Below are positions 1-64,000 of a stretch of DNA of 64,000 nucleotides, in pieces; within the stretch, counting starts at the first letter, position 1; each line of letters starts with the position of its first letter. The stretch is from Sipunculus nudus (Eukaryota; Annelida; Sipuncula; Golfingiida; Sipunculidae), in NCBI GenBank assembly GCA_026874595.1, contig CM049315.1, positions 17,133,664 through 17,197,663 of the forward strand, written 5' to 3'. The translations under genes and the position numbers were made by a program. The notes below the pieces were generated by a model, which made no database searches, was not told where the DNA came from, and saw nothing but the letters and a program-made list of their open reading frames with translations.

Positions 1-72
1 TCAAACAATCCTTTAACCAAGGAACTTTATTGAAAGAATTGTCATTATTATTATTTTTTACTTCAATGGCAG

Positions 73-3000
73 TATCTGCTGGTAAAATTTTTGAAGAACG
101 TCGATACCAAGAGTCACCCCTGTTACTGGCAGCACAGCAGTTTCTTGCAGTGCTATTTGTTGAGGAAGCCAGGCTGCCAGTATCTGAGCAGGAATCCTGT
201 AAAAGGCTGTCACAGATCCTGGATACCCCTACAAAACAAGGTAAGACACGGTCTTTCTTCTGTCTGTGAGACACAGAGAAAGAGAAAGACAATAAGCGAG
301 AGAGAGAGAGAGAGCGGTGGCAAGGGCAATTACACAGGGGGCAGAAATAATAGTAAAATTATTGATTTAATACATGATTTAAAACATTTTCTGCAATTAA
401 CCAGACATACATATGTATACTCTTAACTGCATAGTTGTAATCTTAGAACAAGTTACAGTAATTTCTAGTGATCTTGGTTAATTTTGAGGAATTGTATTAT
501 CTTATTCTTAGGATCATCAGAAAATGGGGATGTGTTCTCAAACTGCACAGGTGCCCACCTTTGTCAGTCGTTAATCAAAGTGTACGACGCAGTCAGCATG
601 AAACCTTTTGAACAGGCTGCTGTATTTAAGTTAGCTGCTGTTAATTCTCTTAAGGGATTAATGGCAGTCAGTGCATCAGCTAAAATGGCAGCATTGGAAG
701 GTGAGAATGTTCTTCTTTTACTTCTGTTGTATGAATTATTCTTTTACAATGAATATGATAAATGTAATAGTTACAGAATATAATACCAGTTACCAGAATT
801 AATATACATTTTAAGATATAAAGTCTTCTGTCTGAATATTTTTATAGGTCAAGGCAAAAGGTTAATATGAAAATCAAAGTCAAAATGACCATGAATCAAC
901 ACAATGGTATTTGTAAATTTGTTATGCAAGTCTTAGATTGAGAGTGTAGTATGTTGTTTTACCCATGAGTAGTCCACCTGTTAATAGTGTAATTTTCTAT
1001 GTTTCAGCTGGTCTTGTAGAGAGTATAACAAACAACATCCGTCACCTTCACGTACAGCTGAGTCTAGATGCCTTGGAACTTAACAGGGCTGGAGGAAACA
1101 AGAAAAAGGTACATGTTCACCTGCACAGAAACAGATAATATGCAAACATTTCATAGACTTAAAACTAATTATATATTATCTATTTGGAACAGTCTCCTGG
1201 CCTTAGAAGCCCAAGCACTGTTTGATTAAAATGTCCTTTCACCAGCAGACCTGAATCAATATACATCTTTTATATTATTGACAGTGGTGGCACTTGACTT
1301 TTGTCATAGAACTCCTCTGTGGCCACACATTGGTAATTTCCCATATTTTCACCTTAATTCTGAGAAATTTGACATTATTTTTCCAAAAGGTGATTAGCAG
1401 CACCATCTGCCAGCAACTACATGAACTCAACTTTATTGCTCCGCAATGGTGCCAGGTGCTGTTATTTAAAGGAACAATACAGACTTTCTTGTCATAGATA
1501 GCATGTGGAGATTGATTCCGTATTACTCTCTCATGACATCTTCCTCAGAGCCAGGTGTCAAGCTGGGTTGAGCAGAGACCTTGCTTCAGAGGGACTCCTG
1601 GCCTGCTGTGTCATGAATTTTGAACAAGCGTGCATGTGATTGTCAAAAATCATAGAGCTGCCAATCAGATCCATTCCTACAATAGTAAATGGTGCACAAA
1701 AATCTAAACTGTTCACAAGTCTTATCAACAAGAACACATGCACTGGAAACTCTCCAGGTTTACAAGCCTTAATATCATTGGTCAGATTTTCTATAACAAC
1801 TCCGATCACCAGAAAGTTAATCCCTGATACCTAGAAGGGTCGCATGCAAGCCACCAGATTGGTTCAATTGATTTATTGATAATCCATGAAATAGTGTATT
1901 TGGGGCAAACTACTGTATTTCTTCTATTTTAAACCGCACATCTATTTAAAACCAGACCTAGACTTCGCCAAAATCGATTATGAAATCCCTCTAGACAACT
2001 AATACAAAGAGCCCCCATTTCGTACAAAAGGTAAAGGAATATTTCAAGGAATATTTATGCTCTGATTTCGTGCTTGAGATGGTGGATTCTTGAGAGTTTG
2101 AATGTTCATTACAGCCCTAGTGATTCTTATATGTTAGGAGAACCCTCTGCTGGTTGAGTTGACACATACACTGGAGCTGCTGAGGAACTTCATGCATCAG
2201 AACCAGGAGGTGAAGCAGGCGGCCTGTGAATGTAATGTGGCGGGGCTACTGCATGGGCTGTGGGCCTGGTGCCAGCTTGAACAGAGTCTCATGTCCACAG
2301 TGCTGGCCACGCTGGCTGTGTATGTAGCAGGCTGTCCACAAGGTAAGATGGTGCTGGCCGCGCTGGCTGTGTAGGTAGGAGGCTGTCCACAAGGTAAGAC
2401 GGTGCTAGCCACACTGGCTGTGTAGGTAGGAGGCTGTCCACAAGGTAAGACAGTGCTAGCCACACTGGCTGTGTAGGTAGGAGGCTGTTCACAAGGTAAG
2501 ACGGTGCTAGCATCGCTGGCTGTGTAGGTAGGAGGCTGTCCACAAGGTAAGTCGGTGCTAGCCACACTGGCTGTGTAGGTAGGAGGCTGTCCACAAGATA
2601 AGATGGTGCTGGCCACGCTGGCTGTGTAGGTAGGAGGCTGTCCACAAGGTAAGATGGTGCTGGCCACGCTGACTGTGTAGGTAGGAGGCTGTTCACAAGG
2701 TAAGATGGTGCTGGCCATGCTGGCTGTGTAGGTAGGAGGCTGTCCACAAGGTAAGATGGTGCTGGCCACGCTGGCTGTGTAGGTAGGAGGCTGTTCACAA
2801 GGTAAGATGGTGCTGGCCACGCTGGCTGTGTAGGTAGGAGGCTGTTCACAAGGTAAGATTGTGCTGGCCACGCTGGCTGTGTAGGTAGGAGGCTGTCCAC
2901 AAGGTAAGATGGTGCTAGCCACACTGGCTGTGTAGGTAGGAGGCTGTTCACAAGGTAAGACGGTGCTAGCCACGCTGGCTGTATAGGTAGGAGGCTGTCC

Positions 3001-6000
3001 ACAAGGTAAGACGGTGCTAGCCACCCTGGCTGTGTAGGTAGGAGGCTGTCCACAAGATAAGATGGTGCTGGCCACGCTGGCTGTGTAGGTAGGAGGCTGT
3101 TCACAAGGTAAGATGGTGCTGGCCACGCTGGCTGTGTAGGTAGGAGGCTGTCCACAAGGTAAGATGGTGCTGGCCACGCTGGCTGTGTAGGTAGGAGGCT
3201 GTCCACAAGGTTAGATGGTGCTGGCCACGCTGGCTGTGTAGGTAGGAGGCTGTTCACAAGGTAAGATGGTGCTGGCCATGCTGGCTGTGTAGGTAGGAGG
3301 CTGTCCACAAGGTTAGATGGTGCTGGCCACGCTGGCTGTGTAGGTAGGAGGCTGTTCACAAGGTAAGATGGTGCTGGCCACGCTGGCTGTGTAGGTAGGA
3401 GGCTGTCCACAAGGTTAGATGGTGCTGGCCACGCTGGCTGTGTAGGTAGGAGGCTGTCCACAAGGTAAGATGGTGCTGGCCACGCTGGCTGTGTAGGTAG
3501 GAGGCTGTCCACAAGGTTAGATGGTGCTGGCCACGCTGGCTGTGTAGGTAGGAGGCTGTTCACAAGGTAAGATGGTGCTGGCCATGCTGGCTGTGTAGGA
3601 GGAGGCTGTCCACAAGGTAAGATGGTGCTGGCCACGCTGGCTGTGTAGGTAGGAGGCTGTTCACAAGGTAAGATGGTGCTGGCCACGCTGGCTGTGTAGG
3701 TAGGAGGCTGTTCACAAGGTAAGATGGTGCTGGCCACGCTGGCTGTGTAGGTAGGAGGCTGTTCACAAAGTAAAATGAATATGTGCTTGGAGGTTGTTCC
3801 TTGTTCCATTGCAGTTTTTGAAATTATCAGACAGATTTAAAAAATGAAACTTATCGTAAAATCTGCTTGGAATTTCCAGAGTATGCTTCATATACAGTAA
3901 AGCCTTGTTGTGTTGAAGTGGAAGAACTGATAAAAAATTAAGATACAACAGAGGTTCACATTAGTGGATAATACTTAGTATTCATTAAACTAAACTTTGC
4001 AGATCATATAGCTTTATATTGACACCAGTGGGGTTTCCAATATCAACAAGTTTTGACAGGTGTTTAGCTCAGCTGACTTTCAGGCATGCTGAGCTATAGC
4101 AGTTGGTCTTCGTCCTTTGTTTTTCTGCCCCGCAATCATGCCATTTGTTAGCAGGGTTAAAACCTAACTATTAGACACAAAAATTTCCTGCTTAACATCT
4201 ACCGTAAACAGGTACTGGTAAAATCTCTATGCAAACCTGACATCTTTGACAAGTGCAAATCATTATTGGACTCATTTATATTTCTTTACAGATATTTTAC
4301 TTTATTATTATCATTATTTTTATTATATTATTTTATTACTATTATATTATTTATAGTGATATTATATATTATCATTATAGCATGTAGCTCCTTAGCCTTC
4401 ACATCAGCCATGGCTGGACAGGAGAAGGCCCCAGTGAAAGGTCCCCACAGCCCCAACTCCCTGGTCCACGCCCTGATTAAACTGGTGCAGAAGAGCCAAG
4501 CATGCGGTAATAGTCGACTCGTAAAGAGCATCTTTACTATCCTGGCTACACTGACATTCTCTCAGGAATGTAGAGGTATTCTTTGGAAGGTAGGTCTGTG
4601 TATGCAGTTCCCTCTCAATTAATACCCAGATTCTCAAAGTAATAGGGGTGATATTAGAAAGTGTTGTATAATGGTGTTTAATTAGTGACCTGGGTGCGCA
4701 CTAGATGTCGGAAGCAGTGATGCAGTCGAGTCCTCACATTTTCAAGTCTGTGTACAAGTCCAAGTCCAGCCTCCATGAGTCCCAGTCCAATTCAGAGTCT
4801 TTGAGGTTCAGGTCCAAGTCCCCCCTTCAAGTCTGAGTCATCCAGAGTTCAAGTCCTAGTCCAATAAAAAACTTTTTTTATAAAAAGAAAAATTAAAGTG
4901 GAACTTAGAGATTACATTGAGAAGTACTTTTATGTCAGTTTACACATGCCCTTTATGTTAAGGTTTAATTGCATTAAGCTCCCGATGCAGACCTACAGCT
5001 TGTTATATGCCGTCTTTTTTGTAATACTCTGTAAGTAATTACCACATGTATATTAATGTCTTTATGGTATGCAACAGAGGTTTCCTTCTGCTGGACTTGA
5101 GATTGACTTGGCCTGATTTCTCGAGTCCTTACCTCTAAGTCTGAGTACAAGTCCAGGACACTCAAGTCCAAGTCCGAGTCATAAAAAATGGACTAGAGTC
5201 CATGTCCGGACTCAAGTCCTCCATCACTGGTCAATCACTGGACTGAAGATGGCAAGTTATGTGAATAGCAAGGCCTGTCTTACTTGGAGGAACCAGTGAG
5301 GTACCAGTGTGTTTAAAGCGTGGTCACCTGGCTCAGAATAAATCAATCAAGAATATAAATCAATTGATCCATAACACCAATACTGCTGTGACCAATCATG
5401 TGTTTTTGTTTGTTATCATGACTTCATTTTAGGCTTTTTTGCATAATTTAATCCAGGGATTTGGCATACATAATGCAGTGGTGAGGTCACAGACAATTAT
5501 TATGAGACAAATTTTTATTCTGGTGTTAATCAGGGGGGATATTTGAATGTTATGTGTCAAAGCCACCATTATGTAAAGAAGTGTAATGTGAACCAAAAAT
5601 CATTCTTAACAGCCCAGCCAATGATGCTCAGCCAGTTTGTAAAGTGGCAAAATACTGGTCTCATTGTCTAAGTTCCTCAGATTAACCCTGAAAACTTTCA
5701 CTGGCACCATACTTCAGGCCTGGGAAGTGGTATTGTTGTTCCACCCTGTCACAGAGGTGACCCTTGGGATGGCCCATCAAACAGATCATCCTCAGAGAGG
5801 GGATGATTATGACTGTGAACTCAAAACCATCTGATTATTCTTATCAGTAAAACTTTCTGTATTAGCAAATATTTGTGCATGTGGGTTTGATGCCAGAGGT
5901 CAACCATGCTGGTTGTTCCATCTACTTAAACATGCTGTCTGTTATCATTCCTATATGGCAGAAGCTTACTATCATCTTAACTTTGCTATTATAAGACATG

Positions 6001-9000
6001 TTAAATCAGATATTCAGCTAAACTTTTGACAGCACCATATCAGCCCTCTGACATTATGACAAGATTACTGGCCTACTGAGTCGTGTTTGTCAGGCTAAGC
6101 TTTTCATGGAATATTGGATTTAACTCTGGATGTGTATTTTTGGTTTCAGAGCAACTTCCTGCAGGAGTTTAGCAAGTTTTCTACCAAGAAGAGTAAAGGC
6201 GCCATGAAGGAGACACTATGGCTGGACTTGTTTGTGAATCTCTCATTCTCCACAGAAGGCCAGCAGATGATGCTCAAGATACAAGGTTGGTCCACAAATA
6301 AATTTGAGACCCATCAGAAATCCAGTTTGGCCACAATGCTGCAAATTTTGAAGGAGCCCTAAATTGATGGTAGCCTGTAGGGTCCCAATCATTTATAGGT
6401 AAAATAACTGTAAGACAACTGAGCTATAGTGATCACCCTTTGTCCATCATCTGTCCGGTTGTGCGGCCATCTGGCCATTCACAGGGTATATCTTAACTGT
6501 TTGACCTAGAAACTTTTAATTATACATCAAGGGAGATCCTTGGCAAGTCTCCTTGGAAACCTGAAATTAGGTCATGGTGAACTATATTTTGTGACCTATG
6601 GGCCAAAAATATGATTTTGAGCTCCCAGAGAGTCGGTTGGGCACAAATTGTATGTTAGGCCTAGAATCTTCTAATGCAACATGCTGGGATGTTTAAGGAA
6701 ATTCTTCTTATAATCCTGATATTAGGTCATGGTGACCTATATTTTGTGACATATGGGTTGAAAAAAAGGTTTTCAGCACCCAGACAGTCAGAAGGGGCAC
6801 AAATGTTATCCATTAGGCCTAGAATCCTCTAACATAACATTTAGGAAGGTCCTAGACAAATGTCCTGGGAAAAGTGAAATTAGGTCACTGCGACTTTATT
6901 TTGCGACCTATAGGAAAAAGATGTCATATGAGCACCCTGAATGTCAGATGGGCACAAATCTTATCTGTTCAATCAAGAAACATCCAACTGTACGTCCAGG
7001 GAGGTCCTAGCTGAATCTCCTTGGAAACCTGAAATTAGGTCGTGCTGATCTATATTTTGTGACCTACGGGTCAAAAATATGATTTTGAGCACCAAGAGAG
7101 GGTCAGAGGGGGCACAAATTGTATCCATTAGGCCTAAAAATTTCTAACATAACATCCAAGTTTGGCCTAGGCAAATGTCCTGGGAAACATAAAATTAGGT
7201 CACTGTGACCTATATTCTGCAACCTACTGGTAAAAAGGTGTCAGATGGGTACAGATTGTATGCATTAGGCCTACTTCCTGGGAAAATCTCCTTTGAAATT
7301 AAAAATAGGTCATGTTGACCTTTTTTCGTTGAGCTACGGACCAAAAGCATAATTTTGTATTTATTTTCCTTGGAACCTTCTATTGTGAAATCCAAGGGGT
7401 TGGGGTCCCTTGCAAGATTCCTGAAATTTTTATTTTCCTTCCATTTTTCAACATATTAACATCAGCCATAGGCTATTCTCACAGAGAATATATAACATTA
7501 ATAAAAGAAATTAGCACCCAGTTAAATTCAGCTGAGTGTCATGGCCCATGGGCCACTTCTTAGTTCTGCATTAAACTTGAATTACTGGTGAGTCCAGTAA
7601 AGGGTACAAAATGAACTATAATATTGCCATATTCATGAGTTTGTTGATAGCACTTTTACTCAGAATATTTCATACAATGGTTCTTGGAATGTAAATTAAT
7701 ATTTTATTGGTATATAAACCTTTAAGTTTCTTTTTTCAGTAAAACAGGTAAATATGATGATGTTTGAAATATTTTCAGAACAGAATGTATCAAAGAAATA
7801 AGCAATTTTATTACTTATATGGACAAGGGAAATAATTTTCATAGATGTTCCACCAGACAAGTTATTGTTAAATCTCAGCTTCATGATGTTCAGTAATATT
7901 TGTCTGTTTTTTGAAAGAGCTGGTACCTGCCAGTAATATTGGTCCCATCCAGGAACATCTTCACTTCAAAACATTTGATTTTAATTAAACTGTTTATTAC
8001 TATACTTCATGTATTTGACAATATATATATGATATATATACCAATATAAAATAAAATGACCATATATTTTTGGTAGGTTGTGTTGAATTATTGATTGAAA
8101 TGGGTAACCGGGGAAACCAACACCATCAACGATGCTGTCTTCTGATTTTGCGGAATATGTGCTGTCATGCTGGGAATAAACCAAAGTTACTAACAAATGG
8201 TAAGATGTTCACATGTTTGTATTATTCATGCTAGTACACCGGGTGTGGTTTTGATGTGTACTGTGAACCTTTGTCAAGATCTGTTGGACACCATTCCACA
8301 ACTGTTTAAAACCACATCTTGTCAATAATATTCAGTATTTTGATTGCTAAGGGTTAAACATCCAGCCCTTTATAATGGTACCTGAAAACTGATTAAATAT
8401 TTGTTGATACTTGGTATTGTCAATCTTTTTGTTGATCGTAAAAAAAAGCCTTGAAATATGTTATACTCTTGGAAAGCTTCTTGATTTCCAATACATGGGA
8501 CACAAAAGTTTCTAGCATAATGAAATAGCAAAATGTGATGTGTGTAAACCTTGACAAAATTTGATATGTGTGATGTAATTTTAACTAAACCTTGACTTTT
8601 TATAAATGCACCATTGTTTTCTTTTTCCAGAGAAACTGTTGCCATTCTTCCTACAGCAGCTGAATGGAGAGTCAGATGAGCTGAGGAACATAGCATCATC
8701 AGCTCTGTGGGGACTCCTGTATAACAACCAGAAGGTAAGCGTGTCATGTCATGTCATATCATATCATTATCACAAAGAATGCTGAATGGAGAGTCAGATG
8801 AGCTGAACATAGCATCATCTGCTCTGTGGGGACAGGATATCCATTGCAGTATATACCATGTCTTTCCAAGTTAGACATATACTATTGCTTAATGTTGCTT
8901 CATGCTATATTGTACAAATGTTTAAATATATTATATGCCTTTTTAGCCCTCAGCCCTCTAGGCTGATGGGCTATTGTCATCACCCAAGCTGTCCGTCCGT

Positions 9001-10539
9001 CCAGCGTCAATTAACTTTTACCTTGTGAGCGGGATATCTCTAAAAGGATTCGCCATAGGAATTTTATTTCATGGGTGAAAATATATATCGACATAATCTC
9101 TGTCAAATTCAAAGATGGGTGACCTTGACTTATTTTTCAACGTTTTAGAGCTGATTATAGAAAAACACTTAGAAGCTTATTTCTCTGGAACCATTGGGTG
9201 GATTTTCACAAAACTTACTATAATCACTGATATGGACTGATGGTCTGTACCTGCTGCACAAGTTTGGGGTTTTTAATGAATTTTTATTGTATTTTTCAAC
9301 CTGGCCTTGTGAGTGGGATATCTCCAAAGGTATTCAACACAGGAACTATTTTTCTTCAGTGCTTATGAATATTAACAAAATCTCGGTCAAGTTCGAAGAT
9401 GGGTGACATTGACCTACTTTCAAGGTCACAGAGCTTAGATTAGAAAAAAAACTTATGAGCTCCATTCTCAGGAACCATTGGGAGGATTTTCACAAAACTT
9501 ACAATGAATATTGGGATTGTTGGTCTGTACCTGCTGCACAAGTTTGGGGGTGCCACCTACAATTTCTGATTTTTAATGAATTTTTAATAGATTTTTCAAC
9601 TTTGGCCTTGTGCGCAGGATATCTCCAAAGTAATTCAACACAGGAACTTCATTTCCTCAGTGCTGATGCATATTAACAAAATCTTGGTCAAGTTTAAAGA
9701 TGGGTGACCTTGACCTATTTTTCAAGGTCACAGAGCTTAGAATAGAACAAATTTAGGAGCTTATTTCTCAGGAACCAATTGGTAGATTGTTATGAAACAT
9801 GGTATAATGATATGCCTTGATGATCTCTAAGTCCTGTATGTGATCTGTTATACTTGCAAAGGCACTACATACTTCTCCAGTTCAAATTTATAACTGAGAC
9901 ATGTACAGATATACATCCATGTGAGAACAAATATTTCATACTTGAAACTGTTACCACCTATAAACACTGTTCTTTTGGCTGAGGGCTTTTGTCAGATTCT
10001 GCTGATATTCTAGTTATATCTTGTCATATAATTCTTATTTTAAACGCATTTAATAACATAATAAATCTCTCGTAGCATTCACTGGAGCATGACAAAGTAA
10101 TTTTTTTAATGTATTTATTATTATTTTTTCCTTGAAATATTGCAGGCTCCCGAAATTGTTTGTTGAATTTCCACGGTTGACACTAATTTTTTAATTTATT
10201 TTTTTTTATTCGAAAAAGCAACATTGATATTACACCAATGTCCTTCACTCCAGGTGACAACTCAGAGTCAGTTTTAGGAGAGTATATCATATTGATCAAC
10301 ACTGAACACTGATTAGTATTGTATCAAACAGTATACCACTCACCTGGTTGTTTTACTAGAGGGATGATCTGTTTAATACATATTTCCTTCTGTTGCAGGC
10401 CAAGGTGGCACTGAAGTCAGGACATTTCATGAAGATGATACAGCATGCATACAACAACTTGTTAAACCAACCTGCCAACTCTCACGCTGAACCAGCAGCA
10501 CAAAACCTTCATAATGTTATAACAGAACTCAGACAATAG
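73..10539 (+). CDS. RTTN: Rotatin-like protein, C-terminal nine exons (5' part outside window)
   Basis: Rotatin is a very large ARM-repeat-like protein of centrioles and basal bodies, needed for centriole assembly, ciliogenesis and left-right patterning. Exons read from splice sites and continuous phase: about 73-240, 512-700, 1008-1108, 2138-2342, 4381 or 4396-4589, 6150-6285, 8077-8199, 8631-8734 and 10399-10539 (stop TAG). Phases match at every junction, and donors are GTAAG-like except GTTGGT at 6286. About 450 residues are present. They are helical and leucine-rich, with cues such as LLAAQQFLAVLF, ELLRNFMHQNQEVKQAAC, LWLDLFVNLSFSTEGQQMM, CCLLILRNMCCHAGNKPKLL and ELRNIASSALWGLLYNNQKA. These fit the rotatin C-terminus; the family name comes from recall, not a search. 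The first exon start is the least certain boundary (acceptor at 71-72). Two in-frame acceptors exist for the fifth exon. The fourth exon runs straight into a minisatellite at its donor. Confidence 0.8.
241..511 (+). other. Rotatin intron with short (GA)n run
   Basis: GT-AG intron (donor GTAAGA, acceptor TTCTTAG) between the first and second exons seen. It holds a short GA run near 296-313 and nothing else recognisable. Confidence 0.6.
1109..2137 (+). other. Rotatin intron with relic of a TIR element
   Basis: Intron between the third and fourth exons in view. Around 1908-2035 it contains a degenerate relative of the 10771-12178 element: the TTTAAACCGCAC and AGACTTCGCC blocks come in the same order. 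A minus-strand open frame at 1558-1809 has no recognisable family and I do not call it a gene. Confidence 0.5.
2343..3774 (+). repeat. 51-bp minisatellite, 28 copies, built from an exon end plus its splice donor
   Basis: Twenty-eight head-to-tail copies of a 51-bp unit follow directly on the rotatin exon ending at 2342. The last 46 bp of that exon plus the donor are the founder copy. Each unit carries the exon-like GCTGTCCACAAG followed by GTAAGA, so most copies hold an intact 5' splice site. Some are altered to ATAAG or GTTAG. The exon has GTGTATGTAGC where the copies have GTGTAGGTAGG, so every copy brings a TAG in the exon's reading frame. One copy near 3590 is 50 bp (one base lost). C/T and A/G variants alternate among copies, as expected from unequal exchange. 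The long open frames on the opposite strand (2197-3177, 2289-3809) exist only because 51 is a multiple of 3. Confidence 0.95.
3894..3960. mobile_element. Short MITE remnant, same family as 51288-51471
   Basis: Begins CAGTAAAGCCTTGTTGTGTT and ends with the inverted counterpart GATACAACAGAGGTTCAC. These match the ends of the longer MITE at 51288-51471. The CAGTGAACC-type ends and adjacent TA resemble pogo/Tigger-like MITEs of the Tc1/mariner superfamily (inference). Confidence 0.5.
4052..4150 (+). mobile_element. Fragment of a CAGCTGA-ended repeat element
   Basis: TTTAGCTCAGCTGA followed by a GCTATAG...TCTTCGTCC segment matches the left end of the elements at 6416-7560 and 26773-27521. Only this end remains. 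Confidence 0.4.
4715..5229. mobile_element. MITE-like element with CAGTGATG ends, rich in AAGTCC repeats
   Basis: Left end CAGTGATGCAGTCGAGTCC; the right end reads, in reverse complement, CAGTGATGGAGGACTTGAGTCC. The body is a degenerate array of AAGTCC/GAGTCC hexamers at both shoulders (4725-4870 and 5120-5225) around an AT-rich core. CAGTG-type ends suggest a hAT-like non-autonomous element. The flanking octamers GTCGGAAG and GTCAATCA match only in part, so a target duplication is not proven. It lies inside a rotatin intron. Confidence 0.55.
6416..7560 (+). mobile_element. Repeat element with internal ~155-bp array (plus orientation)
   Basis: The left end ACTGAGCTATAGTGATCACC and right end CAGCTGAGTGTCATGGCCCA recur at other elements in this window. 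Between them lie about six diverged tandem units of roughly 155 bp. Each has a palindromic AGGTCA-NNN-TGACCT-like site, followed by TATATTTTGTGACCTA, a GGGCACAAAT block and an ATTAGGCCTA block. There is no coding capacity. It sits in the rotatin intron between the exons at 6150 and 8077. Confidence 0.75.
8781..8833 (+). repeat. Partial duplicate of the adjacent rotatin exon
   Basis: 53 bp copy the 56 bp of exon sequence at 8659-8714 (GCTGAATGGAGAGTCAGATG at the start of both). There is one 3-bp deletion and one substitution. It lies 46 bp past the exon's donor, with no splice sites of its own. Confidence 0.9.
8945..9987. mobile_element. TIR element with three ~295-bp internal repeats
   Basis: Inverted ends AGCCCTCAGCC (8945) and GGCTGAGGGCT (9977-9987). 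Inside, three diverged units of about 295 bp each hold GATGGGTGACCTTGACCT, CAAGGTCACAGAGCTTAG and a CTGCACAAGTTTGGG block, at about 9058, 9352 and 9651. There is no transposase frame, so it is a non-autonomous DNA element with an internal satellite. It lies in the last rotatin intron. Confidence 0.65.
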
Positions 10540-10770
10540 TGACAAACTATAGAGTAAAACCCCACTTACATGACCATCTGTTAGACCAACATCTGTGATC
10601 ATGTGGTCGAGTTGGTTTTATTGGACATTTAAACCCACTCTAATGAAGGCCAAATCATTACTATAAAAAAATGGGCATTACAATGGGATGGTCATGTTGT
10701 CAGTGAACATCATGAGTCAGTGTGCTTCAACTGTTACCTTGAATAATACAGTGGAAGGTAAAGAGAGTGA

Positions 10771-12178
10771 ATACCGTAAAATCTCCACTTAAAACCGCAC
10801 TTCTGATTAAAACCGCACCCAGACTTCGCCGAAATTCCAGGCGAGACACCGCGAGGGGCTCAAATACTAAGAACCCCCCTTTAAAACCGCACCAACTTTC
10901 GCTAAGGAATGATTTGACAAAAGACACAATCAAGCAATCATATAGAAATGAACACGCGTAGGTTGCGATTCGGCCATTCCTGTCCACTTTAAAAATTCCT
11001 TGGGAATTTTATTTAAACACATCATAACACTTTTTTGCAGGGTCACTCAAGCATGAAGTTTGGGAAGACGTAAGTGCCGGTGAACCTCTGCCTGTTTATA
11101 CAGATTTTATATTCCGTGCCGTATTCTTGTTTGCTACTGATTTGTCATTATATTTTGGAAAAAATATTCTGCTGATCCATTTCAAGTCACTGTATATTTT
11201 AATTCTAAAAGTAATATTTTGAAATCTTAATTTTTGATGAAAATTCCATTTTCTGGAATTACTCTGAAGATTCAAATCATTTTCATACCGGTTACTTCGG
11301 TATTATCTTCGTCACATCGTACGTTGACATCGCTCCATGTCACAATTTGCTGGTGCGTTTGAAAACATCGCTGGTCAACTTAACTAAATATCAAAGTAAC
11401 TGAAGTTACCTTTTAGAGATACGCACGTATAGGAAACATGACGCTTGAAAACGAGTGATTTTAAGGTAAAATTAAAGTGGCCAGTCCGGGTTACCAAGTT
11501 TTTTTCCTGAAGAAAGTTTCCGTGTGGAGAGCCATTTTGTCAAGGCAGTGTTCGCGCAAGGCACGCTGGGACGAAATAGGTGGCTGTTCTATTTACCACC
11601 CACCGCTTACAGCCGTTCAAAATATTCTTAGCAGAATACCGGGGTGTTTCAGCACATGGCGGCACCCAAACTTGATTTTAAAACGATCGTCTGCCATTGT
11701 GTGACTCTTTAGGATGTAAGCTTTTTATTCATTTTACGTTTTAAACAATTAATCATTGCTAAATAATGCCGCAAATGGGTTTAAAGTAGGCTTTTATTTC
11801 AATTTTGCTTGACCATGCCCAACGAAGTGGACCGCTGTGTGTAACAACAGGGTTGTTGTAAACGTATTATTTGGTGACAATTTCCAAGATTTTATAACAA
11901 GTTATATATCACACGAAAACTTATCAGCAATATTTAATTTATAAATAACAAATAATTGTAAATAATACATTTACACACGGCTCCCATGCATGCTAAGAAC
12001 AGCCTTCGAAAGTTGCAATATTATCGCCCACGCGCCGGCCCAAAAACGATGTCTGTCAGGAAGATGTTCAGGAAACACTTCTAGTATAAACCGCACAGTG
12101 CTTTCAGGTAATCAACCTGATTTCAAGATTTTGAATTTCTTGATTAAACCGCGGTTTTAAGTGGAGATTTTACGGTAT
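10771..12178. mobile_element. Non-autonomous DNA transposon with ~28-bp terminal inverted repeats
   Basis: The left end starts ATACCGTAAAATCTCCACTT and continues AAAACCGC; the right end is its exact inverted copy, finishing GGAGATTTTACGGTAT. The 1.4-kb body has several subterminal AAAACCGCAC motifs (10792, 10808, 10883, and a variant near 12090) and AGACTTCGCC, but no transposase frame. The outer TA on each side could be a TA target duplication or part of the inverted repeat. Superfamily not assigned. A degenerate relative lies near 1908-2035. It starts about 230 bp past the rotatin stop, so it may fall in that gene's 3' untranslated or flanking region. Confidence 0.8.
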
Positions 12179-15100
12179 CTATCCAGATATTGAGGTTTGA
12201 GAGAATGCTACAAACTGTTACACATACATATTAGGCAGTACAAATTTATATTACTTTACAAATACAGACAACTGATATAATCCGTCCATGATCAGCTATA
12301 TGTACATATGTATATGTGTAAATATGATGGTTTTAGAATATATTTTGTTATATGAATGGTGCTTATGCATGCAGATGATGGAACATCACTTGACACTTAT
12401 ATCAATGTAATAATTATAATGATAAACGTATGAAAGTTTTTTTGACCCATTTTATGTTAAAAATATATAAGATCTGTGTTATGCAAGTGACTTTTATGCT
12501 TTCAATGCTGTTGTTATCTACGCTCCTGAGGCAGCGCAAATCTTCCGCTTCTAAAGTAGCAACTGATTTTCACGCTGCCAGCTTTGATGGTTTATGATAT
12601 ATTTACACACCAGATGGCGGTTCGTTTTCCACTAAAAAAAACGTGCATATGAGGTGATAAGCAGCCAACCAGATGCCAATAAATGAACACTCCTGGCTCC
12701 GCCCATAGCTGCGCTTCAAGCGCCGCATGATGAGAGTTTATGGTCAAATTTTAATTGCTTACTCTGTACTCTGGCATCATTGACCGATTTGATTATGACA
12801 TTATGACTGTGTTAGCATAGCCATGTATCTGTTGTCTACAGAACTGAAACCAGCCAGCAAGGTGTGCACGCAGCCTTTGTTGTTACTTTTCGTTTTAATT
12901 ACAACTCACCGGCCGGGCATCCTATGTGCCAAAGGCCCTAAGCAAACCATGTCTGGGGCAATACTCTCTGAGCCTGTGGCCTGTTCAGACGGTTACCGGG
13001 GCGATAAGCTGTCACTCAAAACGAAATGAAAATGATTGGCTCCATGTATTCCTCGCTTGGCTGTGTCTTCCAGCACAAGGTCTCATATGATTGGACAAAA
13101 ATACAGTGCTCCCCTCTGGTGTAGCAATTCAGGATACAGGGTCATAACAAACAGCGCTTATGATATACGGAGCAGGCCTATAGTTAAAGCGCTGTGTAAA
13201 TAGCGTAGTTGTTATCAAGCCTAGTTGATTAGTCAGTTGTTTCTGCTTTTGAAAAGAGAACCATGTGGATATGTTTTTTATTATATATTGAAACGGGACT
13301 GTGTATGCTGTTGATGAAATGTTTTACAAACACACAAGTTCAGTGCACAATTTTTTTGAAGATTTAATCATTTTTCCCTTCATGACACATATGAATCATT
13401 ATTATCATATAGAGGATAAATACATTGGGTGAAAAGAAAACAAACTTTCTTAGTTCAATCAATCTTGAGTCAATACATTCCCACATTGTTTGTAAAGGTT
13501 TTCCTTGTAGAAAGAAATACAATCCTAGGATAACCTTAGGATAGTATCTTGTGTAAAAAATGGACATTTGTGAATTTTATATACCAGTATATACATGACT
13601 GTCAATAAAAGTTTTTTTTTTAAGTTAATTGTTATGTTTAGTTATTTTGCTGTTGCGAAATTTATATTTCTTTATATATAACATTGTGTTTGAGGATCAC
13701 TAAACGTAATGAGTAAGCAGTGTGAACACGAGTAAATTTGTAGTTCAATATGATCATCTTTGAGGGCAGCAACAAACCTGCAAAATGTCCTTGTAGATCA
13801 GTCTGCTCCATCTAGTTGTGCATTCCCACATTTCCCAGTAACCGGTTGATAATAAATAGAACATCCGTGGTCATTGGTTCTTTGTAGAATTTTTCTCTCC
13901 ACGTACAAAAAGGCAAAGTTGTTCTGGATGTTGTCATGATTTATAAGGCGTTTTACAAAATTGAAATTTTTATTATCAGAGCAAACCTTTGTATGAGTTT
14001 TATGTGAACTATGATTAAAAGAATACAACTGTTCACACAAATGTTATTACCCAGTTTTACAAGCCGATTAAGGACCAAGTGACTATTATACAGCAAGCAC
14101 AGGAAGAAAAACATTCTGACAGTTGTTGAATTTTAAAAACTCAGCCCGAACCCATTAACCTTTTTATTACACTATAGCCGTGAGTTGTACGGCCCGCCCC
14201 TGCCTTTCTGTATCATTCCATTTTCCTCAGCAGGCTTGTGGGGACGAAGGGTACGCGTAAGGCCACATATTATGTAGGCTGGCAGGTCATAGAGTAAATT
14301 ACAAGAAGTCAATTCCGTTTAGCCGATGATCTGCATGTGTATGACCAAGGATATGGTGGAAAACATACTATTAAATGTTGAAGCCTTCTTCATCTCCGCC
14401 CGTAATCTTTTAATTAACCCTAAAAGTTGTCGTCCTTTGTAGTAACCGTCATACTCTCCTAACTCTCTTCATGGGCGGATCAAAGGGGTCGGGGTTTGAT
14501 TGGAGATGATCTCTCTCTCTCTCTCTACTCTCTCTCTCTCTCCCCTACACCTGCGCACAAACACGCAAAGCATCAAGGAAGATACTTATGCTTTTTATTA
14601 AACCACGATATCCAATCTGCACTATGTCGAGATAGCAAAGGAAGATCACCTCTTGCTTTTAAATGGCGCGATAACCCGTGAAACACAAATGGACTTGGCA
14701 CATTAATTTTTATAAATTACAATCTAATGTCAGTACTTTACGTCCAGAGATAAATAAATAAAAAAAAGACGCATAAGATTTATGGATCCATGAATGGTAT
14801 ATCTTTTATGCAGAAATACAGACCCGACAGGTGGTGAATTACCCCGTGTAAAGAGAGACAGTTCATAATATAAAACTAACTCACTAAAGATCTTATTAAC
14901 TTATCATTTAAACAATTGTTAAATGTTTTCCATATTTGTTCGACTCTTGGTGTTAGAGTTGGACGGCATAGCAAGACCTCGCACGTTGCGTGTCACTCAT
15001 GCTGAGTTGACAGTAATCTCGGTGACATGTGAATTCCTAAATTAACGCACGTAAATTAGATTATCGTGCCCAGCGATCGAGGCCTATATGCGGTCTATGG

Positions 15101-15892
15101 TCATGTTAACTGACTAACATCGATCTTTTATATAGCCTTGTATTATTATATTCGAGAACAAAGTAAAATGGAAATTATATTACCTGTTTTTCTCGTGTAC
15201 CAATAATATCACACTATGCCGGATTAAAAGATATTCGTTTTAATATTATTCAATATTTATTTTTATTATAAATTTTAAAAATTAAATATGATTAAATTAT
15301 TACTTCTTAACAACATTTATTATCTGCAGGTTGTATCTGTCTCTTTTTATGCAAAAATGTTACCCACCTGTTGTTTAAACCGTATCATATATTCCACGGA
15401 TACATTATATACCTGTTATACACACTACATACACCAACATATTATAATTAATATTATGAGGGAGATATATTTGTGCAATTTTACAAGTTGGAAAAAGAAA
15501 TACGAAATTCATGTTAGAACGCAGGTATTGGGTTATTTTGATACTCGTAATTCTCTTTCTCCTGGAAAGCAACGAGAGTATCCAGAGAAGGGAATCACTA
15601 AATGTGTGATTAACATGATTGTCTTTCACGGCTGCATGCGCCGGGATGCCCCAAGACACCTGAGAAGGAGTAGTACTCCTCCAGGGGGCGCCTCGTCAAC
15701 ACATCAAAGGTGATTGATTGATTGATTAGATCAGAAAGAGAGAAAGAAGAGAGAGAGAGAGAGAGAGATTGACGGTATGGGAGCGTAACTGCGTGTATGC
15801 ATGTATGCAGTATATTTGGTTATGCTGAAGATTTATCAAATAATGTATTGATGCACTTAAAACCCGAGAAGGACCAAAGTATAATTTTACAA

Positions 15893-15947
<55 letters not shown>

Positions 15948-16379
15948 TTTATATATATATATATATATATATAACTATTCATTAAATTTATTGGTTAAGA
16001 TAATTAACGAAGAAATACGTAAAAAAAGTTAAACTCAGTCTTTTCATGAAAATAGGTGTCATGTCTATTAAACTGATCTATTCTATTTTTATACATATCC
16101 AAATGATCTTTATGATCTTCTCTCAGAGTCACGCGAAACCCGTATACTCGAAACTGACGAAGTGTGTAATTGGACTGAATGCCAAGAAACGGGCTCATTG
16201 CGCGAGAGAGGCTTATGTTTATCGGCATATGTTGAAATCAGCAATATGCGTGTATATAGTATTAATATATAATACAATCTCAATCCTTTCCGTCAACTTT
16301 AATAATTACAAGCAAACACTGTTGGAAATACTCAAAAATCCTCAATCCTCTGGTTAAGCCAACTAGCTCAGCGGGGGCA
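12179..16379. other. Intergenic region, no gene recognised
   Basis: Noncoding stretch between rotatin and the homeobox gene. It holds a CT microsatellite (about 14510-14541), a GA run (15746-15768) and a large AT tract (15895-15973). Open frames at 12823-13029, 13798-14040 and 15288-15713 have no recognisable family and no convincing splice context. An AATAAA at about 13604 could serve a plus-strand transcript. Confidence 0.5.
15895..15973. repeat. (AT)n microsatellite
   Basis: Near-continuous AT dinucleotides, broken only at about 15942-15950. It produces the YIYIYI reading frames seen on both strands. Confidence 0.95.
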
Positions 16380-16925
16380 CTAACTGGCTGTACGTAATTA
16401 ATCTGCTCATTTGGCGTGATTTTGTTTATTTGCATCTGTAACGTGAAAATATATTATAAAGCTCTCCCTAACTAATGCTATTACTGTAAATTTTGCCACT
16501 CCGGCAGATGTAAATAATATTCAATTAATATTCTATTATGGCTGCCAACGGATTACGCGGCTGACCTTGGGTCACGTGACCAAAAGATCTCGCCTCCCGC
16601 TGACATCTGAGCGATAGACGCTGGAACACGCCTCTAGTGGCTTTACATCTCTCTTAACACCCTGGACACCCCGCAGTCTCTTTATTTTCATCTTGCAAGG
16701 AACTGAAGCCAAGTCTAATCTGGGGTTACGCACGATTTTGTTCTTTGGAGTACAATTCCAAATTAGAAGTCAAACCGCAGACGACGATTGCATTTCGGTG
16801 CGACTACCACGCATTCGTGATTTGCACTTCGCACCAGCAAGACGAATGCGACAACTCTATTGTTTATTAACTAAATTTAAATTTTGAAATTTTAAATTAT
16901 ATTATTTTATGCTCTTCTCCGCACC
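16380..16925 (+). promoter_or_regulatory. Probable promoter and 5' UTR of the homeobox gene
   Basis: The DNA just upstream of the homeobox start codon is less AT-rich than its surroundings. It carries a TATAAA at 16455-16460 and a palindromic GTCACGTGAC (E-box core CACGTG) at 16571-16580. The transcription start is not visible from sequence; the role is inferred from position. Confidence 0.35.
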
Positions 16926-24923
<7,998 letters not shown>

Positions 24924-25543
24924 CGGAAGTGACGTCATTCAGGTGTGCGCCTGGTTACCCGTTGCGCACTTAATTAAATTAATATGCCTATGTAAATACA
25001 TTTATGTAGACAATAACTTTATTGATATGCTGTGCTCAATTTATTTGTACATATTAGGATAGGATGATATATATTTCTTGACTGGTTCGTGCTTGTGTTA
25101 TTTTATGAGTAAGGAAAACTGCATGGTTTTAAAAATAAACAGATATACTAAGTCTCACGCATTAAGCGAGAGACTCAATTATGTCTTGTCTCACACTCTC
25201 AAGCCAACGGACATCAGTCTCATCTATTGGACTTTAAGCTATGTATGAAGAAATCTCATCAAAATATGCCTACGTCTGCAGGAGAGCTAATATTAACCAG
25301 CATTTGATAACCGATTTGTGAAATGTTTGCGAGTTGTTTAAGAGAGAAAAAAAATATATAGGCAATTACAATATTTTGCTATTAATCGTGAAGTCACATT
25401 TTGCGCAAACAGTTTAATCAGATTGCATATATTTTCATTTAATTTTCAAAGGTTTTCTGGGTGAGCTAGACCACAAACACCCAAAAGAATTTGATATCTA
25501 TAATCAAAGGTCTTCGGGTTGTGTCAACTTGACATTTCTGAAT

Positions 25544-25594
<51 letters not shown>

Positions 25595-26220
25595 GGGAGG
25601 AATATTAGGAATGTTAGGAGCTTTTTATCACATGTTAATCAAGGTGTCGAAAGTTGCAGATGCACTCTTGTTTATATTCATGTACTTGTTCAAATATCAG
25701 AAAGACTTGATGAAAAGGCAAAACAAATGTACGATTATTTAATAAAATATATTTGTAGTATTCCATTGTTTTCCAATTTGTGTTCGAATGTGCTCTCTTT
25801 GATATGAATCCATTCCATTTCTCTAGACTAGCGGCACCTGTCGCTGTTGAACAAAAACTCACAATAGAGCATGCACAATGTGAACAGAATTTGGCCTTAA
25901 AAGCTCACGATAAATGTCACTTACAGGCTTGATATATCATTTCAATTGGGAAATTGCAAGTTTAACTGATATGAGGTTCCAATTTGTCTCTGATTAAAGT
26001 GTCGATTTCCTTGAAATCTCCTGTCATTATTCATCTAGGAAACCTTAACTCTTTTATGAGATTAGTAGTGCTACCTACATTTATATTTTTACACGGATGA
26101 CAACTGATGATAAAGTTGATAATGAATACAACTAGTTGTGAGATCTATATCATGGGCAACATTGAGAGTCTGGAAAAAAATAGACCAAGCATTTTTTAAA
26201 ATGTGAATATCAAATGTGAT
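24924..26220. other. Intergenic region after the homeobox gene
   Basis: Contains the 3' end of the homeobox transcript (AATAAA-like signal near 25132) and an AT microsatellite at about 25546-25591. No coding signal recognised. Confidence 0.5.
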
Positions 26221-26229
26221 ATCTCAACA

Positions 26230-26665
26230 TAAATAGTAATCTTGAGTAAATTTTCCTTTGGGGAGCAAGGGGTTGGGCAAAGAGGGTATAGTTTTGCCCC
26301 CCCCCCCTATTTTACCAGTCATAAATTTTAATTGTGTAAAATGAGCTGAAATATTTATTGACATTTCTATGAACATTTTGTATGGGCCATTGGCTTCAAT
26401 GGTATAAGGAAATATGCCCATGTACAAAAAAAATGTTTTAAATTTACAACACGGTGGGAGGGGGCTGACCTCCCCACCTTTTTTTGCCATTGGTTTTCCC
26501 TGCATGATTAGTACCCCTAATTTTCCTGTAGGGATTCTTTGCCAGCATAAATCTTTATCCCCGCATATCTTCAAACCCTCCGTCCCCTACCATCTGCCCC
26601 CCCCCCCACGCTCCACAAAAATTTAACCCCCCCCCCCCGAAATGAAAATCATATTCCCACCCCTA
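26230..26665. repeat. Interspersed repeat with several poly-C tracts
   Basis: Three runs of nine or more C (about 26298-26307, 26599-26607 and 26629-26638) are set in a G/C-biased block unlike its AT-rich surroundings. Similar homopolymer blocks occur at 48535-48617 and 59440-59461. Probably a dispersed repeat; class not recognised. Confidence 0.4.
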
Positions 26666-26717
26666 TGATAACTAATGCATGGGCTGCCTTGAAATTTGTC
26701 ATGCATTTCACAACTGC

Positions 26718-26753
<36 letters not shown>

Positions 26754-26772
26754 TATATATATATGTATATAT

Positions 26773-27521
26773 TTAGCTCAGCTGGCCTATGGTCATGTTG
26801 GGCTATTGTGATGGGTCTATGTCCGTCGTCCTTTTATCCGGCCGGCTGTCTATCTTAGCAGGACCTGGAACATAAGCATTGCAGCTAGAAAGTGTTTGCT
26901 TGACATTTAGACAGGTCGTGGTGAAATTTTTAGGAATTAAGGTAACAGATCTATGAGCAATTTGGAAATCAGTCTGGAAGTCAGATTCAGTTTTACGAGT
27001 GGGACCTCCACTTAAAAGTATAAATGGAGGAGTCCATTATTTTGGGCTTGCTGAGCTGTAACGATCGTTTCTCTGTCGTACTTATGTTCAACCGTCCGGC
27101 CGGCCATTTTACTGGCCAATGTGCCTTCCGTCCGTCTGTACCTTTGCCTAAATTTAGGATCTTTACAGTTTCATCACATCATTACTGGTTTTTCATTTTG
27201 GCTAGCTTGATTGGTATTTTGAGAATGAAAAATTCAACTTGTGTCACAATATTCGGTCAGCATTCACACACACACGTATACCCTAAATTATCAAGAAACG
27301 TGCTTTACTAGAAAAAATATTCCTATACTCCTTTTTGTAAATGTGAATAACAGTTGTAAATATTAGGCCATATATAATGTAATGCCAGTCAGCGGAGGAT
27401 CATGACTCCTTGATCACTTGAACAGGTATGCATTGCTATGGTTGAAATGTGACTAACAGTTGTGATTGTTTAGCCATAAGGTGATGCTGGTTTACTGAGC
27501 TTCATGACCCATGGGTCACTT
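26773..27521 (+). mobile_element. CAGCTGA-ended repeat element, shorter copy
   Basis: Starts TTAGCTCAGCTGG with a GGGCTATTGTGATGGG block and CCGTCGTCC. Ends TACTGAGCTTCATGACCCAT plus GGGTCACTTG, matching the ends of 6416-7560 and, inverted, of 53218-54260. The internal array is reduced. No open frame. Confidence 0.6.
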
Positions 27522-28144
27522 GTATAATTTTGCGTGACTGAGTTCATTGATCATGAAATCACATAAGCTGACGCTACATACTTCTGTGCCTCCCCGCACC
27601 TGGACTTTACACTTGGTCACTGACCGCCCACCTCACGTGACTATTGTGACAAATATCTTACAACCTTGGGGAATAAGGAAGCCGCTGTCATTAGTGCTAA
27701 TATATGATCGTCAACAAGTTTTTCTTAGTATCTGGGTAAGTGGGATAAACATGTAAGTTTCCTTACACACTCGTTCAGTTCAGACTGACTGGTGTAGCTC
27801 TAGTTTTTTTTGTAAGTAGAATCTACATGTATATAGTACCAGAACAAGACTGGTCTCAAGAAAGATATAACCGGCCTGACATGCTTATTGATTTCACATT
27901 ATGTTTTCACTTTGGGTGATGAGAGTGATGCACTGAGAATCTTTCAGGGCTAGGGCATTTAATGATTTGTTATATGTATGCAAAGTTATAATAATATAAA
28001 GCTGATTTATATTACACATACACATACACATACACATACACGCCTCGATATGTCGAGTATTATGTTGATGCCGAGCTGTGATAAACATGTTGTAGATACA
28101 AATGAATTCTTTCGATCAATATCAACACATATACCTTCACATCG

Positions 28145-28148
<4 letters not shown>

Positions 28149-28199
<51 letters not shown>
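28149..28199. repeat. (AT)n microsatellite
   Basis: About 50 bp of AT repeats upstream of the dehydratase gene. Confidence 0.9.
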
Positions 28200-28204
<5 letters not shown>

Positions 28205-28360
28205 GAAAATAAATAAAAAAATTTCCATCTTGCGTGGTGCAGCAATATTGCAATTACAATCATTTCCTTTGTCGTTGCAACAAACTAACATTCAAGCTGT
28301 TTTCAGTTACATTCTCTCATTATCTCATATCTCTCATTTCCTTTTTTTTCAGCTTATGAA

Positions 28361-29641
28361 ATGGCAAAAAATGTTCCAAGGATAAAGGCAGTTCGTGCCT
28401 ACATCACTGAATCAAGCGGTGGTGATCAGGGAGCCGACTGTCATGACGTCATTGATAAACACTGGATTAACGGTTACCCCACCCCGGTGGCCAATCCCAT
28501 GTCCAGTTACCCCCAGTACGCTAAGACCAGGAAATCATGGGGTATCAACGCTTTGGGCTCTCTAGTGGTGGAGGTAGAAGCCGAGGATGGCACCACTGGG
28601 GTCGGTGTAACAATTGGTGGAGAACCAGCATGTTACATTGTGGAGAAGCATCTGAGCCGTTTCGTGGAAGGTCAAGACCCACGTGACGTTGAGCTGATGT
28701 GGGATCAGATGTTTAGATCCACCTTGAACTACGGGCGGAAAGGTCTTCCGTTACAGGCGATCAGTGCGGTAGACATTGCATTGTGGGATTTATTGGGAAA
28801 ATTAAGGAATGAGCCCGTCTATGCCTTATTAGGAGGGAAAACGAAACAGCGACTACCGGTGTATTCTACTACAGCACGGCCAGATTTGGCGAAAGATTTT
28901 GGATTTGTTGCAGCGAAGATTCCCTGTCCGTATGGACCCGCAGACGGAGATGACGGATTGCGAAAGAATGTAGAATTCTTTCGATCATGGCGGGAAAAAG
29001 TAGGACCCGACTTCCCACTCATGTTAGACTGCTACATGGCTCACACGGTCTCCTACTCGATCAAACTGGCACAATCCCTGGAACCTCACGGTCTCAAGTG
29101 GATGGAAGAATTTTTACCGCCTGATGATTATGACGGATATAACCGTGTCAGGAACTCGCTGAACAGCAGCAAAGTCATGTTGACCACGGGCGAGCACGAG
29201 TACACTCGTTACGGCTTCCGTCAGCTGATAGAAAGCCGCTGTGTTGATATCTTACAGCCGGATATCACGTGGTTGGGCGGTATTACGGAGGCCCGGAGGG
29301 TGGTTGCCATGGCATCTGCGTACGATATTCTCGTGATACCACACGGCTCCAGCGTTTATTCATACCACCTTCAGTACGCATTCCGCAACTGCCCTCTGGC
29401 GGAGTATATTAACCTCAGCACCAACGCAGACGAGATAGTTCCGTACTTTGGCGGGATTTTCCCAGACGAACCCCTGCCCAAGGATGGGTTTATCGATTTA
29501 CCTGATAGGCCCGGATTTGGGGTTACTCTTTGCAAGGATAATCTTAGGAGACCTTACAACAGATCAGTGGAGGAATCCGCAGCACAGTTTGCCCGAAATG
29601 CTCAACAAGAAATGCCAAAAGTGGCATCAATGCCGTTCTAA
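28361..29641 (+). CDS. rhmD: L-rhamnonate dehydratase-like enzyme (enolase superfamily), single coding exon
   Basis: Full-length 426-residue protein of the mandelate racemase/RhmD group, whose bacterial members convert L-rhamnonate to 2-keto-3-deoxy-L-rhamnonate. The capping N-domain (about 8-150) holds His34 (KHWI) and the substrate-binding loop PMSSY. The barrel holds the metal ligands Asp223 (LMLDCY), Glu249 (WMEE) and Glu278 (TTGEHE), His279, the Asp301-His328 pair (QPDITW and IPHGSSVYS) and Glu348. These correspond one-for-one to the family's known active-site residues, so activity is expected. There is no intron in 1281 bp, although neighbouring genes have exons of 60-290 bp. A TTTTTTTTCAG acceptor ends 8 bp before the ATG, so a noncoding 5' exon is likely and the gene appears adapted to the host. 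A tail of about 25 residues follows the usual bacterial end. No signal peptide, so probably cytosolic. An AATAAA lies at 29873-29878. Bacterial contamination is unlikely because the flanks are host-type repeats. Confidence 0.9.
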   Translation: MAKNVPRIKAVRAYITESSGGDQGADCHDVIDKHWINGYPTPVANPMSSYPQYAKTRKSWGINALGSLVVEVEAEDGTTGVGVTIGGEPACYIVEKHLSRFVEGQDPRDVELMWDQMFRSTLNYGRKGLPLQAISAVDIALWDLLGKLRNEPVYALLGGKTKQRLPVYSTTARPDLAKDFGFVAAKIPCPYGPADGDDGLRKNVEFFRSWREKVGPDFPLMLDCYMAHTVSYSIKLAQSLEPHGLKWMEEFLPPDDYDGYNRVRNSLNSSKVMLTTGEHEYTRYGFRQLIESRCVDILQPDITWLGGITEARRVVAMASAYDILVIPHGSSVYSYHLQYAFRNCPLAEYINLSTNADEIVPYFGGIFPDEPLPKDGFIDLPDRPGFGVTLCKDNLRRPYNRSVEESAAQFARNAQQEMPKVASMPF

Positions 29642-31256
29642 ATAATAAGAAAGTAAAGAATGAAAACTTCATTACTTTATTTTATATCAAATCAGGGTTC
29701 TTACGGCTTAAAAATCATCAATGCTTTTCCTGCGCTTCCTTTCCACAAATCAGTATATCGAAGGCGCGCTTACCAGTTTCGATTTTCTACATTTCCTTCC
29801 GATGTTATGGCAAATCATAGCCTGAGGAACACTGACACGGATCCCTCCACGAATCATCACGAATGGGCCGCAAATAAACTTCACTGATTATCCGTCACTG
29901 ATGATTTAGTGATAGGTACGTTTACCCGTGAAACACTTTGAAACGTTCGGCGTATGAAATCCTACCAAAGCCCTGTCTACGTCCTCACAGACCGTGGGAA
30001 AACGTCACATATAGCACGTTAGAATTAAATAAAAAAAAAAAAATTAAATGATAATCACACGTCACACATTACCAGAACAATAGGGGGAGTAGTACGTGGA
30101 TAGTGTACAAGGGCACCTGTATTACTGGAATATTCCTGTGCAATGTTCAGAATTAGTTACAAAACCTACCACCAGATGGGGCAACAAACAAGTAGCTGGA
30201 ACTTTGACGTCTCAAATTTTTTCACCACTCGTTACTTCTGCTTTTGAAATAAACCACAAATGAATCCATAAGACAACACTTTGGTTTGCCAGACGGACGA
30301 ATGAATATATTATATTGAATAATATATCCTTTTGGAAAACAAGATGAAACGTATCACCATGGCACGTTAGCATAACCTAAGTGTTAGGCCTATATTGGTA
30401 TTTAAACTAACGTGTATAGTTCGTATAACAAAACCGATAAGTCACATAACATACTCTGTTCTTATAAATGATGTTTGTTCGTTCTCTAGCAAATAGTTAT
30501 AACCTTTATTATGAAAGACGTGAACAGTAGGTCTACACGTTGTAAACAGGAGAGCTTAGATTTATGTGCACTGACAAAGATTAAGAGGTCATAGTGTATA
30601 TATCAAAGCTGAAGAGATTTTTTTAGACGTCAGATGTAAAAGCATTGTGCGACTGCATGAACTAGAAAGCATAAATCTTCGTTGGTCGAGACATACGGGG
30701 CGACCTTTCAGACGATACACCTTGTTTTACTGTGATGAACCTGCCATGCGAAAAAAGCATGGAGCCTCTCCGACTAGCACTTAGTTGATCTGTTTACGCT
30801 TGCTGGTTTTGGAATGTCAACCTACCATTACTTATACCTATCTTATGGTGTGCGTGTGTAAGAACGTGGGACACTGATTTAGCGCACAACGTAATTATTA
30901 AATACTTTTTTTTATTATTTGTCAAACCTTTATTATCATCTTAATTTGTTAATAAGATGCCTAGACACGTAGGTTTAACAAGAACTTATTACAACTAATA
31001 AAAAAAGCTATTTACATAGACAGAGTGAAATTGCAGAGTTGTACCTTGGAGCGCATACATTTAATGATTCATAGTTCATAGTTCTATCAACCCAGCAGGT
31101 CTGGGTTTTAATGCACATTCATATGCATGTGATGATTGGCCACTGATTTTTTTCTTACTTTGATTTATAATTAACTTTCTCTACATCCACACCAATTTAA
31201 GTTATATCTCATCCATCTCCATTCAGCTGGTGACCCTTTACGTATGCCCAATCATA

Positions 31257-31260
<4 letters not shown>

Positions 31261-31337
<77 letters not shown>

Positions 31338-31349
31338 GGGGGGGGGGGG
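31261..31349. repeat. (GA)n microsatellite followed by poly-G
   Basis: About 37 GA units and then 14 consecutive G (31336-31349). Confidence 0.95.
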
Positions 31350-32171
31350 TTAAGGATACAATAACCAATATAAGGGCACATATATATTTTAATATGGATA
31401 ATACCCTGATTGCTCACTGTTCTATTAAATCCTTCCCTGTAACCTGAAATCGGGCACCTGTGTATGTGATGGTGACCCGTGGTGATCCCTGTCTTTCTAT
31501 ATACACAAACGTCTCAATTATGCACGCACCATGGACCGCACATGAAGCATGTTCAATGAATTGCACCTGAAGCTATGATACAGGAGTCTCCATGTGTAAA
31601 TGATCCATAATATTTACACCAACTGTATAGGTCCCGTAATCAGTGCTTCCGAAAACATACAATTGGGTATTATATGAAGGGACTGGACCTTTTGATTTCC
31701 TTTCCGTCTGTTTATTGACTCAAATTTATCTTTTTTTTCCCAAAAGGGTCAAATTGTCCGGAGGGTACAAATAGTGCGTGTTTATTCAAATTCTCTGTTA
31801 ATTTTAAACAGGAATCTCTTGATTGATTGAACCTTAAACCTGTTGTATTCTGCAAGGTTTTCAGTGAACACACTTTATGGAGTCCAAGATGAATACATGT
31901 ATATTCTTATGACATGGGGCTAAATGGTTTGCCAACGTTGTTTATACTACACTAGTTATATATATGACAATATATTGCAACTTAAACATTCCCCTTTAGC
32001 ATAAAATGAGACTTATAGGAACTGCCCATAAAGCAAGTGAAGACAAAGGGACAAGAGTCATATGAGAGAGAGAGAGTTTTATTTTCAGATGAAACCATAA
32101 CTGGCTGATCTTGAGTATGTATAAATAATATGCATATTTATAAATATGGATATTAAGAAGGGATTATGCAT

Positions 32172-32179
<8 letters not shown>

Positions 32180-32209
<30 letters not shown>
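32180..32209. repeat. (AT)n microsatellite
   Basis: About 30 bp of AT repeats. Confidence 0.9.
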
Positions 32210-32212
<3 letters not shown>

Positions 32213-33690
32213 ATAATCTTGATATCAATGGTGGAGGAAATTAATTTATTTACTCTTAGGAAAACAAGTGGATTTTCATTCTGTGACGGGAACAGATTTT
32301 TAAATTTTAGAACTGCTCAATTCCAGAATTACTACTGCATATATTTTTCATTAACAACTGCACAAATAAGGGTCAACTGTAGGTGAAAATATTCCCTAGA
32401 AGTGTGTTTCTCTATGTGTGTAGTCGCAATAGGCACATAATATCATTTTACTAAAGTGGATGCGTCACGTATGACCGGTATACAGGCTTGGTTATGAATG
32501 TTCCTTTTTGAATACAAGAATGAGGTAAGCGATTCCGGCCGATTAACCACACACAAGTTTTTATCGGTTTATACAAATCATTCCTTTTATGATGAGTGGA
32601 ACGACCGTAAAGGGATCCGCTCATCCATGAGAAAAAGGGGTATCTGTTTTGTTGACATTGCACTCGCGAGACCTTGTGCCATTCAACGTGTTTCATACGT
32701 TTTGTATTGGAAAAAAGCAGCTCCGTATCCGAGCCGGAGCTGGAATATAGAATATCTCCGTGTGGTCGTATATATTCATGTAACATTCTTGGTTCATCAT
32801 GTCTTACGTCACTTCATATCTAAACACCATTTCCTGACGGTAATTACCAGACTTTTAAGTCTTTTTAACAAAAGATCTCTAAATCGGAAAAAGGATTTCC
32901 GGTGACTTTTAATCTTAGTACATGTATAATGCAATTCGAAACATATTAATAAATCGAAGACACTCCAAGTTATTTATCGATTCCTGTTTAACAATTGCCC
33001 AAGTAGCTTAGATTGATAAGAAGACTAAATAGCTTGACTGCATGGGAGAATGCAAATTATCAACAAATATTTTTTGAGGAAATCATAAACAGAGGCTGGA
33101 AAACCGGATCATTGTGAATATTTTGTAATGACATGTGGTCTGCTGCGATAACATTGAATCGGACTTAAACCCAGCAGCTGGCCTAAATACCATTGTTACA
33201 ATTGTGACGTCATAATAGTTACCATAGTAAAATACATATGGCCCTGGGCGCAAGTGACCAACATGACTAAAGTCACCATGTTGCAACACACCCATGATCT
33301 GGATAGAAAGGGATACTAAAGCCAGCTTTAGCTAAATTCATTTAAACGAGATCATTCTGAGACATATACCTACCAGGATCATGATTTTTTCTGACAGACA
33401 TTCCCCTATCAAATTGCTTATAACCGCCTGACAGGTATTGTTCTGTATGTAGATGGACAGATCGAAACGACCATGCATGCAGGGAGAGATTAAGTTAATT
33501 TCTGTTATAAATTAAAAGAATTGTTCCATGCCCTTTAGTCAGTATTCCATCAGATAAGATGAAGATATATGATCCCTGATTTCCAGTTTTGCGAGAGTAC
33601 ATTATTCTTTATCGGTTCAAACATATTTTTGTTTTGCATGGTGGAAAACGTTCCTCACCAATGACATGATTTCATCTGTCAGTTAAAAAG

Positions 33691-33946
33691 GCGCTGGCCT
33701 ACTTAAGGATTTCAACATTGGTGATGGAATTACTCCGGTGGGTGCCAACGTAGGTGCTGAGGCACAACTGATGGAAGCGCTCAGACAATCGTAAGTGAGG
33801 CAGTTTGATGACCCACAACTCAGACTATATATATCAGTTAATTTGCATCTTCTAACTACCTATTCTGTTGCAGGTACGCTTTCACACACATTGATTCAGC
33901 GAACCGCTCTGAAATCTATTTCATGGATTATGAAGAAGGCAGTTGA
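33691..33946 (+). CDS. Two terminal exons of an unknown gene
   Basis: Exon 33691-33790 (acceptor TTAAAAAG, donor GTAAGT) joins in phase 2 to 33874-33946 (acceptor TTCTGTTGCAG, stop TGA). The reading runs AGLLKDFNIGDGITPVGA, then EAQLMEALRQS, then YAFTHIDSANRSEIYFMDYE and ends in EGS. The balanced acidic composition and the matching phase across an 83-bp intron look coding. No family recognised, no upstream exon found, and the first acceptor lacks a good pyrimidine tract. A chance model remains possible. Confidence 0.4.
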
Positions 33947-34359
33947 ACCAATCATAAAGTGATATAAATCTGTGTCCCGTTTCTGGTGCATATATTCTAG
34001 TATTGACGGCCAGTGAACAGGGTATTGTTTACATTTTTTTTGTTTGATTTAAATTTTTATTTTGATTGACACAGATGTTTACTACAGAGCCACAAGTGGG
34101 TCTACTATGAGAGTATACTGCAATGGCCTGTCCAAGGTCTGTGTTTTTTCCCAGGTTCTTCGGTTTCCTCCACCCCTGGAGACTACCGCACGCCACCAGC
34201 TCAGCCAACGAGAGTGCCTTGCATTATTTATCATAACTATGAGTACAAAGCATGTAAAATAACGGGCTTGTCTCAAGTGCCCCTAAAAGAGAGGTGCCCG
34301 AAAAGGGAGGTTTCCTTGATTGTGTATAAATTGGTGTGTATCTAATCACCCTCTTGTCG

Positions 34360-34363
<4 letters not shown>

Positions 34364-34399
<36 letters not shown>
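34364..34399. repeat. (AT)n microsatellite
   Basis: About 36 bp of AT repeats. Confidence 0.9.
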
Positions 34400-34401
<2 letters not shown>

Positions 34402-34910
34402 TAACCATTAAAGGTATGAATACATACACAACGTGTTGTGATAATGACACGAAAACCTTCACATTCTACAGTTTACCTTGCGATCTATTCATGAACCGGC
34501 CGAGCCCGTGCTCACTCACTCATAAAGATCCTCGTCGTCGAGAGCAGCCTGACCCGGTCGCGGCTCAATTACATGGGCCGCGTATATATGTAGGTACATA
34601 TTTAAACACGCACAGGTAAGTTTTTACCTGGACTACGCTCCCCTGGCCTGAATCCGTGTTGAGTGACAACACATGATCTGCATTACGCCCATACACTCTT
34701 GGCGCAAGACGTCACTGTTAGCGGACCTTCCACAATCTGAGTCCAGAAACAGAAATAACTTTAATTCAACTGGCGAATAATCAGTCGGGACAAAGGCTAT
34801 ACTTCTAGCATCAAGGTGGTATACCCGACGTATTTTCACTCCAGGTTGGTTCGCTTTCTCTCCGAGAGGGATATTTCACACAAGCTTGGGAAGACAATAC
34901 TGTTGTAAGA

Positions 34911-35135
34911 ATGGCGAATAAGTTGATGTTCGTTTTGGCTGTGACCCTGTTGGCTCAGCTGGCTATGGCCAGCGACCCTCCTAAGCCCAGTGGGGCTCTT
35001 CAAGGTAACATTATAGTGGTCGGTGTATTCGCAGGCCTGGGAGCACTTATCTGTGTGGTCGTGTTGGTGTACACTGCTTGGGTGTGCATATACCACAAGG
35101 AAAGGTTAGGGCGGGGAACCGGGGATGACCATTGA
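34911..35135 (+). CDS. Small single-pass membrane protein with signal peptide (74 aa)
   Basis: A 74-codon frame with start context AAGAATGGCG. Residues about 1-21 form a signal peptide (LMFVLAVTLLAQLAMAS, cleavage likely after Ala20 or Ser21). A short Pro-rich ectodomain (DPPKPSGALQG) follows, then a transmembrane helix at about 33-60 (IIVVGVFAGLGALICVVVLV) and a basic cytosolic tail (YHKERLGRG). This predicts a type I membrane microprotein with about a dozen external residues. No introns within the frame. No homologue recognised. The clean signal-ectodomain-helix-tail layout is stronger evidence than length alone. Confidence 0.6.
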   Translation: MANKLMFVLAVTLLAQLAMASDPPKPSGALQGNIIVVGVFAGLGALICVVVLVYTAWVCIYHKERLGRGTGDDH

Positions 35136-36139
35136 CAGAATAGTGACTGAAATCATAGACTCCAGTTATCAAGCATTTTCTTAAAATAATTACATTCGTA
35201 TCATGTTTGAATTATAAAAATCATAGCCAAGCTAGAGAAGGATTACCACAGTGACTGACTAAAATCGATGCCATAAATTGATGGGACCTTTCAGCCACAA
35301 ATTAGAATATGACCTCATTTTGGAATTAAAATAACAGTTGCGGTTACATTGGCTTAAATGGCATATATGCTTGTACTTCGGTAATTCCTTTACGGTATGG
35401 AGTTCCAGAATAGTGAATGTATAAACAATGAAAGTGCCTAGCAAGAAAATATTAACACGGATATGTGAAACAAGAAAATTGGAGAAAAGTACTCCAGACG
35501 CATTTATATACATTACAATACTCTCGGTCGGATGCAGATTTGTTTATGTTTACTTAAGACACGGAGCAATTGGACAGCAACCATCACAAAAAAAAACAAA
35601 AAAAAAAACAAAAAAAACAAACGGAAATATCATCATCAATGGTGTACCATCATCAGAGTATTCATCACACACGGACAAGTCAACAGATAAAATGACCTGA
35701 AAAAATGCATACAGAATCAGGTCAATTTGCCATCAGGCCTTGCCAGTGTCTAGGACAAACGTCACATTCTTCCAAGACCTACGTCTATCAAACGAATGTG
35801 AGAAGATCTAAAGGGACAAAAGGTGTTGTAATAGATAATGGGACACTTGAGCACTCTTATCGTGTTAAATGTGTAAGGCGCAGACCCACAGCGGATCACT
35901 CGATCACTCTTACAATGATATATAAAATGGGCACTTCAGAGCTCTTATCATCTTATGTATAGGGGGCGGAGTATTTCATCAACTGAGTCTGTGTATCCTT
36001 TGTTTCTGTAGAGTTACGTATAACAAAATAACGATGAATCACGTGACAGTAACTGACAGCTCATTAATCGGTTGTAACTAAGTTAACTTTACATTTTATC
36101 ATATAGTTCTGTTCAATTTATAAGGCGCTATATATATAT

Positions 36140-36193
<54 letters not shown>

Positions 36194-37841
36194 CTCAAAT
36201 AACATTTTTTATTAACTACAGAGCACAGGGACCATCAAGGGTTTCGGACAGTCTGTTAGCATTTTACAATAATTACTTTTGTAAAATAGCCAACTCATTA
36301 ACATTTTCAGAGGAAATTATTAATAAATAAACTGAATATACACGGAGATTGATTGTAAGGAAAACATTCGATTTGTAGACCGTGGTCTTAATGCTTGTAA
36401 TAAACATAACACCTGAAGCAGTTCTCATGTCACTTCCTTTTGTACTGTGAAGATTTAAAATGAAATTAGGATGAATTAGATAATATATTGAAAATAATTC
36501 AATTTAAATGTGGAATTAGCATTTTTATAAGATTTTAAAATAAAGATAAAATGGAATGTATTTTGTTTTATTACACGAAACTATCCTTTTAGTTTAGGTA
36601 TGTTATGCATTGAAATAATTTGTTAAACCAGGTTTCAGATGCATGACGTCACTGACAGACCTGGTGATTTGATTATATATATTATCTGTATTTTGTATTC
36701 TTTCATATATCAAACTAAAAATAAAGATATACAGTATATGGTAGTTACAAAAACTTTTGACCTGAGAATAAATCCGCATTGTTAGGACATTCGGATTTGG
36801 TTCATTTTAGATCTTGCCATGTTTCTATTTTTATAAATAAAATATTTTGGATGATGCATGTGTAGTTTTCCGTACACTGGTCTTACTAGAACTAGTTGCA
36901 CTGTATGATAGTATTTATTATGTAACAAATCATATCAATTTTAACATGACTGAAGCATAATTGAACCTTACGATCAATGGCTTATATAAAGAATATTACT
37001 GAAGGCTGAAGTTTCTGGTGTCTACCAAGCAGTCAAAGGGACCTAGTCACATACCAGGTTTGTTAAATATACACGAAGCGCAGCGTTATTATATGCTTAA
37101 AATATTATGGCATCTGACAATATGTCGGCCCAAAACCGTGTGCTTACTCTTGTACACAAGTCGAAATAAACCTGCACCGGACGCGATCAGTGGCGCAAAA
37201 TATAAACATAGCACGTACGCCACCTGGTAGCCGTACCGTGCAACTTCACAAATCAATATAATTAAGCTTTCAATCAGTATTTCATCTGTGTTATTTCTGT
37301 CATGTTTCTCTCTGACCTCTAGCCACGCAGTCTTTTTATGGAAATCAAACACTCGTGTCCTTTGTTTGCTCACGCACAGAACCATATAACAACGTATAAA
37401 AATAGTATATTAAAAGTACTAAGTCCGTGTACCAGGATGTTTTGCTGGATCACCATTGTTTATCGCCAAAATGTACTAATGGTGTGAGATAATTCACATA
37501 TTGTATGACATGTTTATGTACATTTAAAGGTATGGATATCAAAGTAGGAGCACGGGTTTTGGAGTGCCATTGCGAATAACTCGCAAAAGTAACTTTCCTG
37601 ATAAATTTTTTTGGATACAAAATCAGAGAGAGAGAGATTTCAAACAAACATCACATAATCTTTTATCAAGTATTATAAATGTTAATATCATCCTGAAGAT
37701 GTAGAAACCCGCGGATCCTATCGTATCTTTAAAAAAAAATAATTGCTAGTCATCCATATATTAATTTTATATACATTCAAATCTATCATTATGTATGCAT
37801 AGGGAGCGGAAAAAGAAACTTAACTGAATATTTTTTTTCAG
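35136..37841. other. Intergenic region with AT tract and a dispersed repeat
   Basis: Contains an AT tract (about 36128-36192) and, at about 37140-37215, a segment resembling 56391-56470 (shared CCTGCACCGG/GGACCGGG then CGCGATCA and ATAAACA blocks). No gene called. Confidence 0.45.
36128..36192. repeat. (AT)n microsatellite
   Basis: Interrupted AT repeat of about 65 bp. Confidence 0.9.
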
Positions 37842-37974
37842 TTTACCAGTATAAAGCTAGTGGACACGTGGAATTTATGACCGCTCGTGTGCCCTTAAAG
37901 TCTGGCATAGCATTAATAAAATGGGACGCTACCTTAGGAATATTTGCACTTCAAACAAGAAGGGCCTTTCTGAG
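37842..37974 (+). CDS. Isolated candidate exon, unknown gene
   Basis: 133 bp between a strong acceptor (ATTTTTTTTCAG) and a donor (GTAGGT), open in one frame with phase 1 in and phase 2 out. The reading includes YQYKASGHVEFMTARV, PLKSGIALIKWDATLGIF and QTRRAFL, with alternating strand-like hydrophobics. I could not find partner exons within several kb on either side, nor a family. It may be one exon of a gene with very long introns, or a relic. Confidence 0.4.
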
Positions 37975-40900
37975 GTAGGTAATAATGAGGCCATAAACGT
38001 AAGTTATGCGTATCACCTGAGAATGTACACTTGAACCCCAATATAAATTCCTCTGTCGTTACATTTCATGCAGTCCTCCTCTGTTTTTGAGTATTTGGAA
38101 ATTGGCAGCTTTTAACAGAGAAAAATGTATTTTTTTCTTTTGTAAGTACAAATACCTAATGCAATCGCTCTCGGTTTTTAAAACAGGATTGACAGGCCAG
38201 TTTAAACAGACAAATGCCTTTTTTTACTGGCTGAGTTGAAGTGCACATGCACCGACCGTTTATGAGGCCATGGACGGTGACCAAGGACACACTAAAGAAG
38301 ATCTTACAGATTCATTCGCCACTCAACATGCCTGAGTAGATAAAAGTTATAAAAAAGGAAAAAGCCAATTCATGGTGCAAGGTGAAACATATCCTCATAA
38401 GACATGTGTCACGGGTGGGAGCTTACTAGCATTTTCAAATTACGTGTACTAGTATAATCCTTAGAATCCACATGACACGTTCTTATAGGCATATAAATAA
38501 TGTGTGAACATAAGGATGGTGCTTGGAGGGTCAGAGATAAAAAAAAACAAATAACGGTGTGCTAAGGCCAGTATGGGATGAAATCCAAAGATCAGTTGCA
38601 ACAAGGTCTATATTAAATAAAATCTCATCTTTATTACGGGAATCTGTGGTTAAGATCAAAATCATAATCAAGAGCTAGGATTAATCTCAGCATATAGAGT
38701 TTCATTTTTTTTTTTTAAATTAATTTCAAATGTTTAACGTATGATATAAAAATAAATATCGACATAATACAAAGTACAATAAAATAAAGAGGTTAAACTT
38801 TAGTAGGAATGTAGGGTTTGAATTTACAATTTTTAATCTGGGGGAAGGTTATGTTTACCCATCAGATCTAATTTCGATCTTCCACTTGAGATCTGGTATA
38901 TGATATAAATACTGGAATTATGGTTTAAATCTGACTTTGATTCTAGTTTTCATGCGTCGCCTGGTATCTACAGTTTATTTCTTACTATTATTTGTAGATT
39001 TGTAGCACGTTTTGATTATAATATTTGTCTGGTTACTTAAATATAAATATTGTTGTCGAGGAAACAACATCAATTTTATATGAATATCCTCATTTTCATT
39101 TAACAAACAATAGATATTTCCCAACCTCTGAAAATATACTTAGCTACTGTAACATAACTGTGCCGCTATGGCCTATTTCTTAATCTGCTGAATATAAATA
39201 TATACACTTTAAAAACAAAATTGCATTAGGGTATTTAAATTGTTTTAAAACCTAGTTTTTGCATTAACAAATGTACAACATTTAAACATTCTCTAGTTTG
39301 AAGTGATTAGGCCCATTAATTCATATGGTGCGCATAATTTAAACATTTTCCTTGACAAGGGAAAATATGATATGTTTTATGAAATCTTACAAAGGCCCTC
39401 ACCATTATAGACGGAGGTCAAGGTCATAACACAAACAAAGAGTTAAATCTTATACCAAACATTACAATAATATATTGAATCCCACGAGGTTTATATTATC
39501 TGTCTTGATTCAGTTTTGTGCTAATGAAGAAACATTGAAATTGGATTGAAAGTCCCGTTCCTTTTGAACTTTGAACTCTAATCTAGATAAAGTGCACATG
39601 TACTTTTTTTAGCCTGTCTCTGACACTTGATCATTAGTTTCAAGTTTCTGTATCAGAAAATGGCCGTGAGGTTTGATCTATTACACGAGTAAACTTCGGT
39701 ATTTAAATTCTCCTGTCTTTAAACATTAACCTAGAGCTATAAATGAAGCAATGACTTGAAATCACATGACGTGATATACCTCCTACGAGCGCACACAATA
39801 TCTAGATATCTAGATAAACGGACAGATAGAGCTCATATTATACATGTATATCAAAACTCAATTCATGCGAAACAGAAGGGACCGACCATGGTTAAACAAA
39901 TAATATGACACACTGTATGCATTATATCTAATTTCTTAGCAGCCTTGTCCTTATTTAGAATATTTAAATCTGGCGTGCCAATATATGTCATAGCATAATG
40001 AGGCATACATAGTGTGCATGTACACGGTCTTTCTGCAACGACTGTGTAATATATGTATAGCGTAGACCTATATTATCATATGTTAGATCTCGGTACCAGT
40101 TTTGTTACACATGTTTGTCGTGTTCGGTGCACTACAGCACAGACTTGCTCCAAAGGCAAAATGTTTGTAAATTTTATTGAAAATGAGGAAATATTTTCAC
40201 GAACTCTGCCGAGATATCAGGAAATGAACAATGCACTTGAATAAAAATATACATTCATTGAGAAAGAAACATAGTAAGAAATAATGTTTCAGGACATTTC
40301 TATGTAATTAAAGATTAAACCCACTATAACATTGCAATCCTTGGTGATTATAAGTCGCTATTTTTGTTTTAAATAATCAAATTTCACATAAATGTGAATG
40401 AAAATATCATCAATACATAGATCAAAGAACGTTGTTCAAAGTTTAAACTGATGATGTATACATTATGGGTCTCATATAAATTTGACATTATTTTCTTATT
40501 CAAGTTAAATGAAGGAGTTATTACTAGGGATGTTGCCTATATAGGGCTTTTATTTCATGATTTCTACTTGCATGGCTTAGAATAGTCTAGTTAATTGTCA
40601 AGGGGTGTTCACTGACATATTTTGTAAGGAATAATTCCTTGGTGCTAGTTCAACAAAGCACCAGGCACATCTGCAGAATACTATTTCGGAATTTCGAAAT
40701 GCGTGAGAGGGCAATTAGCACACCAATATCCCGCCGTCCTTGGTGTGTAATTGTTCCTGTTCCTGGGTCGTAACTCGTAGGGATTCCCCGAAAGGTGCAT
40801 TCATTTGCCTTCCCATTAATCCTGCACAGCGCTCAGCCTTGGTTGGTACTGACAGTGAAAATTTTAAGCCCTATGCCATACCCCTAGACCACAGAAGCCG

Positions 40901-41460
40901 GTCACGAACATGTGGTTGTATTTTTTTCTTTAAATTGCGAGGTCGATTTACAAATATATATGTAAATATCAAGGGAATATGGTAACCCATCAGAGAAACC
41001 TAACCCCCTAACCATGGAATGCAGGATAAACAAAAGTATGTTCTACAAATGGAGAGCCCATAGAAATTTGTTGATCTTTTTTAAACTCACAGATAAGATC
41101 CCTAAAATAAGCTGCAATGGTAGAATGAGGCATAGGCCTAATTAACTAGAATGAAACCAAAATTATACCTTGTAAAATATTATAGTGATTCATTAAAATC
41201 AACAATTGAGAAAACAGCCTATTTTTACATCTCAACCAACCTGATGAAGGCCAAGGTCGCTGGTCACATGCTCAAATAACTACTTTTCAAAGCTGTTGTT
41301 TGGTTGTTGAATGTCATAAAAGAAATCTTAAAATGTAACTGTGAAAGTGAGGCTGCTAACCCGTTAAAGAGGCCATGTTACTTGGCCAAAAGATTAAGAA
41401 GAAACAGATGTTGGATTTTGTCTTTTTGATAGAAGTATAACATCTCATATTAGGCTTTTG

Positions 41461-41607
41461 CTCCCTCATTAGCCCATCTCTGGACCTATCATTCTATGCT
41501 AGATCTGTTAGACGGATTAGTTCTTGAGGTGATTAGCTCCTGAGGTGTTCGTCCAACAGATCTAGTATAGGACGATAGGGTCAAGAGATGGACTACTCCC
41601 TCATCAG
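41461..41607. mobile_element. Foldback (hairpin) element flanked by a 12-bp direct repeat
   Basis: The left arm 41474-41516 and right arm 41549-41591 are imperfect inverted copies of about 43 bp; the best block is CTAGATCTGTTRGACG. The loop is about 32 nt and contains two tandem CYTGAGGTG motifs. CTCCCTCATTAG at 41461-41472 and CTCCCTCATCAG at 41596-41607 flank it as a near-perfect direct repeat. A foldback MITE fits best; a transcribed hairpin RNA is possible. Confidence 0.7.
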
Positions 41608-43488
41608 ATTTAGTGTCAAATTGTGCGATAATAAATTAAGTTTCAGAGAATAATCACCAATTTGTTATGGGCACCATTTAGACTTTAGAAGATTTTTTTC
41701 AGCTCATTAGGAATCATTTTTTATTTGATATCCTTTTAAACATTCTTGGATTTTGATATATGGGCAATATTCAGGTATATTTGATTGCATATCCTGTTAC
41801 ATAATGTAGAATTGAGCATTTTAGTTCCGGTATATACGGTATGTATCACTGCATCATCACATTGCATTTACGGCTTTAACCATTTTAAAAACAGTTGAAT
41901 CACGTAATGCTAATATCTATCTCGAAGCAAGCACTTGCACAAGTTTCTATTTACAATGCATCATCACTGATAGAACACCGCACAGTAGATCTAATTTGTA
42001 TAGCAAAATATACCATGTTTAACCATCAAATATTTTATTTTTTTTTTTTCATTTATTTTTTTCACTTGGAATATTGTCGCATGTGTATGCTCTCTTCACT
42101 TAAAGTGTAAATTTACAAAACAGCTTGTGTCTGTCTTTAAAGCTTGCGGTGCGCATGAGTAGGGGCAGGGGTTTATCCTAGACATTATAAACCAGATAAC
42201 CCATATAATGATAAACCATACTAATGTACTGCCCTCTGCCGGTTATACAAGGAATCATATAGAGTTCTAATCTCGAACATGTTCATGTATTTATCTTATT
42301 AATTATTAACTCGGGTATTTATTTTCAAGAGTTTAACACACATTAGGTAAGATCAGTTGTGAAACACTTTCTTTAGTTAAGTGTATAAAACTGAAGCGAT
42401 TTCGCAGGACCGAAGTTACTATTTCCCTCCAGAGGTCAAAACGGAAAAAAATTGTAGAATTCCCAAATGATGTACTGGTCGACTTCACGTTTCCATTTAC
42501 AAATATTTTTTCTAAATTCTCAACCTTTAAAAAGCAAAGTGTTACCTTATTTTTTAAGGGTTATTATTAAGTCATAAGTATTGCATTTATTACTTAATCA
42601 TCTTGCATTCGAATTAAGAAAATAACTTTGTTTAATGTTTCCGAAAACTGCACACTAAAATTGCAGCCTTAAATGACAGAAAATATTTTACTACTTATCT
42701 TGCTTTGATTTGACAACACATTTCGTGCATGAATATGCGCTTATATGTCAGCTGATTACCTTTAAGAGATCGTTTGAAATCAGCACAAAATAGGGACTGT
42801 TAAATATTTTTTTATTCTTTGAGCAAACACCTTGACTTCTACAAGTGGGGTTGAAATCTTTCAAAAATAAATTATTTTATCCTAATTTACCCAGTTTATC
42901 TTGGTTTAGAATTGACAGTTTGAAAAATATCCCCACTGTAAGTATAAAGTTTTAAAAACAATGGTTACGATATTTCTGGAACCTGTCACGTGACATGTGA
43001 AGCCCGATGATATTAAATTGAAAGTATTTAAAACAATATATCATTATGTTTTGTTAATAAATAAAATATGTTTCTACCTTCCATTAGGCATAAAAGTACT
43101 GCTAAAAGTACATCTATTCCATGTATATTTCAATACTTTACATTGACATCTTGGATGAAAAAAATACAACTTGATACATCGTAAAATAAATTTTATTTAA
43201 GAAAGGGGGTGTACAGTTTGTAAGTATCATAAGCCATAATCAGTTCTAACACGAACAAACAATATTGTGTACATGCAGTATTGTGTATACGTTTAGCAGG
43301 TCATTATCAAGTCATTAACAAGTCATTATCGATCTTCTATTAATAATATTAATGTTGCTTTTTACCCCTCCCGTTGTTAGTAGTAAAACCCTATGACCCT
43401 TTTAATACACATACTTAATGTCGTTTTAATAGATATTTCCAAAACCCATCTATTAAATTCATCATATATACATGTATATGTGTGTGAG

Positions 43489-43514
43489 GCTGTGTGTGTG
43501 TGTGTGTGTGTGTG
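43489..43514. repeat. (GT)n microsatellite
   Basis: About 13 GT units. Confidence 0.9.
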
Positions 43515-43704
43515 TCATATAACCCACACGAGAAAATTCCAGACTTTCACTTGTACTGTCATATACCACCACTTATGATACAACCTACGCCGTCCACACA
43601 TCATTTATATTGAGATGTACTGTTATATCCCAGATATACCAAATATAGAAATATAGTATTCAGCCGAACCCAGATATGTCGTATATACAGAAAATATTAT
43701 CGTT

Positions 43705-46700
43705 TTATGTACAGCATCCACGCAGCCTGCCTTTGATTTCCTGGACAATCTTAGGGAAGGCAAAGTCGTAACGCTGTTTGTACTCACTGCTGTTGGTAAT
43801 TCCTAGCAGAACCAGTGTAAGCTGTTCGCTGACCTTGGAACGTGCAAGGGCGAATCCTGGAATGTCAGTAAAAAATGACTACTTTAAAATCTACGTAACG
43901 GTTAAAGACTGTATGGGCGACAAATGATAAGCGCCATCTAGTGTTTGTTCTTTTAAACAGAATATCACTGAGGAAGAAATTGTTCTTATCAGAAGGCAGT
44001 TGAATTTCCTAGTTGCGTTTATCTTTCCAGTGTAAGAATTAAAAAATTTTGTGCATTTAAGCGAAACTAACAATTAAACAACAATAAAATGTGTCCATGC
44101 AAGTGTCCATGCATAAACAATAGCTAGATTATCAACTTAAATGGTCTTAACCTTAAACATTATTTTACCGGAGCTGCGCTGTAGTTGTATAACGAAACTT
44201 CTTTCATGTAACCTGATGAGGGGAAGTCAACACACCAGTTAGGATGGATTTATTAATCATGGATATTGTTGAATTGTTTCGACAGATGGCTGCCACCCTT
44301 TGAAAGGTCCATTTCGGGAAATTCAAAGTTACAATATACGGAGGAAATCACCGTAACGGAATAATAGGATAATATTGTACCAATCAGGGCAAATAGAGTA
44401 AATTCTATAGCAGTGTACAGAATGTGGTCTCTTTGTGTTCCTTAATGGACGTAAATCTTTATCACAATGATGGTCACATTAAAATCCTTACTCAGTGCTC
44501 CCGTTCAAGTCCTAGTGATTCATTCAATTCTACAACAGTTTGCATTAGGGGGGGGGGGGGGTCGAACCAATAGTCGCCTTGTGGCTATATACGGCAAATC
44601 CTCCTCGTGCAAGCAGTGGTTTAGTAAAATGAACAAGAAAGAATGAAATGAGAGCACTGCGCAAATAGTTTATCGTAATATCGGAGTTTATTGCATATAG
44701 GTTTATATATACATGCAAAGATCATGTAGCATAATAAATAATATGTGCTATATGTCACATTTAATGTGTTATGCGTGATTATCACAAAAGCTTGGGCATC
44801 AATAACTGGGAAGGAATGATATAACGAATGCCTACCGGGATGCGCATTGCACCTCAAGTGTTCATCTTCATCCAACAGAAAGCGGTTATCAATGTATGCG
44901 TTAGTCTGAAAAAAAACATAGAGTAAGGTTTGTGTCTGTCTAAAAAACGGAACAGAAGAAAATTCCAAGATAAATACGCTAAAAATAATGACCTCTATTT
45001 CAGTGTTGTATGGCATGTCTGTGTTTCCTGAGCAAAATAACCATAACCGTTAATTAATAACCGATCATGCATGTAATTAATCAACCTGATATTGGTACCT
45101 CTGCCCATGAGATCATATTTGGTTAAATATAAAACACACACATATGTAAATAATGATAAACAGCTTGTCTGATCTTTTAACAGATCATATTTTGTTTATG
45201 ATAATAGTGAAAATATTCTCTTATCTGCACGTCTAGCTTGTGTCTGACTTCAATTGAATGAACATGGGATGGTGCCTCATTTGATCCTATCACAGCAGAC
45301 GATCGCCACGCTCATTGCGCATGATCATGGATACGGCGTACTGCTATGTCTAAATGAATTCACCCTTTTTCACGAAGCAATCAGGAAAATTAATTTTTAG
45401 TATATGAAGAGCGTATACATACTCCTGACCCATGCGTCGTCCTAGTGAGAGTAACTGATGTTAGCGAATGCACCCAACATGCCAAGGTGCCGTTTTCTAT
45501 GGTAACGGCTGGTATTCTGTGTCGACCGATTTTTACAGTTGTGACCTGTAGGGAACCAGTACCTGGAAAAAAGTAATAAAAATTCTAAAAGGATTCCTAT
45601 AAAAAGCAGAATTAAAAATATTGCTAATATTAATATATTTGACTTTGTCCGCCGAGGTGAAGGTCTTTCCACTAAGGTTGTATGGTTGACACCGATGTTT
45701 GGTGGAACCTGAAAACGCAGCCTGAGACCCCATACCTCCGCCAGGTTTGTTATGCACAGATAAATATGCAAGTACAGAGTTAAGAGTATGACGGTCCACC
45801 AGCTCCATTGTTGGATGAAAGGTGTACTCTGGCATCAAAGGCGGCTCTAACATAATGTATACGGTATGAGACACATGGGAAAATGAAATTCTCAGTGGAG
45901 AACTGGATCCGCATACCGCGCGCGGTATAGCGCCCATTTTTCCTGGCTATCATATGTTTAACCTGTACGGATGCAGCATAATCTTGTTGGTTTTGACATT
46001 ATCAGGTATATATCCCAGTATAAATGTTCCATGTGATTTTATAACGCATTCCACATACCGCGTTCTGCTGCCGCAATCCGCATACAGGATACCGTGCGCG
46101 GTAAAAGTATCTTAATGTTGTCAACAGAGAAGTCAACCAAAACAAAAATAATAGTACCTTACCTCTTGTAGGAATTAATAATAAACCTTCATGTGTCTAT
46201 GTAAAATATCTGACGGTAGAACCAAAGTAGAAAATTCCTCCTATACTGACTGAAATATTTAATTAAACATTTTTTTATTTCGTAGTTTGAGACTATGAGA
46301 ACGCATCGTTTTGACGCTGAATGGCGTTATTCTAAATTCATTAGCATGCTGATTTTTTTTTTTAGAATATTTATGATCCTTACATCCAAACAGCGTCTTA
46401 CAGCTATTTTTTTTATCCAGGTGTTCACAATTTCACAGTTAGCCCGACGAGGTACTCTGTTTATTCTCATCTGATTAATCCCTTTGTTTAAAACGATTTA
46501 TCATGATTATGTGTGAAGGTCTCATTTTCAGTGTCGAATTCTTCTGGTTTATTAACAAAATTAAAACTGGTTTTTACTCTCGGGCTAAATTTCTTCAGGT
46601 TGTTTATGTTTGCAAAACAAGTAAACATCAAACTTAAGATACGCATTATTCTTAATAAACAAGGAACATATTACCTGACTTTGTTTTCGTGGTCTGTCTC

Positions 46701-47386
46701 CTTTTTCTGGAGTGGTATTCCATGTAAGCGTTGAAATAAAATGATCCACTGGACAACACAAGCCCAGACCCGCTTGGTTGCATACAGGAGTTTCCTGCAC
46801 CAATGGAATAAGCGTATTTAGATATTTAGACCTCGAAGAGTTGTCCGTATATACTAGCCTATCTTATCATGGCATTGTTACTTGAAGCAAAATATGTAAA
46901 TGAAATATGTTAATACGGATTTTTTTTCGATAGGTTGGTTCTTTATGTTAGTTGGTAAATTTCCTTTGCATTTAGTAGACGAGTTTTAAGGAAAATATAT
47001 CTGTCTTGAGGAGAACTGAGGGTTAGTATCTAGATTAGAGTTGGGTCGAAATTGAAAGGAATGGTCAGTTGTTAAAATTACCAAGTATATACCAAATATA
47101 TCTATATACTATACTTCACTTTGAGCTGTGAACCACAATTTACTAGTAGGAATAGGGTTAGCTCTTATCATCAATACAGATTGAGAAATACACATTAATA
47201 TACACAATATATAAAATGAATGGAAAGAGACTATATAATATTCATGAACCCAACGAGGAATGTTTGATTTAATGAAGTATTCCTGTCCATTGAACCTTGA
47301 GGTGAAGAACTCGATTACTTACCATTTTTACAAAGAGTGGCTTGATCTCCAGAGGAGAGAGAGAAACTCAGAAGAACTGGTGAAGA
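43705..47386 (-). CDS. Unknown six-exon gene, 3' end complete, 5' end not found
   Basis: Reconstructed on the minus strand from splice sites whose phases all agree: 47386-47323, 46794-46675, 45942-45736, 45562-45423, 44905-44836 and 43856-43705 (stop TAA). Together they give 250 residues. Readable stretches include LLSFSLSSGDQATLCKN, SGLVLSSGSFYFNAYMEYHS, PLRISFSHVSHTVYIMLEPP, LQVTTVKIGRHRIPAVTIE, YIDNRFLLDEDEHLRCNAH and FALARSKVSEQLTLVLLGI. It is strand-rich, with about eight cysteines and N-glycosylation-like sites (NGT, NSS) and no membrane helix, so possibly extracellular. I recognise no family. A further exon candidate (47614-47556, good acceptor and GTGAGC donor) fits only if the next acceptor is shifted to 47377. 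The acceptor at 45943 lacks a pyrimidine tract; CCAG at 45912 is the alternative, but it breaks the phase. Confidence 0.65.
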
Positions 47387-47614
47387 CTGAGAAGAAAGAC
47401 AAGAAAATACACATGTAAACACATGAAATGTATAAATACTGAATATATATATAGAGATAAGATATAAATATCACGGTGGCTCTTATAGGACACATAAAAA
47501 ATATAATTATTTCGTGCACACGCGGTAATAAAGAATGCATATGGAGCGGGCTCACCACGCTGAGACCTGAACGAGTGCAACATCAACTGTAGTAACAGTC
47601 CTTGCCCATGTCTT

Positions 47615-50050
47615 CTGAAAAAAAATGTGAGGGGGCCAATCAGTTGAGGTGAGTACAGAAGCCACCCCGTCCTTGCTGATATAAAAGCGTATGACATCCT
47701 CTCATGACAGCCCAACCTCCTAGAGAATCATGCTTTTCTTAAGTATACCGCCACATATAATACAGAATATTTTACCATTTTATGAAATATTTAAATTATA
47801 CTTTTCATATTTCAGTTTTGAGTTTGCTAATTCAGTGGTACAAAACACTTTACAACATAAACGTACGATAATGTAGAATAACATGTTGGTTGAATGGTTC
47901 ATTTGTCTTATATATCATATCCTAAGTGTTCCTGATATGAGATGCATAACTTATAGATAATTCTTGAAATATTCGAGGGACAATAGATGATAGAAGTAAT
48001 TCTTTCACAATGGCTAGGTTAACAATGACACGTTTGGTCTCCCTTAAAGTCAAGGGAACATCTTATACCACCAACCCAGTCTGCCACTTGGAAACAAGGA
48101 CCATATCAACAGTTAATGTTTGGTGTTTTAATATAAATGCCTGAAATCTCCTAATCTTATGGAAACCGCTGTGCAAATTCTGTTCATAAAATGAATTATT
48201 ATGGTATATATATATGATATTATGATATTAGTATGCCATCATGCTATCAAAGAAATTGTGTCATATAATATTTTTATTATATGAGACTTCAATTACGCGT
48301 ACAAATTGATGTGCCATGGCTGGCCATTTGGAGGTTTACAGGAAGTTGTGGGACAAAATGACAGGTTGTTTTTCATGTTCGATATAACCGGATTTATTTA
48401 ACCCTAACTCTGTACACGCCCCTCAATCCTGAAAAATATAAGATTTTCCCTGATCATATAAGAAAAAGGCACAGGTCGTTTTACATAGTTGGTATACAAA
48501 GAATATAAGGAGCGGATCAAGGATTTAGGAAAGAGGGGGGGGGGGGTTCCAACCCAAGAAAACCTTGATAAACCCTAAATAAAAGGTCCTCAGGTGAGGA
48601 AAGGGGGGGGGGGGGGGTCCAGACCGCAATATTTGTCTGAAACCCTTTAATAAAAAAAGATTGCTTCGGCTAAAAAAAAGAGGGTGGGTGGGTGGTCGTG
48701 CACCCGCTTCTGAATTAAATGAACATTGCTTTACCGTAAACCTAAGTAGACAAATGCTTTACCCCGGAAGAAATAAAACATGGACTACAAAGTAAACATA
48801 TCTAAGTTTATCCTAACGCGAAGCAGCGAAAGCCGCTTTAAAATTTACAATAAAGCATAACGAAAAAATGTACACGAAAAGAGCGAGATTTAATTTGAAT
48901 AAATCCTCCTATGTAGAGGGGACAGGGATATTTACAAAAAACAGGAGTCCTTTTCAAATTAACACATTAAATACGTCCACGATTTAAGTTTTCGTGGTGT
49001 CCTATACGAGCCACCGTAAAATTCCAACAAATATAACTCTTATCATTTCCTTAATATAAGTTGCAAAGAAAAAAATCCATACAGGCATTTGTAGTCTAAA
49101 CCTGTGGTACAATATTTACTCATTGTTCAGAAAAAGAGATGTTCTTTTCGCTCCCTTAACCAAGGCTTTCTTAACTTTGAGCCTCAGGAATATTCAACTA
49201 TATTTTATATATATTATAACATGATTGTAGCATGAGTATACGGGCTCTCAACAATTCTGAACTTACCCCCAGTCCAACATAAGTACCGCTACCTCGCAGC
49301 ATTCGTAACGAGTTCGACCACAACCAGTTTGAATTCCTTAACCCATGAAATACACCTGTATATATTTAGAAGATAAATCGATAAAATTCACGGACTCATA
49401 TGAATTGCGTTTTATATTTAATTTCAGAAGCGGTCTTGAAGACTGGGCATAACATGTTCAAGTGCAACCTTCATGTAATTCAGCAGCAGTGTAAGCTAAA
49501 ATTCTTTCTTAATATTTCAATATTATAAATTTCAAAAACTAATTTGAGAACATGACCTTATTTGCTTGATTTGCATGTAAAGCACTTCGTCGCTTTCATC
49601 ATTTTGGTGGCCGCAATCATCAATAGGTGAGTGGGATGGGATGGGGTTGTAAACAAAGCAAAAATGCAATAAAGAATGATGGAAGATCGCACAATAAGTC
49701 TGATACAATTTAAGATAAAGATACCCAGGATCTTTTGTCATATCATATTTAATGACAGTCTATTAAAATTTTATTTGATATATATTTGATGTTATGGAGA
49801 ACTGAATCTATACATCAGGATATAACACATTTTTTTCTTACATTTTGGTCTCAGATAGTTGTAATAACCCGTCGAAAAGGATTGCATGTGAAGCCCAGCC
49901 AAATTCTCCATCACATAACGGTTGGTGGAAGGGCTTGCAAGATAACACCAAAAGAACGGCCACAACCACATTACTCTCTGTAAATAAATCATTTATGTAT
50001 TTATAAGTATGTTTAGAATATTTAGAAGTTTGATCCTGGTATCTGGAAAA
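47615..50050. other. Region without a recognised gene; G-tract repeat block
   Basis: Presumably upstream DNA or a 5' intron of the minus-strand gene. Poly-G runs at 48535-48546 and 48603-48617 sit within a dispersed repeat-like block (about 48510-48710). No coding signal recognised. Confidence 0.4.
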
Positions 50051-51235
50051 CAAGTGGTATGTGGAAAATGACGCTAAACTGAATTGGACGTTCAGGTGAT
50101 GCAGGTATTATATATAGATTTTATGATCTGGTAAAAATATTTTTGAGTGAATCTTGAACAATGGGGAGAATGACTTTCAGGTTGCTCAAAATCATGATAT
50201 TTTGCCCATAGTCCTTAGGAAACAGGGTTACAGCGACCTTATTTATGGTTTCCAAGAAGATTTTACTACTAGTATAAATTGTGCCAGTATGAACAATAGG
50301 TTCTTTCACACGGCTCGCAGAATATAGGTCACAATGACATTATTTCAGGTTTCTAAGGTATTTTAACAGGAACTCCCTCGATCTTATTCCTTGTGTCCTG
50401 TCTGACTTTCTGGGTGCTCGAAATCACATTTCAGCTCATATTCACATTTTGGCCCGTCGCGCACAGAATATAAGTCACCATAACCAGGTTTCAGGTTTCC
50501 AAAGAGAATTGCCCAGATTCTTCAAGAATGTTCCGTTGAAAGATTCTATGTCCAAAGGACAGACTTTGTCCGGTGTCTAAATGTTCGGGTGCTCAAAGTC
50601 ACGTTTTTGGCTAGCATCTCCCAGAATAAAGCTCACCGTGACCATGGAGAGTTGCCCATATATTGATCACTGGATGTCGCCAACATTCAGACTCTTTTAT
50701 ATTAGAGTCTCACCTAACCAGAGTAACGGAGACGTGAATTAAGCCATCTGGTTAGAATGAATCAAACCGGGCAGCAGCTCCAGTTTTCTTTCGATGTAAA
50801 CTCGCTCACACGTCAATAAACATCCCGACACAACAGTGACCTTATTTCACGTTTACACCGTCTGTTCTAAGGACCTCCCTGAAGATTCTTTGCCAAATGG
50901 ATACTATCTGTGTGTGTTCAAAATTATGTTTTTTATCGGCAACTCACAGAATGTAGGTCCCAATGACCTCCTTGGACATCCCAGGATAAAGAGTAGGAAG
51001 TTCCTAGTACAGACGTTTGTGGTTTGTGTCTTGTTAACGTCCGGACTGCATCATTTAAATTATTTTTATTATAATTAAGAGATTATACGTCGCATTGACC
51101 AAATATTAGGTGTACAAGACGATTTTGCAAGGACCTCCATGGATTCCAAGATAGAAGATTCTGGGTCCAACGGTTACGACCTTTGCCGAACGGACGACGG
51201 ATAAAGAGTGATCACTAAAGCTTTATTCAGTTGAG

Positions 51236-51238
<3 letters not shown>
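50051..51238 (-). mobile_element. Repeat element with ~150-bp array (minus orientation)
   Basis: Inverted counterpart of 6416-7560. A degenerate AAGTGG...ATGACGCT...CTGAATT end lies at 50051-50088. Then come about seven diverged units marked by ATAGGTCACAATGACA-like sites (for example 50326, 50472, 50952), each followed by TTTCAGGTTTCCAAGG. The far end reads GAGTGATCACTAAAGCTTTA and CAGTTGAGC. No coding capacity. Confidence 0.7.

Positions 51239-51287
<49 letters not shown>
51239..51287. repeat. (AT)n microsatellite
   Basis: 49 bp of AT repeats lying exactly between two mobile elements. Confidence 0.95.
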
Positions 51288-51290
<3 letters not shown>

Positions 51291-51471
51291 TGAACCTTTG
51301 TTGTGTCGAACTCGCTTAAGTAGAATACTTCGCATATGTCGAAGTTACAGACTCGATATTCCGGACAATTCTGGTCAAATTTTTACCAGATAAAACTTGC
51401 TTGTGTCGAACCTCGAGTGTGTCGAAGTTTTCTAAAGAGTCCTTCGACCTAGACACAACGAGGTTTCACTA
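51288..51471. mobile_element. 184-bp MITE with CAGTGAA ends
   Basis: Left end CAGTGAACCTTTGTTGTGTC; right end, in reverse complement, AGTGAAACCTCGTTGTGTCT. Internal GTGTCGAA motifs repeat. It is inserted at TA within an AT tract, as expected for Tc1/mariner-type MITEs. A shorter relative is at 3894-3960. Confidence 0.65.
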
Positions 51472-52036
51472 CATATATATGGTAATGCAGTTTTTCTCCG
51501 CGTGAATGTATCGCCCAGAGTTTTTAACAAAGCACAATACTCATAATTGTGTGATGAATTGGAATCCCTGCCATCCGTTTCGCTTGATCGGGTGATCAGG
51601 TAACTGATTCAACTACTGTGACACCTGTAGTATCTTTTCATTGCATTATTTTATTGAACTTGCTTCATGACGACATGTGAATACTTTTTCGGATCTTTTT
51701 TTAGAAGGTTATTTTGTTTTTGGTTTATGATTCTCGGCTATGCACATTTTTCTCTGATACGATGAAGTCATGGATGTGTTTGTGACTGCTGGATTATGGA
51801 CAAAGCGATATTATTGTGTTGTTTTTCTTTCAGGATCCAAACATGCATTGTAAGTCTATTTCATCTGATTGAGGTATGTGTTTAAGCGATTTATTGTGAT
51901 GTTATGGCGCTGTTTAAAACAGCTCATTCATTGCCTATTTACATTTCCGACGCATCTCTGCTGTGAACGACCATTTAGAGGGCAATGAAATTTGATGCGT
52001 CAAATTTTTGTTTCACGTATGTGTGTGTGTGTGTGT

Positions 52037-52095
<59 letters not shown>

Positions 52096-53217
52096 CAGGC
52101 AGTCAAGCTGGCAGAGGAATGTTATTTTGAAGAGGCAAATGCGTGGTAGACACAGGACGTATTTGACATGCTTGAATATGCAGTGTGCTTGGAGAAAATA
52201 ACAGTTGGGAATAAAACTACCAAATAAACTCTTTCTCTTATACCAGAAGGAATCAAGAAGTGCATGATGCATATACTTACATTGGTTCATGGAGATGACA
52301 AATTCGAGAAGAGCCGCCTCTTTATCGGGTAATACGTATATCGTCGGGTAACCTGTCTTTCGTCAGGTAAGCTGTGGTTCGTCAGGTGGCCCGTAATGTC
52401 AGGTCGTAAAACTTCATCAAGGGAACAGAGTAAAGCGTCATCAAGAGGAGAGCGTTCTGAGTTAATAACACTACACAAGGACACTGACATGGTTTTCACC
52501 CTTGACTTCACTGGCTCACACTTACACAGACCATCAAAGCATGGTGTCAGAAGATACACTATTAAAAAATCATCCATAAAGTTGTTGATATGACCTATTT
52601 TTGTGTGTTTGCTAATGCGAAAGTGAGTTGCATGCTTGTGGTGACGTACAAACATATGTGATGAATGCTTTAATAAATTTCACAAGACCAGAGTAAAATC
52701 CGCTCAGTTGTATAGATTGTATCACTCACCGTGTTCCATAAAGCCTGAATGCTATATACATATATCTTTTACAGTATTAGACACGACATGCTCCTTCGAC
52801 TCTCAATGTCATTTAATAGAAATCTCCTGCTCCTTATTCAGGTCAAATACAGTATAAAAATTCATGAATAAACGAACAAAGCACCGCTTGAGTTTTATGC
52901 TTTCACCTCACCTATATATAAAGTCAAGCGTAATATCAAATAACAACATATATGTATATATAGTTATATATATTTATATATATTATTGTATATATATATA
53001 TATATATATATATTTATTCTCTTCTTACATTGAGTTTTGTTCTCACGCAATGCGGCAATGCAAGTCAAAGTTAATGCTTTATGTGCCATTTTGAGGAGAT
53101 GAAACGCCACCCTGAAAAACTTGTAAATTGACATAGAAGAAAACGTGCCTGTATCCGTACACACAGACACGTAGCTTTCTTTCAAGTGCCCTTTTTTCAC
53201 TGTCATTCGTAAAAGCA
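51472..53217. other. Region without a recognised gene
   Basis: Contains the GT/GA compound microsatellite at 52019-52092 and an AT tract near 52979-53011. Open frames around 52287-52655 on both strands show no family cues. Confidence 0.45.
52019..52092. repeat. Compound (GT)n(GA)n microsatellite
   Basis: About nine GT units followed by about 26 GA units. Confidence 0.95.
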
Positions 53218-54260
53218 AGTGGCCCATGGGTCATGACACTCAGCTGAATTTGACATATAGGCAGTGCATGTAATAGTCTAATGATCTAATGATCAGGTGA
53301 AAAATATTTGTTAAGGAAATTTGAATAATAGGTATTTCCATTACCCCTTGCAGACTTCCAGCGTGTTCTAACTCATGCTTTTGGCCTATCAAAAAAACTT
53401 TTCAGCAAACTTATTTTGTTTTTCAAGAAGATTTTACCAGGGACTCCTTAAACGTAACTACAACCAACTGCTACGATATGTGCCAATCTGACTTATAGGG
53501 TACTCAACTCATGTTCTTTTACATATTTTGCAGACTTATTTGGATATGCAGAAAGACTCAACAATGACTTAGCTCCCTTTACATTAAGCAAGACGTTTCC
53601 AGATCCAACATTTAAGATTTGTCCAAATTAGGTTTCCCCCTAGGACCTTATATAAAATATAGACAACAGTAACCTAATTTCAGGGTTCAAAGGAAACATT
53701 CCAAGGACTCCCCGGGATGTTACAATGCAGGGTTCTAGATCCAACAGATACGTTTTGTGCACAGTCTGACTGTCTAAGTGCTCAAAATTATGTCTCTAAG
53801 GAGATATACCAAAAACTCCGAAAAAAATTGAGGTAGAAGATTCTTGGAATATTGGATACAAGTTATGCCCATCGGTCATTCAAATCATGTTTTTTTTTTT
53901 CACTATAGCTCGCTAAAAATGTTTCATGAAGACCTAATTATACATGTGTCCAAAAATATTATTCAGCAGCTCTTTGAACGTTATATCAGATGATTCTAAG
54001 ATAATGGATACAATCTGTGCCTCGTCTGACTGTCTGGGTGCTCAAAACCATGTTTTCGACCCCTACCTGAAGAATATAGGTCACCAGAGTCTTAATTATG
54101 GTGTCCAAAGAGATTTGTCTTGAACCTCCCTGTATATAGAGTTAGAAGTTTCTAGACCTAACAATTACGATCTGTGCTATGTGAACGGCTGGTCGACCGG
54201 AAGGCCGACGAACAAAGAGTAATCGCTATAGCTTAGATGACTTACTCTCAGCTGAGCTAA
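53218..54260 (-). mobile_element. CAGCTGAG-ended repeat element with internal array (minus orientation)
   Basis: Starts AGTGGCCCATGGGTCATGAC then ACTCAGCTGAA; ends TCTCAGCTGAGCTAA. Both ends match the 6416-7560 and 26773-27521 elements. The interior has repeated blocks (GTCTGACTGTCTGGGTGCTC, CAAAATCATGTTTT, AATATAGGTCACC) at about 150-bp spacing. No coding capacity. Confidence 0.7.
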
Positions 54261-54624
54261 AAAATATGCACACACAGGTACTGGCATTAGTTCCTGGCTA
54301 TACAATGAAGCTGTAAGGAAAAATTATGTTAAAAAAGATTGTATTATATATTTAAATGGTTGCAGCCGATAGCTACTATAATCGTGACCGTAAAAGGTTG
54401 AAAATTGTAAAAAAATTATTACATTAGCTTTTCAATTTAAAAGTTAAATTAAATTTTACCATACGGTTAATATAGATGATTATAAACAGTACGTATCACA
54501 TAGCACATTTACCAGAAGCAAAATGATAAGTCCCTCAGTATTTAAATGGCAGTACTAATGTTCCAGGCTCTTTAAATATACGGCACCTCATATAATCTAT
54601 CTTAATACATCATTTGCATAGCGT

Positions 54625-54850
54625 ACTCTTGGTTGCGTGATGGCTAAGGTGCCAGACTTGTGATCAAGTCTTCATAGATTCGAATCTCATTCGAATCACT
54701 TCTGCGTTGAAACCCTTAAGCAAGGTCTCAGCCACAAGTGTGCTTACGCAGTACAATTGTTACCACGGGGAAAAAAATGTAAAGTCTTCTTTGACAGTTC
54801 TTGAGAAAGGGACTTGAAAACAACTTTTTACTCCTTGTTACAGATGATCA
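54625..54850 (+). mobile_element. tRNA-derived SINE
   Basis: The A-box-like TGGCTAAGGTGC (54641-54652) and B-box GATTCGAATCTC (54677-54688) are spaced as in a tRNA head. They are followed by a CCTTAAGCAAGGTCTCAGCC block resembling the conserved central domain of Deu/V-type SINEs, and an AT-rich tail. The head does not fold as a working tRNA. Family assignment by recall only. Confidence 0.6.
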
Positions 54851-55570
54851 GATCCAGCCAGCTTCTACTCTCATTCTGACGTTTTCATATTTAGGCTTTC
54901 TATCCAGGTGAAACCGTGTTGCTTCTTTAGCATCTAAGCACAGAGGAGTAAACTGGGCAATGCCAAGGAAAACACACATATGCGCCCATGGATTTTGGTC
55001 CTGCATGGACTTCCATCTTGGCCCACCTGGTCCTTTTGTCGAGTCCTTTTGCGTTTCATAAGCGAGACATCTGGTGATGATATTCGGTATTTGTTAAACA
55101 GCATTTACACTAATGAGGTATCGATGTAAGGAATTTTAAATAATTGCTACAATTTTCTGGGCTCACATTAGGTCTTGGCGGAGGTGCAAGCTCACCGGCA
55201 GTTTCATATATATCATACATATATATATATATTTACCGACAGGCGGCAACGGTTGTTTGCGTAAATTCACTTCTCGTTTGCATTACATGCGTAGGTTTAT
55301 GCAAAATATAACATATAGGATAACACAAGATAAGCCTTTATTTGTTGTGTACATTGATTGCAAGTATTTACAGCACAGGTAGTAACTACAGCACAGGTAT
55401 TTGTATATGCAAGTAAGGAAAGACAATCTTATACCCAAGGAAGTATATATCTATATGTCACACAACTAAAGATGTGAACGACCAGGTCTTTTTAAATGTC
55501 AAACCAACTTGCAAAAACTCATACATACATACTCCTTAAGATGAATAAGACTTGCGTTAACAAAAACACA

Positions 55571-55619
<49 letters not shown>

Positions 55620-58600
55620 GTACACACACAATTTCTCTGGAGAAGCCCTCCATACATATAAGCACTGATGATTACAAGCGTCCGATAATAAACACATATA
55701 AAATCACTAATTCCATTTATTACACTGCACAGGGTAGTCCTCTGTTCACACTGCTCCTGATCACATGACCATGGTGCAAACGTGACATTGGAATGTTGAG
55801 CCGCTCACATCACCGTTTGCTCTCGCTGTGTATACAGTACTATTAGTCTGCTCACAGATACACGAGGCTCCAAACACCAACCGTCCCCGCTGGAGCACTG
55901 ATGTCTCCTTGAATCATCCAGCCCTAGGTAACCGAATATGTTTCAACACAACGATATCCAGTACCATTGTACATTCGCGTGTAAATAATGTCCTTCGTCT
56001 GTTCTTGGAAGCGTTCACAACATTTATAATTCGCTAGTATACCAGTCCGTTGGCAACTGCGATATCCGCTCTGAAGTCGTTACAGAGATATCAGCGTGGC
56101 CTTCCTCAGACACCGACTATATATGCCTAAAGTCATCACTTCATTTATATGCTTGCTGACGTCACAATCATCACTTTTTGCCGATCGTCAACAATTACAT
56201 GAATGTTTAGATGGACTCGCCTCCAAAGATAAAACCCTGAGAAAAACAAACTAAACAGGTGCTCGGCCTTTTAAGTCTACATTAAGGGGGCCCAATCACC
56301 TATAAAACACGTTGAATTAACACGAAAAATAGCTTATTCCCTTTCAAATAAATCTGTATCTGCCAAAAAAATTGCCTTGAAACCGTTTCCTTACTCCTGT
56401 AAACGAGTGTTAAAAACAGTGGACCGGGCGCGATCACAGGTGTCAACATAAACACAGCGCGCGGGGCAGTGTGCATAACAGAGCCGCAACACGTGTTAAT
56501 CAGGACATGACTTGACTGAGCTTGCCAAGAAATATAATACATATTCCTGCTGGATAAAACACCTCGGGTTGCCGCTCACAATCGGACCTCCGGTCACGCG
56601 GCCTTGTTATGGTAACAGACACGTTGACACCATAACAAGGTGTTAAACTGCTGCTTGCGCGTTACTGGGACTGTGTGCTGGTATGGTTTTGCTGGGAAAC
56701 TTTTGAATAAAGCGAAACTGAACTGATAGTGTGAAAGAACAGGCATAATATTGATTATGTCCATTTAAGTTACATACTATAGCGACCGCTTAGGCAGAGG
56801 CGGCTCCCACAGAATTAAACTGTACTGAAATAAATATCAAACAAGACACGTGTGCTCTCTAACCAAAGGTCTCACGCTAATATCTGAACATGATACTCCA
56901 TATAAATGTGCATGTTCAGACAAGAAAAATTTATATTCTTTCTCGGAGATAGTCTCTGTGCGCATGCGTACCTTTACGGTCTGCATTAACTATAGTCTGT
57001 TCCCCCCCAAATGTAAAAATTCATAAAAAAAACATTATTTATATTTTGCATGCTTCTGGTTCTTCTGAAATGTTTAGCCAAGTGACATACTGCCTCGGCC
57101 ATGGGTTATCAGGAGCTTTAAAGATTGTTGTTTGAGCAAGTGTCCCATGACCTTAACCTTTTTAAATAGAGTTGACATGTTGTAAAATATAGACTGCTCA
57201 CTTAGATTTCGAATTCATTGAATCACTTAAATATTTTGCAAGGTTTTGGTTAAATTTCATTATAATTAATTAAGTGTATGCCCTATTTCTTCATTGTATC
57301 ATGCCACTTGTTAATAATATGTCAGTTTGTGAAAATATTGCCAAATTTTAATGTCCGCCCTACTGTGAAAAAGACCTTAGTCGTACATCATTATGCTTTG
57401 CGTGTATTAAAGATATATACTCATACGCTTGTTTTTCTTTTTAATTGGGTTCACTCATTTGGCGCTTCATGCTGATAAATTAAGCCTTAAATTCATCAGT
57501 AGTCTTCCAAAACATGCTATTTCCAGTGATATCAGCCTTTTTGTTGATATATGTATGAAAGATTCTCTCGTGTGGTTAATGCATGCAAGCTGCACTTGAG
57601 GAACCAGTTATCTATTTACTTCTCATAGTATTATTGCCGACCATTTAATAATCAGTGGCACAGAAACAATAACAGGGAATAAGCTTAGAAACCTACGACC
57701 TTGAAAGTTAGGTTTAAGCAAAAATATGTATCACATGCAAATCTGCCATCTCTAAATATTACCGTGACCAAATGTTAGTTATTTGAATATATATTTGGAT
57801 ATATATAATAGTATATTACGTGTCCAAAGTAGTAACAGGGGGCAAAATGTCGGAAGGAACACCAGCGGTAATGAGCATGCAACTATAAACCAGTTCACTC
57901 GAACCGAGACTTACACATGATTCAACTTAAGGAAATTGTATGAACAATACATGTATACATCTGTGTGTGTAAGACGTGTGTGTATGTTAATGAATTTACA
58001 TTTAAATGAAAGGATCCCCCCTCAGAATAACTGGTTATTTTTAGATTAAATGTTTCCTGTCTGATGTACCTAATATATATCACGATATATCTTCACAAAG
58101 TCTTGGTCAAGTTCAAGCACTTGAGGTTTAATAAATGTATTTAATTTTATTGATTTACCCCAAGTTTAATTACTCACAAGGGAAACGTTCTTTTGATAAG
58201 CAGGAGATTACAACGCGCATATAGCCATTTAATCTTTTTATGACCATCCATTCTCGGAAACAATAAAGTTTAAGCAATTCAAGTGGTTTAACTGGTTACG
58301 TATACCTGCCGTCTAAACCGTTCCATCTATCGTAAAGTTAGCATATTTACACGATATACGGGACTGACATGTTGGGACTGTTCTGTTTGCAGTGTTAATG
58401 TCATTTTTATTATATTTTATAATGCCAAAATATTGTGATACATGTTCTCATGTACGTGTTTCAGTATTTTTTTCAGTGTTTCTCTCTCGACCCACGAGTG
58501 AATGGGTACTGCTTGGTCATGGGGATATTATGACTGCTTGTGTTGTATGCTACACAGGGTGAAAAGAGCAAAACTTCAAAAATATAAAACCTCACAACTT
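54851..58600. other. Region without a recognised gene
   Basis: Holds an AT tract (about 55575-55613), a repeat shared with about 37140-37215 (56391-56470) and a perfect 12-bp hairpin (56602-56640). GCATATATAGTCGG on the minus strand near 56117-56130 could be a TATA-type promoter for a minus transcript, but no first exon could be tied to it. Confidence 0.4.
56602..56640. other. Perfect 12-bp inverted repeat (hairpin)
   Basis: CCTTGTTATGGT at 56602-56613 and its exact inverse ACCATAACAAGG at 56629-56640, separated by 15 nt, in a locally GC-richer block. Confidence 0.8.
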
Positions 58601-58699
58601 GCAGGCTTTGTGCTCACTGTATACCACTCTTCAGGTGACCGACTTGTTTTGGTTTGTGATTGTTCAGTGCGTGATTAATCACAGTTTTATGTCTCCTCT

Positions 58700-59170
58700 C
58701 CCATTGATTTGGTCCGTGGTCGTCATCATCGCCTGTGTCTTCTTGTGAACGTGATTACATTTTTGACATTTGAAATTTGAATTGGTCCTTTCAAAATGTC
58801 TCACTAGTTCGAAGATCAGTGATCTTGACCTTCACTTCCAGGTCAATTTAGCCGAAATTGAATAATTTTATGAACCTCATAACTTTTGTAGTATTGCGTA
58901 TTTCCTCCCAAATTTGATACACAAGTTCTTCATTGGGCTCTGACCATGACCTGGATCTCCAAGGGCGAATCAGCGAAAATATCACTCAGTGTTTCTACGA
59001 TTTTTTGTGAACATGGTAACCTTTGAAGCAATGCATATTCTTTTTTTCAAATTTGATGCACAAGCAGTTTCAACCCAGTTCTGGAAAAAGATGAACACTA
59101 ATGACCTTGACCTTCATCTTCAAAAATCAGCCAAGAAATTCAAAATCTTTGTAACATTTTAAGACTAAAA
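58700..59170. repeat. Diverged ~150-bp tandem repeat, related to the 8945-9987 element
   Basis: About three units carrying GATCTTGACCTTCACTTCCA, CAAATTTGATRCACAAG and TTTTGTGAACATGG-type blocks. The GACCTTGACCTTCA and AAGTTCGAAGAT words are shared with the element at 8945-9987. Confidence 0.45.
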
Positions 59171-59439
59171 CCAAGACATAGCTACACTAATAAATAATTT
59201 GTTTGAAATACATGGTTCTATTTTCTTCAGTTTCTTGTTACATTTTGAAAACAAAGTCCTCCAGAAAGATCTCTTTTTATCAATTAATTGTCTCTTGCAG
59301 ATGGAAGTGTACGGTAGTAAAACTTCATGTAAACATGACTGATATTTTCATGATTTTGTAATACTTTCATATTATAATTTTCTTATCAGATATTTAGTGT
59401 CTGAAAAGTTTTTATCGAATATTACATGCCAGGTTAGAC

Positions 59440-59461
59440 GGGGGGGGGGGGGGGGGGGGGG
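59440..59461. repeat. Poly-G tract (22 G)
   Basis: Uninterrupted run of 22 G followed by a C-rich TGCGGCACCCCCCTGGCTAC block, part of a dispersed repeat. Confidence 0.9.
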
Positions 59462-59788
59462 TGCATGGCCCTCTGCGGCACCCCCCTGGCTACGTCCCTG
59501 AACGGTTTCGTTTGCACGTCATTATATGTAGCTTTTCCTAAAAAGTAATGAAAATAATGCGTTGACGTAATTTATAAACACATAGTAGATCTACTGTTAT
59601 ATTTCAAGCATTTAGGTACGGCAGCAAGACCTTAGAATTTACAGAACTCTTGTGATGACACAAAAAGATATTTCAAGCATAACCCTTTACTAAATCGTAT
59701 TTATAAAGCTCTATGTAAAATAGTCTACATGAGTGGCGTCAATTTATCTTAATATTTTTAAAAAAATGTGTCATACAGAAACTAAAAA

Positions 59789-59792
<4 letters not shown>

Positions 59793-59827
<35 letters not shown>
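59793..59827. repeat. (AT)n microsatellite
   Basis: About 35 bp of AT repeats. Confidence 0.9.
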
Positions 59828-59829
<2 letters not shown>

Positions 59830-60503
59830 CAAATTTCAAATATATATACTTAATCACATTCCAAATATATTACGTTTAAATGCAAGGTTTAAGAAAATAA
59901 GGTAAAATGTTTCCAGTATAACTTAATTCTAAACCAGGTTGAGATAATATTTCATAGTATATTTATAAACCAAAGTCGGATGCATCACATGTAGTGAAAC
60001 TGAAATATGGTGTGGCACAATTGAGCTTTGATTTTTATTCTTTCTGAGACAATTAACATTTTCCAGACAAAATGATATTTTGGGTATGAGTTTTTGCTTT
60101 TTCATAAATTCAAGAGTAGCACTAAAAGAACTGAAATTTTTTTTCATAGTATTTATTAAAAATAATTGTCCATGTCTCTGTGTCAGAATGTTTCCGGTGA
60201 AGGACCTCATCAGCCATGAAGGCCAGTACCTTCTGCTTGGTTTGCCTGTTCATGGTGTCAAGCTTTGTGTACAAAGCAAACGCACGAGCTACCAAGGAAA
60301 CAGAGAAGCGAGGCTGCTATCGGCGATGCTGGCGCGTGTGCCTTCTTGTTCTTTGCTACTAGTTGTGGAAAAAAAAGTCTGGAACAGGTGAGTCGTATTT
60401 ATCAAAATAACCAGCACTCACAGAGCAAAGAAACATTTATCAAATCATAATATGTAAAATTTCTCATTTAATTAAGGTGCAAACAATTTTCGGTTTCATT
60501 TAG

Positions 60504-63007
60504 GATAAGGCGTTGATCACTATATATGATATGAATAAAGACGTATTGACCGTAGATTATAAATTTAAATGTGATAAAATGAGCGAACTAATTGATTTAC
60601 AGTCTGATACCACTTGGCCAGACCTGATTATTCTTATTTCCCTATATATGGAGCATACACTCCCTGTCGCACATGACCATTACTCGTTCACTCCTTGGTA
60701 TAGAGGCCGTACCATTTTGGTCAAGACTTGGGCCAGGTATCTTAAAAGGGTTCGGAGAACGTTTACAGTGGACTCGGACCCACACCCTTGCAGTCACTGA
60801 TCCAAGGCCCAGACCGGTAAACCTTCACGCTCAAACATGGATGTATACAGCTCCAAATATGGAGGTATACACTCCGCGCATATGATTTTTTTTTGCTTAA
60901 TTTTTTAATATTTGTGCACATTATCCACATTGATTTTGCTTATAAGTGTAATACTTTTATTACAAGATATACGGGGCAGCTTGATTTTCCAATCAAAAGT
61001 ATGAGGTTTACAGCACCATCTTATTGTAGAATGACATCGCCTACCCTGCTGTTAAGTCGAACTTAGGGCCTCAATAGATCAGGTGAAAGGATAATTTTCG
61101 CCCACTGGTTCAAAATATCTGGCAAAATTCTAAAAAAAATGTCTTCAAATTTTATCAATTTTATCATGGTTACATTATCTGGTCCAGTTTATAATCTTTG
61201 TCGGGATAAAAAAAAATTCAAATATCCCCACGTATTATCCTCTCGGGTTTCCCGGCTCGCGAATGCAGATGGAGCTAGGCGAATACTGAATGTGAAAAAA
61301 AATAATTGTCTCCCAAATTCCTTAATTCCTAGAACAGGCTGTTCTTACAGCGAGTCAATCAAACATGGGATGGGGCACGACATTAGTTTCCCTTTCCATT
61401 TTGGCAATAGTAGGATAACAAAAAAGTTCGTGATAAAACGTTTCAATTTCATCAGTTATGGAATAGTTTAAGGAGAAAGATGTTAGCAACACTCTGTAAT
61501 GATCATATAATATCATTTTAAAGTAAACTATAATATTCCGTAAGGACACCAGGCAGCACGTACTTCCATTATCTTGTTTAAATAAACGTACATGCGGCTG
61601 GACTTACTTTTGGATTTCCATCGTCCATCAACCATCAACATGAACTCAGAGAGCGCATACCTTCGCCCGAGTATTACCAGACCATATCTATCTTTTTAGT
61701 CTGTTCCTTGTAGGGGTGTCCATCTGTGTTTAGTGATAATTACAAAATGTTTATATTTCTATTTCACATGCGAGAGTGACAGATCAGTGTCAAGGCTCGG
61801 CGATGGGGCAAGAAATATTATACTGAAATATTACCAATTGCTTAATTTTAGTTGAAAATGCATTATATATAATTTATGCCACCGTCTTTTCCCCCCTCAC
61901 TTCATTGAAGCTGTTATTAAAAAAGGACTGTTTTCTCAGATTTTAACTTGATCGATTCACGTAAACCCTTTGCAGGCTCTGGTGTTAGCAACATTCTAAA
62001 TATTCGCCCTGAAAAGAGTGCGCTTAATATTTACCGACGTAGGGGATATAGCTAAGAAAAATATGATGCTCAAATGCTGGAAGGCGCCATGAATATATAC
62101 CATTCCTTGTCCTAAGACAACCAAGTCCTGTTTTTAGCAACTAGTTTGTTTATCAGAAATCTCCACACATTACAACTAACAGAGCTGTTGAAAACGTTTA
62201 TGATTGTGTATAACATTTAAGATATATGTGTATGTTTAAATGCCTGACCTAATATATATAAGATGTAACACTATTTTCAGGCCCCGCAAGTCCAAGAGCT
62301 TCCCTTTGCAGCAAAGTTTCAGACCTATGAACAAGACTACGATGGGTTCATATCCGAGGAAGAGTTTATCAAAACCAAAATATGGAAGAACTCTCCGGCC
62401 ATGCCACCGTGCAGCTTGCGGATAAAAATGGTTATTAATTTCCCTTTGATTTCCAATAGCCTAATGGTTATTCCTCGCCTTTATTTTGTAATGATCAGTT
62501 ACAAAATAATAAAATCACCTACTTTTTGTATTTACAATGTGTTTGTTAGTAAGCATGCAAAAATAGAACATAGCAATATAATTACAAGCGTAAAATTGTT
62601 ATAGCATGAAGAGGTCTCTCCTACCGTTGATACTTGACCCAAGGAATTTATAGGAGTCCTATAAACTCCTTGTTTGAACGAAATCTTGACTAGACCATGG
62701 AATTCAAGATTTACAAAGTCGACTTTTATTACTGTCTACCTAAACTTGAGTGCGCTCTCAAGAAAATTTATTTGTGCTGTAACCAGGCATACATTTTAAA
62801 CATTGAATTTTTCATCTGCTTCGTCGATGAGCATAGATCTGCTTTAAGTGGTTAATAATGATATAATTCCTAACAGGAAATAGGATAACTGCAAACAGTG
62901 TCTATTTTGATTTATTGTTTATTTTAGGTGACGGAAAGTAGGACAGAGATGAATTTGACGCCGCTCCTTTTGTGAAAGGTCTGGTTAATGGAGAGGTGAA
63001 GCCATGA
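60504..63007 (+). pseudogene. Broken EF-hand calcium-binding protein gene (three EF-hand remnants)
   Basis: Three pieces in order on the plus strand. (1) From 60504, after acceptor TTTCATTTAG: ITIYDMNKD then VLTVDYKF, an EF loop that has lost its position-6 Gly and has Tyr in place of Glu12; then CDKMSELIDLQ with no GT donor after it. (2) From 62281, after acceptor CTATTTTCAG: AAKFQTYEQDYDGFISEEEF, a near-complete loop with Glu at position 1. A one-base frameshift follows near 62376-62380, then HATVQLADKNG up to a weak donor GTTATT at 62431. (3) From 62928, after acceptor TTTATTTTAG: DGK, an in-frame TAG, then DRDEFDAAPFVKGLVNG ending TGA at 63005-63007. Pieces 2 and 3 join to a canonical loop DKNGDGK-x-DRDE whose hydrophobic position 8 is the stop. 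Several independent lesions point to a pseudogene. The upstream exon at 60187-60387 has good splice sites but is not clearly related. Confidence 0.65.
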
Positions 63008-63143
63008 CAACCTAGAAGCGTTAAGCACATAAGTGAGTGCTTGTTTGTACTAGTTATGTACTCTCTCCCATGCGAGGGCATTAAACACACAAACACCCTT
63101 TCACACACATACATAAATGTGTATTATATATTATATGAATGAT

Positions 63144-63145
<2 letters not shown>

Positions 63146-63178
<33 letters not shown>
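63146..63178. repeat. (AT)n microsatellite
   Basis: About 33 bp of AT repeats. Confidence 0.85.
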
Positions 63179-63179
<1 letters not shown>

Positions 63180-63585
63180 GGTTCTACTTGTTATATAGTG
63201 ATTATATGTATTTGTATGTATATTACTGAATCAAAAAGTCATATTTACTTTTTTATGTATCATAATGTGATAGTATCAATGCTAACACAGTCTAAGATTA
63301 AAGTTTAATTAATGTTTTATATGTATTTTTGTTTCTTTGGCATTCCCAGGAGCCGTTGTGGAAGTACATCAATCATAATCTAGGTTTTCTTAATGAACAC
63401 AAATTACTGTGACAATTAGTGCCTTTTCAACTTATCTTCTCTTTATATCGTTTCTGCTAATGAGTTCACATTTTCACATGAATCTTTAAGTAAAATAAAA
63501 AAACAAAGGCATAAGTGTTTGTTGTTGTTGTTTTATAACACAACTTGCTGTGTGGTAGCATAAGAGTGTGTATATATTGACATAA

Positions 63586-63852
63586 AAATTTATCAATGGG
63601 CTCGCCCCTTCTTACCTTATTAAGAACTTTACTTTTACCCGTGATGTTCATCAGTATAACACCCGTTCATCAGTAAATTCCCATGTTAATCCTCTCAAAA
63701 CCACGCACAGAAATCCTAAAAACTCATCTTTTTATGCAGGAAGTGTTCTATGGAATGCCCTTCCGACAAAACTAAAAAATGCCAACAATCTAAAGAGCTT
63801 TAAAATGCTAGCGTGCACATATTTCCTTGCATATAATACCAAGATAGAATAA
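63586..63852 (+). pseudogene. C-terminal tail of a second LINE reverse-transcriptase protein
   Basis: An 88-codon open frame with no start codon, running GLAPSYLIKNFTFTRDVHQY, NTRSS, then SSFYAGSVLWNALPTKLKN, NANNLKSFK and a TAA stop. The GLAP...VHxYNTR...LWNxLP...SFK order is characteristic of the end of CR1/Jockey-type LINE ORF2 proteins. An upstream stop at 63583 marks the 5' break. It is a different lineage from the fragment at 20958-21485. Confidence 0.7.
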
Positions 63853-64000
63853 TTACCTTTCATTTTCTACTTGAATATAGCTAAATAATACTAATATTTG
63901 AGCGTCATCTAATTTTTCATTACCGTACTTATGCGCATCTTATGTAGACTTTTATATATACATTTCATTTATATCGTACACAATTGTGCTTAATTTGTAT

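Follow-up and report, generated by a model that had tools for sequence, protein, structure and literature searches.

A complete gene of the L-rhamnonate dehydratase (RhmD) family stands as an ordinary-looking gene in a chromosome of the animal Sipunculus nudus; the family is well known, its presence in such a host unexpected. The reading that we favour, with moderate confidence, is that of a host gene for a single-copy RhmD-family dehydratase that was laterally acquired as an intronless copy, with enzymes already present in the animal using its product. The gene lies at 17.162 Mb of contig C10 (79,641,139 bases) in an assembly of 1,426,538,692 bases and 153 contigs, and the window referred to below is the whole 64-kb stretch that was analysed (C10:17133664-17197663).

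The open reading frame, its family and its active site

The gene and the signals at its two ends are the following:

28361..29641, + strand: L-rhamnonate dehydratase (RhmD) coding sequence in one exon, 426 aa (open reading frame scan, family models, active-site alignment)
28333..28352, + strand: predicted splice acceptor (polypyrimidine tract and CAG) at the end of a 5' intron, implying an upstream noncoding exon (acceptor matrix)
28356..28385, + strand: possible out-of-frame upstream open reading frame of 9 codons, if the exon begins at 28353 (sequence reading and overlapping frame)
29873..29878, + strand: candidate poly(A) signal, the first AATAAA downstream (motif; further AATAAA at 30028 and 30248)

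The coding sequence runs from ATG to TAA through 426 codons without interruption, and its open frame extends upstream to 28289 (450 codons). At the composition of the window (36.5% GC) about 6.9% of random codons are stops and the chance of 426 stop-free codons is about 6e-14; the reality of the gene is settled by its homology to family models. In Pfam it matched MR_MLE_C (1.4e-48) and MR_MLE_N (1.6e-12), while the NCBIfam equivalog model for L-rhamnonate dehydratase (NF011968) scored 521 bits, above its cut-off of 393 (1.8e-156), with an alignment covering profile positions 3-394 of 395. The runner-up, galactonate dehydratase, reached 148.5 bits against its cut-off of 311. The best-scoring solved relatives were 2oz3 (465 bits), 3fxg (450) and 2i5q (392), the first of which we take to be from Azotobacter vinelandii and the last from E. 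coli. Since the N terminus begins in register with the bacterial enzymes, translation likely starts from the ATG at 28361.

In an alignment with 2i5q and other rows, all nine mapped active-site residues were present (H34, R57, D223, E249, E278, H279, D301, H328 and E348), and none of the nine varied between the S. nudus protein and four RhmD loci. Three rows at a greater distance differed: H34 was Asp or a gap in L012, L013 and L017, and R57 was retained in L012 but absent from L013 and L017. Presumably D223, E249 and E278 are metal ligands, D301 and H328 form the His-Asp dyad, and H34 and R57 lie in N-terminal loops; the roles as metal ligands, dyad and substrate loops reportedly go back to RhmD work by Rakus and colleagues. 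Substitutions were seen adjoining conserved motifs, e.g., DCYMAH as against DCWMS, DCWMA or DCYMS in four aligned RhmD loci. Judged by its sequence, 28361-29641 is an intact RhmD-family gene with a complete catalytic set, and the claim of the original prediction to this effect was borne out. The protein would be a Mg-dependent acid-sugar dehydratase, probably cytosolic, which by homology would abstract the alpha proton from L-rhamnonate and remove the 3-hydroxyl to give 2-keto-3-deoxy-L-rhamnonate (KDR).

Bacterial RhmDs (2oz3, 2i5q and the main Pseudomonadota clade) belong to the same family model, align over the full length with 46.5-53.9% identity and have identical active-site residues. 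In contrast, the S. nudus gene falls outside their 30-row clade and sits in an animal chromosome with no recognised pathway neighbour. The reference list of PMC3197473 names 3FXG as the rhamnonate dehydratase of Gibberella zeae; this fungal enzyme (LRA3/LraC) is 51% identical over 382 columns and has, for example, GEHEY and DCYM in common with the S. nudus protein, which nevertheless stays outside the fungal-type clade in three trees.

The AG at 28351-28352, with a score of 9.0, was among the three best of 6842 AG sites on both strands of the window (itself included) under a simple acceptor matrix. The acceptor inferred for the intron of a neighbouring homeobox gene scored only 2.2, so the score follows real sites loosely and is suggestive rather than proof for RhmD. 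A splice at 28352/28353 had been proposed; the good acceptor match holds, and the noncoding 5' exon remains a prediction.

Chromosomal setting and relatives in the genome

Upstream of RhmD, on the same strand, lies a gene whose homeodomain is interrupted by an intron (19628-23889):

19361..19627, + strand: exon of a paired-like homeobox gene that encodes the first part of the homeodomain, with a GT donor at 19628 (frames, Pfam; 5' end of the exon approximate)
23890..24234, + strand: next exon of the homeobox gene, with the rest of the homeodomain and an AG acceptor at 23888-23889 (3' end taken as the end of the open frame)

Its residues past the third helix resemble, we presume, those of ISX. 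With this intron-split neighbour and a contig of 79.6 Mb, RhmD does sit among animal genes, as had been claimed. Two further observations concern the window as a whole. A 51-base tandem repeat (2300-3777; 29 copies, 94% matches, local GC 52%) overlaps an open frame resembling a coding exon, and frames 20961-21485 (- strand) and 63586-63849 (+ strand) read by eye as ends of reverse-transcriptase type mobile elements, with no Pfam match over the cut-off.

The third-position GC of the RhmD frame (0.53) compares with 0.49 in the homeobox exons, a figure that includes three intron bases with the first exon (0.494 in the first exon alone). The CpG observed/expected ratio of the frame (0.89) is higher than in the homeobox exons (0.69) or in the window as a whole (0.675), which speaks against a host-adapted gene. 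No bacterial-type gene was recognised next to RhmD among the open frames of the window, 19 of which were chosen for Pfam; the last nine of these gave no match at E <= 0.01, and no pathway partner gene was recognised in the 64 kb. Repeats shared between the RhmD flanks and the host amounted to two matches of 39 and 38 bases, too short to use, and no exact match to one stretch upstream of the gene was found among 64 loci.

These data bear on whether RhmD is stray bacterial sequence that was wrongly joined to the animal chromosome during assembly. The assembly does include at least one bacterial contig (C127, 110,647 bases), in which frames of at least 150 aa fill 92% of the 10 kb examined (C127:80000-89999), against 6.2% of the RhmD window, or 3.9% without its first 4 kb, where the tandem repeat lies. 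RhmD, however, is found at 17.16 Mb within a 79.6 Mb contig, resembles the host in codon use, has an intron-split neighbour and no recognised bacterial-type one, carries a strong predicted splice acceptor just before its ATG, and is only 54-55% identical to the closest sampled sequence. We therefore rejected contamination as extremely improbable; a join at a contaminant boundary, which had been named as a possible refutation, is very unlikely given the position deep inside the contig and the host-like composition.

When the RhmD protein was searched against the whole assembly (E <= 0.001), two matches were obtained, itself and a 31%-identical one on C127; no second RhmD was found, and the gene is single-copy in this assembly. 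The C127 gene fell below the cut-off of every model matched, with galactonate dehydratase the best, and it is a different kind of enzyme. Its surroundings (C127:80000-89999; L072, L017) have the appearance of a sugar-acid operon, with the MR_MLE dehydratase, a galactarate-dehydratase-like gene (below cut-off) and a DMT-type transporter recognised by eye.

An MR_MLE_C family search of the assembly returned ten stretches, namely RhmD, the C127 gene, two on C4 and six on C9. The tested C4 exon matched solved L-fuconate dehydratases best (67 bits), followed by human ENOSF1 (62 bits), and an ENOSF1-like gene is present at C4:24.49 Mb. ENOSF1/L-fuconate dehydratase, the animal deoxy-sugar-acid dehydratase, has the enolase superfamily and the type of chemistry in common with the S. 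nudus RhmD, but the ENOSF1-like gene belongs to a different subfamily, is split into exons and was not matched by the RhmD protein at E <= 0.001. The C9 stretches form a cluster of 33 kb, in which three tested frames matched cis-3-hydroxy-L-proline dehydratase best, as fragments below the whole-protein cut-off. This tandem array of exon-split MR_MLE genes (C9:14849099-14881575; L044, L046, L047, L049-L051; NF043002 best in three frames), an animal array of cis-3-hydroxy-L-proline-dehydratase-like genes, is noteworthy in itself. The RhmD coding region is a single exon; for the ENOSF1-like and hydroxyproline-type MR_MLE genes of this genome, by contrast, the matches are spread over separate exons.

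Placement in the family and the origin of the gene

Three maximum-likelihood trees were computed with 37, 44 and 40 rows, the last without the longest branches. Five loci were kept out of all trees: L021 and L026 duplicate the places of L002 and L001, and L016, L022 and L023 repeat the sequences of the S. nudus RhmD, L009 and L012; L013, L015, L017, L025, L027 and L028 were also left out of the 44- and 40-row trees, and the long-branched L012, L059, L062 and L064 also out of the 40-row tree. The PDB chains 2p0i, 2gsh, 2p3z and 3d46 were omitted, and 14 of the 74 matching plasmid records were taken. The sampling is narrow, covering Pseudomonadota, plasmids (haloarchaea included) and one fungus.

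In all three trees the S. nudus protein fell inside the RhmD clade relative to other MR_MLE dehydratases (28 rows at 99/96, 36 at 100/98, 35 at 100/100), outside the main Pseudomonadota clade (24 rows at 100/99, 30 at 100/100, 30 at 100/99) and outside the fungal-type clade (3 rows at 100/100, 5 at 99/98, 4 at 100/100). Its basal position had a support of 89/71 in the 40-row tree and 94/75 in the 44-row tree, and the tree tool flagged long branches meeting at its row. On the 40-row tree, forcing it together with the fungal-type rows cost 2.6 log units (p-AU 0.362) and with the main Pseudomonadota clade 4.9 log units (p-AU 0.369); neither was rejected. Of a bacterial-type RhmD, the comparison with bacterial and fungal sequences thus upheld membership of the RhmD clade; nesting inside a bacterial clade was not seen in this sampling, which hardly reaches bacteria beyond Pseudomonadota, the gene being outside both sampled clades with alternative placements not rejected.

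The fungal-type clade also includes the Pseudomonadota rows L038 and L039, plus L057 in the 44- and 40-row trees. A minority of Pseudomonadota accordingly carry a fungal-type RhmD, apart from the usual bacterial one (L038 and L039 are 59-61% identical to the fungal chain), for which an exchange between bacteria and fungi is possible.

The highest identity to anything sampled was 54-55%. The closest relatives were bacterial, archaeal and fungal, a result bound to the collections searched because these contain no animals. No close donor was found in genome contigs (one scan, one locus at 53% identity), on plasmids (74 records at 1e-50, every one below 60% identity) or in overlapping Pseudomonadota samples, where matches at E <= 1e-80 occurred in 14 of 398, 12 of 385 and 2 of 369 genomes, some of them (e.g., L060-L063) outside the RhmD clade. 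RhmDs this similar are rare even among the sampled Pseudomonadota, and two viral scans yielded no RhmD relatives. A close bacterial donor was therefore discarded, as was a recent transfer, because the composition is host-like and the best identity is 54-55%. A fungal donor is not supported, nor was the fungal-type grouping rejected (p-AU 0.362).

Horizontal acquisition of a bacterial-type gene had been proposed, and the part that stands is an intact, integrated and host-like gene; since it branches outside the Pseudomonadota and fungal-type clades and is not nested among sampled bacterial RhmDs, we infer rather than observe its bacterial type and its transfer from bacteria. An old lateral acquisition is the likeliest reading. 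The single coding exon, unlike the split MR_MLE genes of the same genome, argues for transfer; the lack of a donor among the sequences searched and the position outside both sampled clades in three trees argue against it. An intronless copy would have entered an ancestor of S. nudus, gained an upstream exon and a promoter, drifted to host composition and come to be expressed as a working host gene. The donor may have been bacterial, from beyond the Pseudomonadota sampled here, or eukaryotic.

A serious rival, albeit one that we regard as unlikely, is that an early eukaryote or opisthokont already had RhmD, which fungi and some animals retained while other lineages lost it, and which reached S. 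nudus vertically. The separate deep branch that the gene forms, without nesting among the bacteria sampled, agrees with such an inheritance, as do the grouping with fungal-type sequences that was not rejected (p-AU 0.362) and the existence of RhmD in fungi (3fxg; the pathway in PMC7532622 and PMC5674754). On the other hand, the coding region has no introns, the non-phosphorylative pathway is reported from bacteria and yeasts in PMC5674754, and the fungal-type clade includes bacteria (L038, L039, L057), so the fungi may themselves be recipients.

Pathway, substrate and biological meaning

In PMC7532622 and PMC5674754, rhamnose catabolism via LRA enzymes is a fungal and bacterial pathway, in which the non-phosphorylated route leads from L-rhamnose through the lactone, L-rhamnonate and KDR to pyruvate and lactaldehyde (LRA1-LRA4); the latter source gives the non-phosphorylative pathway as known from bacteria and yeasts. 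According to both sources, fungi have LRA1-LRA3, often clustered, and A. niger and A. nidulans are without a clear LRA4, whereas the S. nudus window holds no recognised partner gene. In one bacterium, rhmD adjoins genes for a FAH-family hydrolase, an SDR, an amidohydrolase and rhaT.

Other functions of the pathway were sought in the S. nudus genome by family searches that read single exons and can miss genes with short exons. L-rhamnose dehydrogenase and the lactonase are members of large families, for which a search by exon has no diagnostic value. The GH78 rhamnosidase domain (PF17389) had no match at E <= 0.001 in the exon-by-exon search, which was positive in 3 of 14 control genomes. A KDR aldolase had been suggested as a check, and no dedicated one of the HpcH/HpaI type was found in the host contigs: of three HpcH/HpaI stretches in the genome, two, adjacent on C6, look like exons of CLYBL, an ordinary animal gene, and the third, on C113, stands in an uninterrupted 269-codon frame and is likely bacterial. 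FAA_hydrolase matches numbered seven, two on C1 and one each on C128, C66, C72, C74 and C77. A C1 stretch matched FAHD1 best, with 207 bits against 124 for the L-2,4-diketo-3-deoxyrhamnonate hydrolase of known structure; FAHD1 itself is a general acylpyruvase. Four of the matches (C66:90582, C72:2091632, C74:375974, C77:176952; L068-L071) had identical scores and frame lengths on four contigs, one of them at least 2 Mb long, and are possibly one bacterial sequence assembled several times.

These searches yielded no complete rhamnose pathway, and because neither a GH78 domain nor a dedicated HpcH/HpaI aldolase was found, the idea that the animal benefits from dietary rhamnose receives little support. 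In the likeliest picture, the animal's existing enzymes would process the RhmD product alongside the ENOSF1 (L-fuconate dehydratase) route, with KDR used in parallel to it by existing enzymes such as SDR dehydrogenases and FAHD1-like hydrolases. RhmDs accept L-mannonate, L-lyxonate and D-gulonate, and the conserved enzyme might now serve one of these or another acid sugar, rhamnose feeding being irrelevant. The failure to find a GH78 domain or a dedicated HpcH/HpaI aldolase in the host contigs and the substitutions beside conserved motifs (e.g., DCYMAH) would fit such a change; the nine retained residues, H34 and R57 among them, and the lead of NF011968 (521 bits) over the next dehydratase model (148.5) speak for the original substrate, and we consider the change rather improbable.

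No report of an RhmD in an animal came up in searches of an open-access library, a fraction of what is published, and RhmD-like proteins of animals may well have been annotated automatically. As the family is well known, the novelty lies in the host and in the deep branch. A distinct animal-borne RhmD lineage, sister to all sampled bacterial and fungal RhmDs and feeding a second deoxy-sugar-acid route beside ENOSF1, is a tentative and somewhat doubtful extension; if true, the animal would burn or detoxify L-rhamnose from food or microbes by its own enzymes. With an intact, single-copy and host-adapted RhmD, animal metabolism would gain an acid-sugar dehydratase, and the S. nudus gene is a case of either old lateral transfer or differential loss that lends itself directly to assay.
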